Below, piece after piece: positions 1 to 35,757 of a DNA stretch of 35,757 bases. Made by a program: the position numbers and the translations under genes. The notes under the pieces are model-generated. The model saw only the letters and a program-made list of their open reading frames with translations. It was not told the origin of the DNA and made no database searches. Numbering within the stretch: position 1 is the stretch's first letter; each line of letters starts with the position of its first letter. Source of the DNA: Arenimonas sp. (GTDB lineage Bacteria > Pseudomonadota > Gammaproteobacteria > Xanthomonadales > Xanthomonadaceae); assembly GCF_022842045.1 (NCBI RefSeq), contig NZ_JALHQI010000032.1, positions 1 through 35,757 on the forward strand, read 5' to 3'.

Positions 1-56
1 ACCAGTTCGACCAGCTCGTGCTTGTACTCAGGGCTGTAACGCTTGCGCTTGGACAT
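1..56 (-). CDS. IS3-type transposase OrfA, N-terminus only
   Basis: The minus strand reads MSKRKRYSPEYKHELVELV and runs off the window. This is the usual start of the helix-turn-helix OrfA protein of IS3-family elements (KRKRYSPEYK... then ELV). A GGAG ribosome site lies 5 bases before the ATG. The element's end probably lies near 110-122, because the bases from about 61 to 120 (with GTAGAATCGGGG) look like an IS terminal region. The other end is outside the window, so the terminal repeats cannot be compared. The element appears to have landed just past the end of an orphan Rhs tip. Confidence 0.7.
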   Translation of the reverse strand, partial: MSKRKRYSPEYKHELVEL

Positions 57-192
57 GGACACTCCTTTGACCCAGTATGGATCTTAGTGAAAGTGTCCGT
101 AGAATCGGGGTAGAACCCGTCATTATCTAAAGCAGCTTGACCCAGTGCCTGCAGGGCTCTGACTTGTTGATCGCTATGCGCTTCCAGATCAC

Positions 193-933
193 CTAGTGGC
201 CGCCTCTACCCAACCTCGTTCCCGTGGGCTCACCAGAGCTACCTTCGACCTGCTGATACTCGCCATCCGGCGAAGATCGGATCTGCTCACCAGTCTCAAC
301 AGGTATCGCGTTCCCTTCTGGATCCACAACAATCACAGGCGCGTCACCAGGGCCATCACAAGGACTCGTTTCTCCTTCGGAAGGCTGATCACTTTGGGCC
401 TCCGCGTTCTCATTTAGAAGCGGATTTCCCTTGTATGACGCGTAAGCTGCCGTCGCAATCAGCCCTACCACGTTGACGACCTTCGCCGCGACCGCCATGC
501 AAGCCTGCATTGGATCCAAGGGAATGGCGCATACCGCTACCCGGCCGTCCGGATCAGTTAACTTGTACGGGTTGTTGTTGGCGTACCAGTAACGATTGAA
601 GCTCGCCCCAGTGTTCGAGTCGGTGGTTACTGGATCAACCGACAAGAACCTCCCGATAGCAGGATCTTAATAGCGCTGCTGCATATAGGTCAGCCCCGAT
701 GAAGCATCTTGGACGTGCCCGGCATACCCAGAGCCGTCCTCCAACGCCATTATCTGCTGCCCAAAAGGTTCATGCTCGCGCCACTGCACCACAGCGCGAA
801 TCGCATCTGATATCGCAACCACGCTGAACAGCGCGTCGGCGTGTATGAAACGCACGTTCGTCTGCGCCTGCGCGGTATATGCGACTCCTTGCGCAAGCGC
901 GATTACGACTACCCACCCCAGGACCCGATCCAC
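193..933 (-). pseudogene. Orphan Rhs core/tip fragment with in-frame stop
   Basis: The translation contains the end of an Rhs core: GYAGHVQDASSGLTYMQQRY, a TAA stop at 669-667, then DPAIGRFLSVDPV... and the closing NNNPYKLTDPDGR. It closely parallels the intact core end of the Rhs gene at 1716-4877, where the stop position is a tyrosine (QRYYEPEIG). Reading frame is kept on both sides of the stop, so one nonsense change separates the two parts. After DPDGR comes a tip of about 115 residues that differs from the intact gene's tip and ends in SPDGEYQQ...GEPTGTRLGRGGH. That ending resembles a motif I recall inside longer polymorphic-toxin tips, so the tip may also be cut short. The first residues (GTG start at 933, hydrophobic and Ala-rich) look like a signal peptide but are probably chance. 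This fits a decayed orphan Rhs-CT module downstream of a main Rhs gene. Confidence 0.8.
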
Positions 934-1345
934 ATTTCCTCCGAAGGCGACGGGGCCACCAAGTTGGTCGAGTTAGCAACACTGAAGCGGCAACTGCTCG
1001 GACTAACCGATACGCTCCTAGCGGCAGCGGGACAAGCGGAGTCCTGATCGGTTCGTTGAACCGTCGTCACGCAAGACATAGCCCGCGTACGCAAACCTTG
1101 CGCTTCCCGAACAGTGAACTGGACCTACACGCTGCCGCCAGGCCATCACTCTTCGAAAATATCGGCGCATCCAATGATGAACTGGTAGTTCGATAGTTCT
1201 CCGAAGACGGACCAGCCCTTTGCGACCCTCTTGCTCTCAATCGATTGCCGCGCATACCTCTTTACAACATTCTGGACCAGCGGCGCAGCTGAGTGGCTTC
1301 CACCAAGCGCTGGGAGCTACACGGCAATATCTGCCTCGCATGTGG
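934..1345. other. Stretch without a recognisable gene
   Basis: I see no credible gene here on either strand. The short open frames have no ribosome site and no recognisable product. Position and mixed composition suggest decayed sequence between the orphan Rhs fragment and the membrane-protein gene. It could include a lost immunity gene or an earlier part of the orphan Rhs core. Confidence 0.4.
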
Positions 1346-1714
1346 CTATGGATCGAACTCGCCATCGAGGTAGGCTTTTCGCAAAACGCGCAGTGTAGAA
1401 ACCATCAGCAAAATCGCGAACACAACGAAGAGAACCTCAATAAATCCGCGAAATCCGTACCCCATCAGATGGTTTATTAAAGCCACCACATACAGTGTCG
1501 CTGACAAAACTAGCCAGAACGTACATCGGAGCGCTGTGAACCTGTCGCCCCCAAGCAGCAAATATGCAACATAGCTAAATGCGTACACCGTGCCACCCAA
1601 CCAAACGCCATGGATTGCCAGCGCCGGCGGCACAAAAGTCACCAATCCGAACATGCCGTAGGCATAGAATCCTGCGCCTTTCTTGAATTTTTTCTCGGAG
1701 ACTCTTTCTTTCAT
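1346..1714 (-). CDS. Small membrane protein, candidate Rhs immunity protein
   Basis: I do not recognise a family. Starting at MKERVSEKKFKKG the product has 122 residues, with a short basic N-terminus followed by about four hydrophobic segments: GMFGLVTFVPPALAIHGVW; VYAFSYVAYLLL; FWLVLSATLYVVALI; and IEVLFVVFAILLMV. It ends in a short charged tail (LRKAYLDGEFDP). The ATG at 1714 sits one base after the TGA stop of the Rhs gene, so the two are almost certainly translationally coupled; an in-frame upstream ATG at 1756 lies inside the Rhs gene and is less likely. A small gene immediately after an Rhs variable tip is where the cognate immunity protein is normally found. A multi-spanning inner-membrane protein would suit a toxin acting at or across the membrane. 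The immunity role is inferred from position only. Base composition is visibly less GC-rich than in the genes beyond 20,800. Confidence 0.6.
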   Translation of the reverse strand: MKERVSEKKFKKGAGFYAYGMFGLVTFVPPALAIHGVWLGGTVYAFSYVAYLLLGGDRFTALRCTFWLVLSATLYVVALINHLMGYGFRGFIEVLFVVFAILLMVSTLRVLRKAYLDGEFDP

Positions 1715-1715
1715 C

Positions 1716-4700
1716 TCAATCGTCTCGATCCTGATTGGCCTCATCACTCGGTGCATTTATCGCGTCAACAACAACGCGCGCTCTCTCAATACCGTCCACT
1801 ACATCCTCGGCGGAACCTAAGCCTCTCGTAAAGGCACCAGCTCCAAGTAGCGCTACGTCTATAGCAAGGCTCTTCTCTCTTCCCGCGCTAGGCTCGATGC
1901 CATACGCCACGGACTTGAGGCCTACCGATACAAATGCGAGCCCAGCGGAGGCGGCCTGTGCTGGGGGCGCAGGGATGGCTTTCAGACCCACGGACAAAAC
2001 ACCCGCGGCATTTCCGAACCAGTCTGCCGTGTCAACCGCATCTTTTCTGTTGACCGTGGTGTAGTCCTCGAGAGAGTCATCGCCCATGTTTCGAACCTTC
2101 ATACTATTTCGAAACATGATAATGTCCGGTGCCATGTCACGCGGAACCCAACTTCTCTCGCCATTCTTTCCCACCGGGGCAAACACGCAAGTCGGTCCGC
2201 AGTTGTTGGGGTAACCAAAATCGTCCACAGCCTGGCGTCCATCTGGATCGGTAAACCGATACGGATTGTTGTTGCCATACCAAAAACGATGGAAGTTCGC
2301 GGCAGATACGGGGTCAGCCGTCACCGGATCTACAGACAGAAACATGCCTATCTCCGGTTCATAATAGCGCTGCTGCATGTACGTCAGCCCGGTGCTGGCG
2401 TCCATGACGTGACCGGTGTAGCCGATTCCGTCAACGCTGCCATTGATCGGGCCGCCGTAAGGATCGTAGTTGATCCGATTGGTCACCACGCCGGCCGGGT
2501 TGCTCTCCGCCACCGGGCTGCCCTGCGCGTCGGTGTGCTGGTATTTCACGACGGTGTTGGCGTTGCTGGGCCAATCGTGGTCGATGCTGGCGACTAGGCT
2601 GCCACCAAGATAGACGTTATCGTGGGTCGTCTGGCTGCCCTGGATCTTCGAGTGGAAGAGCGGCTGCCCGCTGCTCGTGTACATCCAAAGGGTCATCGAA
2701 CCGTCTGACTTGTAGACCATCACTCGGCGGCCATGGCCGTCGTATCGATAGCTCTCGACAGCGCCGGGCCAGGTCACGCCACGCAGGCGGTTGCCCAGGT
2801 CGAAGCTGTAGTTGGTGCTGCTGTCCTTGCTGATCCGGTTTCCCTGCGGGTCGTAGGCGAAGCCATGCAGCGGGTTGCCGCTGGTCGTCTTGATGGCCGT
2901 GAGGCGGTTGCTGTTGACGTCGTACTCGTAGTTGCCGAATTCCTTCACGCCGGCTAGCTTCCACGAGCGCAGGTTGTCGAGCTGGTCGTAGGTGAAGCGG
3001 TGCCAGTGGTCGCCGCCGAACACTACCGAGCCTGCGTCGGTCAGGCGATCCAGGCCGTCGTAGACCATCCAGCGGCTGCGGGTTCCGTCGTTGTGGTCGA
3101 TCGTGGACAGGACGTTGCCGTTCCTGTCGTAGCCGTACTCGTGGTCCAGCGCGCCGCCGGTGTCCGTGCTGCGGGCCGGCAGCTGCCGCGCGTTCTGGGC
3201 CATCGTGTGGACCAGGCCGTTGCCGTAGGTGAACTGCTTGATCGCCCCGTTCGGGTGGTACTGCACGCCGGTGGCGTAGCTGCCGGCCTGGGTCGCCTGG
3301 CCCAGCGCGTTGGGTGCGTAGTTGACGACCAGGCCGGTGGGATAGCTCTGCGATGCCAGGTCGCCGTTGGCGTTGTAGGTGTATCCGATCGTCCAGTCGT
3401 ACCAGCCCAGCTGGCCGGAGGTTTCCGCCTTCATCATCCGGCGCTTGTTGTAGCTGTAGGTGTTGCGAACCGTGATCGACCCGCCGTCGTTGAGCGTGGT
3501 GATCGTCGCCGGCAGGCCGTCCGGCGTGTAGGTCCAGGCCTGGTTGCCGTTGCTGTCCGGGAAGCTGAGCGTGACCAGGCGGTTGCGCGCGTCGTACTGG
3601 CGCGTTGCGCGGCGGGCAAGCACGTTCGCCGTGGTGCCGTTGGCCTCGCAGGCCTGGCCGGCCGGCAGGCCGGCCGCGCTCCAGGTCAGGTTGCCGGCGG
3701 CGTCGTAGCCCATCAGGGTGGCGCCGGTCTCGGGCTCGACGACCCGGCAAAGCTCCTCGTGGTTGTTGTAAGTGTAGTCCCGGTTCACCCCCAGGGTGCC
3801 GCCGGTGGGCGAAGCGCTGTTGCTGCGCCGAAGGCGCGTGGGCTTGCCCAGCGCATCGCGGGTGATGTGCGTGAAGGCACCCTCTGGATGGCTGATCTTT
3901 AGCGGCCAGTCCGTCGTCGGCTGATCGTAGGTCAAATAATCTGTCGTGGTGGTCTTGTTGAACAGAGGATCGGTGACCTCCGTCTGGAATCCCGGCAGGT
4001 AGGCCATCGTCGTCGTGAGCAGACCCTGTTCGCTGTCCTGCGACTTGGCGACCGGCCGCCCCAGCACGTCGTATTCGGTCCACTGGCCGGTGCTGAGCGA
4101 GGACGTAGTGCCCGGGTAGGACGCAAACGTCGTGCGGCCCTCGTAGTCGTAGGCGAAGCGCTGGTAGCGGACCGTGGACGTGAAGTCGGCGTTGTCGTGC
4201 TCGCGCGTCACCAGCGGCTGCCACATGGCGTCGAAGTAGACGACCTTGATGCGATTGCCTGTGGTGATGGTCTGGCGCCAGTGGCCGGCGGGGATGCCGT
4301 ACTCGGCGGTGTTGACCTGCTCGAACACCTGGGTCGTGGCGTTCCATGCTACTTGGTCGCCTGTCGGATGCGTGACCGCGGCAATGCGCCCTATGGCATC
4401 GTAGCTGTAGCTAGTGGTGAAGCCGTTCTGGTCGGTGACCGAGGTCAGCCAGCCGCGCAGGTCCACCACCGCGGACTGCGAGGTTCCGTCCGCGAAGCCG
4501 ATCGACTGCGGGATGCCGCGCTTCCACTGCGAGATAACCGTCGTGTTGCCATTGCCGTCGCTACTGGTGGCGATGGTGCCGCGCTGGCCCGAAGCCAGCG
4601 ACGAGGTGAGATCGTAGCCAACCGTCTGGCGCAGCTTGCCGAAGGACGAGAAGGTCAAGGGCAGGGCGTAGGTCGGGTGATAGGTGCGGGAGGAAACCAC

Positions 4701-4877
4701 TTTGCCATCCACCGTGCGCTGGGCCACCTGGCCCAGTTTCCAGAGCGTGGTGTTGTCGTGGTAGGTGATGGTTTCGGTCTGGGTATAGGTCTGCGCGAGC
4801 GCGGCGCAGGGCAGCACCAGGGCCGAGGCCAACGCGGTGAGCAGCGGCCAGATCAGTTCTTTGCGCTTGGTGGTCAT
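1716..4877 (-). CDS. Secreted Rhs/YD-repeat protein with variable C-terminal tip
   Basis: This 1053-residue protein has an N-terminal signal peptide (basic MTTKRKEL, then a hydrophobic run ending ALAQ). Many YD repeats follow (YDAIGRI, YDRNGNVLST, YDGLDRLTDAG and others). The Rhs core ends with GLTYMQQRYYEPEIG, FLSVDP, NNNPYRFTDPDGR at residue 881. The remaining 172 residues are the variable tip, a potential toxin. The tip has a Cys pair (NNCGPTC) near its start and two Ala/Gly/Val-rich, partly hydrophobic stretches; I recognise no catalytic motif. ATG 4877 is preferred over the upstream TTG because AGGA precedes it at suitable distance. It follows the 609-aa gene by about 20 bases and is followed by the small membrane protein. 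No PAAR or VgrG-like region is seen, so export by Sec rather than type VI secretion is suggested. Confidence 0.9.
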   Translation of the reverse strand: MTTKRKELIWPLLTALASALVLPCAALAQTYTQTETITYHDNTTLWKLGQVAQRTVDGKVVSSRTYHPTYALPLTFSSFGKLRQTVGYDLTSSLASGQRGTIATSSDGNGNTTVISQWKRGIPQSIGFADGTSQSAVVDLRGWLTSVTDQNGFTTSYSYDAIGRIAAVTHPTGDQVAWNATTQVFEQVNTAEYGIPAGHWRQTITTGNRIKVVYFDAMWQPLVTREHDNADFTSTVRYQRFAYDYEGRTTFASYPGTTSSLSTGQWTEYDVLGRPVAKSQDSEQGLLTTTMAYLPGFQTEVTDPLFNKTTTTDYLTYDQPTTDWPLKISHPEGAFTHITRDALGKPTRLRRSNSASPTGGTLGVNRDYTYNNHEELCRVVEPETGATLMGYDAAGNLTWSAAGLPAGQACEANGTTANVLARRATRQYDARNRLVTLSFPDSNGNQAWTYTPDGLPATITTLNDGGSITVRNTYSYNKRRMMKAETSGQLGWYDWTIGYTYNANGDLASQSYPTGLVVNYAPNALGQATQAGSYATGVQYHPNGAIKQFTYGNGLVHTMAQNARQLPARSTDTGGALDHEYGYDRNGNVLSTIDHNDGTRSRWMVYDGLDRLTDAGSVVFGGDHWHRFTYDQLDNLRSWKLAGVKEFGNYEYDVNSNRLTAIKTTSGNPLHGFAYDPQGNRISKDSSTNYSFDLGNRLRGVTWPGAVESYRYDGHGRRVMVYKSDGSMTLWMYTSSGQPLFHSKIQGSQTTHDNVYLGGSLVASIDHDWPSNANTVVKYQHTDAQGSPVAESNPAGVVTNRINYDPYGGPINGSVDGIGYTGHVMDASTGLTYMQQRYYEPEIGMFLSVDPVTADPVSAANFHRFWYGNNNPYRFTDPDGRQAVDDFGYPNNCGPTCVFAPVGKNGERSWVPRDMAPDIIMFRNSMKVRNMGDDSLEDYTTVNRKDAVDTADWFGNAAGVLSVGLKAIPAPPAQAASAGLAFVSVGLKSVAYGIEPSAGREKSLAIDVALLGAGAFTRGLGSAEDVVDGIERARVVVDAINAPSDEANQDRDD

Positions 4878-4898
4878 GTCGTCAGGTCCTGGCAAGGG

Positions 4899-6728
4899 TC
4901 ACGGCTGCGTGCTGGAGCGCACCACCTTGGTGGGTCGGGCCAGGTGATCGAAGCAGTACGCGGTCCCGCTAGGGCCACAGTTGGTGTCGACACGCCAAAT
5001 GAAGTTGCGGGCCTGCTGAGTGATGGTCCGCGAAACGACCGGGCGCACGAGCGCGCCCATGGGATCTGAGATTCCGCCGAGAACGCTGCCGTACGAGCCA
5101 TGGAACAGCTGGCTGGTTGCCTCAGGCTCCGAGAGGTACACGCTTGCTTCGGCACTGATCACGGCGCCTGATGCATCAAGGATCTCGGTTCCCAGCGTGC
5201 GAGCCTCGTTGAAGCGGTACATCTTTCCGAAGCGATGCCGTCGCTTGGTGCCATCCGGATTGGTAACAACGACGAACTTGTCGACAGTGCAACTGGTGCA
5301 AGGATAGACAGGCTGCTGGCTCGGCGTACCCCACAGGAACTCCGACGCATCACCGTAGTCATAGATCCAACTGCTCGCAGAAAGCCCCGGCCCGCTCACC
5401 GCCTTACTCATGAGGCTCATGACATCGAAATAGTACGGCGTCAGCAATGCATAGGTCGGCGTGAGAGGTGGGCCGCCCTGCACACACTCAGTGGCGTGAA
5501 CGCCGCTCCTGTAGTGTCGAAGATTGGTGAAACTAAAGACGCCCGTCGCGCCGCTCGGGTGCTTTGCCTCAAGGGTGAAGTCCTGTTCTATGCCGACCGT
5601 CAGCCCTGCGCACCAGGGCGCAGAAAGGCTGTCTGACGTGAGAGGCGTGAGGGGCTTCAAATTTCCGGTATAGGTGTACTCCCACCTGCTGAGGTCCGGC
5701 AGGATCACGGCTGCAAGATTCGGGTTGGGGTCTAAGTGGGCGTTCGGGCTGTACTGGTACTGCCAGAGCCTTCCGTCCGCCACTGCCGAAACCAGTCGTC
5801 CTTCTGAATAGTTCAGCTGAATCTCGCGGCCATCGTTGGACCAGATCCTGGTCGGATGACCGGCAGCGTTGTACTGGAAATGTACCGTGTTTCCGAACTC
5901 GTCTTCCACCTTGCTCGCCAGAAGGTAGTAATGGTTTCGGGGAAGGTAGACCGGCAACTCGGCCTCACCTTCAAACCACTTGCTGGTCTTTATGTAGCCC
6001 TTGTCGAGGCGAGACGCGGTCCTGACCACTCCCACGTCGAAGTAGTACCTTGTGCCAGACGTCGTGGTGAGTCGAAATCCGTCGCCGGGGAGACCGCTGC
6101 TCATGGGAATACAATCGAGGAAGTCTCGCTCCGTCGTTGTCATTCGGTACGCGGCGCCTGTTGTTGGCGCGGGGGCCGAGCTTGTCACTCCAAGGGCTTT
6201 CGTACTGCCGCGTCCTGGGAGATGGATCGAAATACCGTTCCAGTACTCCGCTCTATAGAAGTATCCGGCGCCCGCGGTGGTGCTGGGCACGCTGCCCCCA
6301 CTGCATCGATTGTCAGGCCAGCCCGAGCTGGCCGCATAGGTAGCAGACATGTGCGGAACGTCCACCTGCCAATTGCCGAGCCCTCGCAGGAGGGTGTCAT
6401 AGGCTGGCCCGGTACCTTGAGGCTGGATGTCTACGGTGAACTCACGCGCCAGCCGCACCGGCAAACCGTTGTTACCAGGCAGGTCGATATCGACCACTTT
6501 GAACGACGTGCTTCCGTTGTAGAGGCTGACGCTTTCGCCGAACAGCCCATTGTCTAGCGGCGAGATGCTTTGGGCCGTCTCGACCCGCTTCTTGTACTCC
6601 AAGAAAGGCTCCACACCCTCCGTCTGCGTCCGCACGTCGTCCCCAATTTCGTCGTTATCGCCCGGGAGGCTTTGCGCGGAGGCGTGGCCGGCGCAGACAA
6701 GCGCCGCGAGAAGGATCGCGTTTCTCAT
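4899..6728 (-). CDS. Secreted Rhs-associated N-terminal half
   Basis: The 609-residue product begins MRNAILLAALVCAGHASAQS, a clear Sec signal peptide, after an AAGGGAA ribosome site; an earlier in-frame start at 6887 lacks both and is rejected. The next region (NGLFGESVSLYNGSTSFKVV, DIDLPGNNGLPVRLAREF) is typical of the start of long secreted Rhs/YD-repeat proteins. Later parts contain YD-like repeats (FQYNAAGHPTRIWSNDGREI, LNYSEGRLVSAVADGR). The protein ends abruptly in a YD-like segment (YCFDHLARPTKVVRSS). The next gene starts with its own signal peptide and continues the YD repeats. Together they look like one long Rhs shell split over two separately exported chains. A single ancestral gene split by mutation is possible, but the fresh signal peptide argues against simple decay. 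Confidence 0.85.
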   Translation of the reverse strand: MRNAILLAALVCAGHASAQSLPGDNDEIGDDVRTQTEGVEPFLEYKKRVETAQSISPLDNGLFGESVSLYNGSTSFKVVDIDLPGNNGLPVRLAREFTVDIQPQGTGPAYDTLLRGLGNWQVDVPHMSATYAASSGWPDNRCSGGSVPSTTAGAGYFYRAEYWNGISIHLPGRGSTKALGVTSSAPAPTTGAAYRMTTTERDFLDCIPMSSGLPGDGFRLTTTSGTRYYFDVGVVRTASRLDKGYIKTSKWFEGEAELPVYLPRNHYYLLASKVEDEFGNTVHFQYNAAGHPTRIWSNDGREIQLNYSEGRLVSAVADGRLWQYQYSPNAHLDPNPNLAAVILPDLSRWEYTYTGNLKPLTPLTSDSLSAPWCAGLTVGIEQDFTLEAKHPSGATGVFSFTNLRHYRSGVHATECVQGGPPLTPTYALLTPYYFDVMSLMSKAVSGPGLSASSWIYDYGDASEFLWGTPSQQPVYPCTSCTVDKFVVVTNPDGTKRRHRFGKMYRFNEARTLGTEILDASGAVISAEASVYLSEPEATSQLFHGSYGSVLGGISDPMGALVRPVVSRTITQQARNFIWRVDTNCGPSGTAYCFDHLARPTKVVRSSTQP

Positions 6729-7205
6729 ACATTCCCTTGGGTCGACATACGGCTCTTGAATTCGATCGGGCACGTTACGCAACAACCGAGTAAGTAGTCG
6801 GTCGCGCCTAGTCCAATCTTGCCGGTGGCATGTTAGTGATTCGACTGGGAAATTAGTGCGCGCGTTCGCGGACAATTCGCGCCACATTGGCTAATTCCCG
6901 CTAACTAGACACACTTATTCGCAGAGAAATAAAGGATCGTCCAATATCGAGGATAGTAAAAGCGGACAAATTCAACGACGACCGCAAAATCAAAGCGAAA
7001 TCAGGAACCCAAACACCCAGAACACAGCGCTTTTCGCTGGTAAAACGGGATCAAGGCGTCGCGTCCGAGAATAATTCTCACAAGTCTTTTTCCCGAGCGG
7101 AAACTGCGTCTGCTGCGGCTCAATCCTACCTTCGCCCGCCATGTCTTTGTTCAACCTGCCCAAGCGCCGACAAAAGATCCGACGCAAGCCGCGGAGGCAT
7201 CGGTT
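6729..7205. other. Intergenic region upstream of the Rhs operon
   Basis: About 480 bases between the Rhs operon and the IS element, with a noticeably AT-rich part around 6890-7080. It must hold the promoter of the leftward Rhs operon, but I find no convincing -35/-10 pair. The short open frame ending inside the IS left end (from about 7141) has no ribosome site and is not called. Confidence 0.45.
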
Positions 7206-7228
7206 TGACCTGCCCCCCATTTTCCGGT
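7206..7228 (+). repeat. IS left terminal inverted repeat
   Basis: TGACCTGCCCCCCATTTT followed by CCGG. It pairs with the right end at 8414-8436: the first 12 bases match exactly and the rest only partly. Confidence 0.85.
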
Positions 7229-7272
7229 CCAGGCTGATTTAAGTAGAGTCCGTCCCCAAGAGGAAGACGGAC

Positions 7273-7686
7273 ATGAAAAAGCGATACACCGACGAGCAGA
7301 TCATTGGCTTCCTGAAGCAGGCGGCCGCGGGCACCCCGGTCAAGGAGCTGTGCCGCAAGCACGGCTTCAGCGATGCGTCCTTTTACATCTGGCGCCAGAA
7401 GTTCGGCGGGATGGACGTGCCGGACGCCAAGCGCCTGCGGGCGCTGGAGGCGGAGAACGCCAAGCTCAAGAAGCTCCTGGCCGAAGCGATCCTGGACAAG
7501 GAAGCCCTGAAGGTCGTTGTGCGGGAAAATCGTAAGCCCGCAGGCCAAACGCGCCGCCGTGGCAGTCATGCGGGCCAAAACCCCGATCTCCGAACGCCGG
7601 GCCTGCCAGTTGCTGGGCCTGGCGCGCAGCGTGCTGCACTACGAAACGCAGAAACAGGACGATGGGCTGAAAGCCCGGCTGGTTGA
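7273..7686 (+). CDS. IS3 transposase OrfA, 3' part probably frameshifted
   Basis: The first 80 residues are a standard IS407-group OrfA: MKKRYTDEQIIGFLKQA, ELCRKHGFSDASFYIWRQKFGGM (helix-turn-helix), then the leucine-zipper-like RLRALEAENAKLKKLLAEA. OrfA of this group is usually about 90 residues, but this frame stays open to 137 by reading through orfB in a third frame. A TAA at 7533 just after GGGAAAA lies one frame away and would end OrfA at the expected length. Loss of one base between about 7510 and 7525 would explain this. The normal -1 slip into orfB may therefore be impaired. A GGAAG site precedes the ATG. Confidence 0.8.
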   Translation: MKKRYTDEQIIGFLKQAAAGTPVKELCRKHGFSDASFYIWRQKFGGMDVPDAKRLRALEAENAKLKKLLAEAILDKEALKVVVRENRKPAGQTRRRGSHAGQNPDLRTPGLPVAGPGAQRAALRNAETGRWAESPAG

Positions 7687-8407
7687 GCTGGCCGGCGAAC
7701 GGCGCCGGTTTGGCTACCGCCGGCTGCACATCCTGATCGAACGCGAGGGCGTCGAGGTGAACCACAAGCGGATCCACCGGCGGTATCGGGAGGCCGGGTT
7801 GGCCGTCCGCCGCCGGCGCAAGCGCGAGCGCGTGGCCGTGGAGCGCCGTCCGCTGGTACTTCCTTCCAGCCCCAACCAGAGCTGGTCCATGGATTTTGTC
7901 TTTGATGCGCTGGCAGACGGCAAGCCGCTCAAGTGCCTGACGGTGGTCGACGACTGCACGAAGGAAGCCGTGGAAATCGCGGCGGCCCGGCGAATCAACG
8001 GCCAGGGCGTGGCGGACTTGCTGGAAGCGGTCTGCCGCTTCCGCGGCTACCCGGCAGCGATTCGCACCGACCAGGGGCCTGAGTTCACCGGCCGGGCGCT
8101 CGACCAGTGGGCGCAAGCCAACGGCGTAAAGCTGGTGCTGATCCAGCCAGGAAAGCCAACGCAGAACGCCTACATCGAGAGCTTCAACGGCAAGTTCCGG
8201 GACGAGTGCCTCAACGAGAACTGGTTCACCTCGCTCGAGCACGCTCGGGCGGTTATCGCGGCATGGCGGCGGGACTACAACCAGGTCCGGCCGCACAGCG
8301 CGATCGGCAATCTAACGCCAGCAGCATTTGCAGCCACGATCCGGGACCAAGGATTCGCAAAACCCACCCCGAGCGATAACCTCGCCAATCAGGACTCTAC
8401 GAAATAG
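7517..8407 (+). CDS. IS3 transposase OrfB (DDE integrase)
   Basis: OrfB has the IS3 order: an N-terminal HTH-like region (ERRACQLLGLARSVLHYE), the HTH_21-like RRFGYRRLHILIEREG, then the rve integrase core. The catalytic triad is visible as D126 (SWSMDF), D185 (RTDQGPEF) and E221 (NAYIESFNGKFRDECLN), with the D35E spacing expected of IS3 transposases. The annotated start is a TTG inside the overlap with orfA; in this family OrfB is mainly made as a fusion to OrfA by ribosomal frameshifting, so this start is formal. The catalytic domain looks intact. Confidence 0.92.
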   Translation: MCGKIVSPQAKRAAVAVMRAKTPISERRACQLLGLARSVLHYETQKQDDGLKARLVELAGERRRFGYRRLHILIEREGVEVNHKRIHRRYREAGLAVRRRRKRERVAVERRPLVLPSSPNQSWSMDFVFDALADGKPLKCLTVVDDCTKEAVEIAAARRINGQGVADLLEAVCRFRGYPAAIRTDQGPEFTGRALDQWAQANGVKLVLIQPGKPTQNAYIESFNGKFRDECLNENWFTSLEHARAVIAAWRRDYNQVRPHSAIGNLTPAAFAATIRDQGFAKPTPSDNLANQDSTK

Positions 8408-8413
8408 CCGCTG

Positions 8414-8436
8414 GCCCTAAGATTGGGGGCAGGTCA
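8414..8436 (-). repeat. IS right terminal inverted repeat
   Basis: On the minus strand it reads TGACCTGCCCCCAATCTTA, matching the left end for its first 12 bases. It sets the right boundary at 8436. Confidence 0.85.
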
Positions 8437-8521
8437 ATAGTGCTGAAAGTCGGCAACCCAACAGAATTTGTAGCTTGGTAGCATCCGCACTTACCGTCGC
8501 AAAGCATTGTCTGGAGTGGAC

Positions 8522-9316
8522 ATGGGAATCTGGCGATTGATTGCGCACCATGATGATCCGTATCGCGCAATTGAAGAGATGAAGGATCGTAGTCGCATTG
8601 CAATCGGCTGGACCGCGATTGGAGACCTGCGCCAGCTGGATATCCAAGGACCGTCAGGTATCACAGCGCTAATATCGGATAGTTATCCAGAGCTCGATAA
8701 CGCTCATTTGGGAGGACCAAGCCTTTGGAATCTCTACCAGAACATGAAACTTGGCGACCTAGTCATTCTCAACGCCAGGAGCAGGCGCGTCTGCGTCCTT
8801 GAGGTAACAGGCCCCTATATTTACGAGGAAGGATTGGGACAGGTTTTGGGTTACGCACACCAACGGCCAGCGTGTCTTACTGACTTAAACCCCGACGACC
8901 TATGGAATAGATCTGGCTTCAAAGTTTCCCATGGTCAGAATGTGCGCTGGACGCTCGCCGAATGTTCAGAGCCAGCCACGGCCAAGGACGCGATTTACAA
9001 AGAAGGGCTGCGATACTCAATTTTATCAACCGCGATTGAGCGCAATCCCGTCGCACGCCCGAAATATATTGATCAGTACGGATGCAGGTGCTTCGTGTGC
9101 AGCTTCGATTTCAGAAAGACCTACGGAGAGCTTGGCGACGGATATATTCATGTGCACCACAGGACCGACATATCAAAGAGCGACGGCGTGTATGAGGTGG
9201 ATCCAATACGTGACCTAGTGCCCCTCTGTCCCAATTGTCATGCAATGATCCATAGACGGAGTACGTCGATTTCCGTTGAAGAGCTGGCAGCGATCTACTC
9301 TCTGAAGAATGACTAA
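8522..9316 (+). CDS. EVE-like/HNH endonuclease, probably modification-dependent
   Basis: The 264-residue product begins MGIWRLIAHHDDPYRAI; GGAG lies 5 bases before this ATG, so it is preferred over the TTG at 8507. Residues 1-110 (IAIGW, LWNLYQNMKLGDLVILNARS, VCVLEVTGPYIY) resemble the EVE/PUA-like modified-base reader found in front of nuclease domains. Residues 160-250 form an HNH domain: C190-x2-C193, YGELGDGYIHVHHRTDI with H212/H213, DPIRDLVPLCPNCHAMIH with N238, C236/C239 and H244. HNH proteins of this McrA-like class cut DNA carrying modified cytosines, giving defence against modified phage DNA. The EVE assignment rests on pattern recognition; the HNH part is clear. The gene starts 85 bases after the IS, so its promoter is either in that gap or supplied by the IS. 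Its codon use is less GC-rich than the core genes, consistent with transfer. Confidence 0.85.
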   Translation: MGIWRLIAHHDDPYRAIEEMKDRSRIAIGWTAIGDLRQLDIQGPSGITALISDSYPELDNAHLGGPSLWNLYQNMKLGDLVILNARSRRVCVLEVTGPYIYEEGLGQVLGYAHQRPACLTDLNPDDLWNRSGFKVSHGQNVRWTLAECSEPATAKDAIYKEGLRYSILSTAIERNPVARPKYIDQYGCRCFVCSFDFRKTYGELGDGYIHVHHRTDISKSDGVYEVDPIRDLVPLCPNCHAMIHRRSTSISVEELAAIYSLKND

Positions 9317-9328
9317 CCATCACATCAG

Positions 9329-9348
9329 GCCGACCAATTCTGCTCGGC
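9329..9348 (+). terminator. Weak stem-loop after the HNH gene
   Basis: GCCGA and TCGGC pair across a 10-base loop, 12 bases after the HNH stop, followed by only TT. It is a possible but weak intrinsic terminator. Confidence 0.3.
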
Positions 9349-9554
9349 TTGGGTTAGACGTACTTCGGTATGGTGCAGATTCCGCTGCTGGCCGGAGTCC
9401 GATGTCAGCCGCCCCAAGAGGTAGAGGTCGCCGCCGTCCAAGCGGGATCACTAAGCCAACAACATAATCGCCGGTCAGTGCTTGCCAGCGCGAAGGTCAA
9501 AGGTGACTAGCGCCCGCTTTTGATTGATCGATATTGGATCTTGTCTTTCTTGGT

Positions 9555-10355
9555 CTAGACATCAAGGTTTCCCTGCACATCAATGTCGAACTTTGCATCT
9601 CTGAGATAGACGACCCCCCCTTCTTCGACCTTCGTTCCGGTAACGCTACAGCCTGCCAACATCAGCTTGGTGGCTGCGGCCAATGTCATGCCTTCAACGA
9701 TCATCGGCTTGCCCTTGGTGATTTCCACCCTACAAGACGTCTGGCTCTCGATGCCGACGCCTGTCAGCTGGCCAATCACCTGATTTGGGGCTTTCGCCAA
9801 CTTGGGCAGTGCTTCCAGATCATTCAGGCTCGGCATGGGCACCTCGTCCTCCGCGCCATCGATGAGCCGGCGAATCGTCGCTCGAGCGCCAACCTCTCGA
9901 AGGTGCGCCAGATGCCACAACAAGGCGATTCGCGCGTCGGGAATATGCAGGGCGCGATGGCTCAACGGCTCATCTAGTCTGGCGTTCGCCTCAAGTTGAC
10001 GCCGGTTCTCCAACAAAGTGCTGATCAACACGCTCAGGGCATCTTCACCTTCAAGCAGCGTTCCCTGCGGTTCATCCTTCCAGTACAGGTCCTGCTCGTA
10101 GCTACCATCTGTCGAGAACACGCCCCCTGTAAGTGTCGGCCCTGCCCTTTCAGCGGCGAGGCCGCTGACGGCTTTGCCGGTGCTCCGCAGGAGCCCCTCA
10201 TCGGTGCCTAGTCGACCTCGACTCTCCCGCTCAAGATGCGGGTGATGGACAACGAAGGAGTAGGGCGGTTCAACTGCCGCATCCTGCTCGGTCTGATCGA
10301 CTTGGTCGCCCGGGACGTGACTGCTATTGGGCTCGGGGCAATCGGTGTTCGGCAT
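9555..10355 (-). CDS. Unrecognised protein downstream of the giant recombinase
   Basis: I do not recognise this 266-residue protein. The first 60 residues are polar and proline-rich (MPNTDCPEPNSSHVPGDQVD) and probably disordered. The middle has helical, charged segments (SVLISTLLENRRQLEANARL; ARIALLWHLAHLREVGARAT). The C-terminal third looks like beta structure (CRVEITKGKPMIVEGMTLAA, EEGGVVYLRDAKFDIDVQ). There is no signal peptide, membrane segment or obvious catalytic motif. The ATG at 10355 is preceded by AAGGATGAG. It is read in the same direction as the giant recombinase gene, 238 bases after its stop, with a hairpin in the gap. It may be an accessory factor of the same mobile element; this rests on position alone. 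Confidence 0.7.
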   Translation of the reverse strand: MPNTDCPEPNSSHVPGDQVDQTEQDAAVEPPYSFVVHHPHLERESRGRLGTDEGLLRSTGKAVSGLAAERAGPTLTGGVFSTDGSYEQDLYWKDEPQGTLLEGEDALSVLISTLLENRRQLEANARLDEPLSHRALHIPDARIALLWHLAHLREVGARATIRRLIDGAEDEVPMPSLNDLEALPKLAKAPNQVIGQLTGVGIESQTSCRVEITKGKPMIVEGMTLAAATKLMLAGCSVTGTKVEEGGVVYLRDAKFDIDVQGNLDV

Positions 10356-10449
10356 GGCAGCTCATCCTTGAGCCAAGACGCCGGCGAAATGCCGACCGGG
10401 AAGCTTGGCCGACACCTATTCAATCTCACGAGCACAGAGTTTGGTGGGC

Positions 10450-10478
10450 CTAACCTCCCCCAAAATGTGGGGGATTAG
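10450..10478. other. Stem-loop between recombinase and downstream gene
   Basis: CTAA, a CC bulge, TCCCCC, a 7-base loop (AAAATGT), GGGGGA, TTAG: ten base pairs interrupted by a two-base bulge. It lies between the recombinase stop and the next start in the same direction. There is no long T-tract, so it may be an attenuator, RNA-processing site or recombination-site arm rather than a classical terminator. Confidence 0.35.
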
Positions 10479-10593
10479 CTCCAGCGACACCACTGGCGCA
10501 ACAGTTGACCAGGAAGTGAGCTGATCGTTTCCTTTGCGTGGCCGGGCACTTCGCGTCTTGGCTTCATCGCGAACGCCCGAGAGGCTCGACCGT

Positions 10594-13500
10594 TCAACAC
10601 AGCAGCCTCAGATCGCGACAAGCCGCCAATCCCGTTGCAACCCAGACCACGGCCAAGACCCATTCCAGCGCCGGTTCGCTGCCGTAGACACCCTTGCCCC
10701 TCTTGGCTAGGTGGTACCCGACATCTCCGGCATCGGTCGATCTGCTTACAAGCTCACATCCGGTCATTTCAGCCAACGCGTGCAGTCGCGCAACAGCCGC
10801 CGGTTCAATCAGTGCCACCGATCCCCGAGGCACCTTGATGCGCGCGCAGTTGACCCACTCCTGCGCCAAGACGCCCGCACCCTGGGGCCTGCGGGCCAAC
10901 CGCGCCATTAGCTCAACGTATACCGGTGTCTTTCTGGGCCTGCAGAGCGCGTCCTCGGACAGCGGCAGCCCGGCACGACGCGTCAGCTCATTGCATCGAG
11001 CAGCGATGGCTTTGACGGTCGCCGCGTCCACGTCGACGACGTCTACTACGTCCTCAGGCGGGAAACCCCTGGCCAACGCGTTCATCACGCTCTCCACTGC
11101 CCGTAGCGAGAAGCAGGTCAGGACGGATTGGTACGCGGGCGGATCGGGAAGTTCCACATCAGGCCAGTCGGGATCGGGCATGTGCAGTGCCAGAGCCAGT
11201 CGCGCTTTCTCGTCCGGCCCGTCGCTTGCGTTTTCAGCATTGCGCCACCGCTGCCAACGCTGGTCCAGCGTGGCTGCGGGCAGTCCTGAGAGCACGGAGG
11301 CCGTGCTCCGTTCCGCGGCCGTCTTTACGGACCTTTCCAGGTCCATCCATGCCGCGGGATCCCCCAGGTAGGACGCGATCGGCGTCGCGATGGTCGCGTG
11401 CCCGCAGACTTTCAGGACGCGGTAGATATCCCGGGCCTTCGGGCTCTTGTTTCGGCGAACTTCTACGTGGCGGTTCCGGACGCCCCGCTTTCGGAGCCAG
11501 TAGGGTCGTCCGCGCGGTTGCCGCGTCCGCCACCGAACCAGCTCACCCAGTCGATCAAGGAAGATCCGCCTGGGGAATCGTTCGCCCACAGGTTCATCAA
11601 GCTTCGTGAAGAGCGGTACATCGAGCCAGTCCTCTTCTTGCCAAGCGCGGCGCAGCCCCTGGATCCATCCCACGAACCAAGCCCTATGGTCCTGCCAAAC
11701 CTCGCCATCGAGCGGAACGAATCCGGCTGAAGTTCGCGTCTTGATCTCTGAGTACTTGCCCGCAGTTCGCAGCTGGATGTAATCCCCGCCCGGGCCCACG
11801 TGGATGTCGGCCAGAGTGAGTCCATAGATGGACTGCGGTCGGCTGTTGGATGCCTCGAGCAGCAGGGCTGATCCAAAGGACAGCTCGCGCGCCCGTCGCT
11901 CAATGGGGTCGAGACCATGCATCGCCCCCGGCGAGAGGTTCGTCGCCAGCACGCCAAGGATGTCATTGATCTCGACGTCAGGAACGATGGCTGGATCTTG
12001 GCCGCGGATGGCCTCCCCCGCGTGCAGGTAGGCCAGATCCCAGTTCGGCGCGGCAATGTCATGCTCATTCTTCACGAACCCAAGGAATCGCTCGACCTCA
12101 TCGAGGATTTCCGGCTTGTTCTTGTTCCTGGACAGGACGATTGACGCCAAAATTGCATTAGTGATCGTCTCGCCGTCGACCTCCCGAAGGTCGACCGTGG
12201 CGGGCACCGCCGCCAGCGACGGGGCGATACAGTAGTAGATCCGGTAGATGGATCGAAGCTTCATTCCGCCTTTCGACTTAGGCCCGCCCGTGACCATCAG
12301 GTGCTTCACATAGGCGAGGGTCATTCTCGGCAGGGTTGGTGTCTCGCCTAGCTCTCGAAGTAGCGTCTTCACCTCGGGGAGAAGCTGCTTGATTCGACTC
12401 GTGGGCGGCGAGGCCGGCGCGCCTGCAATCTCGCCCTGATACTCAGCGTGGAAACACCTCATCAGCATGCGCACTTTCTGGTCGCCATTGGGCTCCGGGC
12501 ATTTGCGACGTCGACTGGTCTTTCGTTCTGTTTCGGCGGATGCGTCCGCCGAGCCGTCAGGCTCTCCCTGCCCGGGAATTGAAACGCCATCCTCTGCGCC
12601 AGCCGCGCGTTCGGCCCGGACACTGGCGGGCCGGACCACCTGGTTCATGACCAGCCGTTCCGGCCCAGTCAGCTCGGCGGCACCGGCCGTGCGCAGGGTC
12701 GCGATCATCCAATCGCGCAGTTCGGTTTCGGAGTTGCCCTTCGGCGCACGCGCGGGCAGGAACTCCCTCAGGAACCGCCCGAGTTCGGCCGATCTCTCGC
12801 CGCACACCTTCTCGACCATTTCCGGCCAGTCCGACGCCTGTCGCAGCCGGTGGAGCAATTGCGCTGCCTGGCCAGTGATGGGTATGTGGCCTTCGCCGAC
12901 TGGAACACGCATCAGCCATCCGTTCGCTTGGCTGTGCTTGGCGTCTTCAAGGCCCAGGGCAATTTGGCGAGCCTCTTTGAGGCTGCGATAGGGCGTATGG
13001 GCAAGGATTGCCCAGATGCCGAGATGTGCCTTCCAGGTCGCCCAATCTCTCGGCGCCTCCGTGCCCGATGCTCCTGCCACCAGGGCCGCGCGGAGTTCGT
13101 CTGCAACGGCCGAGGCGAGGCCGACGCCGGGGACGAAGGGACTCGGAACCGATTTGAACGAGGGGTGGTGAATCGGGGGTAGATAGGCGAAGCACTGGCC
13201 GCGCCTGACAGCCGATAGGAGCGCTACGCTTAGTATCCGCGCCCCCAAGTAGGCGTGGATGGGCTCGTATCTCCTCGCCCGCAGCGGAGCCAGGACAGCC
13301 TCGACCATGTCCGGCGTGATGCGTGGTCGCTTGGCGTCCGTATCCTTGAGCCGAAGATGAAGCTCCCCGTGGTCACCTTTGGATAGGTAGGGCACGAGCA
13401 CGGCAGCGGTTGGCAGAAGCCCCAGACCCCTTATCAGTTCGCGTTGGACGACTGGGGTGGTTTCCCGGCGCCGCTCGTTCAGGGCGCGCTTGAGCTCATG

Positions 13501-15900
13501 GATTCGCCGCTCGAAGTGCGAACGATGCGCCTGCGCGGCTTGGTTAAAATCTCGTAGTGGAATATCCGCGAGGATGCGGCCTGGGTCCTTGGGCTGGTGA
13601 CCTGCGAGCCAGCCCACCGACTCCAGCCATCCGTCAATCGGCCCAGCGAGGATCTCGCCCAAGACAACCGGCGGATAGGGCGCCATGTCGGACACGGCGT
13701 GGACTTCGCCTTCCATCCAACCCATCTGGAAGTAGCGATGCTCGGGATCCACCTTGGCCAGAATGAGGGCTTGGTCGAGGGCATGGCGATGGAGATTGGG
13801 CCTCTCCGCCCATGCCGCGGGCAGTCGAGCCAAGAGCTGGCCGACATCCAGGGCCTCGATCGATGCATCGGGAGCTGGGAGGCTGAAGACAGGCGCCGTT
13901 CCTCGAAGGATCTTGCGAGCCAGCTCCCGTGCCGCAACTTCAGTCCGCGAATCCTGTGCGAGCCGACGCAAGTCGCCCACGAAGGACTCGAGGGCTCCGA
14001 CAAATCTCCAGCCTGTCCCGACCAGGCGGGTAAGCCGCGCAGGATCCGACCGCTTGTCGCGGATCAGCGCCAAGGCCTTGGTCGGCAGGAAGTCGGCTAG
14101 GTGGATCTCCCCCAGCGCCAAGAATGGCCGGTGACCTGTCGCCAGCATCAGGTGCAGCGCGAGGCAATCTCGCTGCCGCCGCCAGTCATCCGCGGTCCTC
14201 ATCAACTTGGGGCGCCCGCGACGCGGCTCGCTGGAAACACCAACCTCTGCCCACGCCGCCTCGAAAGCGTCGCGATGAGGACGGACCCGTGAACCAACCA
14301 TGTGGGCGCACTCAGCTCGCAGGGCCGGGGTCAGCAGGGCGCCGACATCCCGACCTTTGGGCTTCTCGACATCGTTCGCCTCGGTGGCGGAACTCGGATT
14401 CTCAAGCCCCACGTTGGCCAAGGCCGCCTGGTAGGCAAGGTCCTCAGCAGGGAAGGCGCCATAGTAGGTCGGGGCCGGGCTCGCTCCGAACGTGTCCCCG
14501 AACGCGATCTGGGCGGCATCTTGGCCGAGCGTCCCGGCGAACTCCGCTGCCAGCCGCATGCGATAAGCCGTGCGAGTGGCAGACCGGGTCGGCTCGAATA
14601 CATCCAGGGTCCGGCGCACTTCCGTGGCCGCCAACCAGGCCTTGCGGTCCTTTGGCGAGACCTCCTCGGTCAGAAGCAGCCCCGCGTGATGGTGCGAGTC
14701 TTTCTTGGCCCTAAGGGCCAGTAGCCGGTGAAGAAGACCAATCGCAATCGGGGATATGGGAAAGAGAATGTCGCCACCCGACGGCTGCCAGAACTGGAGG
14801 GCTTCCGATTTGGGTGAATACGCGCCCCTGGGCCTCGACTCCGGGCGCCTCAGGGCACCGACATGGAGGTCGATGATGGGCCCGGCAACGGCTTCGCCAG
14901 CGCCAAACGCCGTGGCCTGTGCCTCGACCCTGCTCAGGCCGACCTCAATGCCCAGGAGATGATCGAGCCCCTGTTCCGCCAGCGTCAGGTCGTTGGCATC
15001 CAGTCCGGCCTGGATTAGGCCTATCGTGCGTACCCAGGCCTGGCGCGCCACCGGTCGCGGGAGGATATTGTCGGGATCTCTCAGTAACTCCGGGCTGGAT
15101 CGCCGATGGAGCTCCTTGCCGATGGCAGCCGCAAGTCGGTTCCTTAAGCCGTCGCATTCCCTGGCCTCGTCAACCGCATCCAAGTCCCACGCGGGGACAG
15201 GATCCGGCTCGGAGGGATCCGCGAGGAGAGGGTCGGGAGGCTCGGTGCCCGGGCCGTCGAGCGGGCGGGGCCGCGCTTCGTCCTCGTCGGCGGCAATCTC
15301 CAGAGGCCTGAGTAACCTCGCGACCGCGGCTGCTAGCCACTTCGTCCAAGCGAGGTCGAACTCTCCGTGCCCGGTGATGACCCCGGGGTCGGGGGAGAGG
15401 GTCCGAAGGTATGCGATTCGCTCCTGGAGCGCCTTCAATCCTTCGCAATCGCCGACGGTTTCGAGGAGCTTGTTGCCCTTTCCGTCCGACAGGCCACGAA
15501 GCCAGCTGCAGCACGGTCCGAGCTCCTTGTCCGACCAGCCGGTCAAGCGGAGCTCGATCAGGAGCCATGCCAGGGTCCGCTGGAGGGCAATCCCACCGAT
15601 TGGCGGAAGGCTGAAGAGGGCCGTGGCGAGGGGGTATGCCTCAGTCTTGCCTTTGGTGGCAATGTCGCTCCAGTCCTTTCGACCTGCGGCGAGCACCACC
15701 CACTGCGCGCGGTTCCGCGCCACGAACCCGAGGGTCCTGCGGAAAGCCTGGATCCCTTGCGGGGGCCTGTCGGCGAGATGCAAGTAGACGCTTGCCAGCG
15801 CCCCTTCCCATCGGCGGTGAAAAACGGATACTGAGCCTAGACAGGCGTCTGCCCAGCGCCGATCCGTGGGTTTCGCAGCCGCTGCCCCGCGGTCGCTCAT
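10594..15900 (-). CDS. Giant protein with two tyrosine-recombinase-like regions
   Basis: This is a 1768-residue protein, several times longer than ordinary tyrosine recombinases. The C-terminal half holds a helical region like a core-binding domain (about 1180-1320), then a recognisable catalytic domain: R1354 (ASNSRPQSIYGLTLADI), a Lys-rich hairpin (GKYSEIKTRTSAGFVPL), H1478/R1482 (RHVEVRR), H1501 (CGHATIAT) and Y1511 (ASYLGD). The order and spacing of the last three fit box II of the family. About 250 further residues follow. The N-terminal half has a second candidate: R591 (LALHLMLATGHRPFLAL), IRDK, then NLHRHALDQ (702-710) and MGWMEGE. Here the box II arginine would be D709 and the usual MGH is MGW, so this region may be inactive. 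A charged linker (SAETERKTSRRRKCPE) near residue 1165 separates the halves. The start is 200 bases from a tRNA-end repeat. The product is probably an integrase, but no specific family is named with confidence. Confidence 0.8.
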   Translation of the reverse strand: MSDRGAAAAKPTDRRWADACLGSVSVFHRRWEGALASVYLHLADRPPQGIQAFRRTLGFVARNRAQWVVLAAGRKDWSDIATKGKTEAYPLATALFSLPPIGGIALQRTLAWLLIELRLTGWSDKELGPCCSWLRGLSDGKGNKLLETVGDCEGLKALQERIAYLRTLSPDPGVITGHGEFDLAWTKWLAAAVARLLRPLEIAADEDEARPRPLDGPGTEPPDPLLADPSEPDPVPAWDLDAVDEARECDGLRNRLAAAIGKELHRRSSPELLRDPDNILPRPVARQAWVRTIGLIQAGLDANDLTLAEQGLDHLLGIEVGLSRVEAQATAFGAGEAVAGPIIDLHVGALRRPESRPRGAYSPKSEALQFWQPSGGDILFPISPIAIGLLHRLLALRAKKDSHHHAGLLLTEEVSPKDRKAWLAATEVRRTLDVFEPTRSATRTAYRMRLAAEFAGTLGQDAAQIAFGDTFGASPAPTYYGAFPAEDLAYQAALANVGLENPSSATEANDVEKPKGRDVGALLTPALRAECAHMVGSRVRPHRDAFEAAWAEVGVSSEPRRGRPKLMRTADDWRRQRDCLALHLMLATGHRPFLALGEIHLADFLPTKALALIRDKRSDPARLTRLVGTGWRFVGALESFVGDLRRLAQDSRTEVAARELARKILRGTAPVFSLPAPDASIEALDVGQLLARLPAAWAERPNLHRHALDQALILAKVDPEHRYFQMGWMEGEVHAVSDMAPYPPVVLGEILAGPIDGWLESVGWLAGHQPKDPGRILADIPLRDFNQAAQAHRSHFERRIHELKRALNERRRETTPVVQRELIRGLGLLPTAAVLVPYLSKGDHGELHLRLKDTDAKRPRITPDMVEAVLAPLRARRYEPIHAYLGARILSVALLSAVRRGQCFAYLPPIHHPSFKSVPSPFVPGVGLASAVADELRAALVAGASGTEAPRDWATWKAHLGIWAILAHTPYRSLKEARQIALGLEDAKHSQANGWLMRVPVGEGHIPITGQAAQLLHRLRQASDWPEMVEKVCGERSAELGRFLREFLPARAPKGNSETELRDWMIATLRTAGAAELTGPERLVMNQVVRPASVRAERAAGAEDGVSIPGQGEPDGSADASAETERKTSRRRKCPEPNGDQKVRMLMRCFHAEYQGEIAGAPASPPTSRIKQLLPEVKTLLRELGETPTLPRMTLAYVKHLMVTGGPKSKGGMKLRSIYRIYYCIAPSLAAVPATVDLREVDGETITNAILASIVLSRNKNKPEILDEVERFLGFVKNEHDIAAPNWDLAYLHAGEAIRGQDPAIVPDVEINDILGVLATNLSPGAMHGLDPIERRARELSFGSALLLEASNSRPQSIYGLTLADIHVGPGGDYIQLRTAGKYSEIKTRTSAGFVPLDGEVWQDHRAWFVGWIQGLRRAWQEEDWLDVPLFTKLDEPVGERFPRRIFLDRLGELVRWRTRQPRGRPYWLRKRGVRNRHVEVRRNKSPKARDIYRVLKVCGHATIATPIASYLGDPAAWMDLERSVKTAAERSTASVLSGLPAATLDQRWQRWRNAENASDGPDEKARLALALHMPDPDWPDVELPDPPAYQSVLTCFSLRAVESVMNALARGFPPEDVVDVVDVDAATVKAIAARCNELTRRAGLPLSEDALCRPRKTPVYVELMARLARRPQGAGVLAQEWVNCARIKVPRGSVALIEPAAVARLHALAEMTGCELVSRSTDAGDVGYHLAKRGKGVYGSEPALEWVLAVVWVATGLAACRDLRLLC

Positions 15901-15940
15901 GCAGGGCTTTTACTCGTCGGGGTTGGCTGGCATGGGCCAG

Positions 15941-15971
15941 AAAATACCCGAGATTGCTTACGGTCTCAATC
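15941..15971 (-). promoter_or_regulatory. Predicted recombinase promoter with inverted repeat
   Basis: On the minus strand TTGAGA (15969-15964) and TATTTT (15946-15941) are 17 bases apart. The -35 box lies in the inverted repeat GATTG-N10-CAATC (15952-15971), a possible operator. Transcription would start near 15934, just before a seven-codon reading frame (ATG at 15933, MPANPDE). The recombinase ATG itself has no strong ribosome site. Confidence 0.5.
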
Positions 15972-16100
15972 GGTTTTATTGGGCGATAGTCGCTTTTAAG
16001 TTGAATCTTTTTTGATTTAAAATCCAATGATATCAATGCCTATGGCACCTATTAGCGCCAACTGTCACTGACTGAAATCACACTAAGCATCCGTTAGATT

Positions 16101-16150
16101 GCGCCTTCCGAAGCCATTGGTCGGGGGTTCGAATCCCTCCAGGCGCGCCA
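16101..16150 (+). repeat. tRNA-Arg(CCG) 3'-end repeat, putative attachment site 1
   Basis: The sequence reads from the anticodon loop (CTTCCGAAG, anticodon CCG) through a T-arm (GGGGGTTCGAATCCCTC) to GCGCGCCA. The 5' half of a tRNA is absent: the bases before it do not complete the anticodon stem. It matches repeat 2 (18569-18617) at 48 of 49 positions. Such 3'-half tRNA copies are typical scars of tyrosine-recombinase integration. Homology with repeat 2 continues to the right beyond the tRNA end (CCCCTGTGAC, AATCTG). Confidence 0.85.
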
Positions 16151-16229
16151 AACCCCCTGTGACAAATCTGGGACAGATCTGGGACAAGACCTGATCGGGC
16201 CCCCTGCCCGGATTGAGTAAAGGCGCGCC

Positions 16230-16850
16230 ATGCCCCAGCCCATCCTCCAGATCCGGGTCGAGCTCCAGGAGATCGAGCCGCTGATCTGGCGCCGCCTGCA
16301 GGTGCCGGGCGACTACACCTTCTGGGACCTGCACGTCGCCATCCAGAGCGCCTTCGCCTGGACCGACACCCACCTGCACGAGTTCCGGCCCTGGGGGCAG
16401 CGTGACGGCACTCCCCGCTTCGGCATGCCGCTGGACGACTTCGACGACAACCCACCCTTGCCCGGCTGGGAGCACCGCGTGGCCGACGTCCTGACCCGCG
16501 CCAACCCGCGGCTCGAGTACGAATACGACTTCGGCGACGGCTGGGAGCACACGGTCGTGCTTGAGGAGATCCTCGAGGCGGCGCCCGGCAAGAAGTACCC
16601 GCGCTGCACCGCCGGCGAGCGCTCGGCACCGCCCGACGACTGCGGTGGCCCGGGCGGCTACGAGAGCCTGCTCGAAACCCTGGCGGATCCCGAAGACCCG
16701 GAGCACAAGTCGTCCCACGTCTGGGCCAGCAGCCAGAAGGGCCAGCGCGGCAAGTTCGACCCCGAGGCCTTCGACGAGCAGCAGGTGAAGTTCGCGAACC
16801 CGGCGCCGCGGCTCAAACGACTGCTGGCGTACCTGGCATCCCGGTGTTGA
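16230..16850 (+). CDS. pRiA4b ORF-3 family protein
   Basis: The 206-residue product begins MPQPILQIRVELQEIEPLIW and shows the family hallmarks: RRLQVPGDYTFWDLHVAIQ, AFAWTDTHLHEFR, YEYDFGDGWEHTVVLEEIL and YPRCTAGERSAPPDDCGGPG. The family is named from a plasmid pRiA4b gene; its biochemical role is not established to my knowledge. AAAGG lies 6 bases before the ATG. It is the first gene after tRNA-end repeat 1 and converges with the AbiE operon. A diverged copy of its start follows tRNA-end repeat 2, so it seems to be a constant part of the cassette rather than random cargo. Confidence 0.9.
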   Translation: MPQPILQIRVELQEIEPLIWRRLQVPGDYTFWDLHVAIQSAFAWTDTHLHEFRPWGQRDGTPRFGMPLDDFDDNPPLPGWEHRVADVLTRANPRLEYEYDFGDGWEHTVVLEEILEAAPGKKYPRCTAGERSAPPDDCGGPGGYESLLETLADPEDPEHKSSHVWASSQKGQRGKFDPEAFDEQQVKFANPAPRLKRLLAYLASRC

Positions 16851-16855
16851 CGGCC

Positions 16856-16876
16856 GGCCCCGGCTATCGGGGGGCC
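16856..16876. terminator. Stem-loop between convergent pRiA4b and abiEii genes
   Basis: GGCCCC (16856-16861) pairs with GGGGCC (16871-16876) across a 9-base loop that contains the abiEii stop codon. It lies 5 bases after the opposing gene's stop and may act in both directions. There is no T-tract. Confidence 0.35.
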
Positions 16877-17733
16877 TGCGGCGTCTCCAGAAGCGGAGCC
16901 ACGACGCCAGCCAGCTCGGCCACAACCTCTGCAAGCCCAGGCGCCTCCAGCCGACCCCTTTCGAGGAAGGCCCGCCATTGCCTTTGCTTGGCGTTGTCCG
17001 AGGCGAAAACCTCCGTCAGCCCCACCGGCATGGAACCAGGCATTGGGGTGTCCCGCCGCGCGAACGTGGCGGACACGGCGTTTCGAAGCACCGTCGGATC
17101 GAGCCGGCCCTCCCGGGCCAGGCTGAGCAGATCGAAGTAATCCTTCATTCGGCTGTTGGCCATGCCCAGCACGACGATCGCCTCAAGCTTCTCGGCGAAG
17201 ACGGTTTCGCGCGGATAGATGCGCAGCGAGGGCGCAGGCAGGTCATCGAGCAGGGTCGGCAGCTCGGCGTCCTCGGGCCCAGGCGTCACGGCATCCCCGA
17301 ACCCGATATCCCACTGGACCAGGCATTCCGCCGTCCCTAGTCGGGCACGCAGGCTCACGCGCAGGCCGTCGTAGCGCGCCGTTTCCCGGATCTCGCTGAC
17401 GCGCAGGCCCGCGAGGTCGAAGGCCAGGCCGTCGTCGACCTCAAGTTCGCAGAGTTCGCGGACGATGGCTTCGATCCGCGCCGGATCCGCCGCGCCAAAG
17501 CCCAGGAAGTCCGCGTCGCGCGTCGGCCTGTGCTCCTGGTCGAACCAGTGCCGGAAAAGCATGGCGCCCTTGAGCAGGAAGTCATCCCGGTGGCGCGAGA
17601 TCGAGAGCCGATACAGGAGACGCTCGACGGCGTATCGATCGAGCGTGAGCTGGAACTCCTCGCCCGACGTCTTCGCATGGTTCAGCAGCCGCTGGCGGAT
17701 CGAATCGACGCGGGCTGGCGAGGACGCACTCAT
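16864..17733 (-). CDS. abiEii: AbiEii-type nucleotidyltransferase toxin
   Basis: The 289-residue product is a type IV toxin of the AbiE abortive-infection system, a DNA-polymerase-beta-like nucleotidyltransferase. Visible motifs: FLLKGAMLFRHWF (glycine motif near 55), D73-x-D75 in TRDADFL (metal-binding), WDIGFGD (D142), EKLEAIVVLG (K182) and NSRMKDYFDLL (K197, D198, D201). All family key residues I know are present, so it looks active. The start at 17733 shares an ATGA overlap with the antitoxin stop, which implies translational coupling; an earlier start at 17889 would overlap the antitoxin by 160 bases and is rejected. AbiE toxins act by modifying a host RNA, arresting growth when phage infection upsets the balance. 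Confidence 0.93.
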   Translation of the reverse strand: MSASSPARVDSIRQRLLNHAKTSGEEFQLTLDRYAVERLLYRLSISRHRDDFLLKGAMLFRHWFDQEHRPTRDADFLGFGAADPARIEAIVRELCELEVDDGLAFDLAGLRVSEIRETARYDGLRVSLRARLGTAECLVQWDIGFGDAVTPGPEDAELPTLLDDLPAPSLRIYPRETVFAEKLEAIVVLGMANSRMKDYFDLLSLAREGRLDPTVLRNAVSATFARRDTPMPGSMPVGLTEVFASDNAKQRQWRAFLERGRLEAPGLAEVVAELAGVVAPLLETPQAPR

Positions 17734-18326
17734 GCCACCGATTCCAGATAGGGACGCATCACGTTCGCCATCCGAAGCTGGCTCGCCAGCCGCCAGAGTT
17801 CGTCGTTGCTCGCCCGACGCTCGCGGCGCACCTGGGACAGCGCCTCCAGCGCCACGTCTAGGCCAATCCTGTTGCGGAACTTGAAACAATCCACGACGGT
17901 CCGTGCGACCCCGGTAACCCGAAGCGGCACGCCGTCGCGGTCATGGGTTTCGATCCCGGCCGAGAGGCCGGCACCCGAATACCGAACGACCCGCAGCGAA
18001 GGCCAGTCCAGCCTGGGCGCGTGCCGGCCGGCGGCAATACCCAGCCAGACCGAGTGCGGTGCCTGTGTCGTGAGCCCGTGGAAGCGCAGCGCCGTCAGGA
18101 GGCAGAAGAATCCGTCGGGCACGCGGCGCGCGACGATCTGCAGCCCCTCGTCCGCCGACGGCGCCCGACCGGGCAGCGAGTAGACGCCACGCGCCAGCCT
18201 GACCAGCTCACCCCGTTGCACCAGGCGCGCGATCTGGGCGCCCTCCAGCCCGGCGGCCCGGAGGTCGCGGGCCCGGGCACTGCCCTGAGCTTCGAGCAGG
18301 TGCTTGGCTTTGGCGTGGGGATCCAT
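17730..18326 (-). CDS. abiEi: AbiEi-type antitoxin/autorepressor
   Basis: The 198-residue product has the AbiEi layout. An N-terminal winged-helix part (ARDLRAAGLEGAQIARLVQR, GELVRLARGVYSLPG) is followed by a C-terminal neutralising region (DGFFCLLTALRFHGLTTQAP, VWLGIAAGRHAPRLDWPSLR, VPLRVTGVARTVVDCFKFRN). In the family the N-terminal domain binds inverted repeats at its own promoter and the C-terminal domain neutralises the toxin. ATG 18326 is chosen over the TTG at 18362 because the TTG lies in the predicted -35 box; the transcript would then be nearly leaderless. It overlaps abiEii by four bases. Confidence 0.9.
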   Translation of the reverse strand: MDPHAKAKHLLEAQGSARARDLRAAGLEGAQIARLVQRGELVRLARGVYSLPGRAPSADEGLQIVARRVPDGFFCLLTALRFHGLTTQAPHSVWLGIAAGRHAPRLDWPSLRVVRYSGAGLSAGIETHDRDGVPLRVTGVARTVVDCFKFRNRIGLDVALEALSQVRRERRASNDELWRLASQLRMANVMRPYLESVA

Positions 18327-18333
18327 GCCGAAA

Positions 18334-18362
18334 GATTGTTCCAATTCGGCAATCAAAGTCAA
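18334..18362 (-). promoter_or_regulatory. abiE promoter and probable AbiEi operator
   Basis: On the minus strand TTGACT (18362-18357) is followed after 16 bases by AACAAT (18340-18335). Transcription would begin within a few bases of the ATG at 18326. The inverted repeat GATTG-N11-CAATC (18334-18354) covers the -10 box and spacer, as expected for an autorepressor site. Confidence 0.55.
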
Positions 18363-18568
18363 CTATGTGTGCGATTTTGTAACGCTCGCTGTACGCCCCG
18401 GGAGGTAGCCTCCACTCCATTGACCGTGCCGCGGAGAGCTTTGGGGCGAGGCGCCAAATGGCCTCAAGCGAACTCCTTGCAGGTCGGGCATGGCGCGTGC
18501 AGAAGCCGGCCAGATCGCTTCGAGCGAAAGGAGATGGTCTGTAATCCTTTGCCGTCACTGGGATTTCA
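18363..18568. other. Non-coding stretch before tRNA-end repeat 2
   Basis: No gene is seen. Its last 28 bases (about 18541-18568) resemble the bases before repeat 3: both have a CTTTG/ATCG-like segment and CTGRGATTTC just before the repeat. The rest is unremarkable. Confidence 0.5.
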
Positions 18569-18617
18569 CGCCTTCCGAAGCCATTGGTCGGGGGTTCAAA
18601 TCCCTCCAGGCGCGCCA
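18569..18617 (+). repeat. tRNA-Arg(CCG) 3'-end repeat, putative attachment site 2
   Basis: Identical to repeat 1 over 49 bases except TTCAAAT for TTCGAAT in the T-loop. It again contains only the anticodon-loop-to-CCA half. To its right the conserved tail (CCCCTGTGAC, AATCTG) and a pRiA4b-gene start follow, as after repeat 1. To its left the bases GGGATTTCACGCC resemble GAGATTTCGCGCC before repeat 3. It is shared by the two cassettes. Confidence 0.85.
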
Positions 18618-18694
18618 AGACCCCTGTGACCAATCTGTGCCCTGGCTGTGCCAAATTCTTCCTGGCAACCCGGCCGCGTTGAGTAAAGGCCGCC

Positions 18695-18781
18695 ATGCCA
18701 ACGCAAATCCTCCAGATCCGGATTGAGCTCGAGCGTATCGAGCCGCTGAGTGGGCGTGGCTTTTGGTACCGGCTGGCCTAA
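18695..18781 (+). pseudogene. Remnant start of a second pRiA4b ORF-3 gene
   Basis: ATG 18695 follows the same GAGTAAAGG context as the intact gene and encodes MPTQILQIRIELERIEPLSG, matching the intact start MPQPILQIRVELQEIEPLIW at most positions. Similarity then stops and the frame ends after 28 codons. The DNA differs at many silent positions, so it is a diverged relative and not a recent copy. The breakpoint lies at the end of hipA on the other strand. Confidence 0.8.
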
Positions 18782-20133
18782 CCCGGCACAAGGATTGCCG
18801 CCCCGGTTGCCGCTCGCTTTGTTGCCCTCACGAACAGGTCCAACGTCCTGCTGACCGTGTGATCGTCGATCCCCCGCGGCATCATCGCTTCCGTCGCGGC
18901 AGCGATATGGTCCACATTGCCTGCCAGCTCGTCCAGCATCGCCGCCGGGTTGAAATCCAATCCCAACGCGCGGGCAGAATCCTGCCAATGCCGCAGGCGT
19001 ATCTCTTTGTGGGCGAAGTGCCTGTTCTTGGTCCCCGGGGGCGCCATCGCCATATGCAGCTTATGGCGATCAAACGTCCCCGCCTTGCCGCCTATCACGG
19101 GGTAGGTTGTCATCACATCGTACAAGGGTGCCAAGCGGTAGCCGCCTCCCGGCTCCAGCCGGAGGCTGAAATTCTTGGCATGGCCGTCCGTCGCCGCCAA
19201 CAGCCAGAACACGATGTTCGCGCGCAAGAAGGTCGCTCGATCCCGCTGGGCGTCACGACTGAATCTCAGCAGCTCGTCGATCCGTTGGATCCCCGGCCCG
19301 CCGTCCCGGTGCTCATACTTGGCCGCGCGAGGCGCGCCCAGCGCCTGGCACATGTCCTCTTGCGGCAGGCGAAGCAGGTATCCACCCGGCGCCATGGCGC
19401 GATCGAAGCGTTCGACCGCCAGGACCCGCTGGTCCTCGAAGCATGCGATCTGTGTCGGCGCTATTTCAAACCCCAACTGACCCATCAGGACCGAACACAG
19501 GTGTTCATTGTCCACTGAATGGTGGAACGGGACAGGTGGATCTCCCACCATGCCCATCGGCAGCTTCAGGATATGGGTTGTCGGTGTGACGCCCAATGGC
19601 CGGTTCCAACGGCCATTCCAGAAGGTGAGCGCCGTCTTGGACTGCGCGCCGGCCAACGAGAGGCGCAGTTCGCCGCCAACGCTTGGCGCAAGCGTCGCGC
19701 CGCGCAGCACGGCTGCCACGTCTGCATCCGAGAGAGCCTCCATCCGCATCGCGGTGACGGGCTCCGGGACTTCCCCTTGCGGGAGAAGAGTGACCGCGCC
19801 GACACAGTCACGGCCATAGTGGGCCAGCAAGTCGAACTCAGATGTGCTGGCGAGACGCGCGTTGTCACGCATCGCCCGACGGAATTCGTCCCGGTCAGGC
19901 AGCAGATTCTCGAAGTAGCGGACCACTGCCTCGCCCACCACGGGCCTGCCGGTTGCCGGGATAGACAGCGAGATCGGACGGAACTGGGGCGAGGCCTGCC
20001 AGGACGTCGAATAGGTGAACTGATGGGAGCCCGCCGGTGTGATCTGCCACAGCCCTACCTCCTCGCCATTCATCCAGACCATCAGCGCTTTGGCAGGCTT
20101 CGCCTTCCTGCCCGGGCGGACCGGCGTCACCAT
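18778..20133 (-). CDS. hipA: HipA-family Ser/Thr kinase toxin
   Basis: The 451-residue product, close to the length of known HipA proteins, has the full kinase set. There is an N-terminal HipA_N-like region (VWMNGEEVGLWQ, SLSIPATGRPV, YFENLLPD), a Ser-containing loop RLSLAGAQSKTAL (S159, equivalent to the autophosphorylated Ser), HILK (K190, ATP binding), VERFDR, the catalytic LLAATDGHAKNFSL (D316) and the metal-binding APLYDV (D339). HipA toxins phosphorylate a translation factor such as glutamyl-tRNA synthetase and cause growth arrest; the exact target here is inferred. It starts inside the hipB stop region with a 7-base overlap. No truncation is seen. Confidence 0.93.
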   Translation of the reverse strand: MVTPVRPGRKAKPAKALMVWMNGEEVGLWQITPAGSHQFTYSTSWQASPQFRPISLSIPATGRPVVGEAVVRYFENLLPDRDEFRRAMRDNARLASTSEFDLLAHYGRDCVGAVTLLPQGEVPEPVTAMRMEALSDADVAAVLRGATLAPSVGGELRLSLAGAQSKTALTFWNGRWNRPLGVTPTTHILKLPMGMVGDPPVPFHHSVDNEHLCSVLMGQLGFEIAPTQIACFEDQRVLAVERFDRAMAPGGYLLRLPQEDMCQALGAPRAAKYEHRDGGPGIQRIDELLRFSRDAQRDRATFLRANIVFWLLAATDGHAKNFSLRLEPGGGYRLAPLYDVMTTYPVIGGKAGTFDRHKLHMAMAPPGTKNRHFAHKEIRLRHWQDSARALGLDFNPAAMLDELAGNVDHIAAATEAMMPRGIDDHTVSRTLDLFVRATKRAATGAAILVPG

Positions 20134-20378
20134 GACGACTCCGGCGTCCGCCTCGGCCGTAGTACGAACTCCATCCCGACCAGGTTCGCGTACTGCAGAA
20201 CCATCGCCACCGTTACCTTGGATGCCCGCCTCTCGATCTGGCTGACACGGCCCTGGGTGATTCCCAACTGTTTGCCTATCTGGCCCTGGGTCATTCCGGC
20301 CTGCTTTCGCGCGGCTGCCAGCAGCGCGCCGATCATGTCGGGCGCCTGCACGAGGTGTTCGATTCTTGGCTGGCTCAT
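20127..20378 (-). CDS. hipB: HipB-family XRE antitoxin
   Basis: An 83-residue helix-turn-helix protein. The XRE domain covers about residues 15-70: IGALLAAARKQAGMTQGQIG, KQLGITQGRVSQIERRASKV, TVAMVLQYANLVGMEF. It ends in a short Arg/Pro-rich tail. It is the DNA-binding antitoxin partner of the HipA kinase and is expected to repress its own operon. The upstream region contains matching half-sites. It overlaps hipA by 7 bases. Similar XRE proteins serve other toxins, but the HipA neighbour settles the call. Confidence 0.93.
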   Translation of the reverse strand: MSQPRIEHLVQAPDMIGALLAAARKQAGMTQGQIGKQLGITQGRVSQIERRASKVTVAMVLQYANLVGMEFVLRPRRTPESSW

Positions 20379-20390
20379 GGTATTCGCCTC

Positions 20391-20445
20391 GCTAATACGA
20401 GTCTTATATTAGCCATAAGATATACGCAGATGATATTAGCTTCAA
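20391..20445 (-). promoter_or_regulatory. hipBA promoter and probable HipB operators
   Basis: On the minus strand TTGAAG (20445-20440) and TATCTT (20422-20417) are 17 bases apart. A perfect inverted repeat GCTAATA-N9-TATTAGC (20391-20413) covers the predicted transcription start. A third TATTAGC half-site (20434-20440) touches the -35 box. This arrangement suits cooperative autorepression by HipB. Confidence 0.65.
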
Positions 20446-20864
20446 CTATTATTTTTGCAGCCGACATGGCTCGGCACAGCAGCCGCGGAACCCGCGGAAA
20501 AGCAGGCCGCTACTCCCGCCAACGTGCCATGAAAGGACCATCGGAAAGGGACGATTTAGCGTAAATCGACCTCGCTGCGAGTTGCGTTGACTGCGCGCGA
20601 AAGTCCGGACAGAGCGCTCCAAACAGATACAGGCGGCTCACAACCCTTTATCGCTGCTGAGATTTCGCGCCCTCCGAAGGCAGGTTCGAATCATGTCGGG
20701 CGCGCCATCTCCGGTTTCAGCCCCCCCTGGCCGGCCTCCACGTCCTCGGCGGCCTGCCGACGCGACCCGCCGGCTGGCACCTCTTCACGCCGCTTTACGT
20801 TCTTTGGATCAGCGCTCCCCAAGACGGGGCGGCGCCTTGCCCCGACCCACCAAAGGACACCCCC
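20446..20864. other. Island/chromosome junction without a gene
   Basis: No gene is seen over about 420 bases. It contains tRNA-end repeat 3 (20667-20707). To its right, composition becomes uniformly GC-rich and the outer-membrane protein gene follows. The promoter of that gene must lie in 20710-20860, but I see no clear boxes. Confidence 0.5.
20667..20707 (+). repeat. tRNA-Arg(CCG) 3'-end repeat, putative attachment site 3
   Basis: GCGCCCTCCGAAGGCA, then GGTTCGAATCATGTC and GGGCGCGCCA. This matches the 3' half of a bacterial tRNA-Arg(CCG) very well but lacks about 9 bases of the variable loop and T-stem present in repeats 1 and 2. Its acceptor end (GGGCGCGCCA) differs from theirs (CAGGCGCGCCA). 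It is the outermost copy, and no pRiA4b-like tail follows it. It probably marks the right end of the island. Confidence 0.75.
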
Positions 20865-21623
20865 ATGAAACACCGCCTCCTGATCCTCGCCGCGTCCTGC
20901 CTGCTGAGTACGTCCGCCCTCGCCGCCAATGGCGACTGGAGCGGCTGGTACGTCGGCATCCACGCCGGCCAAGCCAGCGGCGACGCGGATGCGCGCGTCT
21001 CCCTCGGCGGCCAGTGGTCGGCCGAATCGCAGGCCCTGCGGGACGAGGTCACCAACGACTGGTCCACGAGCTTCGACCCGAGCGACAGCACCTATGGCCT
21101 GCAGTTCGGCGTGCTGCACCAGTTCGCCAACGGCTTCGTCCTGGGCGCCGAACTCGACCACAGCCAGCTGCACTTCGAGGAAAGCCGCTCCACCGGCCCG
21201 CAGCCCACCACCACCTTCCCGTCGCTGACCTATAACTTCGGCAATTCGATCGACGTCGACTCGAAGCTGTCGCTCCGCGCCCGCCTCGGCTATGCCAGCG
21301 GCCGGCACCTGTTCTACCTGACCGGCGGCGTGGCGCGCGTGGACGCCGATGCGTCGGCCTCGGTCGCGAGCAACGGCAACTACCTCAAGCGCGGCGTGGC
21401 CAGCGAAACGCTGGACGCCACCGAGATTGGCGCCGGCTACGAGTTCGACTTCGGCAACCAGTGGTCGCTGCGCGCCGAGTACATCCGCACCGACGCCGAT
21501 GACTTCAGCTACGACACCGTCTACCAGGCGGGCAGCAGCTTCGTGACCCCGGCCTACATCGAGACCTTCCGCCAGTCGCTGGAGTTCGATTCCTTCCGCA
21601 TCGGCCTGAGCTACCGCTTCTGA
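20865..21623 (+). CDS. Outer-membrane beta-barrel protein
   Basis: The 252-residue product has a signal peptide (MKHRLLILAASCLLSTSALA, cleaved before ANG) after an AAAGGA ribosome site. The mature part starts DWSGWYVGIHAGQASGD and consists of alternating-residue strands (YGLQFGVLHQFANGFVLGAE, LSLRARLGYASGRHLFYLTG, IGAGYEFDFGNQWSLRAEYI). It ends in a terminal strand FRIGLSYRF with the C-terminal Phe needed for barrel assembly. It fits the porin-like/OmpA-like beta-barrel group of about 8 strands. No periplasmic OmpA domain is present. The specific function is unknown. A strong stem-loop lies just after it. Confidence 0.88.
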   Translation: MKHRLLILAASCLLSTSALAANGDWSGWYVGIHAGQASGDADARVSLGGQWSAESQALRDEVTNDWSTSFDPSDSTYGLQFGVLHQFANGFVLGAELDHSQLHFEESRSTGPQPTTTFPSLTYNFGNSIDVDSKLSLRARLGYASGRHLFYLTGGVARVDADASASVASNGNYLKRGVASETLDATEIGAGYEFDFGNQWSLRAEYIRTDADDFSYDTVYQAGSSFVTPAYIETFRQSLEFDSFRIGLSYRF

Positions 21624-21636
21624 GCCATCGCCCGGA

Positions 21637-21664
21637 ACGCCGCCGCGGTTCGCCGCGGCGGCGT
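21637..21664. terminator. Perfect 12-bp hairpin between convergent genes
   Basis: A 12-bp perfect stem, all GC apart from the closing A-T pair, is capped by a TTCG tetraloop (21649-21652). It sits between the stops of the beta-barrel gene and the GumN-like gene, which converge. It lacks a T-tract but is stable enough to act in both directions, or to protect the mRNA 3' ends. Confidence 0.6.
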
Positions 21665-21666
21665 CA

Positions 21667-22689
21667 CTAGTCCGACGGGGCCTCCACCACGTAGCCCTTC
21701 GCAGCCAGCGCCTTGAGGTACCCGCGCTCGCCCACCACCCGCGCCATCGGCAGCACCGCGACGCTTTCGGCGTGCGTGGCCAGTGCCTTTTCCGCCGCGG
21801 CCAGCCAGGCCGCCTCGACCCGCGCCGGCAATTCGCTGAAACCGCTGCTTCTCGCCAGCCCGCTGCCCAGCAGGGCGTCGGTGCAGGCCTTGGCGTTGTC
21901 GGCGTAGGGCAGGGCTTCCAGCGTGGCCAGGTCACCGATGGCCCAGGCATTGGCGCGCAGGGCGAGCGTGTCGAGATCGTTCTCGACCTGGTCGAGCGTG
22001 GTGCGGAAGCAGGCCAGGTCGTCGAGCCCGCTGCGCCGGAATTCCTTGACCGCGGCCTTGGCGTCCTCGATCACCAGGCTCACCTCCGGCTGCTCCACCG
22101 GCACGTCGGCGCGCTTGGCGGCGCGGCGCACGGCGCGGCCGACCACGTCGCGCCAGGACAGGTCGGCGCGGTCGAAGGCCTTTTCGCGAAGTTCCATCGC
22201 GGCCAGGATCGGGCGACGCTTCTCGATGCCGCGGTCGCGGCCGAGATACAGCGCCTTGAGCCGCTGCCAGCGCGCGAAATCGGCGGCGGCCAGCACATCC
22301 TCGAGCAGTTCGCCTTCGGGATTGTTGCGCGCCTTCATCAGCGACGGCACCAGGAACAGGCCGCCCAGCGCGGCGCCCTCGGCATCCACGCGCACCGTCG
22401 GCGGCATCAGCAGCACGCCGGCGGCGGCGACGCGCCGCTCGACGTCCAGCGAGTTCCATTCCATGCGCTTGGGCAGCGGTGCCAGCGTGCCCAGCACCCA
22501 CAGCACGCGGCCATCGCGCGAGACCTTCCACATCCCGGGACCGGGCTGCACGCCGCTGACGACGATGGTGTCGAGGGTGACCGGTGGCGACGTCGGCGCC
22601 GGGTCCTCGGCGGCGACGGCGGGCAGCGACGGCGCCAACGCAAGCGCCAACGCCAGGCCCACGGCCGCCAGCTGCGTGGCCGACATCAT
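21667..22689 (-). CDS. GumN/TraB-family protein
   Basis: The 340-residue product has a signal peptide (MMSATQLAAVGLALALALA ending AVAA). The family-like opening is GPGMWKVSRDGRVLWVLGTL, and the helical middle contains FLVPSLMKARNN and WQRLKALYLGRDRGIEKRRP. The C-terminal part (HAESVAVLPMARVVGERGYL) matches the end of TraB/GumN proteins (a catalytic-fold Gly-Tyr-Leu segment). GumN belongs to this family in xanthomonads. In typical members GTLH-like motifs carry a metal-binding His, but here GTLAP lacks it, so activity is doubtful. It follows the 194-aa secreted gene by 6 bases and is probably co-transcribed with it. Confidence 0.75.
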   Translation of the reverse strand: MMSATQLAAVGLALALALAPSLPAVAAEDPAPTSPPVTLDTIVVSGVQPGPGMWKVSRDGRVLWVLGTLAPLPKRMEWNSLDVERRVAAAGVLLMPPTVRVDAEGAALGGLFLVPSLMKARNNPEGELLEDVLAAADFARWQRLKALYLGRDRGIEKRRPILAAMELREKAFDRADLSWRDVVGRAVRRAAKRADVPVEQPEVSLVIEDAKAAVKEFRRSGLDDLACFRTTLDQVENDLDTLALRANAWAIGDLATLEALPYADNAKACTDALLGSGLARSSGFSELPARVEAAWLAAAEKALATHAESVAVLPMARVVGERGYLKALAAKGYVVEAPSD

Positions 22690-22695
22690 CGGCGA

Positions 22696-23280
22696 CTAGG
22701 ATTGGGTGAAGTTGCGCGCATCGATCGCCGCGACCAGGGCCCGCTGCTCGGCCAGCGAGCCTTCGTTGCAGAAGAATTCGATCGTGTAGGTGTAAGGGCC
22801 CTCGACGTACACCGATGTCAGGGACAGCACCTCATGCCCGTCGTCCCGGAGGCTGGCCAGTTCCCGGATGTTCAGGCGACCCCAGGGACGAGTCGCCATG
22901 GTGACCGATAGCCATGGCTGCGGCGGCGACTGGGAAACCTTCCTGTGGTGCGCCGCCGTTTCTTCCTCGACGGCCGCTTGCGTGGGCATGACGGCATGGA
23001 AGCCGAAGTGATCGAGCCGGTCCAGCTTGACCTCGCAGGCCGCCGGCGACCTGGCGGGCGCGGCCCAGCGATAGGTCACCCAATGGGAAGCGATGTCGCG
23101 GCCGATGTCCCGCCCCGGACCCTCCATGGCGAGGTCCGGGTTGGGCGCAATGTTGAACACGCCGCCGAAGGCTTCCAGCCCGTTGCCGCCCACGACCCTG
23201 GCCCCTCCGTTCTTCGCCCATGCGGCCGACGGCACGAGCGCGGTGGCCAGGACCAACAGTGGAAGGCAGGCAATGTGCAT
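22696..23280 (-). CDS. Secreted hypothetical protein
   Basis: Not recognised. The 194-residue product has a signal peptide (MHIACLPLLVLATALVPSAA, WAKNG) preceded by GAGG; an upstream in-frame start at 23337 lacks a ribosome site. The mature protein contains two Cys (PAACEVKL and FFCNEGS) that could form a disulfide. A beta-rich centre includes PWLSVTMATRPWGRLNIREL and TSVYVEGPYTYTIEFFCNEG. There are no membrane segments. Its gene precedes the GumN-like gene with a 6-base gap. A periplasmic role is likely; nothing more can be said. Confidence 0.75.
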   Translation of the reverse strand: MHIACLPLLVLATALVPSAAWAKNGGARVVGGNGLEAFGGVFNIAPNPDLAMEGPGRDIGRDIASHWVTYRWAAPARSPAACEVKLDRLDHFGFHAVMPTQAAVEEETAAHHRKVSQSPPQPWLSVTMATRPWGRLNIRELASLRDDGHEVLSLTSVYVEGPYTYTIEFFCNEGSLAEQRALVAAIDARNFTQS

Positions 23281-23354
23281 GGCGACCTCAGGTTTCTGGC
23301 TCGGGGCAACGCTAGGCAATTCAAAGGGCGGGCGCAAGCTGGCCGCGCAGGCGC

Positions 23355-23735
23355 TCAGTCCCCGGACACGTCGCCGTCGACGTAGAGCCAGCGGCCATCC
23401 TCGCGCACGAAGCGGCTGGTTTCGTGAAGGCGGCCGGCACGGCCGCCGCCCTGGCGGAATCGCGCGACGAATTCCACGGTGGCGCGTTCGCCTTCGGCGC
23501 GGTGGCGCTTCACGTCCAGGCCCAACCAGCGCAGCGGCGGCTGCGCGTCGAACGCCAACGTGGCCGGGCGGTTGGACAGATGCCAGGTGGCCAGCAGGTA
23601 GTCGGCCAGGTGCAGGGCATAAGCGCTGTAGCGCGATCGCATCAGCGCCTCGGCGTCGGCCGCGGCGGCGCCGGCGTGCAGCGGGCCGCAGCAGCGCGCA
23701 TAGTCACCGCGTCCGCAGGGACAGGCCTCGGCCAC
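23355..23735 (-). CDS. YchJ/UPF0225-family SEC-C protein
   Basis: The 126-residue product begins [20 protein letters not shown], the Cys-rich zinc-binding SEC-C-like motif (CPCG...CCG). The YchJ domain follows: [67 protein letters not shown]. The length fits the family. Function is not well established; the NTF2-like fold suggests ligand binding. It lies 9 bases after the preceding gene and is probably in the same operon. Confidence 0.9.
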
Positions 23736-23744
23736 TGCGCGGCC

Positions 23745-24512
23745 TCAGCCCTTGCGGGCGTCGACGATCAGGCGCGCGACGTGGGCGTCGCCCTTCTCGA
23801 GCAGCTCGACCGGCGTGTACTGGAACCCGGTGAGCACCATCGCCTCACCGATGCACCATTCGCGCTGTTCCTTGGTGAGCGTCGCGACACCCGCGGCCAC
23901 GGCACCCAGCAGTTCGGGCGTGGGCACGGTGTCCTGCGGTTCGGGCGCGCGCCTGGCGGCCGCCGCGGGGGCGCCGGTGCCGGCCTTGTCGGCTTCGCCG
24001 CGCAGCCAGGCCAGGCGCGCCAGCGCCACCGCCAGGCGGTCGCCGCCGTCCTTGAGCTTGGGCACGGCCTTGGCGATCGCGCCAACCAGGGTGTCGTGCT
24101 CCACCGCCAGCGCCTTCTGCGCCTGTTCGCTGGCCTTGAGCTGCGCCTGCAGTTCGGCCAGTTTCGCCTCCAGCTGCAGGATTTCGGTGGCCGGGTCGAC
24201 CAGGGTCTTGGCCTCGAGCAGCCGCATGACCTTCTCGCCCAGGCGCGTGTAGATGGCCGGATCGCTGAACTTGAGGTCGCGCGCCGCGGTCTGCCAGGCC
24301 AGCGCGACCTGGCTGACGGTCTGGGTCTTGCCCGCGGGAGGCGCAGGGCCGGCGTCACCCGCGGCCTCGGCCAGCGCGGCAGTGGCGTTGGCGGTGGACT
24401 GGGCCTGGATGGCCAGGTCGAGCCGTTCGCAGAGCTCGGACTTCTGGAAATCGCGCGCCTGCTTGCGCAGTTCGATGCGGCAGTCGATCAGCAGGGAGCG
24501 AAGATCCTTCAT
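23745..24512 (-). CDS. Coiled-coil hypothetical protein
   Basis: Not recognised. The 255 residues are soluble and mostly helical, with no signal peptide. The N-terminus (MKDLRSLLIDCRIELRKQAR) is followed by an Ala-rich region. A clear coiled coil lies at about residues 107-145 (EILQLEAKLAELQAQLKASE). After an Ala/Pro linker (APAAAARRAPEPQ) comes a helical C-terminal domain (LLGAVAAGVATLTKEQREWC, YTPVELLEKGDAHVARLIVD). It sits between the LCAT-like lipoprotein gene and the YchJ-like gene, closely spaced on both sides. The role is unknown. Confidence 0.8.
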   Translation of the reverse strand: MKDLRSLLIDCRIELRKQARDFQKSELCERLDLAIQAQSTANATAALAEAAGDAGPAPPAGKTQTVSQVALAWQTAARDLKFSDPAIYTRLGEKVMRLLEAKTLVDPATEILQLEAKLAELQAQLKASEQAQKALAVEHDTLVGAIAKAVPKLKDGGDRLAVALARLAWLRGEADKAGTGAPAAAARRAPEPQDTVPTPELLGAVAAGVATLTKEQREWCIGEAMVLTGFQYTPVELLEKGDAHVARLIVDARKG

Positions 24513-24546
24513 GCCCGCATTCTATGCCCGCACCCTGCCCGCGCGG

Positions 24547-25911
24547 CTACCGGGCCAGCAGGAAGTTGAGCAGGTTGTTCTGGAAGTACGGGTTCACCGA
24601 CAGCTGGTCGTGGCGTTCGCACAGGAAGAAGCTCTGGGCCAGCGGGAAGAACCGGCCGGGCTGGCCCGGGAGATCGGCCAGGCCGCGACCCAGCTGGGAT
24701 TCGCGGGTGACCAGGCCGTCGCCGGGGTGCAGCATCAGGCGCGCGTAGTCGACGCCGGGCACGCGCGCCTTTACGTCTTCGGGCCGCACCACCAGGCGCT
24801 CGCCGCTGGCGTCGCGGTCGAGCACGGCGTAGGTCGGCGTGAGGCTGCAGTCGCCGCCGAACACCGCCACCTCCACCCCGTTGGCGCGCACCGGCGCGCT
24901 CAGCGCCAGCTGGAAGCGCTTGGCCCGCGCCAGGTGCTGCACGAAGAAGCCCTGCAGCTCGGCCATGTTCAGCGCCCCGGTCTCCGGGTCCGGCGCGGCG
25001 GCCATCACCCGCGCCTCCACTTCGGGCGAGAACACCGACCAGCGCCGCACGCGCCAGGCGTCGGCATCGTAGATGTCGAAGTCGATGGGCTGGCCCTCGG
25101 GCGACAGCACCACCCTGGTTTCGGGGTGCGGCAGCGCCTCGAACGGCGTCGCGAACGTCACCAGCACCTCCACCGGCACCACCCGGAACGCCACCTTGAA
25201 GCCCTGCTGCAGCCGCTCGAGGCTGGAGACGGCGCCGAGCGAGGGCGTGCCCAGCATCACCACCCGGCGGACGCGGTGCGCGCCCTCGTCCCAGGGCGTG
25301 AAGACGTCCTGGTCGAGCACATCGTTCGGGCCGTAGCGCAGGTAGTAGTTGGCGATCAGGCCGCCGTTGCTGTGCGCCAGGATGTCCACCGGCAGGTCCG
25401 GGTCGCCGTAGTCGCGGCGGATCTGCTCGATCAGCGCGTGCAGCTGCCGCACCGCCTCGAGGTTTTCCCGGCGCCAGTCGTACAGCAGCACGTAGTAGCG
25501 GCGGCGGTCGTTGGACGGCACCGGTTCGCCGGGCTCGCCGCGCTTGAAGCGGCCCACGGTCTCGAGCGCGTCGATCAGCGCGCCGTAATAATCGGTGCGC
25601 GCCACGCCGTAGAACAGGTCGCCGGGCACCAGGCCACCGCCCTCCCGTTCGGCCTGCTTCATGCGCGCCAGTTCGCGGTACTCGCTGAAGGCCAGCGTGC
25701 CGATCGAGCCGGGCCAGAATTCCTTGCCGCTGCCGCGCTCGACCAGGGTCGAGCCCATCAGGCCGTGGATCAGGATCACCGGCGGCTGGTCCGCGTGGTG
25801 CACCTGGCTCTCGTACAGCCGCGCCAGGTCGGGGCGCTCGGGGCCGCTGGCGCAGGCGGCCAGCAGCAGGACCAGCAGCAGCGAGGGCCAGCGGGAAAGG
25901 CGGTGGATCAT
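24547..25911 (-). CDS. LCAT-like lipoprotein alpha/beta hydrolase
   Basis: The 454-residue product has a lipoprotein signal (hydrophobic run to LLAAC, Cys 20). The hydrolase part starts with PVILIHGLMGSTLVERGSGK (oxyanion region). It continues with YYVLLYDWRRENLEAVRQLH and the nucleophile elbow DILAHSNGGLIANYYLRYGP (S181). Family-like VVMLGTPSLGAV and GDGLVTRESQLG follow, and ERHDQLSVNP near the C-terminus may supply the catalytic His. The combination resembles lecithin:cholesterol-acyltransferase-type lipases. It is expected to act on lipids or esters at the envelope; the substrate is unknown. It is likely the first gene of a small operon with the two genes to its left. Confidence 0.88.
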   Translation of the reverse strand: MIHRLSRWPSLLLVLLLAACASGPERPDLARLYESQVHHADQPPVILIHGLMGSTLVERGSGKEFWPGSIGTLAFSEYRELARMKQAEREGGGLVPGDLFYGVARTDYYGALIDALETVGRFKRGEPGEPVPSNDRRRYYVLLYDWRRENLEAVRQLHALIEQIRRDYGDPDLPVDILAHSNGGLIANYYLRYGPNDVLDQDVFTPWDEGAHRVRRVVMLGTPSLGAVSSLERLQQGFKVAFRVVPVEVLVTFATPFEALPHPETRVVLSPEGQPIDFDIYDADAWRVRRWSVFSPEVEARVMAAAPDPETGALNMAELQGFFVQHLARAKRFQLALSAPVRANGVEVAVFGGDCSLTPTYAVLDRDASGERLVVRPEDVKARVPGVDYARLMLHPGDGLVTRESQLGRGLADLPGQPGRFFPLAQSFFLCERHDQLSVNPYFQNNLLNFLLAR

Positions 25912-25974
25912 GCCGGAAACCTCCGCGGCCGCCGCGGCCCGGCTGGCCGCGGCGGTGGTGAAGCGGGTGGAGCG

Positions 25975-27057
25975 CTAGGCGGCCACCGTCCCGGCGCCGA
26001 GGCGCGGATAGTCGGTATAGCCGGCGGCGCCGGGGGTGTAGAGCGTGCCGGCATCAAGGTCGGCGATCGGCGCACCCGTACGCAAGCGTTCGGGCAGGTC
26101 GGGATTCGCAATGAAAGGACGGCCGAAGGAGACCAGGTCGGCCACGCCGCTGGCCAGGTCGTTTTCCGCGCGTTCACCATCGTAGCCACCATTGGCGATC
26201 AGGGTGCCCGGGAAGCGGCGGCGCACTTCGGCCAGGAGTTCGCCGGTGACGCTGCCGCCAGCCAGGTGCAGGTAGGCGATGTCGCGCGCGGCCAGCGCAT
26301 CCACCAACGCCAGGAACTGTTCGCGCTCGCCCTCGAAGTTCACCTCGAGGTCGTTGAACGGATTGAACGGCGACAGCCGCACGCCCACCCGCGCCTTGCC
26401 GATCGCGGCGACGGTAGCGTCCACCACTTCGATGACGAAGCGGTTGCGGTTGTCCGCGCTGCCGCCGTAACCGTCGGTGCGCTGGTTGCTGCGCGGGTTG
26501 AGGAACTGGCCCAGCAGGTAGCCGTTGGCACCGTGCAGTTCGACGCCATCGACGCCGTGCGCGATCGCGAGGCGCGCGGCCTCGATGTGGGCCTGGCGCA
26601 GGCGGACCAGGTCCTCGGCGGTGGCGGCGCGCGGGGTCGCGTTGGGCTGCATGCCGGCGGTGTCGGTCCAGGTCTCGCCGGCGGCGGGGATGGCCGAGGG
26701 CGCGACCAGGGTCTCGCCGGCCGGCAGGTTGGCGGTCGCGCCGACCCGGCCGCTGTGCATGAGCTGGATGAACAGGCGACTGCCGCCCGCGTGCAGCGCC
26801 TGGGCGATGGCGCCCCAGCCCTGGGCCTGCGCTTCATTGAAGATGCCAGGAATGCGGGCATAGCCGAGGCCGTCTGGCGCCGGCGCGGCGCCTTCCGAGA
26901 TCACCAGGCCGGCGCCGGCGCGCTGGCCGTAGTATTCGGCCATCAGCGCGTTGGGCAGGTTGCCTTCGGCGCGGGAGCGGGTCATCGGCGCCATCACGAC
27001 GCGGTTCTTCAGCTTCAGGCCGTTGCGTTCATACGGGGTATCGAGCAGTCGGGTCAT
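25975..27057 (-). CDS. Old Yellow Enzyme-type flavin oxidoreductase (alkene reductase)
   Basis: The 360-residue product is an FMN-dependent ene-reductase of the OYE family. It starts MTRLLDTPYERNGLKLKNRV after GGAG; the earlier start at 27156 is not used. The barrel signatures are VVMAPMTRSRA, LVISEGAAP, FIQLMHSGR, GVDGVELHGANGYLLGQFLN with H175, N178 and Y180 (substrate-anchoring pair and proton donor), and RSNQRTDGYGGSADNRNRF. FMN-phosphate binding follows: LIANGGYD and VSFGRPFIANPDLPERL. The enzyme reduces activated C=C bonds with NAD(P)H, often for detoxifying electrophiles. It diverges from the hydrolase gene across a 98-base gap, which must contain both promoters. Confidence 0.95.
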   Translation of the reverse strand: MTRLLDTPYERNGLKLKNRVVMAPMTRSRAEGNLPNALMAEYYGQRAGAGLVISEGAAPAPDGLGYARIPGIFNEAQAQGWGAIAQALHAGGSRLFIQLMHSGRVGATANLPAGETLVAPSAIPAAGETWTDTAGMQPNATPRAATAEDLVRLRQAHIEAARLAIAHGVDGVELHGANGYLLGQFLNPRSNQRTDGYGGSADNRNRFVIEVVDATVAAIGKARVGVRLSPFNPFNDLEVNFEGEREQFLALVDALAARDIAYLHLAGGSVTGELLAEVRRRFPGTLIANGGYDGERAENDLASGVADLVSFGRPFIANPDLPERLRTGAPIADLDAGTLYTPGAAGYTDYPRLGAGTVAA

Positions 27058-27155
27058 GGTGGGTCTCCGGTAGGGTGGCCTAACGATGGGACTCGCAGCC
27101 GGCAGAACAAAGCCCCGCCATCGACACCTATCGTTATTCATTTCAGGACGATGCA

Positions 27156-28109
27156 ATGACGCCCCACCGACAGCCCCCGCGCTCCAATGCCGGCATGACC
27201 CGCCTTCGCGTCCTGCTCTGCGCCCTGCTGCTCCTGCCTTTCGGGGCGCAGGCCGAACCGTTCGAGAACTCGCGCTTCGAGACGCTCGACGGCGTGCGCG
27301 TGCACGTGCGCCACTGGCCGGCTGCAGGCCAGGCCGGAGGCTGCCCGGTGCTGCTGGTGCACGGGCTGGGCGGATCCACGTTCTCCTTCCGGCAGCTGGC
27401 GCCGGCGTTGGCCGCGGCCGGCCACCCGGTCTGGGCGATCGACCTGCCCGCCTACGGCTACAGCGCCAGGCAGCCTTTCCCGGGCACCGCCGGGGACGCG
27501 CTGGGCCCGTGGCTGGCCGCGCGCCAGCCGGGCAGCGGCTGGTGCCTGGTCGGCCACTCCATGGGCACGCGGGTGGTGGGCGAACTGGTGCGTCGCAGCG
27601 AGGTCCCGGTCGAACGCGCGGTCTACGTCGCCGGCAATCCGATCCTGAGCGAGCGCGAGCTCAACAACCGCGAGCGCTACCGCTCCCCGCGCATCCGCCG
27701 CTGGCTGGCCAACCTCGCCGAGTCGCGCTACCTCGACGAGGACCGCTTCGGCCGCCTGCTGGCCAAGGCCTACGGCCGCGACCCCACCGACGAGGAAGTG
27801 GCGGGCTACCTCACGCCGCTCAAGACGCCCGGCACCGCGCTGGCGATCATGACCGGCTACTCGGCCGAGTTCCCGGTCAACCCCCGCGGCGCCGAACTCG
27901 ACCGCGTGCCCACGCTCATCCTGTGGGGCGAGAAGGATGCGTGGGTGAAGCCCGAGGTCGCCGACCGCCTGCAGGCGGCGCTGCCCTCGGCGCGCCGCGT
28001 CACCATCGCCGGGGCCGGGCACAGCCCGATGGAAACGCATCCCGAGCAGACCCGCGCGGCGGTGCTGGCGCTGTTCCGCGACGCGCCGGCGATGGCGTCC
28101 GCGCGCTGA
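27156..28109 (+). CDS. Secreted alpha/beta hydrolase
   Basis: The 317-residue product has a signal-like N-terminus (MTRLRVLLCALLLLPFGAQA from residue 14). AGGA lies 7 bases before ATG 27156, so this start is kept, with 27195 as an alternative that fits the signal peptide better. The fold markers are LLVHGLGGSTFS, the nucleophile WCLVGHSMGTRV (S135), LILWGEKDAWV (D261) and IAGAGHSPMETHPEQ (H289), a complete Ser-Asp-His triad. It is similar to epoxide-hydrolase/haloperoxidase-like hydrolases; the substrate is unknown. It diverges from the OYE gene. Confidence 0.9.
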   Translation: MTPHRQPPRSNAGMTRLRVLLCALLLLPFGAQAEPFENSRFETLDGVRVHVRHWPAAGQAGGCPVLLVHGLGGSTFSFRQLAPALAAAGHPVWAIDLPAYGYSARQPFPGTAGDALGPWLAARQPGSGWCLVGHSMGTRVVGELVRRSEVPVERAVYVAGNPILSERELNNRERYRSPRIRRWLANLAESRYLDEDRFGRLLAKAYGRDPTDEEVAGYLTPLKTPGTALAIMTGYSAEFPVNPRGAELDRVPTLILWGEKDAWVKPEVADRLQAALPSARRVTIAGAGHSPMETHPEQTRAAVLALFRDAPAMASAR

Positions 28110-28126
28110 CCGACGGCGCCGCGGGC

Positions 28127-31045
28127 TCAGTCCAGCGCCAGCTCCACGGAAACTTCCGACGGTGATTCCCCGCCGGCCGCCGCGGCCGTGACGAACACGC
28201 GCGTCGGTTCCAGCACGCCTTCGGCCAGCAGCGCCGACTGGATCGCCTCGGCCCGCGCTTGCGCCAGCGCCGCCAGCGCGGCGTCGTCCGGCGTGAACAG
28301 CGGCAGCAGCTCGCCGCGCAGCCACTGCAGCTCATGCGCGTCGGCCAGCGCGCGCCGGGTGGCACGGTCGGCGTCCTCGGGCGGCGCCGGCGGATCGGTG
28401 GGCTTGGCGCGACGGTCGAAGCGTGCCTTGTAGAGGTCGCGCAGGGCCTCGACCTGGTCATCGGCGTCCAGTGCGGCGAACTCGAACTCCGCGGGCGCCA
28501 CGCCCGCCTGCGCAGCCAGCGCCCCGGCCAGTCCGCGCTCCGCCACTGCCGGCGCGTCGAGCGCAGGCACCTGCACCGCGGGCACGGTGATGCGCAGCTG
28601 CGGCCGTTCCGCCAGTCCGCGCGCCAGCGCCGCCAGGCTGGCCTGCTGCTCCGGCGTCAGCGCCGGCTCGCCGGGCGCGAAGACCACGAACTGCGCATCC
28701 TCGGCGCCCTCGAACAGCGAGCCCAGGAATGCGAACGGCGCGGTGACGATCTTCACCACGATGTTCTTCAGCACCTGCCACACCACCGGCCCGACCCGGA
28801 AGCTCGGATCGTCCAGCGTCCCCGCCACCGGCAGCTGCAGGTCGATCACGCCGTCGCGGTCCTTCAGCAGGCTGGTGGCCAGGCGGATCGGCAGCGACAC
28901 CTTGTCCTGGCTGTCGGTGGCCTCGCCCCACTCGAGCTGGTCGAGCACCACGTGGTGGCCGGCGTCGAGCTGGCGGTCGCGGATGCGGTAGGTCAGTTCG
29001 GTGCTGAGCTTGCCCTTGGCGATCGCGAAACCGGCGTAGCGGCCCGAGTACGGGTTGAACACCGGCAGGTCGATGTTGCTGAACTTCAGCGCCAGGTCGG
29101 TGTGCTGGTCGTAGCGGAAGGGATCGAGCTCGCCGGTGATGGTGACGGGCGAGAAGCGGTTCACCACGAAGCCGGCCAGGTCTACCTTCGCGCGCGCCCC
29201 CGGTGCGCTCGACAGGCCGCGGATGCGCCCGTCCAGCGATTCGATCCGGGCCTGGAAATTGGGCTGGATGAACAGGTCGGCGAAGCTGAGCGTGGCCGCC
29301 TGCACCCGCACTTCGTCGATGCGCACGGGCATCGGCGGCGCGGTCGGCGAGGCCGCGGGCAGGGCGACCGCGGGCGCGGTGCCGGTTGGCGAGACGGGCG
29401 AGAACACGCGCACCAGGTTCAGGCTCTGGTCCTGCGACACCACGGCGCGCAGGAAGGGCCGGCGCGCAGTGACGCGGGCGACGCGCAGCGATTCCGGCGC
29501 CAGTGCCAGCGTGATGCCCTCGAGGTCGAGGCCGTCCCAGCTGGCCAGCGGCTGCCGTTGCGCGCGGTCCACGACTTCGAAACCGTCCACCCGCGCCTGG
29601 CCTTCGAAGCGCAGCCAGGGCGCGGCGCCGGCCTCGGCGAGCTGCAGCCGGCCCTCGGCCGAGGCGCGGCCGTCCCGGATGTCCACCGCCGCGATGTCCG
29701 CCAGGTAAGGCTGCAGCTTGGCCAGCGCGATCGCGTCCATCTTCACCGCGAGATCCGCCGCGACGGTGCCGGGCGTCACCTCGCCCTCGGCCGCGAGCGT
29801 GGCGGCGCCGTCCAGGGTGGCGGCGAACCGAAGCGGCACCGGCCGGTCGAGGTCGAGCCCGAGCTCGCGCAGGCCCAGTGATACCGGCGCCAGCGCGAAG
29901 CGCACCGCGGGCGTGACCGCGCGATCCTCGAAATCCACCGCGGCATCGTTCAGCTCGAGGCTGGCCAGGTTCACCGTCCATTGCAGCGGCGCTTCGACCT
30001 CGGGCGCATCGGCAGGCCCGGTGGCCTCGCCCGCCTCGCCCGTGGCCGTGGCCAGGCGCAGCAGGTTCACGCTGCCATCGGGCTCGCGCCAGGCGGTCAC
30101 GCGCGCGCCGTCGAGCGTCACCGCGCCGACGTCCACGCGCGACCGGGCCAGCGACAGCCGCGTATCGCGCACCGACAGCGCCGGCAGCGTCACCCAGTCC
30201 GCGTCGGCGCCGGACGCGCGCAGCGCCAGGCCGCGGCCGGTGAACGCCGGCAGGGTGGCCTCGAGCTGCATCGCCTGGTCGTAGCGGAAGTCGTACTCGC
30301 CGGCGAGCTCGAACTCACCGTCGGTGAGCTCGAAGGGCAGCTGCTCGCTGGCGAACTCCCACACGCTGCGCGCCTTCAGCCCGCGCACTTCGAAATGGCC
30401 CTGCGAGGCGATCGGCTGCAGCGACAGGCGCCCGCGCCAGTCGAAGCGCTCGCCGGATTCGCTGGCCGCGCTGAGCGTGAAGCCGCCGCCCTCGGGCGTG
30501 GTGCGGAAGCCCGCGAGTTCGAACTGGATCGGCGCCAGCGTCTTCTCCGGCTGCTCGCGGCGGCTGCGGTCGGCGAACGCCACCGCGCCACCGGAGACAA
30601 CCAGCTGGTCGATGATGACCGCGGGCAGCGGCGCGGCTTCCGCCGCCGTGGGGTCTTCGGGCGGCACCAGCGCCGACAGGTTCAGCGCGCCGTCGGGCCC
30701 GATGATGGCGCGTGCGAACGGCCCGTTGATGCGCACCACCTTGAAGCTCCACGCGCCGCGCCAAAGCGAGGCCAGCTCGAAGTCGAGGTAGAGCCGCTCC
30801 CAGGCCAGCAGCGGCCGGGCCGGATCGTCCACGCGCAGGTCGCGCACGGTGACTTCGAAGGTGAAGGGATGGGTGATGACTTCGCCGACCTGCACCGGCA
30901 CCCGCAGCGCGGCGCTGGCCTCGCGCTCGATCGCGTCATGCAGCAGGCGCGGCGCCCACCAGAACCCGACCGCCGCATACAGGCCCAGCGCCAGCACGGC
31001 CGCGCCCGGCATCCAGATCCGCTTCCGCTTCAGCCACGCCGGCAT
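28127..31045 (-). CDS. DUF748/AsmA-like envelope protein
   Basis: The 972-residue product has one N-terminal membrane anchor (WMPGAAVLALGLYAAVGFWW). The rest is a long extracytoplasmic beta-rich chain with AsmA-like repeats (VTVRDLRVDDPARPLLAWER, FEVTVRDL, VKIDAIAL-type segments, FSNIDLPVFNPYSGRYAGFA). The C-terminal part, LQLPVAGTLDDPSFRVGPVV then WQVLKNIVVKIVTAPFAFLG, is the family signature. An OmpA-like segment (VEALRDLYKARFDR, RAEAIQSALLAEGVLEPTRV) follows. Members of this AsmA-like clan bridge the periplasm and are implicated in phospholipid transport to the outer membrane; that role is inferred here. The length fits the family. It diverges from the I78 lipoprotein gene. Confidence 0.9.
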   Translation of the reverse strand: MPAWLKRKRIWMPGAAVLALGLYAAVGFWWAPRLLHDAIEREASAALRVPVQVGEVITHPFTFEVTVRDLRVDDPARPLLAWERLYLDFELASLWRGAWSFKVVRINGPFARAIIGPDGALNLSALVPPEDPTAAEAAPLPAVIIDQLVVSGGAVAFADRSRREQPEKTLAPIQFELAGFRTTPEGGGFTLSAASESGERFDWRGRLSLQPIASQGHFEVRGLKARSVWEFASEQLPFELTDGEFELAGEYDFRYDQAMQLEATLPAFTGRGLALRASGADADWVTLPALSVRDTRLSLARSRVDVGAVTLDGARVTAWREPDGSVNLLRLATATGEAGEATGPADAPEVEAPLQWTVNLASLELNDAAVDFEDRAVTPAVRFALAPVSLGLRELGLDLDRPVPLRFAATLDGAATLAAEGEVTPGTVAADLAVKMDAIALAKLQPYLADIAAVDIRDGRASAEGRLQLAEAGAAPWLRFEGQARVDGFEVVDRAQRQPLASWDGLDLEGITLALAPESLRVARVTARRPFLRAVVSQDQSLNLVRVFSPVSPTGTAPAVALPAASPTAPPMPVRIDEVRVQAATLSFADLFIQPNFQARIESLDGRIRGLSSAPGARAKVDLAGFVVNRFSPVTITGELDPFRYDQHTDLALKFSNIDLPVFNPYSGRYAGFAIAKGKLSTELTYRIRDRQLDAGHHVVLDQLEWGEATDSQDKVSLPIRLATSLLKDRDGVIDLQLPVAGTLDDPSFRVGPVVWQVLKNIVVKIVTAPFAFLGSLFEGAEDAQFVVFAPGEPALTPEQQASLAALARGLAERPQLRITVPAVQVPALDAPAVAERGLAGALAAQAGVAPAEFEFAALDADDQVEALRDLYKARFDRRAKPTDPPAPPEDADRATRRALADAHELQWLRGELLPLFTPDDAALAALAQARAEAIQSALLAEGVLEPTRVFVTAAAAGGESPSEVSVELALD

Positions 31046-31151
31046 GCCCGTTTCCCCGAGGAGCCCGGCGCCATCATGGGTCGCGGATCGTTAAGGCGGC
31101 AAGACGATCGGTGCGCTAACCTCGCGGCAGTCCTTTCCGCGGAGACCGCCG

Positions 31152-31616
31152 ATGACCCCGATGCGCTCGCTGCTGTTCGCCGCCACCGCCGGCCTGGCCC
31201 TGTCCGCCTGTTCCACACCGCCCCCGTCCGACGCCGCGCCAGCCGACGCCGTCGCGCCCGCCGAAGCCAGCGCCGCGCCAGGGGCCGACGTCCCGCCGGC
31301 TGCCGATGCTGCAGACGCTGCCGACTTTGCCGACGCTGCCGATACCGCCGATGCCACCGATGCCACCGATGCCACCGATGCCACCGATGCCACCGATGCC
31401 GAGGAGATGACCATGACCTGCGATGCCGGGAAGGGCCAATGGGCCGTGGGCCAGCTCGCCAACGAGGCGCTGGTGGCGAAGGTGAAGGCCGACACCGGCT
31501 CCGACCGCTATCGCGTGATCCCGCCGGACACGGCGGTGACGATGGATTACCGGGAGGACCGGGTGAACATCGAAACCGACGCCGACAACCGCGTCATCGC
31601 GGTGCGCTGCGGCTAG
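31152..31616 (+). CDS. I78-type peptidase-inhibitor-like lipoprotein with repeat linker
   Basis: The 154-residue product is a lipoprotein (GLALSAC, Cys 20) with GGAG before the ATG. Residues 21-85 are an Ala/Asp/Pro-rich linker that includes five exact DAT units. The C-terminal domain starts MTMTCDAGKGQWAVGQLANE and continues with SDRYRVIPPDTAVTMDYRED, RVNIETDADN and VIAVRCG. Those are the hallmarks of the I78 (elastase-inhibitor-like) fold with its two Cys. Members usually have about 100 residues, so the acidic linker is the odd part. It may protect the envelope against host or own proteases. The stop codons of this gene and the opposing L,D-transpeptidase gene share the bases CTAG. Confidence 0.85.
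   Translation: MTPMRSLLFAATAGLALSACSTPPPSDAAPADAVAPAEASAAPGADVPPAADAADAADFADAADTADATDATDATDATDATDAEEMTMTCDAGKGQWAVGQLANEALVAKVKADTGSDRYRVIPPDTAVTMDYREDRVNIETDADNRVIAVRCG
31350..31394 (+). repeat. Five perfect 9-base tandem repeats (GATGCCACC)
   Basis: Five exact copies of GATGCCACC encode DAT-DAT-DAT-DAT-DAT in the lipoprotein linker, preceded by an imperfect unit GATACCGCC. Because the unit is nine bases, gain or loss of copies would change linker length without shifting frame. Confidence 0.95.
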
Positions 31617-32299
31617 TCGCGGCGCGTCGCCACCGGCCGCGCCGCCGACTGGCGGCCGCAGCCGAGCAGGCGCGAGCCTTCCAGCCACGCCGGGTCGGGG
31701 TAGTAGGCGAACAGCAGCTGGCCCTGCTTGAGGGTGTCGATCACGTCGCGCGCCACCTGCGGGCGCACCGCGGGGCAGCCGAAGCTGCGGCCCAGCCGGC
31801 CCTGCTTCAGCGCCTGCAGCGGGTCCACGTAGGGCGCGCCGTGCATCACGATCAGGCGGTCGCGTGCAGCATCGTTCACGCCGGGCTCGAGGCCATCCAT
31901 GCGCAGTGAGTAACCGTTGCCGCCATGGTAGGTCTCGGCGGTGCGGAACAGGCCGAGGCTGGACTGATGGCTGCCCTCGACGTTCGAGAACGCCTGCGCC
32001 AGGTTCTCGCCGCTGCCGCGCCCGTGCGCCACGTGCTCGGCGAACAGCAGCCGGCGCTGGTCCAGGTCGAACACCCACAGCCGCGGCTCGGTGGATGGCA
32101 GCGAGTAATCAATCACGGCCAGCTTCCCGGCGTCCGGCGCCATCGCGCCGGCGCGCGCGCACTCGCTGGCTTCCAGCGCCAGCGACAGCACCTTCGGGTC
32201 CAGGCCCGGGGCCTGGCCGGCCAGGCGCGCCGCCAGGCCATCGGCGGCCTGGAGGGGCAGCGCGGCCAGGGCCAGCAGCAGGGGCGGGAGGCGTTTCAT
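31613..32299 (-). CDS. L,D-transpeptidase-like murein protein (YkuD_2 type)
   Basis: The 228-residue product has a signal peptide (MKRLPPLLLALAALPLQAAD). Its catalytic region contains LWVFDLDQRRLLFAEHVAHG, GSGENLAQAFSNVEGSHQSS, GLFRTAETYHGGNGYSLRMD, H153 (LIVMHGAPYV) and C175 (LGRSFGCPAV, where the usual motif is SHGC). This is the pattern of the murein L,D-transpeptidase catalytic family that forms 3-3 crosslinks or related bonds. It lies 9 bases after the second L,D-transpeptidase gene and is probably in one operon with it and the stress-protein gene. Confidence 0.9.
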   Translation of the reverse strand: MKRLPPLLLALAALPLQAADGLAARLAGQAPGLDPKVLSLALEASECARAGAMAPDAGKLAVIDYSLPSTEPRLWVFDLDQRRLLFAEHVAHGRGSGENLAQAFSNVEGSHQSSLGLFRTAETYHGGNGYSLRMDGLEPGVNDAARDRLIVMHGAPYVDPLQALKQGRLGRSFGCPAVRPQVARDVIDTLKQGQLLFAYYPDPAWLEGSRLLGCGRQSAARPVATRRD

Positions 32300-32308
32300 C
32301 GCGGCAGC

Positions 32309-33361
32309 TTAGTCGTCCACCGGCGATGCAGGCTGAACCGGGTCCGACGCGATGCCCTGGGCGTCGAGAACCGTGACCGGCGCCGCACGCAGCGGCTGGT
32401 CGGTCAGCACCACGGTCGCCCCGGGCGCCAAGGCCTCCTCCACCAGCGCGGCGAACTCCGGCGCCACGACCACCGCGCGCGCCAGCGCCGCCGGGTCCTG
32501 CACCGGGTCGCCCAGCACCTGCACCCACCGGCGGCGGGCGCCGGACGGGTCCGGGCCGGGCTCGGCGCCCTCGAGCAGCTGGAACGCGCGCATACCGTCG
32601 GGCAAGGGCTCGCCGGCGCCCAGCGGCGCACGGCCGATCTCGATGCCTTCGCGCAGCACGACCAGGGCGCCGTCGGCGCGGCTGACCAGCACGGTGAGCG
32701 CGCCGGGCGGCGCGCGTTCCGGTGCCCACTCGTGGCCAGCCCAGGCCGGCGTCGGCAGGCGATGCCGCGCGATCGGCGTCGCCAGCACCGACGGGGCCGG
32801 GGCCGCCGGCGCCCGGGCGAATACACCCGGATCAGCCAGCAGCGGTGCCTGGCCGGGCTGATCGGTGATCACCACCGTGATGCCGTGGGCGGTGACGCCG
32901 TAGAGCCGCTCCGAGAACGCATACGGCAGGCGCACGCAGCCGTGCGAGGCCGGGTAGCCGGGCACGCGGCCCGCGTGCAGCGCGATGCCGTCCCAGGTCA
33001 GGCGCTGCATGAAGGGCATCGGCGCGTCGTCGTACAGGTTGGAGTAGTGCTCGCGCTTCTTCTGCAGGATGGTGAACACGCCGGTCGGCGTCTCGAAACC
33101 CGGCTTGCCGGTGCTGACGGTGGCGACGCCGATGCGCACGCCGTTGCGGTACACGTAGGCGCGCTGTTCGGGCAGGCTCACCAGCACCAGCACCGGGCCG
33201 CGCGGCGAGAGCTCGGGCAGCCAAAGGTACTCCCCCGGCAGCAGCTGCAGCGGCGTGGCGCCGGGCACCGGCACCGGATCGGCCGGCCGCGCCCCCGCGG
33301 CTCCGGCGATGCCAAGCGCGAAGACACCGGCCAACAGCAAGTTCGCGCGGCGACGGTTCAA
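32309..33361 (-). CDS. L,D-transpeptidase (YkuD domain) with extended C-terminus
   Basis: The 350-residue product has a signal peptide (MNRRRANLLLAGVFALGIAG). The YkuD domain covers about residues 55-170: VLVLVSLPEQRAYVYRNGVR, STGKPGFETPTGVFTILQKK, then the active site ALHAGRVPGYPASHGCVRLP with H129, H140 and C142. A Pro/Ala-rich linker leads to a second region (GALTVLVSRADGALVVLREG) that resembles the strand pattern of the first but has no catalytic Cys. The start shares ATGA with the stress-protein stop, so it is translationally coupled. It is expected to crosslink peptidoglycan or attach proteins to it. Confidence 0.93.
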   Translation of the reverse strand: MNRRRANLLLAGVFALGIAGAAGARPADPVPVPGATPLQLLPGEYLWLPELSPRGPVLVLVSLPEQRAYVYRNGVRIGVATVSTGKPGFETPTGVFTILQKKREHYSNLYDDAPMPFMQRLTWDGIALHAGRVPGYPASHGCVRLPYAFSERLYGVTAHGITVVITDQPGQAPLLADPGVFARAPAAPAPSVLATPIARHRLPTPAWAGHEWAPERAPPGALTVLVSRADGALVVLREGIEIGRAPLGAGEPLPDGMRAFQLLEGAEPGPDPSGARRRWVQVLGDPVQDPAALARAVVVAPEFAALVEEALAPGATVVLTDQPLRAAPVTVLDAQGIASDPVQPASPVDD

Positions 33362-34185
33362 TGCGCGAACAGCACGGGCAGCCCGGACTGCGCCAACACG
33401 GCGCGGGTGGCGCCGCCCAGCACCTGCTCGCGCCAGCGCGAGTGGCCGTAGCCGCCCATCACGATCAGTTCGGCGTGCCGGGCGGTGGCGTAATCCACGA
33501 TCACTGCACCGGTGCTGCGGCCTTCGCGCGACTGCGTGACCACCTGCACCTGGAACCCGTGGCGTGCGAGGTGGGCGGCGATATTGGCGCCGGGCGCGTC
33601 CCCGTGGGCCGCTTCGCCGACCTCAGGGTCCACCACCAGCACGTCCACGCGCGCGTCGCGCGGCAGCAGCGGCAGGGCATCGTGGATGGCGCGTGCAGCT
33701 TCGCGCCGCGGCTGCCAGGCCAGCACGACGCGGCGCGGCGGCACCATCAGCTTCGCGCCTTCGGGCATCACCAGCACCGGCCGGCCACTGTCGAGAAGCA
33801 GCGCGCTGAAGGCGATCGGGAAACGACCCGTTTCGCTGCGGCCAAGGATGGCCAGGTCGGCGTGGCGTGCGTGCAACGCGGCGGTCTCTTCGGGCCACTG
33901 CAGCAGCGATTCGACCACGCGCAGCTCGGCCTCCACCCCGGCGCGCTGCAGGCGCTCGCGCGCCGCTTCGCCGGCGGCGGCGGCGGTGGCGCGCAGGGCG
34001 TCGAAATCGGCCTGGTTCAGGCTCAGCACGGCCATGCCCCACTCCGAGGCCACCGGCATCGGGAGGGCGATCGCGGCGAGCACGGCGACGCGGGCGCCGT
34101 GCGCGTTGGCCAGCGCAGCCGCCGCGTCGAGCGCGGCGGCATCGGCATCGGAATACTGCAGCGGAACCAGCAGGTCCTTGGGCAT
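33358..34185 (-). CDS. Universal stress protein with two Usp domains
   Basis: The 275-residue product contains two Usp domains in tandem. The first begins MPKDLLVPLQYSDADAAALD and holds ADLAILGRSETG. The second begins RRVVLAWQPRREAARAIHDA and ends with the ATP-binding loop AELIVMGGYGHSRWREQVLG, GATRAVLAQSGLPVLFAH. Tandem Usp proteins are stress-associated nucleotide binders. The four-base overlap with the L,D-transpeptidase gene makes it the likely first gene of a three-gene operon. The link between a cytosolic Usp and cell-wall enzymes is unusual but not explained by the sequence. Confidence 0.93.
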   Translation of the reverse strand: MPKDLLVPLQYSDADAAALDAAAALANAHGARVAVLAAIALPMPVASEWGMAVLSLNQADFDALRATAAAAGEAARERLQRAGVEAELRVVESLLQWPEETAALHARHADLAILGRSETGRFPIAFSALLLDSGRPVLVMPEGAKLMVPPRRVVLAWQPRREAARAIHDALPLLPRDARVDVLVVDPEVGEAAHGDAPGANIAAHLARHGFQVQVVTQSREGRSTGAVIVDYATARHAELIVMGGYGHSRWREQVLGGATRAVLAQSGLPVLFAH

Positions 34186-34280
34186 GGCGCACCTCCACGG
34201 GGGCTCGGCCGCGTGGGCCGCAGGACCAGCCTACGCCCAAGCGGCCCGCGGGCGTTGACGCCGGTCAAGCCGGGTGTTGG

Positions 34281-34781
34281 CTACTCGAACGAGTACTGGC
34301 CGGCGACCGGCACGTAGACGTGGCCTTCGTACTGCTGGCTGTCGATGATGTGGGTGGCGCCGGCGTGGCGGTTGACGTTGCCCAGGCGCTGGCCGGCCGG
34401 CGCCAGGTACGCCCAATACCGGCCTTCGGCATCCGGGGTCGGCGGGTCGGGCTCGGCCATGAACTGCGGGCCCGGGCGCTGGCCGTTGCGGCGGTGGTGT
34501 TCATCGGCCGCCGCCGCGCGGGCGTCGAGGTCGACCGTGTAGTCGATCACCACGGTGCGGCCCACCAGGTTCTCGTTGCCGCGGCGCACGACCACCACTT
34601 CGCCCACCAGGGTCACGCGCCGCAGGCGCGGACCGGGGCCGCGGGGCTCGTGCACGATACGCGCGACCTCGCGCAGCTGCAGGTGTTCGCTGGCGATGCG
34701 GGTGTAGTTCTCGGGGCTGATTGCCGCCGGCACCGGCGCCGCGGCCAGGGTCAGGGCAAGCGCGAGCAGCATTCGAAGCAT
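34281..34781 (-). CDS. Small secreted hypothetical protein
   Basis: Not recognised. The 166-residue product has a signal peptide (MLRMLLALALTLAAAPVPAA) after GGAGG 5 bases upstream; an earlier start at 34877 is rejected for that reason. The mature part begins ISPENYTRIASEHLQLREVA. A beta-strand pattern follows (RRVTLVGEVVVVRRGNENLV, GRTVVIDYTVDLDARAAAAD). The end (YEGHVYVPVAGQYSFE) suggests a small beta-rich periplasmic or surface domain, and there are no Cys. It lies about 95 bases upstream of the stress-protein start in the same direction. Confidence 0.75.
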   Translation of the reverse strand: MLRMLLALALTLAAAPVPAAISPENYTRIASEHLQLREVARIVHEPRGPGPRLRRVTLVGEVVVVRRGNENLVGRTVVIDYTVDLDARAAAADEHHRRNGQRPGPQFMAEPDPPTPDAEGRYWAYLAPAGQRLGNVNRHAGATHIIDSQQYEGHVYVPVAGQYSFE

Positions 34782-34920
34782 GTGGCCTCCGGCGAGACGT
34801 CCCGGGGCGATCATAGCGCCGTGTCCGCCCCGCCATCCAAGGCCGGCTCGGGCGCTGATGCGCCTGCCGGATGGCATGGGGTTGCTGTCGCCTTCATCCG
34901 CGAGGGGCTAGCGTGCGCCC

Positions 34921-35757
34921 ATGGCCTCGCCACTCACCACCCCGCTCCGCGCGCCCGTCCGCCGCTGGATACAGCGCGCCTTCCCGCGCGCGCCGGGCGG
35001 CATCGACTATGACCAGCCGCGCGGCGACCCGGGCCTGTTGCCGCCCGATGGCGTCACCTGGCGGGTGCACGCGGACTTCCCGGGCATGCTCAGCGGCGGG
35101 CTGTGCGCGCTGATGCTGCAGACGCTGCATCCGGCGGCGCTGGCGGGCGTCTGGGACCATTCGAACTTCCGCACCGACCTGGTCGGCCGGCTGCGCCGCA
35201 CCACCGATTTCGTCGCGGGCACCACCTACGCGCCGCGCGCGGAGGCCGAACGGCTGGTGGCGCGCGTGCGCCGCATCCACGCGAGAGTGCGCGGGGTTGC
35301 GGAGGACGGCAGCGCGTACTCCGCCGATGACCCGGCGCTGCTGACCTGGGTGCACGTGACCGAGGCCTACGGCTTCCTGCGCGGTTACCGCCGCTACGCG
35401 GGTCCGCTGTCGCCGGCGGACGGCGATCGCTACTACGACGAATCGCGGCGGATCGCCGAGGCCCTCGGCGCGCGCGACGTGCCGCGCAGCGAGGGCGAGG
35501 TCGAGGACTACTTCCGCAGCGTGCGGCCGCGACTCGCGTGCACCACGCGCTCGCGCACGGTGCTGGCGGTGCTGGCGTCGATGGACCTGCCGGTGCCGCT
35601 GCCGGGCCTGTCGCGGGACCTGTTCCTGGGCGCCGGCGCGGCGCTGCTGCCCGGTTGGGCCGAACAACTGCTGGGACGCACCCCGCGGCAAGCCCTGCAC
35701 GCGAGCATGGCGGCCGCGGGGCTGGCCGCCGTGGCGCCGCTGTTCCGCGCCGCGCTC
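34921..35757 (+). CDS. MpaB/DUF2236-family protein, 3' end outside window
   Basis: The frame is open from ATG 34921 to the last base (279 codons), so the C-terminus is missing. It reads MASPLTTPLRAPVRRWIQRA, GVTWRVHADFPGMLSGGLCA, LMLQTLHPAALAGVWDHSNF, DLVGRLRRTTDFVAGTTYAP, then ARVRRIHARVRG and LLTWVHVTEAYGFLRGYRRY. HPAALAGVWDHS and the TTDFVAGTTYA segment are typical of the family. Members related to the oxygenase MpaB and latex-clearing proteins bind heme; heme ligands cannot be verified here. It starts about 140 bases from the divergent secreted gene. The ribosome site is weak. Confidence 0.85.
   Translation, partial: MASPLTTPLRAPVRRWIQRAFPRAPGGIDYDQPRGDPGLLPPDGVTWRVHADFPGMLSGGLCALMLQTLHPAALAGVWDHSNFRTDLVGRLRRTTDFVAGTTYAPRAEAERLVARVRRIHARVRGVAEDGSAYSADDPALLTWVHVTEAYGFLRGYRRYAGPLSPADGDRYYDESRRIAEALGARDVPRSEGEVEDYFRSVRPRLACTTRSRTVLAVLASMDLPVPLPGLSRDLFLGAGAALLPGWAEQLLGRTPRQALHASMAAAGLAAVAPLFRAAL

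What the first reader, a model, noticed from the sequence alone, without database searches (positions are those of the whole stretch)
16101..20707. Serial toxin-antitoxin cassettes bounded by tRNA-Arg 3'-end repeats
Three copies of a tRNA-Arg(CCG) 3' half (16101, 18569, 20667), all in one orientation, delimit two units. Each unit has the same layout: tRNA end, conserved tail, pRiA4b ORF-3 gene start, then a toxin-antitoxin operon on the opposite strand (AbiE in unit 1, HipBA in unit 2), then a conserved pre-repeat segment and the next tRNA end. Neither unit encodes a recombinase. This looks like an array of small exchangeable TA cassettes inserted one after another at one tRNA site. The repeats and layout are seen in the sequence; that tyrosine recombinases use tRNA 3' ends is established; the cassette idea is inference.
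Basis: partly seen in the sequence, partly recalled or inferred. Interest (0 to 1): 0.88.

Follow-up and report, generated by a model that had tools for sequence, protein, structure and literature searches.

The report
Serial toxin-antitoxin cassettes at tRNA-Arg
Two 2.1-2.5 kb units, each holding one toxin-antitoxin pair and no recognised recombinase gene, lie in a row in an Arenimonas-like bacterium, bounded by copies of the end of its arginine tRNA gene, and one is 97% identical to a unit at that tRNA gene in another genus; they are likely small mobile cassettes that would be moved by the integrase of defence islands sharing the site.

Summary
In detail: three tRNA-Arg(CCG) 3' ends delimit two units (AbiE, HipBA) without a recognised recombinase. 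The cassette idea is also well supported. The genome has five copies; the intact tRNA lies on contig C24, followed by a third cassette (pRiA4, another HipBA) and an integrase-bearing defence island. Relatives carry, in the same frame at this tRNA, AbiE of two types, HipBA or Fic. The AbiE unit measures 2465-2489 bp in five genomes and is 96.6% identical in Thermomonas, where ubiA, a few kb upstream, is 78%. Units share a right arm (three 11-bp repeats, then usually pRiA4), and many share a left arm before the anticodon-loop core. Within the genus sample, the strict right-arm pattern occurs in the same five genomes that carry the C24-type integrase (5/5 against 0/22). Best reading: non-autonomous TA elements resembling cis-mobilizable elements, integrated serially and probably moved in trans by that integrase. 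Excision is untested; ten arm-bearing genomes have no close integrase match; the cassettes' left arm was not found at island ends. New points: TA-only cargo, a constant frame, and insertions that seem to bring a spare tRNA. Novelty: a variant of a known kind.

The parts
16105..16150 (+). core 1: tRNA-Arg(CCG) 3' half; end of the left island, start of unit 1
16151..16187 (+). right arm (tail) of unit 1: three 11-bp repeats CTGKGMCNNNN
16230..16850 (+). pRiA4 ORF-3 gene (PF07929), last part of the constant 5' block
16864..17733 (-). AbiEii toxin of the unit 1 type IV TA pair
17730..18362 (-). AbiEi antitoxin
18543..18571 (+). left arm (pre-repeat) at the end of unit 1
   Evidence: arm plus core scores 30, shuffled maximum 13.5; arm alone 20
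18572..18617 (+). core 2: tRNA-Arg 3' half between units 1 and 2
18618..18654 (+). right arm (tail) of unit 2
18695..18756 (+). remnant of a pRiA4 ORF-3 gene (start only)
   Evidence: 18572-18749 is 96.6% identical to C24:19308-19485
18778..20133 (-). HipA toxin kinase of unit 2
20127..20378 (-). HipB-like antitoxin of unit 2
20640..20670 (+). left arm at the end of unit 2 (weaker match)
   Evidence: arm plus core scores 17; arm alone 12
20671..20707 (+). core 3: degenerate tRNA-Arg 3' end of the second type, right border of the array
20865..21623 (+). chromosomal outer-membrane beta-barrel gene, right flank of the site in relatives
10594..15900 (-). 1768-aa ORF at the right end of the neighbouring island; possibly tyrosine-recombinase-like
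   Evidence: no Pfam, NCBIfam or PADLOC match, one weak PHROG of unknown function; conserved residues

Best explanation
Units 1 and 2 carry a TA pair each and no recognised recombinase gene, and they are likely non-autonomous integrative cassettes that entered one after another at the tRNA-Arg(CCG) gene by recombination in its anticodon-loop core. Shown by sequence: cassettes of this kind have a constant 5' block (tRNA 3' half, three 11-bp repeats, usually pRiA4 ORF-3), a variable TA pair, and in 12 cases a shared left arm before the next core CTTCCGAAGCC. Inferred: left arm, core and right arm together would form attP on an excised circle; the integrase encoded on co-resident defence islands (C24:34838-36124), which carry the same right arm, would act on it in trans; each insertion would displace the older tRNA 3' half and whatever follows it, so that older units lie further from the tRNA. 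The TA pairs would stabilise the array, and AbiE may also act against phages; neither was tested.
For: Same frame, different cargo: pRiA4 with AbiE in 7 genomes (G000, G210, G307, G147, G112, G059, G076; an eighth, G154, has both genes interrupted), pRiA4 with HipBA in 3 (G000 on C24, G246, G155), pRiA4 with Fic in G086, another AbiE type in G155. Against relatives with whole pRiA4 at this tRNA but other cargo, similarity to unit 1 stops at 16840-16850, the pRiA4 stop codon, in 5 of 5 (C24, L040, L042, L051, L056). Unit transfer: unit 1 and Thermomonas sp. S9 96.6% over 2479 columns, ending inside the next core; ubiA 77.7%. AbiE unit length 2465-2489 bp in the 5 of 7 genomes where both ends were found. 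Left arm: 12 hits at 17 or more, each at a core and on one strand, shuffled maximum 13.5; arm without core scores 10-25 at these 12 against 3-9 at the other 53 cores. Right arm: 34 matches in 24 of 395 family genomes, 0 for the reversed control. Integrase: 14 of 24 arm-bearing genomes against 0 of 22 arm-less genus members; within the genus 5/5 against 0/22, Fisher p=1.2e-5; same contig as a right arm in 8 of 14. Sister comparison: G164 and G000 become alike at CTCCGAAG behind the C24 cassette (94.3% over 174 bp). The five called genes of the window units match no recombinase family.
Against: No excised circle or excision event was seen. Ten of 24 arm-bearing genomes have no integrase relative at E 1e-60 (some of these genomes are incomplete). 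The 14/24 against 0/22 comparison mixes genera; only the within-genus one is like for like. The cassettes' left arm was not found at the ends of the large islands in the fetched stretches, so the helper could be another integrase; nor was it found at the ends of some units (G155 AbiE unit, second G086 unit, G059, G260). The left-arm query and the right-arm pattern were made from ends seen here, so source sequences match by construction. Nine of 21 truncated cores have lost sequence just 3' of the anticodon stem, so many cassettes may now be immobile. The C24 insertion is not a clean one-step pair: G000's whole front tRNA is of type T1 and G164's of type T2. In G147, AbiE and HipBA stand in one unit with no core detected between them. 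AbiE pairs alone occur on plasmids without this frame. C24 and C32 are separate contigs.
Confidence: 0.7

Rival explanations
1. The units are remnants of larger integrase-bearing islands that decayed in place and kept only their ends and TA genes, which resist loss.
For: Displaced cores often carry deletions (9 of 21); unit 2 has a pRiA4 remnant; A. fontis has a decayed right arm, a lost distal 3' half and no integrase relative.
Against: The AbiE unit has nearly the same length (2465-2489 bp) and ends in 5 genomes of three genera and is 96.6% identical between two genera, so it spreads as this small unit.
Confidence: 0.15
2. The units move by homologous recombination between shared flanks (tRNA, tail, pRiA4) after ordinary DNA uptake, with no site-specific step.
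For: Tail and pRiA4 blocks are 80-97% identical within one genome and could recombine; the mixed T1/T2 tRNAs suggest exchange.
Against: Similarity to unit 1 ends within the distal core in Thermomonas, A. fontis and G210, and the sequences beyond that core differ among the three.
Confidence: 0.12
3. The 1768-aa protein beside repeat 1, not the C24-type integrase, is the recombinase for this site.
For: It lies about 200 bp from a core in G000, G147 and G246, and its C-terminal alignment of 4 sequences keeps R, K, GH and Y in an order like tyrosine recombinases (motif recalled).
Against: No informative family match; the structure model was poor (mean pLDDT 49.6); the C24-type integrase has a clear integrase and arm-binding domain.
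Confidence: 0.1

Closest known systems
Cis-mobilizable elements (CIMEs) and tandem accretion, e.g. the Dehalococcoides ssrA islands (PMC3146451, passages read)
   Same: Elements without an integration module stand in tandem at one RNA gene beside integrase-bearing islands; 15 of 31 ssrA islands lack the module, and the authors suggest they might be CIMEs.
   Different: Here the window and C24 units are only 2.1-2.7 kb, the cargo is TA pairs inside a constant frame, and the candidate recombinase is a tyrosine integrase at a tRNA anticodon loop rather than a serine recombinase at ssrA.
Additive flexible genomic islands with repeated tRNA ends (Methylophilaceae, PMC10872708, passages read)
   Same: Recurring tRNA 3'-end repeats mark islands extended at one tRNA.
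   Different: There the repeats are 20 bp of tRNA-Lys, sizes run 330 bp to 42 kb and 79-80% of proteins are of unknown function; here the arms are longer and the cargo is TA.
tRNA-dependent lysogeny (PMC10865867, abstract read)
   Same: Short common core in a tRNA gene; the element brings a tRNA of the same kind. Here a stub 5' half lies 129-132 bp before the intact tRNA in 18 of 26 arm-bearing loci.
   Different: Those are phages with their own integrase; the cassettes here have none recognised.
CALIN integron cassette arrays (PMC11389934, passages read)
   Same: Cassette arrays without an integrase that depend on one elsewhere.
   Different: The ends here are tRNA cores with integrase-like arms at a tRNA gene; attC sites were not searched for.
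Composite island CGI48 with HipAB, Shewanella (PMC8978831, abstract read)
   Same: A HipAB module stabilises a tRNA-integrated composite island.
   Different: That HipAB sits in an island that is excised when integrase and excisionase are expressed; here HipBA is the sole TA cargo of a small unit without a recognised integrase.

Membership tests
Cis-mobilizable element (CIME) | flanked by attL/attR-like sites | tested here: met
   tRNA cores at both ends of units 1 and 2, right arm at the start and left arm at the end of each; function of the sites not tested
Cis-mobilizable element (CIME) | no integrase or transfer genes of its own | tested here: met
   Pfam and NCBIfam of the five called genes: pRiA4, AbiEii, AbiEi, HipA, HipB only
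Cis-mobilizable element (CIME) | tandem with, and moved by, an integrase-bearing relative | tested here: inconclusive
   shared right arm and genome-level association with the integrase; movement not testable here
Integrative and mobilizable element (IME) | own integrase and mobilisation genes | tested here: not met
   none among the called genes of units 1 and 2
Integron cassette / CALIN | attC folded sites | not tested
   no attC search was run; the junctions are tRNA cores
tRNA-dependent integration | element supplies a complete tRNA when the host tRNA is split | tested here: inconclusive
   stub plus intact tRNA at 129-132 bp in 18 of 26 arm-bearing loci against 1 of 15 others fits it; need for the tRNA not testable, and the two window units themselves lack a whole tRNA
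Type IV TA AbiE | adjacent AbiEi and AbiEii | tested here: met
   overlapping genes 16864-18362; activity not tested
HipBA | HTH HipB next to HipA with N- and C-terminal domains | tested here: met
   PF13657 and PF07804, HipB-like HTH; activity not tested

The most novel reading that the evidence does not exclude
A family of tRNA-borne exchangeable cassettes in Xanthomonadaceae: 2-3.5 kb elements with fixed arms and a TA-only slot, shuffled in trans by the integrases of defence islands at the same tRNA, so that the tRNA works as an integron-like platform for immunity and addiction modules.
Probability: 0.4. Interest if true: 0.78.

Novelty: new variant of a known kind. Interest (0 to 1): 0.62.

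Why it matters
TA pairs are known to spread on plasmids and islands, but how single pairs come to line up at one chromosomal site is less clear (general knowledge). Here the pieces can be listed: the core, both arms, a slot with swappable TA genes, empty sites, and a candidate helper integrase. That makes trans-mobilisation of TA modules directly testable with one integrase, one cassette and one tRNA target.

Tried and rejected
Rejected: chance repeats; a fixed ancestral block (G164 and G180 lack it); a phage or plasmid record holding the whole unit (the tail pattern gave 0 hits in viral contigs; of 37 plasmid and 12 phage records with a match none covers 80% of unit 1). Led nowhere: the pattern (0 hits, badly laid out); Rfam on the array (one sub-threshold tmRNA match); the AlphaFold model of the 1768-aa protein's C-terminal part (mean pLDDT 49.6), so no fold search was run; the pRiA4 tree (no starred fork), which therefore does not date cargo swaps. 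Literature searches for this arrangement: 0 papers; 4 of 4 listed; 6 of 11 listed; some searches looked at related topics and list only their best hits. No listed title describes this arrangement, but subscription papers and preprints are not held, so absence from print is not claimed.
Full report
CHECK. The window is contig C32 of genome G000. Three tRNA-Arg 3' ends lie at 16105, 18572 and 20671, all on +. The first two have 0 and 1 mismatch in 46 bases; the third has an internal deletion and a different T-arm and is not significant alone. Genes between them: pRiA4 ORF-3, AbiEii, AbiEi, then HipA and HipB. The pRiA4 gene of unit 2 is only a remnant (18695 to about 18750).

THE REST OF THE ARRAY. 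The intact tRNA-Arg(CCG) is on contig C24:19277-19353. It is followed by pRiA4, a HipBA pair on the + strand (domains; HipA 45% identical to that of the window), a further tRNA 3' end at 22010, an island with MzaE and MzaC relatives, a C5 cytosine methylase and a Vsr endonuclease, and a tyrosine integrase with an arm-binding domain (C24:34838-36124). In relative G180 the left flank of C24 (ubiA, a small ORF, a GGDEF-EAL gene) and the right flank of C32 (beta-barrel gene) stand around the tRNA with about 150 bp between tRNA and beta-barrel gene. So both contigs belong to one site, although the gap between them was not closed.

RELATIVES. Names come and were tied to genome handles by equal contig lengths: G147 Arenimonas caeni z29, G076 A. 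fontis, G246 Arenimonas SCN 70-307, G307 Thermomonas sp. S9, G155 Pseudoxanthomonas suwonensis J47, G215 P. kaohsiungensis. At this tRNA: pRiA4+AbiE in 7 genomes (plus an interrupted pair in G154), pRiA4+HipBA in 3, HipBA without pRiA4 in G260, another AbiE type in G155, pRiA4 end plus Fic in G086 (the left end of the G086 unit is cut by a contig start). Other loci have pRiA4, whole or partial, with no TA recognised (G215, G329, G371, G143, and a second G059 contig). Unit 1 and its Thermomonas copy are 96.6% identical in 2479 columns, while ubiA a few kb upstream is 77.7% identical; the similarity ends inside the next core, at CTTCCGAAGCC. The AbiE unit is 2465, 2467, 2473, 2481 and 2489 bp long in the five genomes where both ends were found; in G147 it is fused to HipBA and in G059 no distal core was found.

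ENDS. Left of the core at many cassette ends is a conserved arm of about 30 bp. Arm plus core scored 17 or more 12 times, each at a core and on one strand, in 8 genomes of 4 genera; shuffled sequence did not pass 13.5. Since the core itself adds to that score, the arm was also scored alone: 10-25 at these 12 cores, 3-9 at the other 53. The query was made from some of these ends. Right of the core are three 11-bp repeats. A strict pattern for them gave 34 matches in 24 of 395 family genomes and none for the reversed control; variants such as the decayed arm of A. fontis are missed. In 121 genomes of the order, 19 of them from the family, one of the 102 others had it. Of 15 loci scored as arm-less, 11 have no repeat unit and 4 have one; random 50-mers with two or more units were 423 of 124,000.

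HELPER. Relatives of the C24 integrase (E 1e-60 or better) occur in 14 of the 24 genomes with the right arm and in 0 of 22 genus members without it; within the genus 5 of 5 against 0 of 22. In 8 of the 14 it lies on the same contig as a right arm. Ten arm-bearing genomes show none, so their cassettes would need a helper from outside, if the genomes are complete there. The cassettes' left arm was not seen at the ends of the large islands in the stretches fetched; this weakens the case for this integrase.

HISTORY. In G164, the nearest relative found (ubiA 96%), the intact tRNA is followed at once by an island with Dnd/Pbe relatives and a 90-91% identical integrase. The first 174 bp of that sequence, from the anticodon loop on, are 94.3% identical to what follows the C24 cassette in G000. 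So the cassette was inserted at the loop in one lineage or lost from it in the other. The change is not a single clean step, because the front tRNAs differ in type on both sides of the loop. At the right border G164 has one degenerate core and no TA unit.

SPARE tRNA. In 18 of 26 loci with the right arm, a tRNA 5'-half stub ending in the core lies 129-132 bp before the intact tRNA, against 1 of 15 loci without it (Fisher p=1e-4; loci of one genus are not independent). Elements therefore seem to bring a whole tRNA on a leader, much as in tRNA-dependent lysogeny (PMC10865867, abstract read). In P. suwonensis J47 the AbiE unit appears to sit in the stub, leaving two whole tRNA-Arg genes; in G246 an island appears to sit in the stub.

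HOW IT LIKELY WORKS. Shown: shared arms, core, variable TA slot, near-identical unit in two genera, presence and absence. Inferred: circle formation, action of the island integrase in trans, stabilisation by TA. Role of pRiA4: unknown; the only solved relative found is 2i1s, a hypothetical protein. In one locus (L081) pRiA4 follows HipA directly with no tRNA found in the 20.6 kb held, a hint of a functional link.

KNOWN KINDS. It meets the two structural tests for a cis-mobilizable element; movement by a relative is untested. It fails the definition of an IME. Accretion at an RNA gene is known (PMC3146451, passages), repeated tRNA ends in additive islands too (PMC10872708, passages). What looks new is the small TA-only cassette with a constant frame; searches listed no paper on it, but only open-licence papers are held and the lists are partial.

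Noticed in passing
L038, L041, L044, L046-L049, L051, L052, L057-L059, L066, L067, L070, L072, L123, C24 (L005:19153 and 19283): A tRNA-Arg 5'-half stub lies 129-132 bp before the intact tRNA-Arg at these 18 occupied sites, as if elements deliver a spare tRNA on a leader.
   Followed up: partly
window 10594-15900 (-); relatives in L040, L043, L108: A 1768-aa protein without informative family match at the right end of the neighbouring islands, with tyrosine-recombinase-like conserved residues in its C-terminal third.
   Followed up: partly
window 20671, L037 (two), L039, L043, L044, L060, L108, L109: Displaced tRNA 3' halves repeatedly show deletions just 3' of the anticodon stem (9 of 21 truncated copies); cause unknown.
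   Followed up: no
L038 9922, L046 4999, L047 7050 (oriented with the tRNA on +): A 413-aa ORF (weak DUF6880 match in L046) takes the place of pRiA4 directly behind the right arm in three genomes.
   Followed up: no
L081 about 8850-10615: pRiA4 ORF-3 starts directly after a HipA-like gene with no tRNA found in the locus, suggesting an operon of HipA and pRiA4.
   Followed up: partly
L123 (G164), L006 (C24), L116 (A. caeni): Islands at this tRNA carry defence-like genes: Dnd/Pbe, Mza, and a DUF1156 gene.
   Followed up: partly
L078 / G210:C179: The public record that matches this contig of a genome placed in the window's genus is titled as a Rhizobium MAG; it looks mislabelled.
   Followed up: no
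G436:C9:27574 (not fetched): The only right-arm match outside the family among 102 other genomes of the order.
   Followed up: no
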